Below the pieces are notes generated by a model. It had not been told where the DNA came from. It was given only the letters and a program-made list of their open reading frames with translations, and ran no database searches. Below, piece by piece: positions 1 to 42,271 of a stretch of 42,271 nt of DNA; within the stretch, counting starts at the first letter, position 1, and each line of letters begins with the position of its first letter. The stretch covers positions 1-42,271 of the forward strand of contig JABEVB010000011.1 of the NCBI GenBank assembly GCA_013044165.1, given 5' to 3'. The translations under genes and the position numbers were made by a program. The DNA is from Phycisphaerales bacterium. Lineage in GTDB: Bacteria > Planctomycetota > Phycisphaerae > WQYP01.

Positions 1-48
1 ACCTTTGGCTTCGGAGGCCAACGCTCTATCCAATTGAGCTACTAGCGC
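1..48 (-). tRNA. tRNA-Arg (anticodon CCG), 3' part beyond the window
   Basis: Read on the minus strand from position 48, the sequence has a 7-base acceptor strand GCGCTAG, then TA, a D-arm closed by GCTC/GAGC around AATTGGATA, and an anticodon arm TTGGC-CTCCGAA-GCCAA. The loop centre reads CCG, which decodes CGG arginine. The window edge cuts the gene in the variable region, so the T-arm and the acceptor 3' strand are not visible. Confidence 0.93.
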
Positions 49-155
49 TTCGGCTATTTTAGGTTAACATACTGTGCGCGTTTGCGAAAGGCGAACCGTT
101 GCTGAAGAGCTGCGGCTGTGCGCTTCGCCGCTTTTGGCTTGGCCGGAGGCTCTCC

Positions 156-1166
156 ATGAAGTTTGGCGTCATTGGCTTAAATCATGGGCACATCTATCTG
201 ATGGTGCGACCCCTGCTGGAGTTGCCGGGGGTTTCATGTGCCGGCTTTTACGCCGCTGAAGACGACCTCGCCGGCGCTTTTACCCAGGCATTTCCAGGCA
301 TCAGCCGTCGCGCTGCCGCCGCCGAACTGCTCGACGACCCGGAGGTTGATCTGATTGTCTCTGCGGCCATCAATGCCGATCGCGGCCTGCTGGCAGCGCA
401 GGCCTTTGGCCGGGGCAAGCACGTCTTTTTAGATAAGCCCGCTGTAACCACGCCGCTCGACCTTGCCCGCATGCGACAGGCACAGCAGGCCAGCGGCAAA
501 CGGCTGTTTGTATTTTTTAGCGAACGGCTCGAAAACCCCCTTGATGAAAAAGCCCGCCAGCTTGTGCACCAGGGCGCCGTCGGAGACCTGGTCCATCTTT
601 CAGGCCAGGGGCCGCATCGCCTGCGATGGCAAGATCGGCCCGCCTGGATGTGGGATCATCGCTACGGCGGCATACTCAACGACCTTGGCTCGCATCAGGT
701 AGATTGGTTCTGCTGGATGACCGGCCAGCACATCAGCTATTGTGCCGCCCGAATCGGCAGGTTTGGTGCCGCGCCGCACACCAACTTCGACGACTTTGGC
801 GATGCGGTCCTTACCGCCGCCAATGGCGTCACCGGGTACTTCAGGGTGGATTGGTTTACGCCCGAAAAAAGTCCGATATGGGGCGATGTGCGCAGCACCA
901 TTGTTGGGACACGCGGCACCATCGAAATTCGCCGCACCATCAATCTTTCAACTCTCGACCCCGCCGATCGTCATGGCCATTTGCTGCTCATAAACGATAG
1001 CCTCGGCCCCACGCGCGTTGATGTGCCAGACCCAAGCCGCCACTGGCCGGCAGATATGCTCGCGAGTATGCACGGCGGCGAAAATAGGCTCCATGATGAA
1101 GCCATGCTCTGGTATGTGCTTGAAACAACCCTGCACCTGCAGGCCTCCGCTGTGCGCGTGCGCTAA
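156..1166 (+). CDS. Gfo/Idh/MocA family NAD(P)-dependent oxidoreductase
   Basis: Probable sugar or cyclitol dehydrogenase of 336 residues, the usual length for the family. The N-terminus is a Rossmann beta-alpha-beta with GVIGLNHGH (residues 4-12), and a DKP motif at 93-95 matches the family's conserved E/D-K-P that places the catalytic lysine. The C-terminal half has the GGILNDLGSHQVD-type segment expected of the substrate-binding domain. ATG at 156 was chosen because GGAGG lies 7 bases upstream and the Rossmann motif starts immediately; an upstream ATG at 99 only adds unrelated residues. The substrate cannot be read from the sequence. The gene stands alone, 175 bases ahead of an ABC transporter. 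Histidine replacing the usual glycine-rich pattern (LNHGH) is a mild oddity. Confidence 0.85.
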   Translation: MKFGVIGLNHGHIYLMVRPLLELPGVSCAGFYAAEDDLAGAFTQAFPGISRRAAAAELLDDPEVDLIVSAAINADRGLLAAQAFGRGKHVFLDKPAVTTPLDLARMRQAQQASGKRLFVFFSERLENPLDEKARQLVHQGAVGDLVHLSGQGPHRLRWQDRPAWMWDHRYGGILNDLGSHQVDWFCWMTGQHISYCAARIGRFGAAPHTNFDDFGDAVLTAANGVTGYFRVDWFTPEKSPIWGDVRSTIVGTRGTIEIRRTINLSTLDPADRHGHLLLINDSLGPTRVDVPDPSRHWPADMLASMHGGENRLHDEAMLWYVLETTLHLQASAVRVR

Positions 1167-1341
1167 GCGCATTGCTTAACCTGCAAAGCACCTCCGGCTT
1201 CCTGCCGCGAGGCTCGCGACCGGCTCATGACTCGCTCCCGCCCCAAGATGGCCTGCCATGGCTCACGGCACCGGGCCAGGTGGTAAAAAATCTCAGCCTC
1301 GTCAACAATAGCCGCCGTCAGCACCCTATGGAGCCTTATGT

Positions 1342-2103
1342 ATGACTGCAATTTCCGCCCGCAACCTCTCCAAACGTTTTGGTCATGTTGTGGCTGTAAA
1401 CGATGTAACCTTTGAGGTCGAGCCTCGCGAACTACTGGCCATTGTCGGCCCATCGGGTTGTGGCAAATCCACGCTTTTACGCTGCCTCAACGGCCTTGAA
1501 ATGTTTGATGCCGGCGGCGTAAACGTCGGCGACGCTGGCGTCTCGCGGGCCGCCATCAGCGGACATCGCGCCTTTGAACGCGCGGTGCATCCGCTGCGCC
1601 AGCGTACAGGCATGGTGTTTCAGGGCTTTAACCTCTTTGGGCATCTGACGGTTCTGCAAAACGTTATGCTGGCCCTGCGAGTCGTAAAAAAAATGCCCCT
1701 GCGGCAGGCCGAGCAGGTTGCCCACGAACAGTTGGCCCGCGTCGGCCTTGGCGACCGCGCGGGATATCGGCCCCAGCAACTCAGCGGCGGTCAGCAGCAG
1801 CGGGCGGCTATTGCCCGGGCACTGGCCACAAACCCATCCGTCATGCTTTATGACGAGCCAACCTCCGCCTTAGACCCCACGCTGGTGCGCGAGGTGCTGC
1901 TTACCATGCGCCGCCTGCATGACGAGGGCGTCACCCAATTGATCGTAACGCACGAAATGCGTTTCGCCCGCGAAGCCGCCGACCGCATCATGTTGCTCGA
2001 TGCCGGAAAAATCGCCGCGCTTATGCCCACCGCTGAGTTCTTTTCGCATCGCGGAAATGCCCACATCGAAAAATTTCTCGAACCTTTTAGGGGAGTCGCA
2101 TGA
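1342..2103 (+). CDS. Polar amino-acid ABC transporter, ATP-binding subunit
   Basis: ATPase of 253 residues that powers amino-acid import. Walker A GPSGCGKST is at 36-44, the Q-loop FQGFNLF begins at 93, the signature LSGGQQQR is at 147-154 and Walker B VMLYDEP is at 168-174, followed by SALDP. This pattern is the HisP/GlnQ subfamily. Between Walker A and the Q-loop there is a slightly expanded segment (about residues 55-88). GGAG lies 8 bases before the ATG. The stop overlaps the next gene's start as ATGA, so translation of the importer's two genes is probably coupled. Substrate is inferred from family only. Confidence 0.93.
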   Translation: MTAISARNLSKRFGHVVAVNDVTFEVEPRELLAIVGPSGCGKSTLLRCLNGLEMFDAGGVNVGDAGVSRAAISGHRAFERAVHPLRQRTGMVFQGFNLFGHLTVLQNVMLALRVVKKMPLRQAEQVAHEQLARVGLGDRAGYRPQQLSGGQQQRAAIARALATNPSVMLYDEPTSALDPTLVREVLLTMRRLHDEGVTQLIVTHEMRFAREAADRIMLLDAGKIAALMPTAEFFSHRGNAHIEKFLEPFRGVA

Positions 2104-3647
2104 ATCACAGGCTTTTGTTTCTGGCTCTGCTGCTGTTGGCATGCTGCGCCCGGCCCGGCGCCGCTCTGGCCCATGGCACGCGTACGCTTACCTGGGGCGG
2201 CGATTCGGAAGGCGGCGCGCCGTATGTTTTTCAAGACCCGCAGCATCCCCAGCGCGTTATCGGCTTTGAGGTAGACATCGCCAGGGCCTTGGGCAAACTT
2301 CTGCATCGCCACGAAGTCTTTGTGCAAAATGAATGGGATGGCCTCATACCCGCATTGCAACGCGGCGATTACGACATGGCCATGAACGGCATTGAAATTA
2401 CCCCCGACCGTGCCAAGGTCGTTCGCTTCACCATTGCCTATTATGCCTGCGCCGAGCAGCTTAGCGTTCGTAAAACCAATACCACCATTCATTCTCTGGC
2501 CGACCTTAAGGGCAAAATCGTCGGCACACTCAAAGATTCTCTGGCTGAACGCATTTTGCAAAAGGCCGGCGGCATTCACATACGCTCCTACGATGGGCAA
2601 ATCAACGCCTACGAAGACCTTGCCGATGGCCGCCTCGATGCCGTGCTTATGGACCAGCCCATTGCCGCCTATTATGGCAAACCGCTCAAAGCACTTAAGT
2701 ACGTGGGCCAGCCAATCGGGCACATGGAGTATGGCATCGCGCTGCGGCCCCACGATGTCAAATTGCTGCGGCAACTCAATGCCGCGCTCTTTACCCTTAT
2801 TAAAAACGGCTCGCTTAAACGCATATACATAAAGTGGGGCATGTGGAATGGCGCAACTCGCGCCATGTTTGCCGCCGAAGTTGCCGCCGGCCTGCCGGCC
2901 CAGTCGGAGCTATCACGATTTACCCGCGAGTTGCAGTCGAAAAAAACCTGGTCCGAGCGCCTTCGCCAGTATGGCAGCTATGTGCCCATCTTGCTTGAAA
3001 AGGGCGCTCCCATGACGCTGGCTATTTCGCTGGTTTCAATGGCTTTGGCCGTCAGCTTCGGTTTGCTGCTGGCACTATTAAAGCTCTATGCCCCGCCCCC
3101 TCTGTCGCTTCTGGCCAAGGCATACATTGAATTGGTGCGCGGTACGCCGCTGCTGATTCAGCTCTACCTCATTTTTTATGGCCTGCCCAATGTGGGTATC
3201 AAGCTTAGTCCATTTGTGGCCGCGATTATCGGCCTCGGCGGCAACTATGCCGCCTACGAAGCCGAGAACTATCGCGCCGGTTTGCAGGCCATTCCCACCG
3301 GCCAGATGGAAGCGGCCCTGTCGCTGGGAATGACGCGCTTGCAGGCGCTGCGGCATGTTATGGTGCCGCAGGCATTCCGCGCGGTTATTCCGCCGGTAAC
3401 CAACGATTTTATTTCGCTCTTCAAAGACTCTTCTATTGTTTCGGTTATTACGCTGGTGGAGTTGACCAAAGTCTACGGCGAGTTGGCCTCTACTTATTAC
3501 GATTACATCGGCACCGGGTTAATCACCGCCGCCATCTACTTTTTGATGGGCTTGCCATTTGTATACCTCGCCCGCTGGCTCGAGCGCCACATGTCCGGCA
3601 CCGGCCGCGCGCTGCAGGTAGGTGGCAAGCCTGTCAACGCGGCGTAA
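2100..3647 (+). CDS. Fused substrate-binding protein and permease of a polar amino-acid ABC importer
   Basis: One 515-residue chain carries both the extracytoplasmic binding domain and the membrane domain. Residues 1-24 are a signal or anchor segment with LLAC, which loosely fits a lipobox. Residues about 28-265 are a SBP_bac_3 domain: GFEVDIARALGK at 55-66, and WDGLIPALQRGDYDMAMNGI with the following IT at 79-101. Residues about 297-500 are a HisM/GlnP-type permease with several hydrophobic segments and a clear EAA loop (EAALSLGMTRLQALRHVMVP). The binding-protein part ends near the first permease helix, so the binding domain is tethered outside. With the upstream ATPase it makes a complete importer from two genes. 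Fused forms like this are known in Gram-positives and some other bacteria. Confidence 0.92.
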   Translation: MNHRLLFLALLLLACCARPGAALAHGTRTLTWGGDSEGGAPYVFQDPQHPQRVIGFEVDIARALGKLLHRHEVFVQNEWDGLIPALQRGDYDMAMNGIEITPDRAKVVRFTIAYYACAEQLSVRKTNTTIHSLADLKGKIVGTLKDSLAERILQKAGGIHIRSYDGQINAYEDLADGRLDAVLMDQPIAAYYGKPLKALKYVGQPIGHMEYGIALRPHDVKLLRQLNAALFTLIKNGSLKRIYIKWGMWNGATRAMFAAEVAAGLPAQSELSRFTRELQSKKTWSERLRQYGSYVPILLEKGAPMTLAISLVSMALAVSFGLLLALLKLYAPPPLSLLAKAYIELVRGTPLLIQLYLIFYGLPNVGIKLSPFVAAIIGLGGNYAAYEAENYRAGLQAIPTGQMEAALSLGMTRLQALRHVMVPQAFRAVIPPVTNDFISLFKDSSIVSVITLVELTKVYGELASTYYDYIGTGLITAAIYFLMGLPFVYLARWLERHMSGTGRALQVGGKPVNAA

Positions 3648-3891
3648 AAAGGCCCGCAACAGGGCCGCACCCGCCCCAATCGTCACCGCGCAGCGCCCAG
3701 TAAAAAGCTTAGTGTCTTTGCGCCTGATACCGTTTCCGACGTTACCACTGCCCCGGCGGAGCGGCCGGGACGCGCCTTAGCGGTAAGCCCCCGTCGTCGC
3801 CTCCGCGGCTCGCAAAATCAATGGCTTGAAGCAAAAATCTGCGATACAATTTTTATACCGGCGGTTGCGCCTGGCTTTAGAAGGAGGCATT

Positions 3892-4641
3892 ATGGCTAAG
3901 ATGGCGGTTTTATTTGTGATGACTGCCCCCCCTTGGGCACCCAAAGACAGCGGCCGACCTTTTATGAAGCTCGATAATCGCGAGGTGTTCATGCGAACCA
4001 TCGAGATTTATGCCAATCGCGATCAGGTCGAACAGCGGCTTTTGTGCCTGCTGCCCGATGAGCTTTCGCGCGTGCAGCAAAAATATGGTGCTCACCTGGG
4101 CTTTCAGGGTGTGTCGGTGGCCACCGGCGGGCCGGATTGGTTCGGCGCTGTTGCCCGCGGCCTCGAAAAGCTCAAGCCCGAAATTGACCTGGTCATGATT
4201 CATGACGCGAGTTGTCCCGCGGTGCCCTACACCCTGCTCGATGCCATGGAGCAAGCCATCACTTCGGCGCCGGCCGTTGCGCCGGTGCTGGCGCTGGGCA
4301 ATGCGCTGGTGCGCGTGAAGGGGGGCTTTATGGATGCCGGCTTCGATGCCGCCGGCCTGCAGCAATTGCAGTCGCCGCAGCTTTTTCAGCGCTCGGCACT
4401 CGAGCAGGCCTACGCCCAGCGAAGCGCTCTGATGGCAGCCCCGGGGCGAAGCGGCCCCGTGCACGATGATGCGACCCTGCTGCGCGTGGCCGGTAAGAAG
4501 GTGGCGGTGGTTGCCGGTTCGCTCTTTAACGTACGCGCCGAAAGCGAAGAGACCCTGCGCGCGGTAAGTGATATGCTCAAGCACCTGCCCAAGCCGCGAA
4601 GCAAAGCGCCGCTTACGCCGTTTGACGAAGCCCAGTGGTAA
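3892..4641 (+). CDS. Divergent IspD-like cytidylyltransferase (MEP pathway) or related nucleotidyltransferase
   Basis: A 249-residue protein resembling 2-C-methyl-D-erythritol 4-phosphate cytidylyltransferase. Downstream IspD landmarks are present in order: VMIHDASCP at 101-109 (family HDxxRP), SPQLF at 161-165 (family TPQxF), DDATLLRVAGKKVAVVAGS at 192-210 and NVRAES at 213-218 (family NIKxT). The hallmark N-terminal nucleotide loop (AAGxGxRM...K) is missing and is replaced by a proline-rich TAPPWAPKDSG stretch. The arginine after HD is a cysteine, and the NIK lysine is an arginine. It is therefore either a fast-evolving real IspD or a paralogue with another role. ATG at 3892 is chosen for the AAGGAGG just upstream. 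It is isolated from other isoprenoid genes here. Confidence 0.65.
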   Translation: MAKMAVLFVMTAPPWAPKDSGRPFMKLDNREVFMRTIEIYANRDQVEQRLLCLLPDELSRVQQKYGAHLGFQGVSVATGGPDWFGAVARGLEKLKPEIDLVMIHDASCPAVPYTLLDAMEQAITSAPAVAPVLALGNALVRVKGGFMDAGFDAAGLQQLQSPQLFQRSALEQAYAQRSALMAAPGRSGPVHDDATLLRVAGKKVAVVAGSLFNVRAESEETLRAVSDMLKHLPKPRSKAPLTPFDEAQW

Positions 4642-4694
4642 CGAGGTACCGATTTCCCATGCGGCTACTCGGGTGCGGTGTCGCCACTTGTGGT

Positions 4695-4711
4695 GCAGGC
4701 TTCGAGCCTGC
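4695..4711. repeat. Short palindromic stem-loop (GCAGGCT-TCG-AGCCTGC)
   Basis: A perfect 7-bp stem with a 3-base loop sits in the 156-base gap before the glycosyltransferase gene. It has no T-run, so it is not an obvious terminator. It shares its layout (GCAG, 3 bases, 3-base loop, 3 complementary bases, CTGC) with the stem-loop at 5942-5958 on the other side of the same gene, which suggests a small interspersed repeat family. Confidence 0.5.
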
Positions 4712-4797
4712 CGGGCCCCTTGTGAACGCTTACGCTCAAAGCAGCGCTGCCCGCGCGTAATGGGCACTGCGGACGCTGCCTGGTTGAAATGGATTGA

Positions 4798-5895
4798 ATG
4801 CAACGAGTCCTGTTTTTAATAACCGACCTTGACCTTGGCGGCAGTCCGCTTGTGGTGCATTCCGTCGCCTGCGGGCTTAAGGCCACCGGGCGCTGGCAGC
4901 CAACGGTGGTATCCATCCGTTCGCCGGGTGTGGTGGGGCGCTGGCTGCGCCACGCCAATGTCGAAGTCTCGAGCCTGCACGCTCGCAGCCGCACCGATCC
5001 CCAGGTGTTTACGCGTTGGCTGTCGCTTATGGACCGCATCGCACCGCATGTGGTCGTCAGCGTGCTGCTGCACGCCAATGCGGTGGCGGCCGCCTGCGCG
5101 CCGTTTGGGCCACGCTGCGTGTATTTGCAGTCTATCCATACGCTTCAGGCCGAGCCTCGTTGGCACTGGCAACTTCAGGGATTTTTAGGCAGCCGCTGCG
5201 AAGGCATCATCGCTCCATGCAAGGCCATTCTCGATAAAATTTCAGAGTTTGGTCAGTTCGTCAATGGCTTTGTCATACCCAACGGCATTGATGCCCAGCG
5301 GTTCAGCCTCGCAGCGCCAATGCCCGCCGCCGAATGTCCGTGGCCGGCTGATGCCCAGGTGGTGGGATATGTGGGGCGGTTCGACCCGGTTAAGCGGCTG
5401 CCCTTGCTTTTAGATGAATTGGCATGGCTCATACGCAGCGACAACCACCACTGGCAAAAACTGCATCTGGCGCTGGTGGGCTACGGCGAGCAGGAGGCCA
5501 TGCTGCGCCACCGCGCACGCCAGCAGGGCATTGCCTCGCGCGTCTGGTTTATCGGCCCAACCGCCACCCCCGAACGCTGGTACCCGCGGTTTGACGTGTT
5601 GGCCATGCCCTCGCTGGCTGAAGGCTTTGGCCTGACGGTGGCCGAGGCCATGGCTGCCGGCAAGGCGGTCATCGCCTTCGATTCGCCGGCAATGCGGCAG
5701 ATGATTCAGCATGATCAAAGCGGCTGGCTGCTTGCGCCGCAGCAGCCCCACGGTATGGCGCTGGGACTTTCCCGGCTGCTCGACGATGCAGACCTGCGCC
5801 GCAGATTGGGCACGCAAGGCACCCAGCGCGTGAGCCGTCACTTTGGCGAGCAAACCATGATTCAGGCCTATGTGCGACTGCTGGAAAGCTTTTAG
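4798..5895 (+). CDS. GT4-family (GT-B fold) glycosyltransferase
   Basis: Retaining glycosyltransferase of 365 residues. The N-terminal domain begins with LFLITDLDLGGSP (6-17), the usual glycine-rich loop after the first strand. The C-terminal domain has PNGID at 161-165, GRFDPVK at 193-199 and the nucleotide-sugar-binding EGFGLTVAE (E275 and E283, an E-x7-E motif). There is no signal peptide or transmembrane segment, so it acts in the cytosol or at the inner membrane face. Donor and acceptor cannot be read; lipid-linked or envelope glycan synthesis is the usual role. It stands alone between two non-coding gaps that carry palindromic elements. No strong ribosome-binding site precedes the ATG, so the start is the least certain part. 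Confidence 0.88.
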   Translation: MQRVLFLITDLDLGGSPLVVHSVACGLKATGRWQPTVVSIRSPGVVGRWLRHANVEVSSLHARSRTDPQVFTRWLSLMDRIAPHVVVSVLLHANAVAAACAPFGPRCVYLQSIHTLQAEPRWHWQLQGFLGSRCEGIIAPCKAILDKISEFGQFVNGFVIPNGIDAQRFSLAAPMPAAECPWPADAQVVGYVGRFDPVKRLPLLLDELAWLIRSDNHHWQKLHLALVGYGEQEAMLRHRARQQGIASRVWFIGPTATPERWYPRFDVLAMPSLAEGFGLTVAEAMAAGKAVIAFDSPAMRQMIQHDQSGWLLAPQQPHGMALGLSRLLDDADLRRRLGTQGTQRVSRHFGEQTMIQAYVRLLESF

Positions 5896-5902
5896 CGGGC
5901 GT

Positions 5903-6086
5903 GGCAATTTTTTCAGGCGGCCAGCCGGCTGCGCCGGTAACGCAGACATCCTGTCTGCATCGGTCCGAGTGTGAGAGTCTGCGTTCCACTTCAGAACAAT
6001 GCGGGCGGCCGGCGCTGTACCCGGCAAAATCGCCTGGGGATGCCAATAAAATCGCTATGTCCCCGGAACCGCCCGAAAAAATTGCC
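5903..6086. repeat. 184-bp inverted-repeat element with nested palindromes (MITE/REP-like)
   Basis: This fills most of the 308-base gap after the glycosyltransferase gene. The outer arms are GGCAATTTTTTCAGGCGG (5903-5920) and the complement of CCGCCCGAAAAAATTGCC (6069-6086), matching at 17 of 18 positions. Inside are a 7-bp stem GCAGACA-TCC-TGTCTGC (5942-5958) and a 9-bp inverted pair AACGCAGAC (5939-5947) / GTCTGCGTT (5977-5985). I see no coding sequence and no target-site duplication. It could be a non-autonomous mobile element, a REP-type element, or a strong folded RNA. The rest of the gap (6087-6203) holds only the leader of the next gene. Confidence 0.5.
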
Positions 6087-6203
6087 GCACCCCTTTTACC
6101 CTCGGTTTTTAATTTCATTTGAACCGCCGGGCGGCTTTCTATAGCATAAGGGCGCAGTTGCGACGGCGCACTAAAATATTGTGAACCCAAACCTGGAGCA
6201 GGC

Positions 6204-7661
6204 ATGACTTTGGTAGGCGACGAAACCCCTATTGGCCAACACAGCGATCGTGATCATCTCGATACCCCGCGTAAAGCCCTTGAAATAAACCTCGACCGGC
6301 GGCGCTATGGCACCTTTGCCGAAATTGGAGCCGGGCAGGAGGTTGTGCGCTGGTTTTTTCGCGCCGGCGGGGCCTCAGGCACCATTGCCAAAAGTATGAG
6401 CGCCTACGACATGGCCGTCAGCGACGCCATCTATGGCAAATGCGATCGCTATGTCAGCCGCTCACGCCTGCAGAGCATGCTCGATTATGAGCATAAGCTC
6501 AACCTGAGTCGGCTGGGCGACGCCCGCGGCGATACAACCTCGTTTTTTGCCTTTGCCGACACGGTTGCCACGCGCAGTTTTGACGGCAGGCGCGAAGGCC
6601 ACGGCTGGATGGGCGTGAAGTTTCAGGCGCACCCGCGCGACCAGGACAGCCAGATTATTCTGCACCTTCGCATGCTCGACAAAGAGCAGGCCCAGCAACA
6701 GGAGGCGCTGGGCATTGTGGGGGTTAATTTGCTCTACGGGGCGTTTTTCTACCATTACGAGCCTGAGATGCTGCTTAAAAGCCTCCTCGATAATTTATCC
6801 ACCGAGCGCATTGAAATAGACATGATTGAGTTTTCGGGCATTGAGTTCAGGCATGTTAATAACCGCATCATGAGTCTGCGGCTCGTCGAACTCGGCCTGA
6901 GCGATGCCGCCATGTTCGGGCCTGGCGGCGAAGTGCTCCAGCCCTCCGAAATGCTGCACAACAAGCCCATTCTCGTGGAGCGCGGCAGCTTTCGGCCCGT
7001 CACGCAGGTAAACCTCGACATGCTCAAATGCGCCAAGGCCGCCTTCATGAAAAACTCCAATGGCGAAGAGCCGGTCGAATTGATGGAAGTTACCATGCAC
7101 AACCTGCAGGCCGACGGCGCCATTGACCTTAAAGACTTTTTGGCGCGGGCGGATGTGCTCTCCGCCTGCGGCAAAACCGTGCTCATTTCAGATTACTTTG
7201 AGTTTTACCGGCTCGGGGCCTGCCTCGCCCGGTACAGCCGCAAACCCATTGGCATTGTGATGGGCGTGCCAAGCCTCATAGACCTGTTTGACGAAAAATA
7301 CTATGGCGACCTCGATGGCGGCATTCTCGACTCGTTTGGGCGGTTGTTTAAAAACGACCATAAGCTCTACATCTATCCCCTTAAGGAGCCTAAAACCGGC
7401 AAGCTCATCAAGGTTGATAATCTTGAGCCAGACGCCAAACTCCGCAAGCTTTATGGCTACCTGGTAGATCGTGGCTGCATCGAGCAGCTTGAGGGCTACG
7501 ACGAGCGCTACTTGTCCATTTTTTCACGCGATGTGCTCAATAAAATCAAGTCAGGTGATGAAAGCTGGCAGGATATGGTGCCGCCGGTGGTGGCCGATCT
7601 TATTCGCAAGCGCGGCTACTTTGGCTACCGCTCGCCCGCGCCGGCCGCCGCGCCGGCATAG
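6204..7661 (+). CDS. Conserved cytosolic protein of unknown function (485 aa)
   Basis: Start is supported by GGAG 7 bases before the ATG. The N-terminus holds the most conserved-looking block: YGTFAEIGAGQEVVRWFFRAGG at about 33-54, followed by SGTIAKSMSAYDMAVSDAIYG. I recall this block from a widespread bacterial family whose members are often mislabelled 'TonB-dependent receptor'. That label does not fit: there is no signal peptide, no transmembrane or barrel pattern and no plug domain. The protein looks soluble, mixed alpha/beta, with a low-complexity alanine/proline tail. A SGTIAKSMSAYDM segment rich in small residues suggests a ligand-binding loop, but that is speculation. It lies 95 bases upstream of mreD, in the same direction. 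Confidence 0.8.
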   Translation: MTLVGDETPIGQHSDRDHLDTPRKALEINLDRRRYGTFAEIGAGQEVVRWFFRAGGASGTIAKSMSAYDMAVSDAIYGKCDRYVSRSRLQSMLDYEHKLNLSRLGDARGDTTSFFAFADTVATRSFDGRREGHGWMGVKFQAHPRDQDSQIILHLRMLDKEQAQQQEALGIVGVNLLYGAFFYHYEPEMLLKSLLDNLSTERIEIDMIEFSGIEFRHVNNRIMSLRLVELGLSDAAMFGPGGEVLQPSEMLHNKPILVERGSFRPVTQVNLDMLKCAKAAFMKNSNGEEPVELMEVTMHNLQADGAIDLKDFLARADVLSACGKTVLISDYFEFYRLGACLARYSRKPIGIVMGVPSLIDLFDEKYYGDLDGGILDSFGRLFKNDHKLYIYPLKEPKTGKLIKVDNLEPDAKLRKLYGYLVDRGCIEQLEGYDERYLSIFSRDVLNKIKSGDESWQDMVPPVVADLIRKRGYFGYRSPAPAAAPA

Positions 7662-7743
7662 TTGCCTGCGCCAAGCGGCGGTATTTGCCTCCTTAAGGTG
7701 CTTGCGGCGGGAGCGTTGCCTCGTGCCCGCATGCCGCCTGGTG

Positions 7744-7749
7744 TATACT
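7744..7749 (+). promoter_or_regulatory. Candidate -10 box (TATACT) giving a leaderless mreD mRNA
   Basis: TATACT (5 of 6 to TATAAT) ends 7 bases before the mreD ATG at 7757, and no ribosome-binding site is visible. Transcription would start at about the first codon. No convincing -35 hexamer is seen 16-18 bases upstream, so this is tentative. Confidence 0.35.
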
Positions 7750-7756
7750 CTTGCCT

Positions 7757-8299
7757 ATGCGCTGGTTCAGCTTTTTTATTCTGCTTTATCTGGCCGCGGC
7801 TTTGCAAATGGCGCACTTGGGTGCGCTAAGCGAGCACGGCTATTTTCATGTGGAATATCTGCCGTCGCTGGTGGTATTTTACGCCCTGTTTGCGGATGAA
7901 TCTCGTTCGCTGCTCTGCAGCCTGATCATCGGGCTGGTATACGACCTTACCTCTACAAGTCTTTTGGGGACGCATACCGTCGTTTTGGCACTGGTTGCCT
8001 GGGTTATCAGCCGGGTGCGCATGAGCATTTTTCGCTACAATATGATCAGTCAAATTATTTTAACGCTGCTGGCGGTAATGTTTACGCTCTCGGCAGTGGA
8101 TATTCTGGCGTGGTTGGCGCCGATGTTGATCGGTGGACAGCGACCACCGGAACTGGCTTTTTGGCAGACGCTGGGCCTCATAAGCTCCACAGGCATTTAT
8201 ACGGCGGTGCTGGCCCCATGGCTTTTTAAATTGGCCTTTTTGATGGGGCCGCTGCTGGGGTTTGAATCTGAAAATCGCCGTCGCTGGTTTGATGGCTAA
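7757..8299 (+). CDS. mreD: Rod shape-determining protein MreD-like
   Basis: A 180-residue, very hydrophobic protein with about five predicted membrane segments, the normal size and topology of MreD. Sequence identity within this family is always low, so the assignment rests on topology, a VYDLTSTSLLGTHT segment typical of MreD (acidic and small residues followed by a helix) and position directly upstream of mrdA and rodA. It would be an inner-membrane part of the elongasome. An in-frame TTG lies two codons upstream, but ATG at 7757 is the simpler start. No Shine-Dalgarno is visible. Confidence 0.8.
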   Translation: MRWFSFFILLYLAAALQMAHLGALSEHGYFHVEYLPSLVVFYALFADESRSLLCSLIIGLVYDLTSTSLLGTHTVVLALVAWVISRVRMSIFRYNMISQIILTLLAVMFTLSAVDILAWLAPMLIGGQRPPELAFWQTLGLISSTGIYTAVLAPWLFKLAFLMGPLLGFESENRRRWFDG

Positions 8300-8410
8300 A
8301 TTACAGGATGGTTTTCACGGCAACACGCAGCAAGCTTGTTGCGGCTTTATGCGCCGTTGGCCGCAGGCTACACTATGAAGTTGATGTAGGCGGCAAACCC
8401 TTGGAGTGCC

Positions 8411-10477
8411 ATGCTCAAACGGCGTTTAATTCTTCTTTTTGCAATTGTAGTGATGGTGGCAATCGCCATCGGCGCTCGCCTGGCAATCCTTCAGATTGTA
8501 CAGGCCAAAGAATGGAAAGCCCGCGCCCAGAGTTTTAACTATCGCCACTTTGTGATTCCGACCGTTCGCGGAGAAATTGTGGATGCCCGCGACCATGTGC
8601 TGGCCGCCGAGCAGCCATGCTATGACCTTGCCATTGATTACCAAGCCATGAACCACGACGATTCATGGATTAATCACACCGCCATCGAGCGTCTGCGGCC
8701 GCAATACCACAATTGGCGGGCACTTGTGGCGCACCTTCCGGCCATGCGCCGCGCCATTGCCGCCGATCTAGCCGCAATGCCGGCACTCATTGCCCGGCAT
8801 TGCGGCATAAGCTTAAGCAACGTGCTGGAACGCTTTGACGTTATTCGCTCGCGAATGCGGGCACTGCGCGAGGACATCTGGACTCTACGGTACGGCAACG
8901 ACGAGGATGTTCAAGCTGATGCATCGCCCGACGCGGTAGACCTTGATATGGGCATGCACGCTCGCATCAATCTTGCGGAAGCACACACCGCACATACGAT
9001 TGTGCCCGCCATACCGTCGGCCGTGGCGTTTTATTTCAAAAAACATGCCGACGAATATCCGGGTTTGGTGATTGTGCCCAGCACGGTACGACAATACCGG
9101 TATGACAGTGTGGCAGCGCAGGTAATTGGGGCGATTGGGCAGGTGACTCCGGACGAACTCAAGGCCGATTCGTTCAGGTTGCCGCGATTGATTCCGGGTA
9201 AACTCGCCGATACGCCCGGCAATTTACAGGGCTATCTGCCCGGTGATGAAACCGGGGCCTTTGGCGTGGAGTACGCCGCAGAGAAGGCCTTGAGGGGCGA
9301 CCGCGGTGTAAAGCTGGTTGATTTGAGCGGCCATGAGGTTACGTCGGTGCGGCGCAACCCGGTGCCGGGGCGAACGATTCATTTAACGCTCGATATTAAG
9401 TTACAGCGAGAGATTCAGCGCAGGGTGGCCGATCCTACAACCGGGCTTTTTGATGTAGATGGCGTTGGGCATCCGGCGGCGGCGGTTGTGCTTAAGGTTC
9501 GCAACAGCCACGTTTTAGCCATGCTTTCTTTGCCGAGCTACAATCTCAACACCTACCATCAGGATTATGACCAACTTGTAAAAAATCCGAATTTACCGCT
9601 GCTTAACAGGGCGGTGGCGAGTGCATATCCACCGGGCAGCACGGTCAAACCGCTGTTGGCGGCCTGGGCGCTAAGCCACGGGGTCATTTCGCCCCAGACC
9701 ATTATTGTGTGCCACGGGTATTTATTTCCGGGGCATCCGCACCAATTCAGGTGTTGGGCGTGGCGCACCGGCGGCCACGGCCCGGAGAATGTGGTACAGG
9801 CGATTGAGCACTCCTGCGATGTATTTTTTTATACGGTTGGTATGCGTCTGGGCTACAATCGGTTGATTCATATTTTTAGAGCGTACGGTCTTGGCCGGTA
9901 CACCGGCGTGGCTCTGCCCGAAGAAACATCCGGTTACCTGCCACGGCGGCGGCGGGGCAAGCTTCGGGCGAGTGATCGCACCAATTCAATTTTTATGGGT
10001 ATTGGGCAGGGACCCATTGCCTTTACGCCCCTGCAAATGGCTGGCGCCTATGCAACCCTGCTGCGCGGCGGCGTTTGGATGCCAATAACTCTCATGCGCG
10101 GCCGGGCAACGCCGCCGCTCCAGCGGCCCAATGTGCGTATAACTTCCGCGGCTTTAGCCGAGGTGGAGGCGGGCATGAACCTGGTGGTGCATGGAGCCGG
10201 CGGTACCACGCACGCACTGCAGATGGCTATTCAAGTTGCCGGCAAAACGGGTACTGCACAGACGGCTCAGGTGCAGTTAATCAATGGCAAAAAGGCCGTG
10301 GTTAAAGGCGATGATGGCTGGTTTGTGGGCTATGTGCCGGCCGATCATCCAAAATATGTCATTGCCGCCGTGGTGGAAATGGGCGGTGAGGGCGGTTCGT
10401 CGGCGGCGCTGTTGGTGCGGCAGTGTGTGCTGGCGCTGGAGACTCGTGGATATTTGCCGAAGGTGGACAAGCCTTGA
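8411..10477 (+). CDS. mrdA: Penicillin-binding protein 2 (peptidoglycan D,D-transpeptidase, elongasome)
   Basis: Class B PBP of 688 residues that cross-links lateral-wall peptidoglycan. One N-terminal membrane anchor (about residues 4-27) is followed by the PBP dimerisation domain, which contains RGEIVDARDHVLA near 54-66. The transpeptidase domain then follows. Catalytic motifs: S410 in STVK (410-413), SCD at 468-470 and KTG at 612-614. SxD instead of SxN in the second motif is usual for PBP2. GGAG lies 5 bases before the ATG. There is an insertion of about 100 residues (95-200), rich in Ala/Arg, between the anchor and the rest of the dimerisation domain. The 3' end overlaps rodA by four bases. 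Confidence 0.95.
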   Translation: MLKRRLILLFAIVVMVAIAIGARLAILQIVQAKEWKARAQSFNYRHFVIPTVRGEIVDARDHVLAAEQPCYDLAIDYQAMNHDDSWINHTAIERLRPQYHNWRALVAHLPAMRRAIAADLAAMPALIARHCGISLSNVLERFDVIRSRMRALREDIWTLRYGNDEDVQADASPDAVDLDMGMHARINLAEAHTAHTIVPAIPSAVAFYFKKHADEYPGLVIVPSTVRQYRYDSVAAQVIGAIGQVTPDELKADSFRLPRLIPGKLADTPGNLQGYLPGDETGAFGVEYAAEKALRGDRGVKLVDLSGHEVTSVRRNPVPGRTIHLTLDIKLQREIQRRVADPTTGLFDVDGVGHPAAAVVLKVRNSHVLAMLSLPSYNLNTYHQDYDQLVKNPNLPLLNRAVASAYPPGSTVKPLLAAWALSHGVISPQTIIVCHGYLFPGHPHQFRCWAWRTGGHGPENVVQAIEHSCDVFFYTVGMRLGYNRLIHIFRAYGLGRYTGVALPEETSGYLPRRRRGKLRASDRTNSIFMGIGQGPIAFTPLQMAGAYATLLRGGVWMPITLMRGRATPPLQRPNVRITSAALAEVEAGMNLVVHGAGGTTHALQMAIQVAGKTGTAQTAQVQLINGKKAVVKGDDGWFVGYVPADHPKYVIAAVVEMGGEGGSSAALLVRQCVLALETRGYLPKVDKP

Positions 10478-11694
10478 ACACCTCATTCAAATCGTCCAGC
10501 GGTGGCAGCGTTATTACGCAACAATCATTGCGACCCGAGCCTGCGCCCGGGCCTTACGATACTGGGTCTTCGCCTCGACCGGGTCGGCAGCGCAAACATC
10601 TGGTGCGGCGTTTGTTGGCCAACCAGATTGCATGGATTTTGCTTGTGGCGATGCTGCTGCTTTGCTCGGCGAGCATTGCGGCGCTGCGGGTTGTTTCCAC
10701 GCGAATGGCGCACGTTCAAGAATTGCACATTCTGGTGGGGCTGGTGGGCCTTTTTGTCGTGCTTGTACCGAGCTATCGCAGTATGGGGCGTTACAGCTAT
10801 GTGTTTTATGCTATCAGCCTGGCTTTGCTGGCAGGCGTGCTGTTCGCCCCGGCTATTAAAGGCTCCCACCGATGGTTTGTGCTGGGTGGCGGCGTAAACC
10901 TGCAACCCAGCGAGCTGGCCAAAATTGCCTTTGTGATGGCGGTAGCCTGGTCGCTGCGACGGCATCGCGATTGCCGCGAGCTGGGCCGATTGCTCACGCC
11001 GTTTATTTTAATGCTGTTGCCCATGGGCCTTATTTTAAAAGAATCGGACCTCGGCACGGCGCTGCTGTTTCCGATGGCGCTATATTGCATGCTCATAGCG
11101 GCTGGGGCACGTTTTCGGCATCTGCTGGCCATCGCATTGATTGTGCTTTCCATTGCGCCAGGTTGCTACCCATTGCTTAAAAGCTATCAAAAGCAGCGCA
11201 TCATAGCCATGCTGGTGCAGCGTAAACCTACCTATCACCAGTTGCACGGCGACTTGTACCAGCAGCAACAGAGCGAAATTGCCGAAGGTTCAGGCGGAGT
11301 AATGGGGCAGGGACTCTCCGGCGCAAACCAGATACGCCACGGGCTGCTGCCTGAAGCCGGCAACGACTTTGTGTTTGCTGTGGTGGCCACTCAATGGGGT
11401 TTTGCGGGGGGGGCCGGTGTGCTGCTGTTGTATGTGGTATTTTTTGGCGGCTGCATGGAAACGGCCGGTTCTGCCCCCGACAGCTTTGCGCGCCTGCTTG
11501 TGGTTGGGCTTGCGAGTATGTTGATTCTGCAGGCCACCATCAACATCGCCATGACCACCGGCTTGATACCGGTGGTGGGCATTACGCTGCCATTTCTATC
11601 CTATGGCGGCAGTGCCATTGTTACCGACATGTTGGCCACCGGCTTGATTCTGAACGTGGCCCTGCGCCGCGAACGGCCTTTGGCTCCGCTGTAA
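10474..11694 (+). CDS. rodA: RodA-type SEDS peptidoglycan glycosyltransferase
   Basis: Polytopic SEDS protein of 406 residues, partner of the upstream PBP2. It polymerises lipid II into glycan strands in the inner membrane. Landmarks: GSHRWF followed by LQPSELAKIAF, ESDLGTALLFP (contains the essential SEDS aspartate), GLLPEAGNDFVFAV and the C-terminal LPFLSYGGSA. I chose TTG at 10474: it overlaps the mrdA stop (TTGA), an AAGGTGG lies about 8 bases upstream, and it makes a coupled gene pair. The first 50 residues are a hydrophilic Ser/Pro/Arg-rich extension not usual in RodA. FtsW is the alternative, but the PBP2 neighbour favours RodA. Confidence 0.93.
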   Translation: MNTSFKSSSGGSVITQQSLRPEPAPGPYDTGSSPRPGRQRKHLVRRLLANQIAWILLVAMLLLCSASIAALRVVSTRMAHVQELHILVGLVGLFVVLVPSYRSMGRYSYVFYAISLALLAGVLFAPAIKGSHRWFVLGGGVNLQPSELAKIAFVMAVAWSLRRHRDCRELGRLLTPFILMLLPMGLILKESDLGTALLFPMALYCMLIAAGARFRHLLAIALIVLSIAPGCYPLLKSYQKQRIIAMLVQRKPTYHQLHGDLYQQQQSEIAEGSGGVMGQGLSGANQIRHGLLPEAGNDFVFAVVATQWGFAGGAGVLLLYVVFFGGCMETAGSAPDSFARLLVVGLASMLILQATINIAMTTGLIPVVGITLPFLSYGGSAIVTDMLATGLILNVALRRERPLAPL

Positions 11695-11881
11695 AGCGTC
11701 TACACTTTGAGAATGCGAGCTGTCCTCACACGCTGTCATCGCAGGCGTCCCTCTGTCGGCGCTCTTTTAGTACCGCATGTGTTGTGATGCCACCGTCGGC
11801 ATTGGCGCACCTGCTCGCCAAACTTTCCGGCGGTCGCGAAGAGGCTCCGGCAATGGCATGGTGTTTTTGTGTTTTGGGTGA

Positions 11882-12901
11882 TTATGTGATAACCGGCGGC
11901 TTTTCGCTGAAGCGCTCGCGTATGGCGATAAATGCTGCTTCGTTGGCCAAAAATGCGTTGACAATGTCGCGGTCAAATTGCGTGCCCGAAGCACTGACAA
12001 TCATGGATTTGGCAATCTCATGGGAAAACGCATCCTTGTATAAACGTTTGGATGTCAAAGCGTCGTAGACGTCGGCCACGGCCACAATGCGGCCGCTTAA
12101 TGGTATCTCAGGGCCGCGCATCTGCAGCGGATAGCCGGTGCCATCAAAGCGTTCATGGTGGGTGGCGGTTATTTCGCGCGCCATCCGGAGGAACTCCGCC
12201 CGTGGAAATTTCTTCAGGGCGATGTCAATGGTGTTGGCCCCAAGAATGGTGTGTGTTTTCATCAGGGCGAACTCGCGGTCGTTCAATTTGCCGGGCTTCA
12301 GGAGCACATAATCCGGTATGGCAACCTTGCCAATGTCGTGCAACGGACTTGTGAGATAAATCCAGCGGATAAAATCGGCGGAAATAGCCGAACCATGCGA
12401 GTCGCGTCCGGCGAGGTACTGCGCCAAAATACGTGAATAACTTTGTACGCGTTCGAGGTGCATACCGGTTTCAGGATCGCGCGACTCGGCAAGTTTGGCC
12501 ATCGCGAAAATTGCCACGTTGCGGGTATCAAGTGAAAGCACTCGCTCGCCGGAGCGCACGCGGGCCACGAGTTCATCCTGATCGAATGGCTTGCTGATAA
12601 AGTCGTCGGCTCCAGCACTTAGCCCTCGCACCCGCTCCTGCGGGTCGTCGCGGTCGGTTAACAGGATGATGTAGACGTAACCCCACATTTCTTCGCGGCG
12701 AATGGTTTGGCATAACTCGAGGCCGCCGATTGTTCCGGGGAAGTTCCAGTCTGCGACCACCAAATGTGTAAGGCCTTGGCGAACGATCTCCAGAGCTTCG
12801 TCGCACGTGTCGCAGGCAATTATTTCATAACCGGCGGCGGTGAGCGTGTTTTTTATGATGGAGAGTGTTACTGTATCGCTATCTACCGTGACTACCCGCA
12901 T
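11882..12901 (-). CDS. Response regulator with HD-GYP c-di-GMP phosphodiesterase domain
   Basis: A 339-residue two-domain protein. REC domain about 1-120, with phosphoacceptor D51 (VADWNF), acidic D7/D9 and K104 in SKPF. HD-GYP domain about 125-335, with HD at 188-189 and HHERFDGTGYP at 248-258, so the metal-binding and GYP residues are intact. It should hydrolyse cyclic di-GMP when its (unseen) sensor kinase phosphorylates it. A longer reading frame extends to 13081, but ATG at 12901 is right: AAGGAAGG lies just upstream and the REC domain begins at once. It is convergent with rodA and has no kinase beside it. Confidence 0.94.
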   Translation of the reverse strand: MRVVTVDSDTVTLSIIKNTLTAAGYEIIACDTCDEALEIVRQGLTHLVVADWNFPGTIGGLELCQTIRREEMWGYVYIILLTDRDDPQERVRGLSAGADDFISKPFDQDELVARVRSGERVLSLDTRNVAIFAMAKLAESRDPETGMHLERVQSYSRILAQYLAGRDSHGSAISADFIRWIYLTSPLHDIGKVAIPDYVLLKPGKLNDREFALMKTHTILGANTIDIALKKFPRAEFLRMAREITATHHERFDGTGYPLQMRGPEIPLSGRIVAVADVYDALTSKRLYKDAFSHEIAKSMIVSASGTQFDRDIVNAFLANEAAFIAIRERFSEKPPVIT

Positions 12902-13350
12902 GAAACCTTCCTTGTAAACGCCGCGGCAACCGGGTGCTGCATGTTGGCTTACCATGCCTGCTCTATTATCGGCAGGCGCGTGCCCTGCGCCGCAGTCCCG
13001 ATAAAAGCCTCCGCCACCCGCGATGGCCACCGCAAAGCAGGGAATATTGTATACCAGAGGGGCGAATTGTGCCGTGAGCATGCGAGTGTGGAACCACCGA
13101 GCCAGCCGTGCATCTAAAGAGGGTGGATGGAAGTCATGTGTAAGGAGAATCGGTTATAAGCAGCCTTGTTGGCCAAAGGGACGCAAGAGCATAGTCCTTT
13201 TCAATCAGAGGCGGTAAGCGATGTAACTGCCGCTGTCAGAAATAGAGTGTGGTGCACGAGTCGTTTATGGCAGCAGTGTTTTTGGCTAAGCCGTTGGCAT
13301 GCATCCTTAGGCATGCGACAATCTCCAACGTATGTGTCGGGAGCCGCCCT
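12902..13350. other. Divergent intergenic region (449 bases)
   Basis: It lies between the HD-GYP gene (leftward) and the tandem-module gene (rightward) and must hold both promoters. I see no convincing gene. A hairpin GGCGGT/ACTGCC (13210-13231) follows a GGGACGCAA stretch (13178-13187). These two pieces recall part of a class I c-di-GMP riboswitch, but the required 5' half is absent. The ribosome-binding sites of the two flanking genes are at its two ends. Confidence 0.4.
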
Positions 13351-16158
13351 ATGGTGAATTGTTTCATGCCTTGGAAAAAGCGGCAGGGGCTATTATGTGG
13401 GGTGCTTTGGGCGGGATTGCTGCTGGCAGGGGCCACCCGGGCGCATGCACGAAGCCTGCCGCCAATTGTCATGACCGGTGCGGTCAGAGCGCACATAAGC
13501 CAACAGGCCCTGCAGCAGTGGGTTCAGGATTTACAGAGCCAGGATGCCAAGGTGCGCCGGCGGGCCTTGGTCGGTCTGGTGCAAAGTGGCGAGCCTGCAA
13601 AAGACGCATTGGTTAAGGCCCTTAACGGTCTCACCACCCCGCTTATGCGGCAGCACCTCCATGCGGCTCTTCTGCAGGTGGCCAGACATAGCGCTGTAGG
13701 AAGTCCACGCGTTACCCTGCGGATGTCCGATGCGCCTGTTAAGAATGTGCTCCAACGGCTCTGCCAGCAAGTAGATCCGTACTCGCAGTTGCAACTAACA
13801 CTATCCCAACATTTTTCAATGCCGCGTTTAACAATAAATGTCCGTCACGCTTCTTTCTGGAAAGTCATCTGCCGAATAGCGAAAGAAAGCGACATAAGCC
13901 CGGCAGCGGGCGACGCCTATGACGCAACTGGAGTGTGGAACTTTTCGAGTATGAGCGGTATCACCCAGAAAACGCCGGTATCGGTGCGCGGCCCGTTTCT
14001 GCTCGATATCTCCGATCTATACGCCCGGCAGAGCATAGATTTTACCCGTGGCTTGGCGCAACGTCCGCCAATGCTTCAGATTGAATTCAATGGGTTTTGG
14101 TGCCCGGCCAAGAGCCGAATACTTGGCACCGGCCCCGCAGTCATCCGAACCCTGAGCGTTGACGACGTCAAGTCGTGGAATTCGCGCGGCGGCCGTATGC
14201 CGCCGCTGCTGGCAAACGTTCAATCGAACGGGATCCGCAATAGCTACGCAGGAATTAGTATGTTTGCCGACGTTCCCTGGTCTTGGACCACGGGGCGTAG
14301 AATCTCAGCGATAGCCGGTAAACTTCCGGTTCGCCTGGCAATTGCGCCGCGCACCGACATTTTTAAGCTCGCCGGCAAGGTCACAACCCTCAAATTCGAC
14401 GGACTTAAAGTTCGTATTATGCCCCAGCAGCCGAAGCCGGCGGCAAAGCCCGGGGGGGCTGGTTCCGATCATGTGGTGACGGTTGATGTTTTGGAGCGCG
14501 GTTCGGCTACAATGGTTCCGATGTCCGCGCAATTCCTGCGCTGCCTGCCCACAGCAGCCTTCGGCTATGTGGCAAGCCTTGGCGGCGAAATTGGATTTCT
14601 AAAGGCCGACGGCACGAGCGTGCCTTGCAGGTTGGGTCGTTCGGTCGGTGGTTCAGGATGGCGGTACCGCGTACACTTTCAGTCTGGCCTGCCAAAAAAG
14701 GTGTGGATCACAACGTACCACGGATTTGTCCAGGCGAGCGAGCGATTCAGATTTAATAATGTCCCGCTTCCGGCTGCGGCTGATGCGACCAAAGCCGTGG
14801 AAGGCAAGCCATTCCTCTTACCTGACCTGCGCATCCAGCGAAGGAGGCTCTTAGGCGGCCAAAGTGCCCCGATTGAACCAAGGGTGATTGACTTGGCCGT
14901 GTTGAACCGGCACATCGCTCAGCTCGCCGAATACAGTCGCACCACGCAAGCCTCGGCGCGGCGCTCGCTCTTGGCGCTTGGGCCTGAAGCTATTGCCGCG
15001 ATCCGGGAGGCGATAAATGGTTTGCGCTCGCCCCAAGAACGCGGGCGATTGGTTGATATATTGGCCTGTCTTGAAGAGCAACGAGCGCTGCGCGGTCCGC
15101 TTGTAGATGTGTCTACCGGTAGTGCAAACATTGCCGCAGGTCTGAAGCATATTTTTGACCAAATACATGGCAAATTTACTGTGGGCGCTTCGGCTATTCA
15201 TGGCTGGCGGCCGAAGAAGGCGATTAAAGCAAAAATGGAGTTCTGGCAAGCCGTTCGATTGATTTGTTCCGGTTCTGGTATTGGCCCGACGATTGGCTGG
15301 GATGAATTTAATCCGAGCCGCGTCGTAACCTTCGGCCCAAGGAGTATTCTTGGTGCGTACGTTCCGCGCGAACTGACTGGTAGTTGTCTGTTGACTGTGC
15401 CGACAATTCAGCGCTCAGAGGATGAAGAACTCGCCTTGGGCTTTCGTGATGATCCCAATGGCGTATTGCTGAAATTCCTGATTTTGTGGGCCTCGATACG
15501 CGGGGAGGTAATTGAGCAAATGGGGCATTTGCAAGCGCATGTGAGCGTGTTAGGTCGTACGCAGGCTTTGATTAAAAAGATATCCATTACGAGTCCAAGC
15601 GTATTTTGGCCGAAGGTGGGGCAAATGGTTTTTCCATTTCGACTGCCGCTCGGTCAACTGCCGACAAATGCGGCGAGCCTGAATATTGACGGCCAATTAA
15701 GCGTTTATATCGCCGGCTTGCGCATGACGCGTGAGGCGGAGGGGCTGGATCGCTTTGGTGCTGCAATCAACTTCCCAGGCATGCAATTTCACTTTGGGGC
15801 GCCTCTCAAGACTTCGAAGCGTTACCGGGTGATTATGCGGGTTATTTTACCGAATATGTTCTACGGCGGTGGATCACGACGGCACTGGATTGCTTTTGGT
15901 GGTTTGCAATTGCTGCATTATTTCAGGCGGCGCTGGGGCCACTCTCACGAACTGGTATTTCTATCCAGGACGGGGCGTACTCTGAGCACTGTCAGCAAAC
16001 TGCGTTTTCGGTATACATCGCCCGGCAACTGGGCGGACCGCATTGCAGCGGTGGAAGTAACTGGAGGTAAGCCCGTGGCCGTGAAAATTAAATGGTTCAC
16101 GCGAACCATACGTTTGAAGATACCCTTTAGTTTCGCTGCGATTCCGGTGCCGCAGTAA
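13351..16158 (+). CDS. Exported protein with two copies of an unrecognised HEAT-like/STN-like/beta module
   Basis: A 935-residue protein with a signal peptide (about 1-34, hydrophobic core LLCGVLWAGLLLAGA, cleavage near AHA-RS). GGGAG precedes ATG 13351; a longer frame from 13249 lacks this. Residues about 50-475 and 515-935 are two repeats of one module. Each has (1) a short helical repeat (RRRALVGLVQSG at 70 and ARRSLLALGPEA at 536), (2) a segment with alternating strands and helices resembling the secretin/TonB short N-terminal (STN) domain, ending in FWKVICRIA (169) or FWQAVRLIC (631), and (3) a long beta-rich part closing with a VPLP-like or PVPQ end. The next gene carries a third copy. 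No catalytic motif is visible. Function unknown; periplasmic or outer-membrane scaffold is a guess. Confidence 0.85.
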   Translation: MVNCFMPWKKRQGLLCGVLWAGLLLAGATRAHARSLPPIVMTGAVRAHISQQALQQWVQDLQSQDAKVRRRALVGLVQSGEPAKDALVKALNGLTTPLMRQHLHAALLQVARHSAVGSPRVTLRMSDAPVKNVLQRLCQQVDPYSQLQLTLSQHFSMPRLTINVRHASFWKVICRIAKESDISPAAGDAYDATGVWNFSSMSGITQKTPVSVRGPFLLDISDLYARQSIDFTRGLAQRPPMLQIEFNGFWCPAKSRILGTGPAVIRTLSVDDVKSWNSRGGRMPPLLANVQSNGIRNSYAGISMFADVPWSWTTGRRISAIAGKLPVRLAIAPRTDIFKLAGKVTTLKFDGLKVRIMPQQPKPAAKPGGAGSDHVVTVDVLERGSATMVPMSAQFLRCLPTAAFGYVASLGGEIGFLKADGTSVPCRLGRSVGGSGWRYRVHFQSGLPKKVWITTYHGFVQASERFRFNNVPLPAAADATKAVEGKPFLLPDLRIQRRRLLGGQSAPIEPRVIDLAVLNRHIAQLAEYSRTTQASARRSLLALGPEAIAAIREAINGLRSPQERGRLVDILACLEEQRALRGPLVDVSTGSANIAAGLKHIFDQIHGKFTVGASAIHGWRPKKAIKAKMEFWQAVRLICSGSGIGPTIGWDEFNPSRVVTFGPRSILGAYVPRELTGSCLLTVPTIQRSEDEELALGFRDDPNGVLLKFLILWASIRGEVIEQMGHLQAHVSVLGRTQALIKKISITSPSVFWPKVGQMVFPFRLPLGQLPTNAASLNIDGQLSVYIAGLRMTREAEGLDRFGAAINFPGMQFHFGAPLKTSKRYRVIMRVILPNMFYGGGSRRHWIAFGGLQLLHYFRRRWGHSHELVFLSRTGRTLSTVSKLRFRYTSPGNWADRIAAVEVTGGKPVAVKIKWFTRTIRLKIPFSFAAIPVPQ

Positions 16159-16350
16159 GCCATACGATGCGCGATGCACTAGGGGCAACTCGAATTGCGA
16201 CAATCGAATTGTGGCGCATCGGCAAGCTGGATTTGCTCGTGCCCGCCCTCAGCAGTGGCCAAGCATTTGGCTGCGTCGCACCGAATGCTGGAGTTAATGG
16301 GTATTGCTGTCCATAACGCTGCAATCGGCAGCAGTTGCGCAGGAGCTTCA

Positions 16351-17778
16351 ATGAAATTCGTGGCGATCACAACATGGGCGATAGGCGCGGCCTGTTCGAT
16401 GTGCTTTGGTACGTATCTGCAAGGCGCTGCGGTTGATAGGCTGGTGCAGATCAATATGCCGAAGGCCGAATTGAGACCACTCGACCTCGCCGCAGTTAAA
16501 GCCTTTATAAGGCAGTTGCGGAGTGTCAACGCGGCGGTGGGGCGGCTGGCGCAATACAAGCTTTTGGCGATGGGGGAGCGTATCGAGCCTTTGCTGCAGC
16601 AGGCGCGTGACGCCCCATCCACACCGGCGGAGCGGGCGGCGCTCGACGCAGTGCTCCGAAAACTGGCCTGCCGAAACGTCATCGCCGGCCCGCTGATTAC
16701 GCTGCATCTGCGAAACGTTACTCTGGCTGCCGGGTTGACACGCCTCTGTCGGCAGGTTGGCTTTTACCCCAACTTTTTTCCACCTTTCCAGAGCGGTGCG
16801 CCTATGCCAACTTATTTTCGCACGATACACATGAACCTTGACGTAAGCAATGCGCCCTTTTGGCAGGTACTCCGAGCAATTTCCAAGGCAACCGGCTGCG
16901 GACCTGTACCAGGGGCATCACTTTCATTTGATCGTCAGCTTTCGGCATTTTCGGGCAATCATCCCTTTTGCATTTCAGGCGGTTATCTGTTTGTCCTGGA
17001 AGGTTCAAACAAAAATCGCCGTCTTCGGTTGAAAGGCTGGGCCAGCCATCGCACGGTCATTCGACCGAGTCTTCGACTGCAGGTTTTGTGGTGTCCCAGG
17101 GGCGAACATCTCGTTCAAATTGGCCCAATACACATAACTGCGGCCACGGACAGCCAAGGCAAGTCTTTGCTATTGCCGGTCGTTCCACAACACCACCGTC
17201 CGTATTGGCGGCTTGGCGATGGCACCGAAGGCTCGCTACGCTGGTGGTACAGTGGTACACCATTGAGCTTACGACTTGCATCAAGCAAAACCAGGCATAT
17301 ATCGGTTCTGACTGGCTTTATGCCGGTGGTGGGGTCTGCAGGACCGCACATGTATATAGGCCGACATGGCACAAAACAGTGGATGGTCGTACAGGTTGGC
17401 GGCCTTCGGGTGGTGCTTGACCAGCCAAGGTCGTTCGCACTGCCGCGACCGGAGGGTGTGGCAAATCAGGCTCCCACAGAAGCTTGGAAGGTTGCTTTCC
17501 GAATGGAGGCGGTCTATTTGACCGGAGAAGCCGGCAAACGCTACGCGGAAACCATGAAGCAGATTCTGTGGTCAAATGCCATTCAAATGTTTGACCATGC
17601 GGGCAAGCACCTCAAGATAGTTGCCCCCATAAGAGACTACTATGCGCCGCTGCCGCACCATGGAGTTGTGACCGTGTATGGCGGTTTACCCACCTCGGTC
17701 GGGGTGATCATTGACCGTTTTCCTCGCGCTCGGATGAAAGTGCCTTTTGTTTTTCACAATGTCTCGCTGCCAGAATGA
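16351..17778 (+). CDS. Exported single-module paralogue of the preceding protein
   Basis: A 475-residue protein with a hydrophobic N-terminus (AITTWAIGAACSMCFGTYL) that is a signal peptide. AGGAG precedes ATG 16351; the frame runs open to 16195 but without a ribosome-binding site. It has one copy of the module found twice upstream: a helical repeat at about 46-105, PLITLHLRNVTLAAGLTRLC at 114-133, FWQVLRAISKATG at 170-182, and a C-terminal beta-rich half ending with PFVFHNVSLPE, parallel to RFRFNNVPLP and PFSFAAIPVP in the neighbour. Gap to the upstream gene is 192 bases. The pair likely arose by tandem duplication. Function unknown. Confidence 0.83.
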   Translation: MKFVAITTWAIGAACSMCFGTYLQGAAVDRLVQINMPKAELRPLDLAAVKAFIRQLRSVNAAVGRLAQYKLLAMGERIEPLLQQARDAPSTPAERAALDAVLRKLACRNVIAGPLITLHLRNVTLAAGLTRLCRQVGFYPNFFPPFQSGAPMPTYFRTIHMNLDVSNAPFWQVLRAISKATGCGPVPGASLSFDRQLSAFSGNHPFCISGGYLFVLEGSNKNRRLRLKGWASHRTVIRPSLRLQVLWCPRGEHLVQIGPIHITAATDSQGKSLLLPVVPQHHRPYWRLGDGTEGSLRWWYSGTPLSLRLASSKTRHISVLTGFMPVVGSAGPHMYIGRHGTKQWMVVQVGGLRVVLDQPRSFALPRPEGVANQAPTEAWKVAFRMEAVYLTGEAGKRYAETMKQILWSNAIQMFDHAGKHLKIVAPIRDYYAPLPHHGVVTVYGGLPTSVGVIIDRFPRARMKVPFVFHNVSLPE

Positions 17779-18128
17779 GCGAAAGCAACCGGTGTCTATG
17801 CAGTTGCGGACTGCGCAACATCAACAGGCTTGCGCATTGATTTGTTGATGGTGCGCTGGTCAAACATCAAGCGTTTGCGCCGGCGTGCGTCTGTCGTGTA
17901 TCTCGAAATTGCGTGGTTGGTACGATGGGCGCTGCCAGTCATTTATAAATAGATGAAAAATGAAGACTATTTGGGTGGGCCATTGTGCGGCCCGCCCCTG
18001 ATGGCGCCGGACGGCGATATTGTATACGGCGTCGCTCATTTTTGCCTTGCAGCAATATTTTGGGAACCGCCTGACCGCTCGTGCATCCAAGAGCGGTGTA
18101 GAGGTCATGCGCTTTTGGAGAAATAGCT
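17779..18128. other. Intergenic region (350 bases) with a strong hairpin
   Basis: No gene seen. A 9-bp stem GGGTGGGCC / GGCCCGCCC (17973-17981 and 17989-17997, one G-T pair, 7-base loop) lies in the middle. No T-run follows on either strand, so it is not a standard intrinsic terminator. The right end holds GGAG 9 bases before the next start. Confidence 0.45.
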
Positions 18129-20324
18129 ATGAAACGTACTGTTGTAATGAGTGTCATGCTGGTTACTGCCGCCGCGGCTGGGGTGCCGCGCCTTACTGCA
18201 TTGATTCAAACCCGTGCGGCCCTTCCAGTTGCGGCACACGCACAGGGAACTGATGTCGTACCTGCAGGACACAACAGCGTGGCGCTACGGCAAGTGGAAC
18301 TGTTTGCGGATGTGGTGGGCTTTTTTCAGTATGGGGGCTTGGTCCGGGGTAATAGTTCCTCAACGTTATATTTCCGGTCGGGGCAAATCAACGATGTGCT
18401 TAAGTCGCTGGTGTTTCAGGATGCCGGCGGCGGACAGGTGGGGCAGGCAGATTTTCCATCCAGCCAGCCGCTGAGTGTTACGCTGCGAAGTTTTTTAATT
18501 AACCTTGATGGATCGCCCGGCATGGCCGGTATTTTGGGTCAGTTGCGCGGGCATTCCATTACGCTTGCGATTGACCAAACGCCGGCCCGCACGCTTCACG
18601 GCCGCGTGGTGGATGTGGTGCAGCGGCCTGTATACGACCCTGCGGCCAAGCCCGGCGCAGCGCTGCATTTGTGCTGGTACGTCAATTTGTATTCAGTCGC
18701 GGGCGGCTTGCAAAGTGTGCGGCTAAGCAGGGTTGCAAGTTTGCACATCAGCAACGACAAATTGGCAGGCGCGCTCAAGCAGGCACTTGGGGCGCTTGCC
18801 GGGCGAACCAATGCCCACAAGCGTCCGCTGACGCTTATGTTTAAGGGCAATGGGACGCGGCCGGTACAATTTGCCTACCTGCTCGAGACCCCGCTGTGGC
18901 GCCTTTCTTACCGGCTCATTTTGCCCGCAAAGCCTGGCGTTAAGCCGCAGCTTGAAATGATGGCGATCATAGCCAACCAAACCGACATGAACTGGCGGCA
19001 CATCAGCCTGCATCTGATGGGTTCAAGGCCGCTGTCATATATTCAAGACCTGTATCGGCCGATTTATCAGTGGCGACCGGTCTTGCCGCTTGCGAGGGAT
19101 GTGTCGCTTTGGCCGCAGACGTATGGACGAGGGATGGCGGCAAGTTCGGGCAATGAGGCAGCGGCATTTGGTGGAGCCAAGCCAAGCTTTGCTCTGCCGG
19201 CAAGTCACGAATGGCGAGCTCGCCTTGCCCTGCTCATGCCAAACGCTGCGGCCAAGGCCCCGGCAGCGGCCTTGCAGTTTGCGCAACAAAACCAATCTGT
19301 TCTTCCGATGTTTAATCCGCTGCAGGGGCTTGAAGCCATGGCTCACAGCAGCAAAGCGCATCCGGCCTTTGATTATCGTGCGGATAATGTCTCGGTGGCG
19401 GCGCAGCAGTCGGCCATGATTCCAATTTTTATTACGCCCGTTACCGGGCATAAACTGGATTTATTTGACGCTACGCCGGGCGGCCTTCACCCGCTGCGCA
19501 GCGTGCGGCTGACCAACAACACCGGAAAATTTCTTATGGCCGGACCTATGACAGTGCTTCGCGGCGGCACGTATGCCGGGGATTCCATGGTAAGCGAGCT
19601 GGGCCAAAAGGCATCACAAATTGTGAGCTATGCGGTAGACCAGTCCGTTACAGTGCGGGCCGGCAACACGTGGTCGCATGGGGTGCTCCTGAGTGCCGGG
19701 CTTAACCACGGCTCATTGCTGTTAACGCATGCCGACGATGCGCACAGCGGCTATAGCGTGGTTAATCGCAGCGACCTGCCCCGACACCTGATAATTCGTG
19801 AAAATCGTTGGAGCGGCTGGCATGTCGCTGCACCGGTTAAGCGGGCCTCGCGCCGTGGCGATCAAGACCAATATACCATTGACGTGCCGGCTGGCAAGAC
19901 GGTCAAACTGGCCATATTGCGGCGTCGCGTCGCAACCGACCAGATAGCGTTGGTTGGCTACAGCCGCAGCAGCCTTAAGGCATTGCTCAAGCGACCCCAT
20001 TTGCCCGATACTATTATTCAAGCGATCAATCAGGCCATTGCTTTGCGGCGCACGCTGGCACATAAGCAGTCGCGCTTAAGCGAAACTCTGGCAACTGAAG
20101 CGCGTATTCAGGCCTACCAGGCCCATTTGCGCCGCAATTTGCAGGCACTGAATTTAGCAAACACAGTATACAACACCATGGCCCAGGCCCTGGCAAACCA
20201 GGAGACAAAACTCGAAGCCGAGCGCAAAATAGAATCCAAAAATCGTGGTGCGGTGCAAGCCGCGCAAGACGCGCTTGCCGCATTCTGGCAGTCAACAAAA
20301 GTGGGGCCGACGGCCGCACGGTAG
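18129..20324 (+). CDS. Exported DUF4139-type protein with C-terminal coiled coil
   Basis: A 731-residue protein with an N-terminal signal peptide (about 1-40). The middle matches the pattern of DUF4139 (also found in MuiA-like proteins): LWRLSYRLILP, then EMMAIIANQTDMNWRHISLHLMGSRPLSY, i.e. the W-x-YRL and N-x-T-x-x-(D/N)-W signatures. A later beta segment (TNNTGKFLMAGPMTVLRGGTYAGDS) fits the rest of the domain. The last ~110 residues are helical with Gln/Ala/Arg-rich heptads, probably coiled coil. Usual DUF4139 proteins have the coiled coil N-terminal (DUF4140), so the order here is different. Function is unknown; location periplasmic or surface. GGAG lies 9 bases before the ATG. Confidence 0.8.
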   Translation: MKRTVVMSVMLVTAAAAGVPRLTALIQTRAALPVAAHAQGTDVVPAGHNSVALRQVELFADVVGFFQYGGLVRGNSSSTLYFRSGQINDVLKSLVFQDAGGGQVGQADFPSSQPLSVTLRSFLINLDGSPGMAGILGQLRGHSITLAIDQTPARTLHGRVVDVVQRPVYDPAAKPGAALHLCWYVNLYSVAGGLQSVRLSRVASLHISNDKLAGALKQALGALAGRTNAHKRPLTLMFKGNGTRPVQFAYLLETPLWRLSYRLILPAKPGVKPQLEMMAIIANQTDMNWRHISLHLMGSRPLSYIQDLYRPIYQWRPVLPLARDVSLWPQTYGRGMAASSGNEAAAFGGAKPSFALPASHEWRARLALLMPNAAAKAPAAALQFAQQNQSVLPMFNPLQGLEAMAHSSKAHPAFDYRADNVSVAAQQSAMIPIFITPVTGHKLDLFDATPGGLHPLRSVRLTNNTGKFLMAGPMTVLRGGTYAGDSMVSELGQKASQIVSYAVDQSVTVRAGNTWSHGVLLSAGLNHGSLLLTHADDAHSGYSVVNRSDLPRHLIIRENRWSGWHVAAPVKRASRRGDQDQYTIDVPAGKTVKLAILRRRVATDQIALVGYSRSSLKALLKRPHLPDTIIQAINQAIALRRTLAHKQSRLSETLATEARIQAYQAHLRRNLQALNLANTVYNTMAQALANQETKLEAERKIESKNRGAVQAAQDALAAFWQSTKVGPTAAR

Positions 20325-20361
20325 AAACAGTAATCCGGTAATCCGCCCCGGCGTGTGCGAG

Positions 20362-21828
20362 CTACGAAAACGCGTCGGCGGATGAGACCGCCGCGGCCAC
20401 GGCTTCAAGCGCTACGTCATCCTCCGATTTGGCAACGCGCTTGCTCGGCAGTGGCGGCGGTTCATGGCCCGCGGCAACTTCAACGGCAACGGTGCGCAGG
20501 CCTGCCAGGATGTCGGTTGCCGAGCGATACTGAGGCGTTGAAACATCCGCAGGCCGCAGAATCTCTTCGGTCAGCCGTTTAATGTGGCGTGCTTCGAGCG
20601 TGCGGGGGTTGCAGCGCACCAAGCCCTTGAAATCAGGGTTGCCGTGGGGTTTGTTCATCTGTACGGCCATGTAGAATATGTCCACAGCTTTGTCCACCTT
20701 ATGATGGCCGTCGGAAAGCACACGCGAGGTAACCAGGCCGTTGTCCTTCATGTGGCCCAGCATACGTTGAATTTGGCTGGTGCGCATCATTTCTTCAAAG
20801 AGGGTTGAAAGCAGTGAGTTGTCGGCGAAGGTTTCGCCGGCGCGCACCGCCGAGCCAAAGTCAATAAAGCCAACGCCTTTGTCGGTAATGACAAAGTTGT
20901 CGAGACGCAGGTCCAGGTGAATCACGCCGATTTTATCGTGCATGACGGAGAGCAACTCGGCCGTTTGAAGGGCAAATTCAAGCTGTGAGATTCCCTTGCC
21001 GCCGTTACGCATCCAGTTCATGTAGAGCGTACGGACGAAGCCTTTGCTGTCGCATTCCACGCCCAAGCATTTCGGCACGCGGTTGGCGTACTCCTCAGGC
21101 AGGTGCTGCTGAAGAATTTTGAGCATAGCGGCTTCACGGGTTAAAAACACCGGGAATATTTTTTCGGTGAATTTTTGCGCTCTGCGCCGAATGTCGTCCA
21201 TCGCCGCATCCGGAAATTTTTCGCGAAGTCGAGCCATTACGCGGTCGAGCGTGGGCACCTTCTTGACGACAACCCATTGGCCGCCCTGACGTGTAAGCTG
21301 TACATGGTACGTAAAGCGATCGGACGATTGCCCCGGTCTAATAAGGTCTATCTTACGGGCCGCGAAGTAAAATGTTTTTTTCCCGATGGGCAGGGGCAGC
21401 CCCATAAGGCCGCCGCGGAGCATCTGAACGTCCATATCAAGCACAAAGCCATCCCAGCGCCGATAGCGCTGTGCCAGGGCTCGCACGGCCGGCTCATCGT
21501 GGGAGGCGAAAAAGACGCGTCCACCCCAGCGCAGGTTAGCAAAGACATCTTCGGGGGCAACAGTTGCCTCGGTCGGCAAAAAGAGCGAATAAACCAAGCC
21601 CCGTTCTTCCCCATCACGGGCATCGGGCAGAGCGTAATTAAATTCCGGGTCTTTGGCTGTGCAGCGTTTGTGCACTTTCTGCACCGCATCGGAATGCTGG
21701 GCAAAGGTTAACGCTTTTTGCAACGCATCGGAAGTTGTTGTCGGCGGCATGGCACACTCTTCTGCAAAGAGGACATCAAATGCTGCCCGCTCGGCCGACA
21801 AGTCTTCGCTGGCGATTTCATCGCTCAT
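20362..21828 (-). CDS. Protein kinase-fold protein with a novel N-terminal region
   Basis: 488 residues from ATG 21828 (an upstream ATG at 21894 adds 22 residues). GGAAGG lies 12 bases before the shorter start and nothing precedes the longer one. The kinase core is readable: VVVKK at 186-190 (ATP-binding lysine), E232 (helix C), HLDLRLDN at 304-311 (catalytic D306, N311) and FIDFG with DFG at 323-325. It therefore has all residues for phosphotransfer, in a compact form like RIO, aminoglycoside or LPS kinases. The first ~180 residues, with LRWGGRVFFAS and RWDGFVLDMDVQMLRGG, match nothing I know. Substrate unknown. It is convergent with the DUF4139 gene at 37 bases. Confidence 0.75.
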   Translation of the reverse strand: MSDEIASEDLSAERAAFDVLFAEECAMPPTTTSDALQKALTFAQHSDAVQKVHKRCTAKDPEFNYALPDARDGEERGLVYSLFLPTEATVAPEDVFANLRWGGRVFFASHDEPAVRALAQRYRRWDGFVLDMDVQMLRGGLMGLPLPIGKKTFYFAARKIDLIRPGQSSDRFTYHVQLTRQGGQWVVVKKVPTLDRVMARLREKFPDAAMDDIRRRAQKFTEKIFPVFLTREAAMLKILQQHLPEEYANRVPKCLGVECDSKGFVRTLYMNWMRNGGKGISQLEFALQTAELLSVMHDKIGVIHLDLRLDNFVITDKGVGFIDFGSAVRAGETFADNSLLSTLFEEMMRTSQIQRMLGHMKDNGLVTSRVLSDGHHKVDKAVDIFYMAVQMNKPHGNPDFKGLVRCNPRTLEARHIKRLTEEILRPADVSTPQYRSATDILAGLRTVAVEVAAGHEPPPLPSKRVAKSEDDVALEAVAAAVSSADAFS

Positions 21829-22236
21829 GTCGTATCGCGACCTTCCATGTCTATGCGGGCTGGCGCCTTCCCCAATGGCTTCCCATAAATCCATCGGAGC
21901 AATGCGTGGCCGCGCATGAGGTTTTTCCGGCTGAACCGAGCCGGAACAGGGTGGCCCATAGGCCGACCATCCTTAGACGGATTATCGCCTATGGTTATCT
22001 GACCTCCAAGCAAAATAGTGCGGCATTTCTGGAGTCCTGTGCGTCTTGGAGTTGAGCTGCAGTCGCAATGTCTTTGACCATGCCTCCAAGCCGACTTATG
22101 GGACTTGGCTGCCAGCCGGTGCAATAAGCATGCACTTTTCACAACAGTTGCCGCGGCATAAGAAAAAGTGAATGGCGCTTTGCCGGCCCTTACGGTCAAC
22201 ATGAAGCTGTTGTTTCGACGAGGCGAAAAAACACGG
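21829..22236. other. Intergenic region (408 bases)
   Basis: It lies between the kinase-like gene and the lipoprotein gene, both leftward. It must hold the kinase gene's promoter and the lipoprotein transcript's end. A small GGCC-CATA-GGCC hairpin is at about 21953-21964. No gene, tRNA or clear terminator was found. Confidence 0.35.
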
Positions 22237-23064
22237 TTACTGTACGGGCACAACCACCAACACGCTCTCTTTTGGGGGCACCTTGTCAGTCTCGCACAAA
22301 AACTGTACGCCTATGGAGAAGGGCGCTTTTTCAGGTGTTACTGGCGCAATAACTAAAAAATGGCCCGGTGGAATGGGGGTGGAAATCTGCAGGTTTGAGA
22401 ACACATGTCGCACAGGTTGCACTCCGCCCACAATGCCCACCGCGCCGCCGGGCCGAACAAAATGTACCGCGCCGGAGTCCACGGCCGGCTCCAGTTGTAC
22501 AATTGTGTTGCCTGTGCTTTTTTGATAGTGCATGGCAAGGAGCATTACGTTGTCGCATCCGCGGTAGCTGCGCACATGCGGGGTACCATCCGCGCCGTGA
22601 TACACCACAAGTTCACGTCGAATGGCGGCATGGGTAAGAATGGTAATCGCGGCCACGCCGTTAATCTGACAGAACTCCGGTTTGGTGCTCGCCCCGGGAA
22701 CATCTATCAGTTTGCGGATGTTGGGCCACACATTTACTTTGGCTACGCCTGCCCGCAGGCCATTGAGTCGTAGCAGCTTCGATGATTTTGCACCGGCTTT
22801 ATCCCGCGTGAGGTAGGTCCATACCTTGGGTTGATTGGTAAACGTTCCGGCAGGCAACACCATCTGATAAACCCAGGCCATGGCCGGTGGTCGTGTTGGT
22901 GGCGCGATGGTTGGGTTTGGCGGCACGGGCGGCGTTGGAATCAGGTTGCCTGATGGTGATGAGCCTAGGGGTGGCGGCACTGCGGGCCTGGATGAACAAC
23001 CGGCCAGCATCAAGGCAAGCCCAATTACCGCAGCTTTGCTTACGGCTCTGGCCGGAACTTTCAT
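22237..23064 (-). CDS. Lipoprotein of unknown function
   Basis: From ATG 23064 this is 275 residues with a textbook lipoprotein signal: KVPARAVSKA, a hydrophobic run and LMLAGC, with the lipidated cysteine at 23. ATG 23091 gives a 9-residue longer signal; neither start has a ribosome-binding site, so the choice is on signal length. A proline-rich linker (about 27-60) follows, then a single globular beta-rich domain with no recognised motif. It is probably attached to the outer or inner membrane and exposed to the periplasm. A conserved-looking GAVHFVRPGGAVGIVGGV stretch is near residue 210. Neighbours give no clue to the role. Confidence 0.75.
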   Translation of the reverse strand: MKVPARAVSKAAVIGLALMLAGCSSRPAVPPPLGSSPSGNLIPTPPVPPNPTIAPPTRPPAMAWVYQMVLPAGTFTNQPKVWTYLTRDKAGAKSSKLLRLNGLRAGVAKVNVWPNIRKLIDVPGASTKPEFCQINGVAAITILTHAAIRRELVVYHGADGTPHVRSYRGCDNVMLLAMHYQKSTGNTIVQLEPAVDSGAVHFVRPGGAVGIVGGVQPVRHVFSNLQISTPIPPGHFLVIAPVTPEKAPFSIGVQFLCETDKVPPKESVLVVVPVQ

Positions 23065-23277
23065 ATAACGTATGGTGCAAACAACCTTCATGGCGGGCCA
23101 TCATACGGTATGCCGTGGCGAGTTGTCATGGCGATGATGAAAATGGATAAGCCGTCATTTACCGAGAGTCAAAACGTCGCGCCAAAGGATGAGGCGACGG
23201 AGGCGATGCCAATCAACACTGCCCATAGCCAGCCCAGAGAGCTTTGCCTTGGGTGCATGAACGCTACAGTCGTGTAC

Positions 23278-23466
23278 TTAACTTTGTGCCAAACGATGGG
23301 CTAGCTTTCGCTGCGCCAAAAACTGCGGCAGACACGCGATTGGGTGCGTGGTGCGAACGCGTTCAAGGTATGCTTTGAGGTCTTCTTCCTTAAAACGTTC
23401 GAGAAATTCCATAGCGGCGGTGCGGTTGAACTTAAGAATGTTGTCAATAATCTCGCGTTTGCTCAT
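23278..23466 (-). CDS. Small helical protein (62 aa) of unknown function
   Basis: From ATG 23466, preceded by GGAAAGGA, a strong ribosome-binding site; the frame extends to 23496 without one. The sequence KREIIDNILKFNRTAAMEFL then RFKEEDLKAYLERV is rich in charged residues with helical spacing, and contains two helices that could pair. There is no signal peptide. It is a good candidate for a real small cytosolic protein, perhaps an adaptor or regulator, but I do not recognise a family. It lies alone between the lipoprotein and outer-membrane protein genes. Confidence 0.65.
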   Translation of the reverse strand: MSKREIIDNILKFNRTAAMEFLERFKEEDLKAYLERVRTTHPIACLPQFLAQRKLAHRLAQS

Positions 23467-23707
23467 GCTTCGGCATCCTTTCCGAAAGAACCACAATATG
23501 TTGACACGTCGGCCGGCTCCTGCCCGTTGGGTTGTGGTGGCCGACGATACCGTTGCACCGTTTAACTGTGCCTGATGGGCCGCGATCGCATGCGGTTCAT
23601 CCGATTCAAAATATTCGGTTAAGAGTGGCTGATTTCTTCAATATTATTAGGCGAAATGGATAAAAGAGCATTTATAGGACGCCGTCAACTTTTATCGCTG
23701 CCATACC

Positions 23708-24730
23708 TTAAAAGTTAACCGCCATCCCAAATGAAACGAAGGGTTGGTTGGTGATAGAAGCGAACGATCTCGCATCGCGTGCGTCAAACCCCTGTGCAAA
23801 CTCCTGGTTAAATACATAGCCGCCGCTGATGTTGCCCTTTAGATGTCGCAGCAGGCTGAACTCCACCCCCGCGGCCAGACTGTCGTACGAAATAAATAAC
23901 CGATCGCTCGTGGGGTATGAATCCACCCGGAAAGCGCCTGTACGTGTCTCAAAGTCGGTAAAGAGCGAGATGGGCTTGATGATTTGGTAAGCAAGCTCGG
24001 CCCGGCCGTCAAAAGGCACCTCATACTTGAGGCTAAGCGTCGTGCGCGGCAAAAAAGTCCATTTGAGGCTGGTTTCGGGCAGGCCGATGGTGTAAGAAAG
24101 TATCTTGCCGCGATGTTGGAATGCAAAGCCGGGCAGCGGGACATCGGGCATGAACTGGCTGTTTCCGTTGTAGCCCAAATAAAACGCAAGCGTGTCGTGC
24201 TGGTTGAGCCGGGTATAGGTAAACAGCGATGCGATGCCATAGATGGCGTGGGCGTCGTTAAAGGGTGTGCTGCCAGCATAGCCCGCGCCAATGCTGAAGC
24301 CAACGTTCCACTTGCCAATTTTGGCCAGCCCTAAATCAAGCCTCAGCGACTCGGCGCTAAGTTGCCGCGGAAGCAGCGGGCTGGTGGTTCCCAAATTTAT
24401 GTAATCAAGCGAATAGCTTGCATCTTCGCTGTCGCGTGATGTTGGCTGAAAGTTGACTGTCCCCTGCGAATGCATCCACGAAAGCTGCGCCGGCGAATTG
24501 TCATTGCGTACGGTGCCTTTTGATTCCAGCACGTAGGAATTATTGATGTCCAGCAAGTCCCAATACGATCCGGCGGGTGATGCCGCCGGCACATCTTGCG
24601 GTGCCACTGGCGCCATGGCCGCCGGAGCGGTGGTCGTTTGGGCACTGCCGCGGAGCGGGCCGCATAAGATTGCCGCCGCAGCGCAAGTGGCCATCAACAG
24701 GTAGCGAGTGGAAACGCATGGGCGAATCAT
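23708..24730 (-). CDS. Probable outer-membrane beta-barrel protein
   Basis: A 340-residue protein. A signal peptide (hydrophobic core LLMATCAAAAILCGPL, cleavage near GSAQ) is followed by a Thr/Ala/Pro linker. The rest has alternating polar and hydrophobic strands separated by short turns (e.g. KWNVGFSIGAGYAG, LAFYLGYNGNSQFMP, SLFTDFETRTGAF), and the chain ends in FVSFGMAVNF, a terminal aromatic as in proteins inserted by the BAM complex. GGAG lies 8 bases before the ATG. Strand count by eye suggests 10-14. The cargo or ligand is unknown; DUF-type porin-like barrels in Planctomycetota and Bacteroidota look similar. Confidence 0.75.
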   Translation of the reverse strand: MIRPCVSTRYLLMATCAAAAILCGPLRGSAQTTTAPAAMAPVAPQDVPAASPAGSYWDLLDINNSYVLESKGTVRNDNSPAQLSWMHSQGTVNFQPTSRDSEDASYSLDYINLGTTSPLLPRQLSAESLRLDLGLAKIGKWNVGFSIGAGYAGSTPFNDAHAIYGIASLFTYTRLNQHDTLAFYLGYNGNSQFMPDVPLPGFAFQHRGKILSYTIGLPETSLKWTFLPRTTLSLKYEVPFDGRAELAYQIIKPISLFTDFETRTGAFRVDSYPTSDRLFISYDSLAAGVEFSLLRHLKGNISGGYVFNQEFAQGFDARDARSFASITNQPFVSFGMAVNF

Positions 24731-24941
24731 TGATTGTTCTCCAAATTTGTTGCCGCGCGGCTATGTCACTTCAACCCACATGCCGCCGACAAGGCCGCTG
24801 ATGGTAGTGTCGCGCATCGCCAATCGCAAATGCTCCTGGGCTATGTATTTCAAGGCTTGCGTCTCAAGGGTGGCTTCAGTTGTATCGCTGCATCCTTAAG
24901 CACATATCGCTGAGAGGATTGCGGGCGGGCTTGCGGTGGGA

Positions 24942-26030
24942 TTATGCAGCGGTTGGGGCTGGCTCGGCGGTTCGGTTTTCGGACATCGCCATCGTCGAGG
25001 GCCAAGCCGGCGATTCAATCGGCTCGGCACATCGGCCTGCGTCATACTCCGCCCGCCACGCCAGAAAAGCGTCAATCACCCGATCAAAATCTTCCCGCGA
25101 GTTGATAACGCGCATGGCGTCGCGCAACTGTCGGCATGGGTTAAGATGCTTGGCGTACCAGCTTATTCGCTTACGAAATTCACATACGGCCACGCGCTCG
25201 TTACGGTATTTGATAAGGTTATAAAAGTGATCGCGCATCATTTGGCATTTCTCCTCAACGCTTGGTGGCGATGGGATCACGCCGGTGGCCAGGTAGCTGT
25301 GGGTATCGCGAAAAATCCAAGGTGCGCTCAGCGCCGCCCGGCCAATCATAACGCCGGCGCAGCCGGTTCGGGCGATCATTTCCCTGGCGTCTTGGGGCGA
25401 TTTGATGTCCCCGTTGCCAATAACGGGTATCCGCCGAACTGCCCGTACGACAGCGGCTATGCCATCGTGCCGCACCGTGCCTTGAAATCGCATTTCGGTG
25501 GTGCGGCCATGCACCGTAACCGCGGCAATGCCGATGTCTTCAAGGCGACGGGCAAGCTCCGGCGCGACAATGCGGTTATCGTCCCAACCCAGGCGCATCT
25601 TGGCCGTTACCGGCACGTGCCGCACGGCGCGAACAATTTGCTCTGTTAGGCGCAGCGTGCGATTAATATCGCAAAGCAGAGCCGAGCCGCCATCGCGTTT
25701 GGTGATTTTATCCACCGGGCATCCCATGTTGATGTCTACAATGGCGGCGCCATGGTCTTCGGCCCAGCGGGCGGCTTCGCACAGCCGTGAGGCGTCTGAG
25801 CCATAAAGCTGCATGGCCAGAGGCGAATCGTTCTCGCAGGTAGCGGCAAGTTCCATGGATCGCTTGTTTTCGCGGAGCACGCCTTCCGGGCAAAGCAGGT
25901 CCGTGCAGGCCAAGGCGACGCCGCCGCAGGCCCTTGCCACGAGCCGAAATGACAAGTCGCAGTAGCCCGCAATCGGCGAGAGCAAAAGGTTGCCGGCAAG
26001 TTTTACGGATCCAATATTCATAACCACCAT
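24942..26030 (-). CDS. dus: tRNA-dihydrouridine synthase (DusB-like)
   Basis: FMN-dependent enzyme that reduces uridines in tRNA. 362 residues from ATG 26030; ATG 26021 is equally possible and a frame to 26087 exists, none with a clear ribosome-binding site. Motifs in order: SPIAGYCDLSFRL (FMN barrel start), QLYGSD, DINMGCPVDKITKRDGGSALL with the catalytic cysteine at residue 104, VTAKMRLGWDD, VTVHGRTTEMRF, VIGNGDI and GVMIGRAALSAPW (phosphate-binding end of the barrel). FRKRISWY near the C-terminus matches the helical RNA-binding domain. RDGG in place of the usual KxxAGS is a small variation. The subfamily (A, B or C) is uncertain; DusB fits best. Confidence 0.93.
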   Translation of the reverse strand: MVVMNIGSVKLAGNLLLSPIAGYCDLSFRLVARACGGVALACTDLLCPEGVLRENKRSMELAATCENDSPLAMQLYGSDASRLCEAARWAEDHGAAIVDINMGCPVDKITKRDGGSALLCDINRTLRLTEQIVRAVRHVPVTAKMRLGWDDNRIVAPELARRLEDIGIAAVTVHGRTTEMRFQGTVRHDGIAAVVRAVRRIPVIGNGDIKSPQDAREMIARTGCAGVMIGRAALSAPWIFRDTHSYLATGVIPSPPSVEEKCQMMRDHFYNLIKYRNERVAVCEFRKRISWYAKHLNPCRQLRDAMRVINSREDFDRVIDAFLAWRAEYDAGRCAEPIESPAWPSTMAMSENRTAEPAPTAA

Positions 26031-26398
26031 GCATATGCGGCAAATACGCAGTAACGCTGCACGTTCGCGGCCCTGACCGAGCGCCACAAGCGTGGATTAT
26101 TCTACCTGCTTTTTGGGCTTGGGCGAAGCGGTACGCGACGGGGATGAGAATAGGTGAGTCCAGCTGGTAAGTCCTGCCCAAACGATTCTTCATCGCACCG
26201 AGACTTCATCGTTCAAGGCTCGACAGGTGATGGATTGCCGCGTGGTTGTGATTGTGCGTATTCGCCACACCCACAAGCCCAGGACGGATTCTTGGTCGCG
26301 GGCCGGGCTCGAGACGCAAGCCGCGAAAAGGGGTGACTGATAATCGAGTGAGCGAGGCCACAGTGGCTGATGTGAGGGCAACCGGAAAAGCTGCCTGG
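26031..26398. other. Intergenic region (368 bases) between dus and the SIR2 gene
   Basis: Both flanking genes run leftward, so this holds the end of the SIR2 transcript and the dus promoter. I found no gene, no clear terminator and no direct repeats that would mark insertion of the SIR2 gene. Confidence 0.35.
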
Positions 26399-29300
26399 TC
26401 ATCCGTCCGCGACGTCGCTCCATGCGTGCCTAATCTCCGAAAATTCCTCCGGATTTTCGCATTGCTGATGCCAGTCTCTGACGACTTGCGGTGAGTCTTG
26501 TCTCTTGGATTTGTAATATTTTTCTAAGGTCGCTGATAGAGTGGCCGCCGCACGGCGCACTTCTAATTTTTCATCAAAAGTTAAGTATGGATTGTCCTTT
26601 TCATACGCTGTTTCACCAAGCAGCCTCTCTAGCCGCCTTGCAGTCGCGTCTTTCAACTTTTCGGTAAAATCTCTTGGCTGCCTTTTCAGGATATGAACAA
26701 CGATCCCAATCGCAGTTGTGATGTTCCGGGCCGGGCACCAGCCGAGATGATCGCAAAGCATCCCTAACGGATCGTTTTCGTCGGGAACTGTCATAATATC
26801 AGTACGACCAAAAATCATTTTTCCGATCGCCCTGAGCCCGTCAGTTGTGATGCTACCTTTATTTGACGTTAGGGCGTCGTTGATCCCTTTACAAACAGCA
26901 GATTTCTCCTCGGGAAATATAGGAAGACACGCCGCCCGAGCCGCCAAGACCGACAGGCCGCGCTCCTTTGCTTCCGACAGAAGTTGGCTGAGATTCAATT
27001 TAATTGCCTTAGCAGGATTGACGTCGAGCTTTGGCCCCACAACCTCGGCCAGTAAATCGATCAACCGGGAGAACCTTAACCGGAACTCCTCTGATATTGA
27101 TAAGAAACCGCTGGCGGAGTCGCCCACTCCGTTAAGTCGTCCTTTGTCCGCGTTCCACCATTCGCTCAAACGTTGTAAAAAGCCGGTGGCATCCTTGGCC
27201 GTCCAAATGCCTTTTCCTTTGCGATTTGCGCCAATGATTTCGTAAACCAACGGGATATTTCCACCCGTCATGCCGATGCCCGCGTCCTGGTTATTTCCCT
27301 GAATTGGGAATTGTGTTTCTTGGACATAGTGCTTAAAAAGTTTAAGAGGATCCACGCGCCGAGGGTGTGGCAGGCTTAAGAAAACAAATTTGTAGAAGTC
27401 GGTGTCCATTGGCATCTTAAAACTATCTTTTTTGAGCCAAATGTTTTGCCCGAGATCCTCGCTTTGCTTGGCACTGAGCAAACCCAACCTGTGGAGCGTA
27501 ACCAGGGAAGAAATCGCCCAGCGTCGCCGTCCCGGCTCGTCCGACGCAGACTGGTTCAACAAATCGGCCACCGTGGCAGGTTGAATTTCTAAGGCTGGCG
27601 TGCGGCTGGGCTTTTGATGGAGGTCGAGGATCAGAAATGGGTTCGGAAGGTCCCGTTCGACGACAAAATTCACATCTGCGGGATAGGATATTTTTAGCAG
27701 GCTCGGGATGAGTTGGTACCGCTCCATTTTAGACATAGAGCTTAACAGGCGTTTGGTCAACTTCCCTAAATTGCGGTAGGCTGCTTTCTCTTGAGATGCA
27801 TAAACCCCTGCAACAGAATCAAGTATGCGTCCCTTCATCTGGAAAGTGCATTTGCAACACAATCTCGAAATAACTTCGGGTAGTGTTTGGGCGATCCGGA
27901 AGCTGAGATCGCCAGCGCGTATATTACCTCGGCATTTGTCGAGTGAATCAAGATAACCCTTGACAAGGGCGTCTGCCATTGGGGCGGTATGGCCGTACAG
28001 CGACTCACGGCTGAACACACTGTCAACGGCGTCAGCTTCGCCTGTTCTCACAAGCGTTGCAGTTGCCCAATAGAATGAGTAACGCGAGATGTGCCGCAGG
28101 CTAGCGACGGCGGTATCTGTTGCCAACGCATAATGGCCGATGCGAAATGGCAGACCAGCCTCTTCACAAAATCTGAGGAAAGTAACGGCCGCGAATATTT
28201 CCTGGTCAATGCTACTGTGGTGCAACGTTCGGCTGACGTGACCGATATCAAATTCGGGACGCTCGGTTACACCCGCTCTCCGGCAGGGCGAATTTTCCAG
28301 ACGCAGCTTGAACAACTCCAATTCATTCCACGGATCACACCGGAAGGCCTTAAGCTCGTTCCACCGGGCGTTTTGGTACATTAGTTCAGTCGTGCGCCGT
28401 TTGTTACGTATCCTCTCGAGTAGTAGATCCCAATCAACTTTCCGATCGCCTGAACGCTTATCAAGGAGGTCTTGCCAATCGTCGTCAAAGCAGTTGAATT
28501 GCTCCTGCCGCTTGATTATGTGGATGGTTTCAGGAGTCGGCTCCTGCCCTCTTGGGTGCCCAGCCCATTCGTTTTGGAGGTGATCCTGCATCTGTTGCCT
28601 CTCTTCGGCTGTCGCATCCGTAGGGGCGGCCCGACTGGTGGCATCTTTTACGTAACGCGAGATCATCATCTGGTATGCTTCATTCGAGAGCATTAGGTAA
28701 TTCGGTGGGGTTGCATATTCTGCATTTCGTTTGCGAGACTCCTTTAGGGAAAGCTGCATTTGATCGTCCACCTGGCTACGCGGGCTGATCTCGGCGAGTG
28801 CCGCTGCACGCTTGGCCATCCAATATGGCTGCGATCCTTTAACGTGCCAAGTGTCAAGACGTTGTTTGGTATTCGGCAAATTTAGAGTGAAAAGTTCAAA
28901 GAGAAAGCCTTCGTAACTCAGGAACTGCTTCTGCTCGTCTGAGAGGCGGCCAGTGAGGCTGTTGAGTTGGACTTCTGCGTCCCGCCATTTGCCAACATTC
29001 CCCTGTTCACGATAATACCTCAACATCGCAAGCTTGATTGCAATCCACGCTGGCTGGATATCATTCCATTGTGGCCTCCGGTGTTTGTTTTCCCCGCAGC
29101 CGACCCCTGAAAGTTTATTGGAAAGCTCCGTGCGGAGCTGCCAGTATTGTTTGAGAATCTTCTCATTAAACTCCGCAAACTCCTCGGGAATTGGCACCAG
29201 GCATCGCTCCAGCCGCCAGTTAAGCTCGAATGCGTATTCAATGTCCTGCCCATCTAATGTTGATGGCAGGGTGGGAAGGTAATACACCCACCACCGCGTA

Positions 29301-30319
29301 AATGCCCAGAGCGTCTCGCGGTTGGCATGCGGCAGGATAAGCCAGCCGGGGTAGCTTTGCCTCTGCCCCCGCCATTCTTCGGTAATTTTCCGAATCCCGT
29401 CGGCCGACGCCGGCTCGCGACCAGGGTGCATGGTTTTGGGCTGATAGGGCCAATCGAGGAGGTACGGCTTTTGTGACCGCAAATATTCAAAAAATTTCTG
29501 TAACGCTTTCTCATGGTCAGAACTGTCGCCCCCAATGCAGCAGGATAGGTCAACAACGACAATCCCGCGCTGCGCCAGCAGTTGTAGTCTGGCTGATGAG
29601 AGGTCAAAAACCCCGACTAAATATATTTTTTGCGTTCTATCTTTCCCGAGATTGTCGCGAATCCAGCCAGTCCATTGCAGGAAGTTTGGATCATCGCCGG
29701 AGAACCCTATCAGGCAGAACGTATTTTCCAAAAGCGACTGTTGGACGGTATTAACAAAAGGCGCGTAGTCATGCGGATAGCGCCGATAGTCCTCTTCAGT
29801 GATGATAAACGGTCGCTCAGAAGGGAAACTGCCGTGGAGCTTCATAATTCGAGGCCTGACGGCGTACGGTATATCCTCTTTGGTAACCACAGGCTCATAC
29901 CGCCGAGTGATGACTTTGGTGCTGGCCCGTTCCAGCAAGGTATCAAAGTTGGTGGTAAACACATCAACCCATGGCAATTCCAGCAGATCAACGTGAATCG
30001 AGGACGGCTCGACCGTTAAATCCGGGATATTGGCTCGCAGCAGACTCTCGAGCGCCGGCCGACCGATTGCAGCCTGTACATCTTCCGCGAGCCGCAATAA
30101 GTTCAGATATTTTAGTTTATTAGGATCAAGCTTCGTACCATGCGCTTTTGAATAGAACAGATCGCCCAATTGGTTCCAATCCGGGAAGTCCTCGCTCGCG
30201 TTCTTGCTAAAGCCAGCGCCAACCATGACGGCGGCACGCCCAGCCCATAGGCGGTCCGCGATTTCCTGCAGATAGGGTCGGATAGAATCTGGTACGTCGG
30301 TATCAAAGTCCTTACTCAT
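26399..30319 (-). CDS. Large SIR2-domain protein, probable Dsr1-like anti-phage NADase
   Basis: 1306 residues; AAAGGAG lies 4 bases before the ATG. The N-terminal SIR2-like NAD-binding domain (about 20-270) has VGAGFS at 33-38, TTNFD at 122-126 (N124), KLHGS at 160-164 (H162) and GFSGDDPNF at 205-213. N and H are 38 residues apart, the spacing I recall for the essential pair of the defence sirtuin DSR2. The remaining ~1000 residues are mostly helical, with no Walker A motif, so it is not an AVS/STAND or HerA-type protein. The domain plan and length fit single-gene Dsr1-type sirtuins (SIR2 plus DUF4020-like C-terminus), in which phage sensing triggers NAD+ depletion. No second component or immunity gene is adjacent. 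The assignment of the C-terminus is from memory of the family, not seen motifs. Confidence 0.8.
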   Translation of the reverse strand: MSKDFDTDVPDSIRPYLQEIADRLWAGRAAVMVGAGFSKNASEDFPDWNQLGDLFYSKAHGTKLDPNKLKYLNLLRLAEDVQAAIGRPALESLLRANIPDLTVEPSSIHVDLLELPWVDVFTTNFDTLLERASTKVITRRYEPVVTKEDIPYAVRPRIMKLHGSFPSERPFIITEEDYRRYPHDYAPFVNTVQQSLLENTFCLIGFSGDDPNFLQWTGWIRDNLGKDRTQKIYLVGVFDLSSARLQLLAQRGIVVVDLSCCIGGDSSDHEKALQKFFEYLRSQKPYLLDWPYQPKTMHPGREPASADGIRKITEEWRGQRQSYPGWLILPHANRETLWAFTRWWVYYLPTLPSTLDGQDIEYAFELNWRLERCLVPIPEEFAEFNEKILKQYWQLRTELSNKLSGVGCGENKHRRPQWNDIQPAWIAIKLAMLRYYREQGNVGKWRDAEVQLNSLTGRLSDEQKQFLSYEGFLFELFTLNLPNTKQRLDTWHVKGSQPYWMAKRAAALAEISPRSQVDDQMQLSLKESRKRNAEYATPPNYLMLSNEAYQMMISRYVKDATSRAAPTDATAEERQQMQDHLQNEWAGHPRGQEPTPETIHIIKRQEQFNCFDDDWQDLLDKRSGDRKVDWDLLLERIRNKRRTTELMYQNARWNELKAFRCDPWNELELFKLRLENSPCRRAGVTERPEFDIGHVSRTLHHSSIDQEIFAAVTFLRFCEEAGLPFRIGHYALATDTAVASLRHISRYSFYWATATLVRTGEADAVDSVFSRESLYGHTAPMADALVKGYLDSLDKCRGNIRAGDLSFRIAQTLPEVISRLCCKCTFQMKGRILDSVAGVYASQEKAAYRNLGKLTKRLLSSMSKMERYQLIPSLLKISYPADVNFVVERDLPNPFLILDLHQKPSRTPALEIQPATVADLLNQSASDEPGRRRWAISSLVTLHRLGLLSAKQSEDLGQNIWLKKDSFKMPMDTDFYKFVFLSLPHPRRVDPLKLFKHYVQETQFPIQGNNQDAGIGMTGGNIPLVYEIIGANRKGKGIWTAKDATGFLQRLSEWWNADKGRLNGVGDSASGFLSISEEFRLRFSRLIDLLAEVVGPKLDVNPAKAIKLNLSQLLSEAKERGLSVLAARAACLPIFPEEKSAVCKGINDALTSNKGSITTDGLRAIGKMIFGRTDIMTVPDENDPLGMLCDHLGWCPARNITTAIGIVVHILKRQPRDFTEKLKDATARRLERLLGETAYEKDNPYLTFDEKLEVRRAAATLSATLEKYYKSKRQDSPQVVRDWHQQCENPEEFSEIRHAWSDVADG

Positions 30320-31078
30320 ACTGCTCCTTTAGGGCCTGTGGGAGGTTGTTGGTGGCGGGATGCGGAGGCGTGGCAGGGGCGCCGGAATGCCAATGTCTCC
30401 GAGCCCCGGGAGAGCCAGGTTGGCTGGCCCCCTGCTACGCTGAGGTTGGCAGGCGTGCCCGCGCCGCAAAGCTGAGGGCGGGTCACAATGCCGGTCTGGG
30501 AATTTGTACTTGCGAGCATAGACAGATATCCGCATGCTATGAGTATAGAAGAAGCAATCGGCAGCCTCCTGTTGGAAACGCGACATTTGAACACATCGTC
30601 AAGCGAAGGAGCGGGTCGGAAGGTCTTGAGGCACCGGCCAGCCATGCCTTCATCGCCCAAGCATAATATCAGTGAATTTCTCGCTGCACCAAAAACAATA
30701 TTAAAATATAGCAGCTTCCTGCAGGATGGGCAATAATTTTTAGCGACAATTGTAAATCTGTTACGGGCCTGCGATGGGTTCTCCTCGCTGAGCCTAAATC
30801 AGAATGCATTGCCTTGGCGATGGCTCGCCTCAGCCTGAAAGGCTGGCTTTAAGAAAGCCTCAGCCGCGCCGGGACTAGCACAGGCTCGTGCGAAATTGAG
30901 GAACTTCTAGCTCGTATGAAAATTTGACATTTTGGAGAAAATCAAAGCGTAAGGCGGTAGTAGGGGCTGCGCCGCCAACCTCCAGCACCTATTGTCACGT
31001 CGACTGCAATTGGAGCATGCGAGTGAAGAACGGGATTCGCTGGCTAACGGAGGCTTAGGCTTTGTGGACTAGGCGGGC
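30320..31078. other. Intergenic region (759 bases) between the SIR2 and methyltransferase genes
   Basis: The longest gap in the window, and it must contain the SIR2 gene's promoter. Two adjacent hairpins sharing two bases are seen: CAGCC-TGAAA-GGCTG (30831-30845) and GGCTTT-AAG-AAAGCC (30845-30859). An open frame of 82 codons at 30488-30736 (+) starts with plausible residues (MPVWEFVLASIDRYPHAMSI) but has only a poor GGCGGG upstream and degenerates later. It could be a decayed gene start. No mobile-element gene or tRNA was found. Confidence 0.4.
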
Positions 31079-31927
31079 TTACGTCCGCGCGCCAGGAGAT
31101 TTCTGCAGGCGGTGGCGGGCAATGGCTACGGCGTGGCGGTTTTGGTCGCAACCGAGGAACGGTCGCTTGAGCATGGCAGCGGCCATCAGCGTTGTGCCCG
31201 AGCCGCAGAAAAGGTCGCCGACCGTACCACCTGGCGGACAAAGGGCCGTGATGAGCGTTTCTAAAAGGGCCAAAGGCTTTTGCGTGGGGTAGCCGGTGCG
31301 TTCGCGGGCCATAGGGTTGAGCGCGGGGATAAGCAGCACATCGTCCGGGTTTTTGTGGGTATTGGCAGCGCTGATGCGTGCGCCCTTTGGGTTGCGGGCG
31401 CGGTGCAGGGCCTTGGGTGTTCGCGGGATGGCGATGGCTTTGCCGTTAAAGTAGTGTTGGCCGCTTCGCGCATAGAGCAAAATGGTGTCGTGCTTACGCG
31501 AAAACCGCAGCGGACTTGCACCGCCGGTTTGATAATACCAGATGATTTCGTTGATGAACTTGTCAAAGCCAAACACTTCATCGAGCATGACTTTGGCATA
31601 ATGCACGCTGCGCCAGTCTAAATGAAGCAGCAATACGCCGTCGGCCTTAAGCACCCGATGAGATTCAACTGCAGCCTGTTTAACCATGGCGAGGTATTGC
31701 GCCAAGCCGCCGGGCCAACGGTCATCAAAGCCAGTGCCGATGGCGGGAGTTTCGCGGCGGGGCGCGATGTTGAATCGGCGGTTGGTAAAGTAGGGTGGGT
31801 CCAGATAAATAAAGTCGAAGGTTGCTGCGGGCAGCCTTTGCGCAAAATCGGCACAATCGGCACAGTGAACGGTATTCCATGCTGGCGGCGCAGGGGCATG
31901 CAGCGGCAGGCGTGGAAGTTTTGGCAT
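31079..31927 (-). CDS. Solitary beta-class DNA adenine/cytosine-N4 methyltransferase
   Basis: A 282-residue SAM-dependent enzyme that methylates the exocyclic amino group of adenine or cytosine in DNA. Catalytic motif IV, DPPY, is at 43-46 and SAM-binding motif I, DLFCGSGTT, is at 238-246, with YPTQKP (213-218) just before it. The order IV then I defines the beta class. IIWYYQTGG (128-136) is also typical. The size suggests little or no target-recognition insertion. No restriction endonuclease gene is adjacent, so it is an orphan or a remnant of a system. It starts 46 bases after the DAHP synthase gene ends, same strand, so it may be co-transcribed with it. The target sequence cannot be read. 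Confidence 0.92.
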   Translation of the reverse strand: MPKLPRLPLHAPAPPAWNTVHCADCADFAQRLPAATFDFIYLDPPYFTNRRFNIAPRRETPAIGTGFDDRWPGGLAQYLAMVKQAAVESHRVLKADGVLLLHLDWRSVHYAKVMLDEVFGFDKFINEIIWYYQTGGASPLRFSRKHDTILLYARSGQHYFNGKAIAIPRTPKALHRARNPKGARISAANTHKNPDDVLLIPALNPMARERTGYPTQKPLALLETLITALCPPGGTVGDLFCGSGTTLMAAAMLKRPFLGCDQNRHAVAIARHRLQKSPGART

Positions 31928-31973
31928 ATACGTATTCCGATGCTGGCTCTTGAGGCGCGATACGCGGGGGGCG

Positions 31974-32996
31974 TTAAATATCGCGATCTATGGCGGCGGC
32001 AATTCGCTTGAGCGACGCCATCGTGGCTTTGAGCGACTGTGGCGTCACAGACTGTGCACCATCCGTGAGCGCGTGCTCCGGGTCGTTATGCACTTCAACA
32101 ATCAGGCCGTCGGCTCCGCAGGCGACCGCCGCTTTGCACATGTCGGGCACCAGGTGTGCATGGCCAGTCCCCTGGGAGGGATCTACCACAATGGGCAAAT
32201 GGCTGATGCGATGTACCTCAGGGACGATCGCCAGCGGCAGGGTGTTGCGGCAGTATTTTTCAAAGGTGCGAATGCCGCGCTCGCAAAGCATCACATTGCT
32301 GTTGCCACGCGACATGATGTATTCGGCTGCCAGCAAAAATTCTTCGAGCGTGGCGCTTAGGCCGCGCTTAAGCAGCACGGGCTTTTTTTGTTCGCCGACG
32401 GCCCATAGGAGGTTGTAGTTTTGCATGTTGCGAGCGCCCACCTGCAGCACGTCGGCGTATTGGCATACGAGAGGCACTTGCTCGATGGACATAACCTCTG
32501 TAACGACGGCGAGGCCGGTTTTTTCGCGGGCCTGAGCCAGTATTTGCAAACCCTTTTCGCCGAGCCCCTGAAAGGCGTAGGGGCTTGTGCGGGGCTTGAA
32601 GGCACCGCCGCGAAGGCCGGTGGCTCCGGCTTCTTTGACGGCATGGGCAATTTCGAGGAGTTGGGAGCGGTCTTCGACCGAACAGGGGCCGGCTATAAGC
32701 GCTACCTTTTTGCCACCGACCGAGCCGCCCAGCGAACCACCGAGTGCCACGACCGTTCGCTCTTTTTTTACCTCGCGGGAGGCCATTTTGTAGGGGGCCA
32801 GCACAGGCATTACTTTTTCGACGCCCGGGGCGTTTTCAAGTTTGTCCTTGTCTTTTGCGCGATCGTCGCCGAGGGCGGCCACCACGGTGCGTTCGGTGCC
32901 GACAATAATATGTTCGCGCAGGCCCATTTCTCGCAGGAGGCTAACAACGTGGTTAACCTGCGATTCAGTTGCGCCCATTTCCATTACGATGATCAT
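31974..32996 (-). CDS. aroF: 3-deoxy-7-phosphoheptulonate (DAHP) synthase
   Basis: First enzyme of the shikimate pathway: joins phosphoenolpyruvate and erythrose 4-phosphate. 340 residues. An N-terminal ferredoxin-like domain (about 1-70) resembles the feedback-regulatory domain of Thermotoga-type enzymes. The catalytic barrel begins with [12 protein letters not shown] (98-109), then [15 protein letters not shown] (130-144), [33 protein letters not shown] and VDPSQGTGH. These are the metal and PEP ligands of the AroA-I-beta (KDO8P-synthase-like) class. AAGGAG lies just before the ATG. aroA is 2 kb away on the other strand. The symbol aroF is used for the reaction, not for E. coli orthology. 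Confidence 0.95.
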
Positions 32997-33037
32997 AGGT
33001 TTTCTCCTTGCTGGGTTTTACGGATGGTTCGAACATT

Positions 33038-33178
33038 TCAGCGGCTGAGCCAAAGTCGCTCCTGGGCGAATGGCTCGACCATAACGTTGAGCCGTCGCTC
33101 GATGTCTTGAGCTAGCTGCTGCGCACAGTGCGCGAGCTTGCTGCTGACGTCAATTTGGCGATGTATATGGCTGAACAT
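33038..33178 (-). CDS. Candidate small ORF (46 aa) in the DAHP synthase leader
   Basis: ATG at 33178 is preceded by TTGGGAG 6 bases upstream, a good ribosome-binding site. The frame reads [18 protein letters not shown], continues through [11 protein letters not shown] and ends RLWLSR with TGA at 33038. It ends 41 bases before the DAHP synthase start, same strand, so it would lie in its mRNA. It is amphipathic-helical in look and not rich in Phe, Tyr or Trp, so it does not resemble an aromatic-attenuation leader peptide. It could be a small protein or a translational coupling ORF. No family recognised. Confidence 0.45.
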
Positions 33179-33591
33179 AACAGGCTCCCAAGTCAGGGTC
33201 TCTTGTGCGAGCGGGGGTCGGCCCGGCTTTCGCTGTCAACAAAATAAGCCCGCCTTACAGGGCGGGCTTTTGATTGCAATTCAAGCTTATTCGAATCAAT
33301 CAACCCCGCCACGTCGGGCCGGCAAAACGGCAAGTAAACCAGAAGCGATAAAATCGCTCAGTAACACCGCTGGTTAATTCAGTCGAAACGGTATCCATAT
33401 GCCTATGAATATCCCCGAATCTGCAAGCAATGTCAAACAGGTGCATTTTTCATAGAGCGATGGCCTTGGGGACGCGCGTTCGGCTGCAACGCGTTTGACG
33501 GCTCGATCATGGTGGGACATTATTTATGGGGCGTACCCTGCGGGTGCGGGGTTTTGGCCTGCATCTCGGGCCACGCTGTTGGAGGTATGCC
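33179..33591. other. Intergenic region (413 bases) with an orphan terminator
   Basis: It lies between the leftward small ORF and aroF, and the rightward YbjQ-family gene, and should contain both promoters. The only strong element is the hairpin listed separately at 33246-33271. A TTGACA on the minus strand (33234-33239) has no partner -10 at the right distance. The right end holds GGAGG before the YbjQ-family start. Confidence 0.4.
33246..33271. terminator. Bidirectional intrinsic terminator hairpin
   Basis: A perfect 9-bp stem AAGCCCGCC (33246-33254) / GGCGGGCTT (33261-33269) with loop TTACAG is followed by TT (TTTT counting the end of the stem) on the plus strand and by ATTTT on the minus strand. 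It sits between divergent genes, where no coding transcript ends. It may end a short non-coding RNA or act as an attenuator for either flanking leader. Confidence 0.75.
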
Positions 33592-33930
33592 ATGTTTGTC
33601 ACAACAACCGTTGAGATCGCGGGCTATCGTATTGTTGAATACAAGGGCATTGTACGGGGCATTATTGTTCGCACCCCGACCATTGGGCAGGGTTTTTTAG
33701 GCGGTTTGCAGAGCCTTGGCGGCGGACGCATCAGTGCCTATACCAAAATGTGTGAGCAGGCAAGGCAGGATGCGTATGAGCTTATGGTTGAGCATGCTGA
33801 GCAGGTTGGCGCCAACGCCGTGATTGGCATGCGTTACGATGCGGCGGAAGTTATGGCCCAGCCGGCCGCCTCCGAGGTGCTGTGTTATGGTACTGCCGTG
33901 GTGGTCGAACCAGTGGCCGCCCAATCTTGA
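33592..33930 (+). CDS. YbjQ family (UPF0145) protein
   Basis: A 112-residue protein with the family's start, VTTTVEIAGYRIVEYKGIVRGIIVR (long block at about residues 3-27), then GARQDAYE-like helix (QARQDAYELMVEHAEQVGANAVIGMRYD) and a C-terminal strand VLCYGTAVVVE. These match YbjQ, a small homopentameric fold with a proposed heavy-metal or ligand-binding role, never firmly proven. GGAGG lies 5 bases before ATG 33592; a longer frame from 33526 lacks it. Isolated gene, 133 bases before an exported HEAT protein. Confidence 0.93.
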   Translation: MFVTTTVEIAGYRIVEYKGIVRGIIVRTPTIGQGFLGGLQSLGGGRISAYTKMCEQARQDAYELMVEHAEQVGANAVIGMRYDAAEVMAQPAASEVLCYGTAVVVEPVAAQS

Positions 33931-34062
33931 CAGCACCTTGGGGCAGTGTTACGGTGCGCTTATGCAGGCGCTGCGGACGGTAACGTTATGCCAAAGCTGT
34001 GGTCTGAGGATGCTTTTGGACGCGATATGCGCGTGGCGGTGGTTTTACCAGCGGAGAACCCA

Positions 34063-35091
34063 ATGCGAACGTGGCGACTAGGACTGGTTGCGGTGGTAAC
34101 GGGTGTTATGGTCGGCTCGCTGATGGCGCAGCCTCCCCTTCCAGACCCTTCGATTTCCAGCCTGTCAGATTCGGACACTTCGGCGATAAAAGCATTCGTA
34201 ACATACTATGCCAATGCCATGGCCGCCGCCAAGGGCTCATCGGACATGGTTCAGGATCGCACGGCGGTGCTCAAGCCCGTGCACGACACCTCGCACCCGG
34301 CTTCGGCGATATTTATGGATGCCTATGGCAATGCGATCAATCAGACGTTTAGCCCTCTGTTAGGCCATTCGGCAACAGCCCTTAACGCCATTATCACCAT
34401 CGCGCAAGTGAATGACATGAGTACACAGCCGGCCTTGGAGCAGGCCCTGACAAGTACCAATGCTTCTGTGCGGTATTGGGCGGCCAAAGGTCTGGGGAAC
34501 ATTCTGGGACAGCTATCGGCATTGCCGCCCGCTTACAGGCAAGCAATTCACCGTCTGGAAGCGGCCTTGGCGATCGAAAAAGATCCAGTCGTGAAGATGG
34601 GTATTGCCGATGCGTTGTCGCAGGCGTCGGCCCCTACGGCGAAGTCGGCGGCGCTGGTGGTGACTGCGTTGGGAGCCTTTGCAAGCAACTATGCACTTGT
34701 GCCGCCTAATAACTTACCGGTTTGCGTGGGTACGATTCATGCGCTTGAGGCCATGTTGAGCAAAGGGGCCGTGTTGGAACCTGCCGTGCAGGAGCATGCG
34801 ATGCAGTCCTTGGCTCGCATTATGAGCTTTACGGCGCAGTACTATCAGGCGGGGCTTTTGAACCGCACGCAAGCATTGGTTGCAGTGGATGCGCTTAGGG
34901 CCTGTGGTGACGCGATGGACGCAATATCGCACAGCCAGAAGTTTTCACTGACAACACTTGATGCTCAAACGGACAAAAGCCAGGTATTGCTTACCGTTAA
35001 TGGCTTAACCGGCGATACGCAGGAAAAAGGGCTGCTTCAGGAATTGTATCCGAAGGTGGCAGCGCCGGTCCGCATATCGGGCAAGCCCTGA
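34063..35091 (+). CDS. Exported protein with HEAT-like repeats
   Basis: A 342-residue protein with signal peptide (MRTWRLGLVAVVTGVMVGSL, cleavage near AQP). GGAG lies 8 bases before ATG 34063; the frame is open from 33946. Two helical repeats are visible: NASVRYWAAKGLGNILGQL and DPVVKMGIADALSQAS, the D/N-x-x-V-R/K...A...L pattern of HEAT repeats. The rest is also helical. Such repeats bind other proteins. No catalytic motif. Probably periplasmic. Function unknown. It is 72 bases before aroA but likely not functionally linked to it. Confidence 0.78.
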   Translation: MRTWRLGLVAVVTGVMVGSLMAQPPLPDPSISSLSDSDTSAIKAFVTYYANAMAAAKGSSDMVQDRTAVLKPVHDTSHPASAIFMDAYGNAINQTFSPLLGHSATALNAIITIAQVNDMSTQPALEQALTSTNASVRYWAAKGLGNILGQLSALPPAYRQAIHRLEAALAIEKDPVVKMGIADALSQASAPTAKSAALVVTALGAFASNYALVPPNNLPVCVGTIHALEAMLSKGAVLEPAVQEHAMQSLARIMSFTAQYYQAGLLNRTQALVAVDALRACGDAMDAISHSQKFSLTTLDAQTDKSQVLLTVNGLTGDTQEKGLLQELYPKVAAPVRISGKP

Positions 35092-35163
35092 TGCATGCCT
35101 GAGGTGATCGTCCGCGGGCGTGCAAAGTGCGGATGGGTTGTCTTCATTCTGACGTGAGGAATC

Positions 35164-36471
35164 TTGGATTCCCCTTTTAATGCTATTGAGGTGCAGGCTG
35201 CGGAAGGTCCGTTTGTAAAAACGGTTGTGGTGCCGGGCAGCAAAAGCATAACCAACCGGGCCATGCCGCTGGCGGCGATGGCGGCCGGTGGCGTTACCAC
35301 GCTGCGCGGGGCGCTGTTTGCAGACGACACATGGCACATGATAGGTGCCCTGCAGCAACTGGGGCTGGATGTCGCGGAAGATGCGGCCACTAAACGCATT
35401 CGTGTGGAGGCCATTGGCCGCCATGGCGCGGCGTCCACACAGCCGCTTTACTGTGGTAATTCAGGCACAACCATCCGATTTTTAACCGCTCTGTGTGCTG
35501 CGGTTGGCGGACGGCATACTTTGGATGGCAACGCCCGCATGCGCCAACGACCCATGGCCGAGCTGGCGGCGGCACTGGCCCAGTTGGGGTGCCCGCTGCG
35601 CTGGGGCGAGAATGAGGGGTTTCCGCCGGTAATTGTGGAAGGCGAAGGGCTTGCTGGTGGTGAATGCAGTTTTTCGGATGTTAAAAGCAGCCAATTTATT
35701 TCAGCGGTGCTGATGGCCGCGCCGCTGGCGCAGCGGCCTGTAAGCCTGCGCCTGAACGGCCCGGTAACCAGCGAACCCTATGTTAACATGACGCTGCAAA
35801 TGATGCGGCAATTTGGTGCGGACTTTTTAGATACTGCCACGCCCGAAGGCCGCTGCATTACCGTTCAGCCGCGGCGTTATGTTGGCGGGCTGAGCTACCA
35901 AATTGAACCCGATGCCAGCAACGCGAGCTATTTTTTGGCGGCGGCAGCATTGGTACAGGGGGCGCGTGTACGCATCGAAGGCCTTGGGAGCGAGTCGCTG
36001 CAGGGCGATATCGCCTTTGCCAGCGTGTTGCAGCAGATGGGGGCAACGCTCGTCATGGAGCCGACAGCCATTGAAGTTGGCGGCACCGGTTCTTTGCATG
36101 GCGTTTCGCTCGATATGAACGGCATTCCCGATATGGTGCAAACGCTTGCGGTGTTGGCGGTGTTTGCCCAGGGGCCTACCACGGTGCGCAACGTGGGCAA
36201 CCTGCGACTGAAAGAGACTGATCGGCTTGCCGCATTGCAAACCGAACTGACCAAATTGGGCGCCAAGGTAAACACCACATCCGACAGCATACACATTGTG
36301 CCGCCAGCCAAGCCGACGTCGGCGGTGATTGCAACCTATGACGATCATCGCATGGCTATGGCGTTTGCGGTGGCGGGCTTACGCATCAAAGGCGTTCGCA
36401 TTGAAAACCCGCAATGTACCAGCAAAACGTATCCTGATTTTTTCGAAGATTTTGCGCAGCTTACGCAGTAG
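35164..36471 (+). CDS. aroA: 3-phosphoshikimate 1-carboxyvinyltransferase (EPSP synthase)
   Basis: Sixth shikimate enzyme; transfers enolpyruvyl from PEP to shikimate 3-phosphate. 435 residues, normal length. Conserved motifs: PGSKSITNRA (24-33, active-site lysine 27), GNSGTTIRFL (98-107), RMRQRPMAEL, SSQFISAVLMAAPL, NASYFLAAAAL, GIPDMVQTLAV, NLRLKETDRLAAL and TYDDHRMAMAFAV. The glyphosate-contacting GNSGTT is the class I-like GNAGT(A/T) form with Ala changed to Ser. The start is a TTG at 35164 with GAGGA three bases before it, rather close; a GTG 27 bases downstream is the alternative. The other shikimate gene in view is aroF. Confidence 0.96.
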   Translation: MDSPFNAIEVQAAEGPFVKTVVVPGSKSITNRAMPLAAMAAGGVTTLRGALFADDTWHMIGALQQLGLDVAEDAATKRIRVEAIGRHGAASTQPLYCGNSGTTIRFLTALCAAVGGRHTLDGNARMRQRPMAELAAALAQLGCPLRWGENEGFPPVIVEGEGLAGGECSFSDVKSSQFISAVLMAAPLAQRPVSLRLNGPVTSEPYVNMTLQMMRQFGADFLDTATPEGRCITVQPRRYVGGLSYQIEPDASNASYFLAAAALVQGARVRIEGLGSESLQGDIAFASVLQQMGATLVMEPTAIEVGGTGSLHGVSLDMNGIPDMVQTLAVLAVFAQGPTTVRNVGNLRLKETDRLAALQTELTKLGAKVNTTSDSIHIVPPAKPTSAVIATYDDHRMAMAFAVAGLRIKGVRIENPQCTSKTYPDFFEDFAQLTQ

Positions 36472-36730
36472 AACCAGTCGCTCCACAACGCGGCCCCCTC
36501 CGTTTGGTGTGGGGCTATCGGCATGCCGCGGGGTGCGGTTTGGCCATGGGCGGCCGTGACCGAACTGGCCGGGCCAACCCGGGCGCAGCTCTTGGCCGCA
36601 GTGGCAAGCGCTACACGCTGGTATCCCAAAAAGAGCGCTTCCTAAGAGACCATCTGCGGGATACACTTTTGCATAAAGTCGCCGGGCTGGCAATGTCGGC
36701 CGCCCGGCACCTGTTCTGGAGTTGTGAGAT

Positions 36731-38059
36731 ATGACCACCGCCGTAGTGCCCGGCACGCCTCATGCCGGCTTACCGAAAGAATCATTCGTGCAGCGTCTGC
36801 GGGTGCTGCGCGATATTGTGCGCCAGCGCATGGCGGAAGACCGCACCGCGCAGCAGGCTGCTGCGCTTACTTACAATACGCTCTTTAGCATTTTGCCCAC
36901 CATCGTGCTGGCTCTCATTGTGATGTCCATGGTGCTCACCACTGAGCAGGTTACGCATGAAGAAATGATCTTCTTTAGGCATCTGGGCCTTACGTCCCTG
37001 AGCACGCGCGGCACCAGCGGCAAGAACTCGCAGTTGTTCATAACCACGCTGACCAACCAGGTGCAAAAGATGCGCTCGGTGTTGCAGAACCCATCCACCG
37101 GCGTGGTGGGTTTTATTACGCTGCTGTGGGGAGCCATTAGCCTTATGCGCGTCATTGAGACGGCGTTTGGGCACATCTATCGCGTGGTCACGCCCCGGCC
37201 TTGGGGGAGGAGGCTGACGTTGTATTGGTGTGTGCTCACGCTGGGGCCGCTGGGTCTTGGAATTTCCTTCTACCTTTCCGGCGTGTTTGTGGCAATGGCA
37301 TCGTCGGTGGCGGCGGGGAGCGTGTTGTTGGCGCCCCTGTCGTTTATTGGCAGCGAGGTTACGCTTTGGCTGATGATATTCCTTTTTTACAAACTTATTC
37401 CCAATACGCTGGTGAAGTGGAAATCGGCGATGATTGGCGCCCTGGTTGCGACGGTGCTTTATGAGCTGGGCAAATATGGCTTTGGCCTTTATGTGCATTA
37501 TCTGGCGGGCTATGGCAAATGGTATGGCAACCTTGGCTTGATACCCCTGTTCATGTTTTGGATTTACCTGACGTGGAATTTTCTGCTCATGGGGTTGGAG
37601 GTCAGTTTTGTGCATCAGCACTTTGCCGTGTTGCGCCGCCGCTTGCTCCAGGCGAGGCAAAGCAGCAGCACGCTCGTGGATAGCCGCTGGGTGCTGCCGA
37701 TTGCCGTTTTAATGGTGCGGCAGTTTAAGCTCGGTGGCACGGTTGATGCCGATATGGCATCCAACCGGCTGGGTCTATCTCCGGAGATTGCCGGCGAGTT
37801 ACTGGAAGCGTTGGAAACCACCGGGTTGGTGCACGGCATGGATGGTCAAACGCGCCAGTATAGCCTTGCCAAAGATCCTCAAAACATTACCTTGGACGAA
37901 TTGCTCCGCGCTGCTGCGACCCGCTGCCATAGCGCCTCTGAGGCGATGCATACTGCAACCGAGACTGATTCGCCACTGCGGTCGCCCGGTATGCTGGAAT
38001 ATCACGAACTCGAGCACCAGTGGTCGAAGAGCCGCTCACTTGCCGCACTGGCCGGGTGA
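36731..38059 (+). CDS. YihY/UPF0761 family membrane protein with C-terminal extension
   Basis: A 442-residue inner-membrane protein. Residues about 30-320 are the YihY/BrkB domain with six predicted helices and the family blocks QQAAALTYNTLFSILPTIV, MRVIETAFGHIYRVV, FYKLIPNT and YLTWNFLLMGLEVS. This family was once misnamed ribonuclease BN; its real role is unknown. Residues about 345-442 are extra: helical with LGLSPEIAGELLEALETTGLV, which resembles a winged-helix or MarR-type domain, then an acidic/histidine-rich tail. Similar extensions are known in some YihY homologues. Nearest Shine-Dalgarno is GGAG 9 bases before the ATG. It lies 39 bases before anmK in the same direction. Confidence 0.9.
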   Translation: MTTAVVPGTPHAGLPKESFVQRLRVLRDIVRQRMAEDRTAQQAAALTYNTLFSILPTIVLALIVMSMVLTTEQVTHEEMIFFRHLGLTSLSTRGTSGKNSQLFITTLTNQVQKMRSVLQNPSTGVVGFITLLWGAISLMRVIETAFGHIYRVVTPRPWGRRLTLYWCVLTLGPLGLGISFYLSGVFVAMASSVAAGSVLLAPLSFIGSEVTLWLMIFLFYKLIPNTLVKWKSAMIGALVATVLYELGKYGFGLYVHYLAGYGKWYGNLGLIPLFMFWIYLTWNFLLMGLEVSFVHQHFAVLRRRLLQARQSSSTLVDSRWVLPIAVLMVRQFKLGGTVDADMASNRLGLSPEIAGELLEALETTGLVHGMDGQTRQYSLAKDPQNITLDELLRAAATRCHSASEAMHTATETDSPLRSPGMLEYHELEHQWSKSRSLAALAG

Positions 38060-38098
38060 GGTTGCGGTAGCCAGCCATCACGGCGGAGGTCATTGACG

Positions 38099-39286
38099 GT
38101 GATACCGGATTTTGCAAACGTACCGCCTTCCCGCATGTTTATGGGATTGATGAGTGGCACAAGTCTCGATGGCGTGGATGCCGCGCTGGTGCCTTTCCAT
38201 GGGTATCAGATGGGGGAGACCGTTGGCCGGGTACGGCATTATGAAGAGCGATGGCCGTCCGGCCTGCGACGACGCCTGCTGGCGCTTATGAACGGCCACA
38301 AAACCACAGCAGGTGAAGTCGCCGCCCTTAATGTGGATGCTGGGGTCTTTTTTGCCGAGGTGGCAAACAGGGCGATAGCCCAATGGGGCCTGTCGCGCGA
38401 GGACATTCGGGCCATCGGTTCGCACGGTCAGACGGTGCATCATCATCCTCCGCGGCGCGGCCGGCTCGGTTGCACGCTTCAATTGGGCGACCCGTCGGTG
38501 ATCGCCCAACAGACGCAGATAACCACCGTCGGTAATTTCAGGCTCGCCGACATGGCTCAGGGCGGTCAAGGTGCTCCGCTTGTGCCATGGGCTGATGTGC
38601 TGTTGTTCAGTCACTGTATGGTTGACCGCTGCGTGCAGAACATCGGCGGCATAGCCAATGTAACATGGGTGCCGTTTTTTAACGGTGCCGACGAGCGCGA
38701 TCCAGTCGAGGCATTTGATACCGGCCCGGGTAATTTGCTGCTCGACAACCTGATGGAACTTCTGACCGACGGTCGAATGCACTGCGATGTGAACGGCAAA
38801 CTCGCGGCGGCGGGAACCGTTGATGAAAGGATGCTGCAGCGACTCTTGCAGCACCCATTTTTTCGCAAGTGTCCGCCCAAAAGCACCGGCCGAGAGGAAT
38901 TCGGCCGCAGCTTTGCTGAAAAAATGCTGGGCTACCGGCGGCACATGCGGGTGGTGGACCTGCTCGCCACAGCAACCGAACTGACCGCTCGCAGCATTGC
39001 TCAGGCGTATAAGCGCTTTTTGCCGCAAATGCCCGGGCAAGTCATACTGTGCGGAGGCGGAGCGGAAAATCCGGAATTGATGCGGCGGCTTGCCCTGAAC
39101 CTGCAAGCCGTTGGTTGCAACGCCGAGATCGCCAAGATAGATGAATGTGGCATTCCGAATAAGGCCAAAGAAGCGGCAAGCTTTGCCTTACTGGCCGCGG
39201 CAACTATTGACGGCATAAAGGCTGGCATGCCCACGGTTACCGGTGCCAAAGTACCGGTAACGCTTGGGGTCGTTGCGTACCCATAA
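38099..39286 (+). CDS. anmK: Anhydro-N-acetylmuramic acid kinase
   Basis: Murein-recycling enzyme: hydrolyses and phosphorylates 1,6-anhydro-MurNAc to MurNAc 6-phosphate. 395 residues from GTG 38099; TTG 38093 would add two. GTG was chosen as GGAGG lies 9 bases upstream and only 3 from the TTG. Motifs: GLMSGTSLDGVDAALV (ATP/sugar site), GSHGQTVHHHP, the catalytic region ADMAQGGQGAPLVPWAD, QNIGGIANV, AFDTGPGN and CGGGAENPELM. All are intact. With the PBP2/RodA genes it shows a working peptidoglycan cycle. It ends 94 bases before the convergent glycosidase gene. Confidence 0.96.
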   Translation: MIPDFANVPPSRMFMGLMSGTSLDGVDAALVPFHGYQMGETVGRVRHYEERWPSGLRRRLLALMNGHKTTAGEVAALNVDAGVFFAEVANRAIAQWGLSREDIRAIGSHGQTVHHHPPRRGRLGCTLQLGDPSVIAQQTQITTVGNFRLADMAQGGQGAPLVPWADVLLFSHCMVDRCVQNIGGIANVTWVPFFNGADERDPVEAFDTGPGNLLLDNLMELLTDGRMHCDVNGKLAAAGTVDERMLQRLLQHPFFRKCPPKSTGREEFGRSFAEKMLGYRRHMRVVDLLATATELTARSIAQAYKRFLPQMPGQVILCGGGAENPELMRRLALNLQAVGCNAEIAKIDECGIPNKAKEAASFALLAAATIDGIKAGMPTVTGAKVPVTLGVVAYP

Positions 39287-39380
39287 CGTGTTGTTCAAAA
39301 TGCATTCATTCCGCTCTGCGCATGGCTTGACCGTCAAAGCATGCGACCCAGCCGCCGTGTTATTGCGCGATGCTGCGCCT

Positions 39381-41891
39381 TTACGGCTGTTGTCGAAGCG
39401 TGCGAGCCCCAAAAAGGCCCCCAGCCATCATGCCGGGATGAGCCTGAAGTTTGACGCGAATGAAGTGTTTGCCAGCGGTAAGGCTTTGCGGCAGTTTGTA
39501 TTCAATATGGAACACACGGTCGGGATGCGCCGCGTGCAGCGACTCCGTGGCGATCTTCTGGTTGTTTACCAGGACATCAAATACGCGGCCGCCCGCATCA
39601 CTGCCCCAAAAGGCCAGCATCAGTTCCATGGGTTGGTTGGGCAGTACCTTAAGCCTGAACGATATGTAGCCTCCGTTGGAAGCATCGCGCCAGGAAATGC
39701 CTGCAGCCGTGCCGGTGTTGCTGTTGGCAAAGCGCACGAAGTGTGGCTTTTCGGACCGTGGAATGCCAGGTTGCAGATGATCTACGGTGCGGGCAGCCAA
39801 TTCGTGCTCAAAGCGTTTTCGGGCTTGTAGCTGCTTTTGCTGCTGCTGCCACTGTTCGCGGGTGAGATTCCGCCAGTAAACGCTATAGCGTGTGTGTTGG
39901 GCGGTGTAAAACGGAATGAGTTTGACATCCCGCGGATGCCCCGCTCCGTGCGTATGAAAGCAGGTAGGATCGGCCGGATTAGGCTTCACCCATTGATCAA
40001 CCGGTTTATCACCAACAAGTAAGTCGGGCACGGTTTCGGGGTCCGGCAGGTCGGCAAATTCGGATTGGTTTCCATTGGCGTACGGGATCGGCTTGGCCAT
40101 GTCGGCATCGCCCAAGTCGCCGGCGAGGACAATGGGGCCATGCAAAATCGCAATATGTTCGGGTGAATGTTTCATGGATTCGATGCGCAGTGGCATGGAA
40201 ACGTAGAGGTCCACCACATCGCCGGTTTTCCATTTTCGGCGCAGCACATAATAGCTGCCCGCTTTGGAGTCGTTTTTGGTTTGTTTACCGTTAATGTTTA
40301 CCAACATTCCCTCGGTAGCCCAGTAAGGATGACGGATGCGAATGGCCGCTGTCACCGGCTTATCGCAGGTTATGGTAAGGCGCACATGGTTATTTGTTGG
40401 AAAATCCGTTTCCTGGCGAATGCGCATGCCACAGGCTTTCCAGTGCAGTTCGGAGGCGATAAACACCGTAAGCCACAGGTTGTCTTTGCCGTCATGGTAA
40501 TAAATTTGCTTGCCATATTTGGCATGATTTTCCACGCCTGTGCCGCAGCAGCACCAGAACGAGTCAAACGGAGTTGAAAAGGTCTTAAAGTGACCTGGTT
40601 TGAGCGACATGTAGTAGGTGACCATGCCCTTTTGCGGGTCCTGCGAGGCGAGTATGGTGTTAAACAGGCATCGCTCCGCATAGTCGGCATAGGCCATGCG
40701 ATTGGGGTGCCAGCACATCAGGTGGCCGGTGAGCTTGAGCATATTGTAGATGCAGCAGGTCTCTGCGGCGTGGCCGGTGAGGTTCTTGGCCGAATCGCCT
40801 ATGGGAAAGAAATTTTCATAGTCTCCATGGCCACCGGTGACAAACGTCCGCCAGAAGGCGACATCTTCCCAGAAAAACTCGGATCCGGTGCGATACTTTT
40901 GTTTGCCGGTAAGTTCATACTGCCGAGCAAGGCCGATCACGCGTGGAATGTACTGGTTGGAATGTACGCCGCTGAGAATGTCTTTGCGGTGCATGAGCGG
41001 GTCAAGTTGCGAATGCTCGTTAAATGCCTCGGCCATAGTGAGATATTTGTGCTCGCCGGTAATCGAGTAAACATCGGCAAGCACCTCATTCATGCCGCCC
41101 TGCTCGCTGATGAGCATGGTCTGCATCTGCTGCCGGGAAAGCTTCTGTGGGAACAGCCCGCACCAGTCAGAAAAATTGATCAGCACCTCGCGGGCCTGAT
41201 GATTCCGACAGTACAGCCAACTGTCGCGCAGGCCGGCAAGAAGCTTGTGAATGGTGTACCAGGGCGACCACATTCCGTTGAGGCTGAAGGAGTAGCGCGA
41301 CTGTGGGTTGCCCACGTTAATGTTCCCGGCGAGCACTGTCTTCCATATTTTTTGACTGTTGGGGATGCCGGCGGCATATCCGTCGCCATTGGCCACCTGG
41401 GCGCGGGCCATCTCCGCAACCATGTAGACGACGCGATCTTTAAACTTATGCTCGCCGGTGGCGGCCCAAAGCATACTCACAGCCGAGAGATGGTGTCCAA
41501 GCGAATGACTGGCGACGCCCGAACCGGGACTCTCCCAGCCGCCGTACTGCGAGCCTTTGGGCTTAAGACCTGCCTCCAGCAGTACCGGCGCAAGCAGACG
41601 ATCAGGCTCCATGGACATGAGCCACGCGGCGTTGCGCTGCTGGCAGTCTTTGAATGGCCCATCGAGGAGTTTCACGTCGCTTAGGTCAAATGCAAAGGCC
41701 TGCATGGCTGGCCGGTGTACATGAGCCTGCTCGTTTGCCTCGACACGAAGCCCTTTGCGGTGAGTTTGCGGAATGATGGCATTGGCGGTGCGCGAGACCA
41801 CGGTGGTAGCGACTGCCCATGCGCCGGCTGCGAGCACCTTGCGTCGCTGCGGCTGCGCAGCATTTTTCGTTGATCGTGTAAGTTTGGTCAT
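39381..41891 (-). CDS. GH127 (DUF1680) glycosidase, beta-L-arabinofuranosidase-type, Tat-exported
   Basis: 836 residues from ATG 41891 (CTGGAG just upstream); a frame runs to 42020 but only adds leader. The start holds a Tat signal, RRKVLAAGAWAVATT (16-30), so the enzyme is folded with its metal before export. The (alpha/alpha)6 catalytic domain has GGHGDYENFF (E359, equivalent to the acid/base Glu), AETCC (E377, C379) and FWCCCGTG (C447-C449). These match the Glu/Cys zinc site in which one Cys is the nucleophile (HypBA1: E322, E338, C340, C417, C418). The C-terminus has an extra beta domain, probably carbohydrate-binding. It should cut plant arabinan-type or similar glycans. It is convergent with anmK. 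Confidence 0.93.
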   Translation of the reverse strand: MTKLTRSTKNAAQPQRRKVLAAGAWAVATTVVSRTANAIIPQTHRKGLRVEANEQAHVHRPAMQAFAFDLSDVKLLDGPFKDCQQRNAAWLMSMEPDRLLAPVLLEAGLKPKGSQYGGWESPGSGVASHSLGHHLSAVSMLWAATGEHKFKDRVVYMVAEMARAQVANGDGYAAGIPNSQKIWKTVLAGNINVGNPQSRYSFSLNGMWSPWYTIHKLLAGLRDSWLYCRNHQAREVLINFSDWCGLFPQKLSRQQMQTMLISEQGGMNEVLADVYSITGEHKYLTMAEAFNEHSQLDPLMHRKDILSGVHSNQYIPRVIGLARQYELTGKQKYRTGSEFFWEDVAFWRTFVTGGHGDYENFFPIGDSAKNLTGHAAETCCIYNMLKLTGHLMCWHPNRMAYADYAERCLFNTILASQDPQKGMVTYYMSLKPGHFKTFSTPFDSFWCCCGTGVENHAKYGKQIYYHDGKDNLWLTVFIASELHWKACGMRIRQETDFPTNNHVRLTITCDKPVTAAIRIRHPYWATEGMLVNINGKQTKNDSKAGSYYVLRRKWKTGDVVDLYVSMPLRIESMKHSPEHIAILHGPIVLAGDLGDADMAKPIPYANGNQSEFADLPDPETVPDLLVGDKPVDQWVKPNPADPTCFHTHGAGHPRDVKLIPFYTAQHTRYSVYWRNLTREQWQQQQKQLQARKRFEHELAARTVDHLQPGIPRSEKPHFVRFANSNTGTAAGISWRDASNGGYISFRLKVLPNQPMELMLAFWGSDAGGRVFDVLVNNQKIATESLHAAHPDRVFHIEYKLPQSLTAGKHFIRVKLQAHPGMMAGGLFGARTLRQQP

Positions 41892-41926
41892 GCGTAATCT
41901 CCAGAGTGGCAGTTGGTGGTACCGTA

Positions 41927-42020
41927 ACTGCTTCGTTATAAGCAGTATAACGTTGTGTTGGTGTTTGTATTGTAGAAAAATGAGGGCGCTTTGCGCAATC
42001 GGGTAGCGCACTTTGCGCAA
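41927..42020 (-). promoter_or_regulatory. Promoter and operator-like region of the GH127 gene
   Basis: On the minus strand, TTGCGC and TACAAT are 18 bases apart (TACAAT at 41969-41974), a likely -35/-10 pair. Two perfect TTGCGCAA palindromes (41991-41998, 42013-42020) lie 22 bases apart; the nearer overlaps the -35. In the leader, ACTGCTT/AAGCAGT (41927-41933, 41940-41946) and CGTTATA/TATAACG (41934-41940, 41946-41952) are overlapping inverted repeats, two alternative hairpins. A dimeric repressor and a leader-RNA switch are both possible. Confidence 0.55.
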
Positions 42021-42271
42021 AGGCCTGCAGTGGCAGGTGTGTAGATATGGCTGGTTCTAACATAAGGTCTCGCAGGCGGCCTGCCATGGACGGCGAGGCA
42101 TTAAAAGCCGCTGAGGCTATGGGTGGGTCCTGTGACAGTTTATGCGGGCTGTTGACCTTGGCCGCGCGGCTGCGCCGCGAGAGCCCCGATCTTTGGCTCC
42201 CTGCCACAGAGGCCTGTCCCGGCCAGCGCCGGGAGATTTCGCCCTCCAAGGCTTCCCGATAAGTGGCTCCA
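42021..42271. other. Window end, no firm gene
   Basis: An open frame of 71 codons (42047-42262, +) is divergent from the GH127 gene. Its residues do not look like a known domain and there is no clear ribosome-binding site. It might be a small regulator or chance. Nothing else was seen. Confidence 0.3.

Follow-up and report, generated by a model that had tools for sequence, protein, structure and literature searches.

A Dsr2-family SIR2 protein gene in a Phycisphaerales genome, a candidate single-gene defence system, and its comparison with DSR2 of Bacillus subtilis

The gene and its surroundings

The window, by which is meant the whole analysed stretch of 42,271 nucleotides from contig JABEVB010000011.1 of a Phycisphaerales bacterium, carries on its minus strand a large gene at positions 26399-30319. 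The reading frame is real, starts with ATG, and codes for a protein of 1306 aa. The attribution of the DNA to a planctomycete-like genome, made in the initial annotation from the letters alone, was right. The features of the gene, all on the minus strand, are as follows.

26399..30319, minus strand: gene of a Dsr2-family SIR2 protein, 1306 aa (NCBIfam NF041819, 1420.9 bits, residues 10-1300; PADLOC Dsr2, 1335 bits)
30324..30328, minus strand: Shine-Dalgarno sequence AGGAG shortly 5' of the ATG, a good ribosome-binding site (from sequence)
29468..30319, minus strand: SIR2 domain, residues 1-284 (PF13289; AlphaFold model of residues 1-690 and its Foldseek matches to DSR2 SIR2 domains)
29948..29950, minus strand: codon (AAC) of predicted catalytic N124, equivalent to N133 of B. 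subtilis DSR2 (conserved in 63/63 sequences)
29834..29836, minus strand: codon of predicted catalytic H162, equivalent to H171 of DSR2 (conserved in 62/63, exception L028)
26402..29467, minus strand: residues 285-1306, middle and C-terminal part built of helical repeats, presumed to serve as connector and sensor (AlphaFold pLDDT 86.6, pTM 0.84; HEAT/ARM-type matches)
28370..28612, minus strand: insertion, residues 570-650 (of the 62 other full-length members, just 7 have residues here)

The gene order on the minus strand is aroF (31974-32996), a DNA methyltransferase gene (31079-31927), the Dsr2 gene, and dus (24942-26087). The initial annotation had placed no partner gene within 750 bases on either side; this stands upstream, where the methyltransferase gene is 759 bases off, but not downstream, where dus, coding for a dihydrouridine synthase, is only 311 bases away. 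As a housekeeping gene, dus was rejected as a defence partner. The 282-aa methyltransferase was rejected as well; it is probably chromosomal, as orthologues with 56-63% identity occur elsewhere in five relatives that do not carry the sirtuin gene. The neighbours of the Dsr2 gene in the window are the apparently chromosomal methyltransferase gene and housekeeping genes, with no defence island or mobile-element marks near it and no partner gene found. Scans for flanking repeats, tRNA genes, and promoters around the gene returned chance-level matches only. A tRNA gene truncated by the contig end was recognized at window positions 1-48 (Rfam RF00005). On another contig of the same genome (C61, locus L156), a second defence-like cluster is located at 10343-17787, comprising a type IIG restriction enzyme split over two frames, a protein with an NYN domain, and a SIR2 protein of 591 aa that is similar in its SIR2 part to Argonaute-associated systems.

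Family assignment and the active site

The protein matches the NCBIfam equivalog model NF041819, named Dsr2, with 1420.9 bits over residues 10-1300 (model positions 1-1215), a score that barely exceeds the curated cut-off of 1400 bits. In PADLOC, Dsr2 (PDLC02184) was the best match with 1335 bits, followed by ThsA over the SIR2 part only. The SIR2_2 domain (PF13289) was recognized far above chance, with 76.9 bits and an E value of 2e-21. The initial proposal of a single-gene SIR2-domain anti-phage NADase of the Dsr group is supported, as a candidate, by these matches to defence profiles. The protein had been called Dsr1-like, and this was wrong. By sequence models it is Dsr2 as defined by NF041819 and PADLOC and not Dsr1, because NF041819 is matched above its cut-off and the Dsr1 models in NCBIfam (NF041818) and PADLOC are unmatched at E values up to 1. 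Membership in the Dsr1 family, with protection of the cell without killing it, would agree with the similar size class and with the N-terminal SIR2 domain followed by a long C-terminal region, but given the lack of any Dsr1 match in collections that include NF041818 it is extremely improbable. The name Dsr2 reportedly traces to a screen from 2020.

Within this known defence family, the gene is unremarkable. It shares with other NF041819/PADLOC Dsr2 proteins the full-length match, the SIR2 domain with a long helical region, and the single-gene organization, and differs from most of them by an insertion of about 80 residues (570-650). ThsA of Thoeris is similar in the SIR2 domain (PADLOC E value 2e-25; PDB 7uxt, 8wc0, 6lhx), but its match stops at about residue 234, and the present protein has a helical region instead of SLOG and no ThsB partner. 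No SLOG domain was found in a Pfam scan of the protein, and none of the neighbours scanned is a TIR gene.

One genome scan returned 369 relatives of the protein. These relatives, together with the NCBIfam and PADLOC models spanning its whole length, contradict the earlier view of the C-terminal sensor as new in sequence. Sixty-two full-length relatives from about 17 phyla, including archaea, were aligned with the present protein (63 sequences, 27-61% identical). The SIR2 landmarks reported earlier are all in place, namely GAGFS at residue 34, TTNFD at 122, KLHGS at 160, and GFSGDDPNF at 205, and the last two are near-invariant in the alignment. The asparagine and histidine are separated by 38 residues, as had been noted. 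N124 is invariant, and H162 is kept in all but one sequence. The exception is the closest relative, from Desulfobacteraceae UBA2245 (L028, 10001-13939), with Asn at the position of H162. Not every member therefore has an active histidine; this protein might lack activity, or activity might not depend on the histidine. In several members the reading frame is broken in two (L088, 3244-7030, Candidatus Brocadiaceae; L044, L065, L073, L083, and L055), and these are either pseudogenes or assembly errors. A distant member of about 1180 aa was found on the faecal phage genome PV036459.1 (L024, 5070-8615).

Predicted structure and comparison with B. subtilis DSR2

The AlphaFold model of residues 1-690 has a pLDDT of 83.9 and a pTM of 0.62. 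When it was searched with Foldseek, all 50 PDB matches listed were cryo-EM chains of DSR2 structures. Against the SIR2-only DSR2 chains, TM scores were 0.83-0.86 with an rmsd of 2.7-3.4 Å, while alignments to whole DSR2 chains extend into the helical region over 617-838 columns with TM scores of 0.35-0.43 and large rmsd. The likeness of the models to DSR2 beyond the SIR2 domain is suggestive only. Residues 285-1306 were modelled with a pLDDT of 86.6 and a pTM of 0.84 as an all-helical solenoid, in agreement with the roughly 1000 helical residues claimed from the sequence; the absence of a Walker motif also held, as the Walker A pattern [AG]x4GK[ST] does not occur in the protein. The PDB matches listed for this model are CAND1, karyopherins, and other helical-repeat proteins, with TM scores below 0.3, and DSR2 is not among the 50 listed. 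A profile of the region revealed armadillo repeats near its C-terminal end. According to the model, residues ~285-1306 are most likely a HEAT/ARM-like solenoid, which would be a candidate sensor.

The solved DSR2 structures (PDB 8k98, 8wy8, 8wks, and others) are of the B. subtilis protein, which is activated by a phage tail tube protein and inhibited by DSAD1 (PMC10981675, PMC10973363, PMC11263360, PMC11290490). Its NADase activity is lost on mutation of N133 or H171, residues with the same spacing of 38 (PMC10981675). The present protein resembles it in the predicted SIR2 fold (TM score 0.86), in the N-H spacing, and in the layout of a SIR2 domain followed by a solenoid, but it is about 300 residues longer, belongs to a different sequence model, and has no detectable homology to it in C-terminal sequence. 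The stand-in for sequence comparisons was a Priestia plasmid protein with an end-to-end match to solved B. subtilis DSR2 (1254 bits); in scans of viral contigs, nothing close to B. subtilis DSR2 was found. This Priestia homologue is unmatched by both the NF041819 and the PADLOC Dsr2 models. When the present family was compared with it by profile, only the SIR2 domain was detected (probability 99.2%), and hhalign of the C-terminal regions gave a probability of 0.8%. A weak match to the DSR2 group was found in the middle region. By sequence, the name Dsr2 thus appears to be common to two groups that share the SIR2 domain and perhaps the middle region, with an undetectable relationship between their C-terminal sequences.

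A mechanism exactly as in B. subtilis, where the solenoid would clamp the monomeric phage tail tube protein and the SIR2 NADase would be activated, is rather unlikely for the present protein. The common SIR2 fold and SIR2-helical layout, the Foldseek alignments continuing past the SIR2 domain, and the weak middle-region match would agree with it. It is opposed by the hhalign result, by the profile search, in which SIR2 was the only domain matched, by the missing DSR2 among the listed matches of the C-terminal model, and by the failure of the Dsr2 models to recognize a full-length DSR2 homologue. Because no C-terminal sequence relationship is detectable, the tail-tube trigger cannot be inferred for the NF041819 family; it is not transferable by name, and its carry-over was rejected. 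Tentatively, and at somewhat less than even odds, NF041819 Dsr2 may be a SIR2 defence system distinct from the structurally studied DSR2, its HEAT/ARM-like sensor being larger and directed at another phage component; for members within hsd operons, there may be a link to the condition of the type I restriction enzymes.

Distribution, gene company of the relatives, and proposed function

None of 60 related genomes, including 27 of the same family, has the Dsr2 gene, and a broader sample of the phylum contained only one other full family member, the two-frame L088 (genome G308). Its G+C content of 51.5% is the lowest among the 19 window genes compared. In the FastTree tree, it was placed in a fully supported clade of 11 in which it is the only planctomycete sequence; the other members are from Thermodesulfobacteriota, Verrucomicrobiota, Bacillota, Pseudomonadota, Lentisphaerota, and Moraniibacteriota. 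Given the absence in relatives, the lowest G+C content, and the grouping with other phyla, the gene was probably acquired horizontally, which is the simplest reading of the sequences. In the empty-site comparison, the insertion point was not found, and the neighbourhoods of dus and of the methyltransferase gene are non-syntenic in the relatives.

Among the 62 full-length loci, a type I restriction-like gene is present within 6 kb in 11, a raw count without a formal background control. Recurring neighbours are hsdM (8 loci), hsdR (6 loci), two hsdS clusters (4 and 3 loci), and integrases; as nearest neighbours, hsdS accounts for 6/110 and integrases for 4/110. In five loci (L026, L049, L050, L059 from Halomonas, and L061), hsdS ends 6-74 bases upstream of the sirtuin gene on the same strand. 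The type I restriction operons of L049 (8607-16869) and L061 (6060-15786) enclose the sirtuin gene, with hsdS on one side, hsdR on the other, and all three genes on one strand; the gaps in L049 are 6 bases to hsdS, which precedes it, and 9 bases to hsdR, which follows. A conserved partner gene was rejected, since no neighbour recurs in most of the 62 relatives and restriction genes reach 11/62 at most. The relatives are found in the company of defence islands, and, because no gene generally accompanies the family members, the comparison of loci supports a single-gene system residing in such islands.

Anticodon nucleases embedded in hsd operons are triggered when a phage disables the type I restriction enzyme. 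A similar role, with the family guarding restriction-modification and responding to its loss, would explain the several members lying within hsd operons so close to hsdS, but most members, the present one included, are not adjacent to hsd genes, and defence islands alone would explain the proximity; this role is improbable for the family as a whole. A cellular sirtuin without a role in defence, that is, a deacetylase or ADP-ribosyl enzyme of host metabolism, would agree with the housekeeping genes adjoining it in the window. The sporadic distribution with cross-phylum transfer, the absence in the 60 related genomes, the defence genes around the relatives, and the defence-type SIR2 family make such an enzyme even less probable than a restriction guard.

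With a probability of about 85%, the gene codes for a Dsr2 defence protein that works as a single-gene system and was gained by horizontal transfer, a SIR2 NADase with a solenoid sensor acting by abortive infection. In the resting state, it would form a silent oligomer driven by the SIR2 domains. On infection, the solenoid (residues ~285-1306), with a phage protein as the presumed trigger, would bind a phage product; the SIR2 assembly would be distorted, and NAD+ would be hydrolysed at the N124/H162 site. With NAD+ destroyed, phage production would come to a halt and the cell would be sacrificed. Infection-triggered hydrolysis of NAD+ is the best explanation because N124 and H162 (N133 and H171 of DSR2) and the fold are preserved.

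Annotation pipelines label the NF041819 family as Dsr2, while the solved structures and the tail-tube trigger belong to a protein whose close homologue is missed by those models, and transferring the trigger by name would mislead. The present gene adds a further Dsr2 to a phylum that has been little studied, and the useful part of the finding is the warning about the name.
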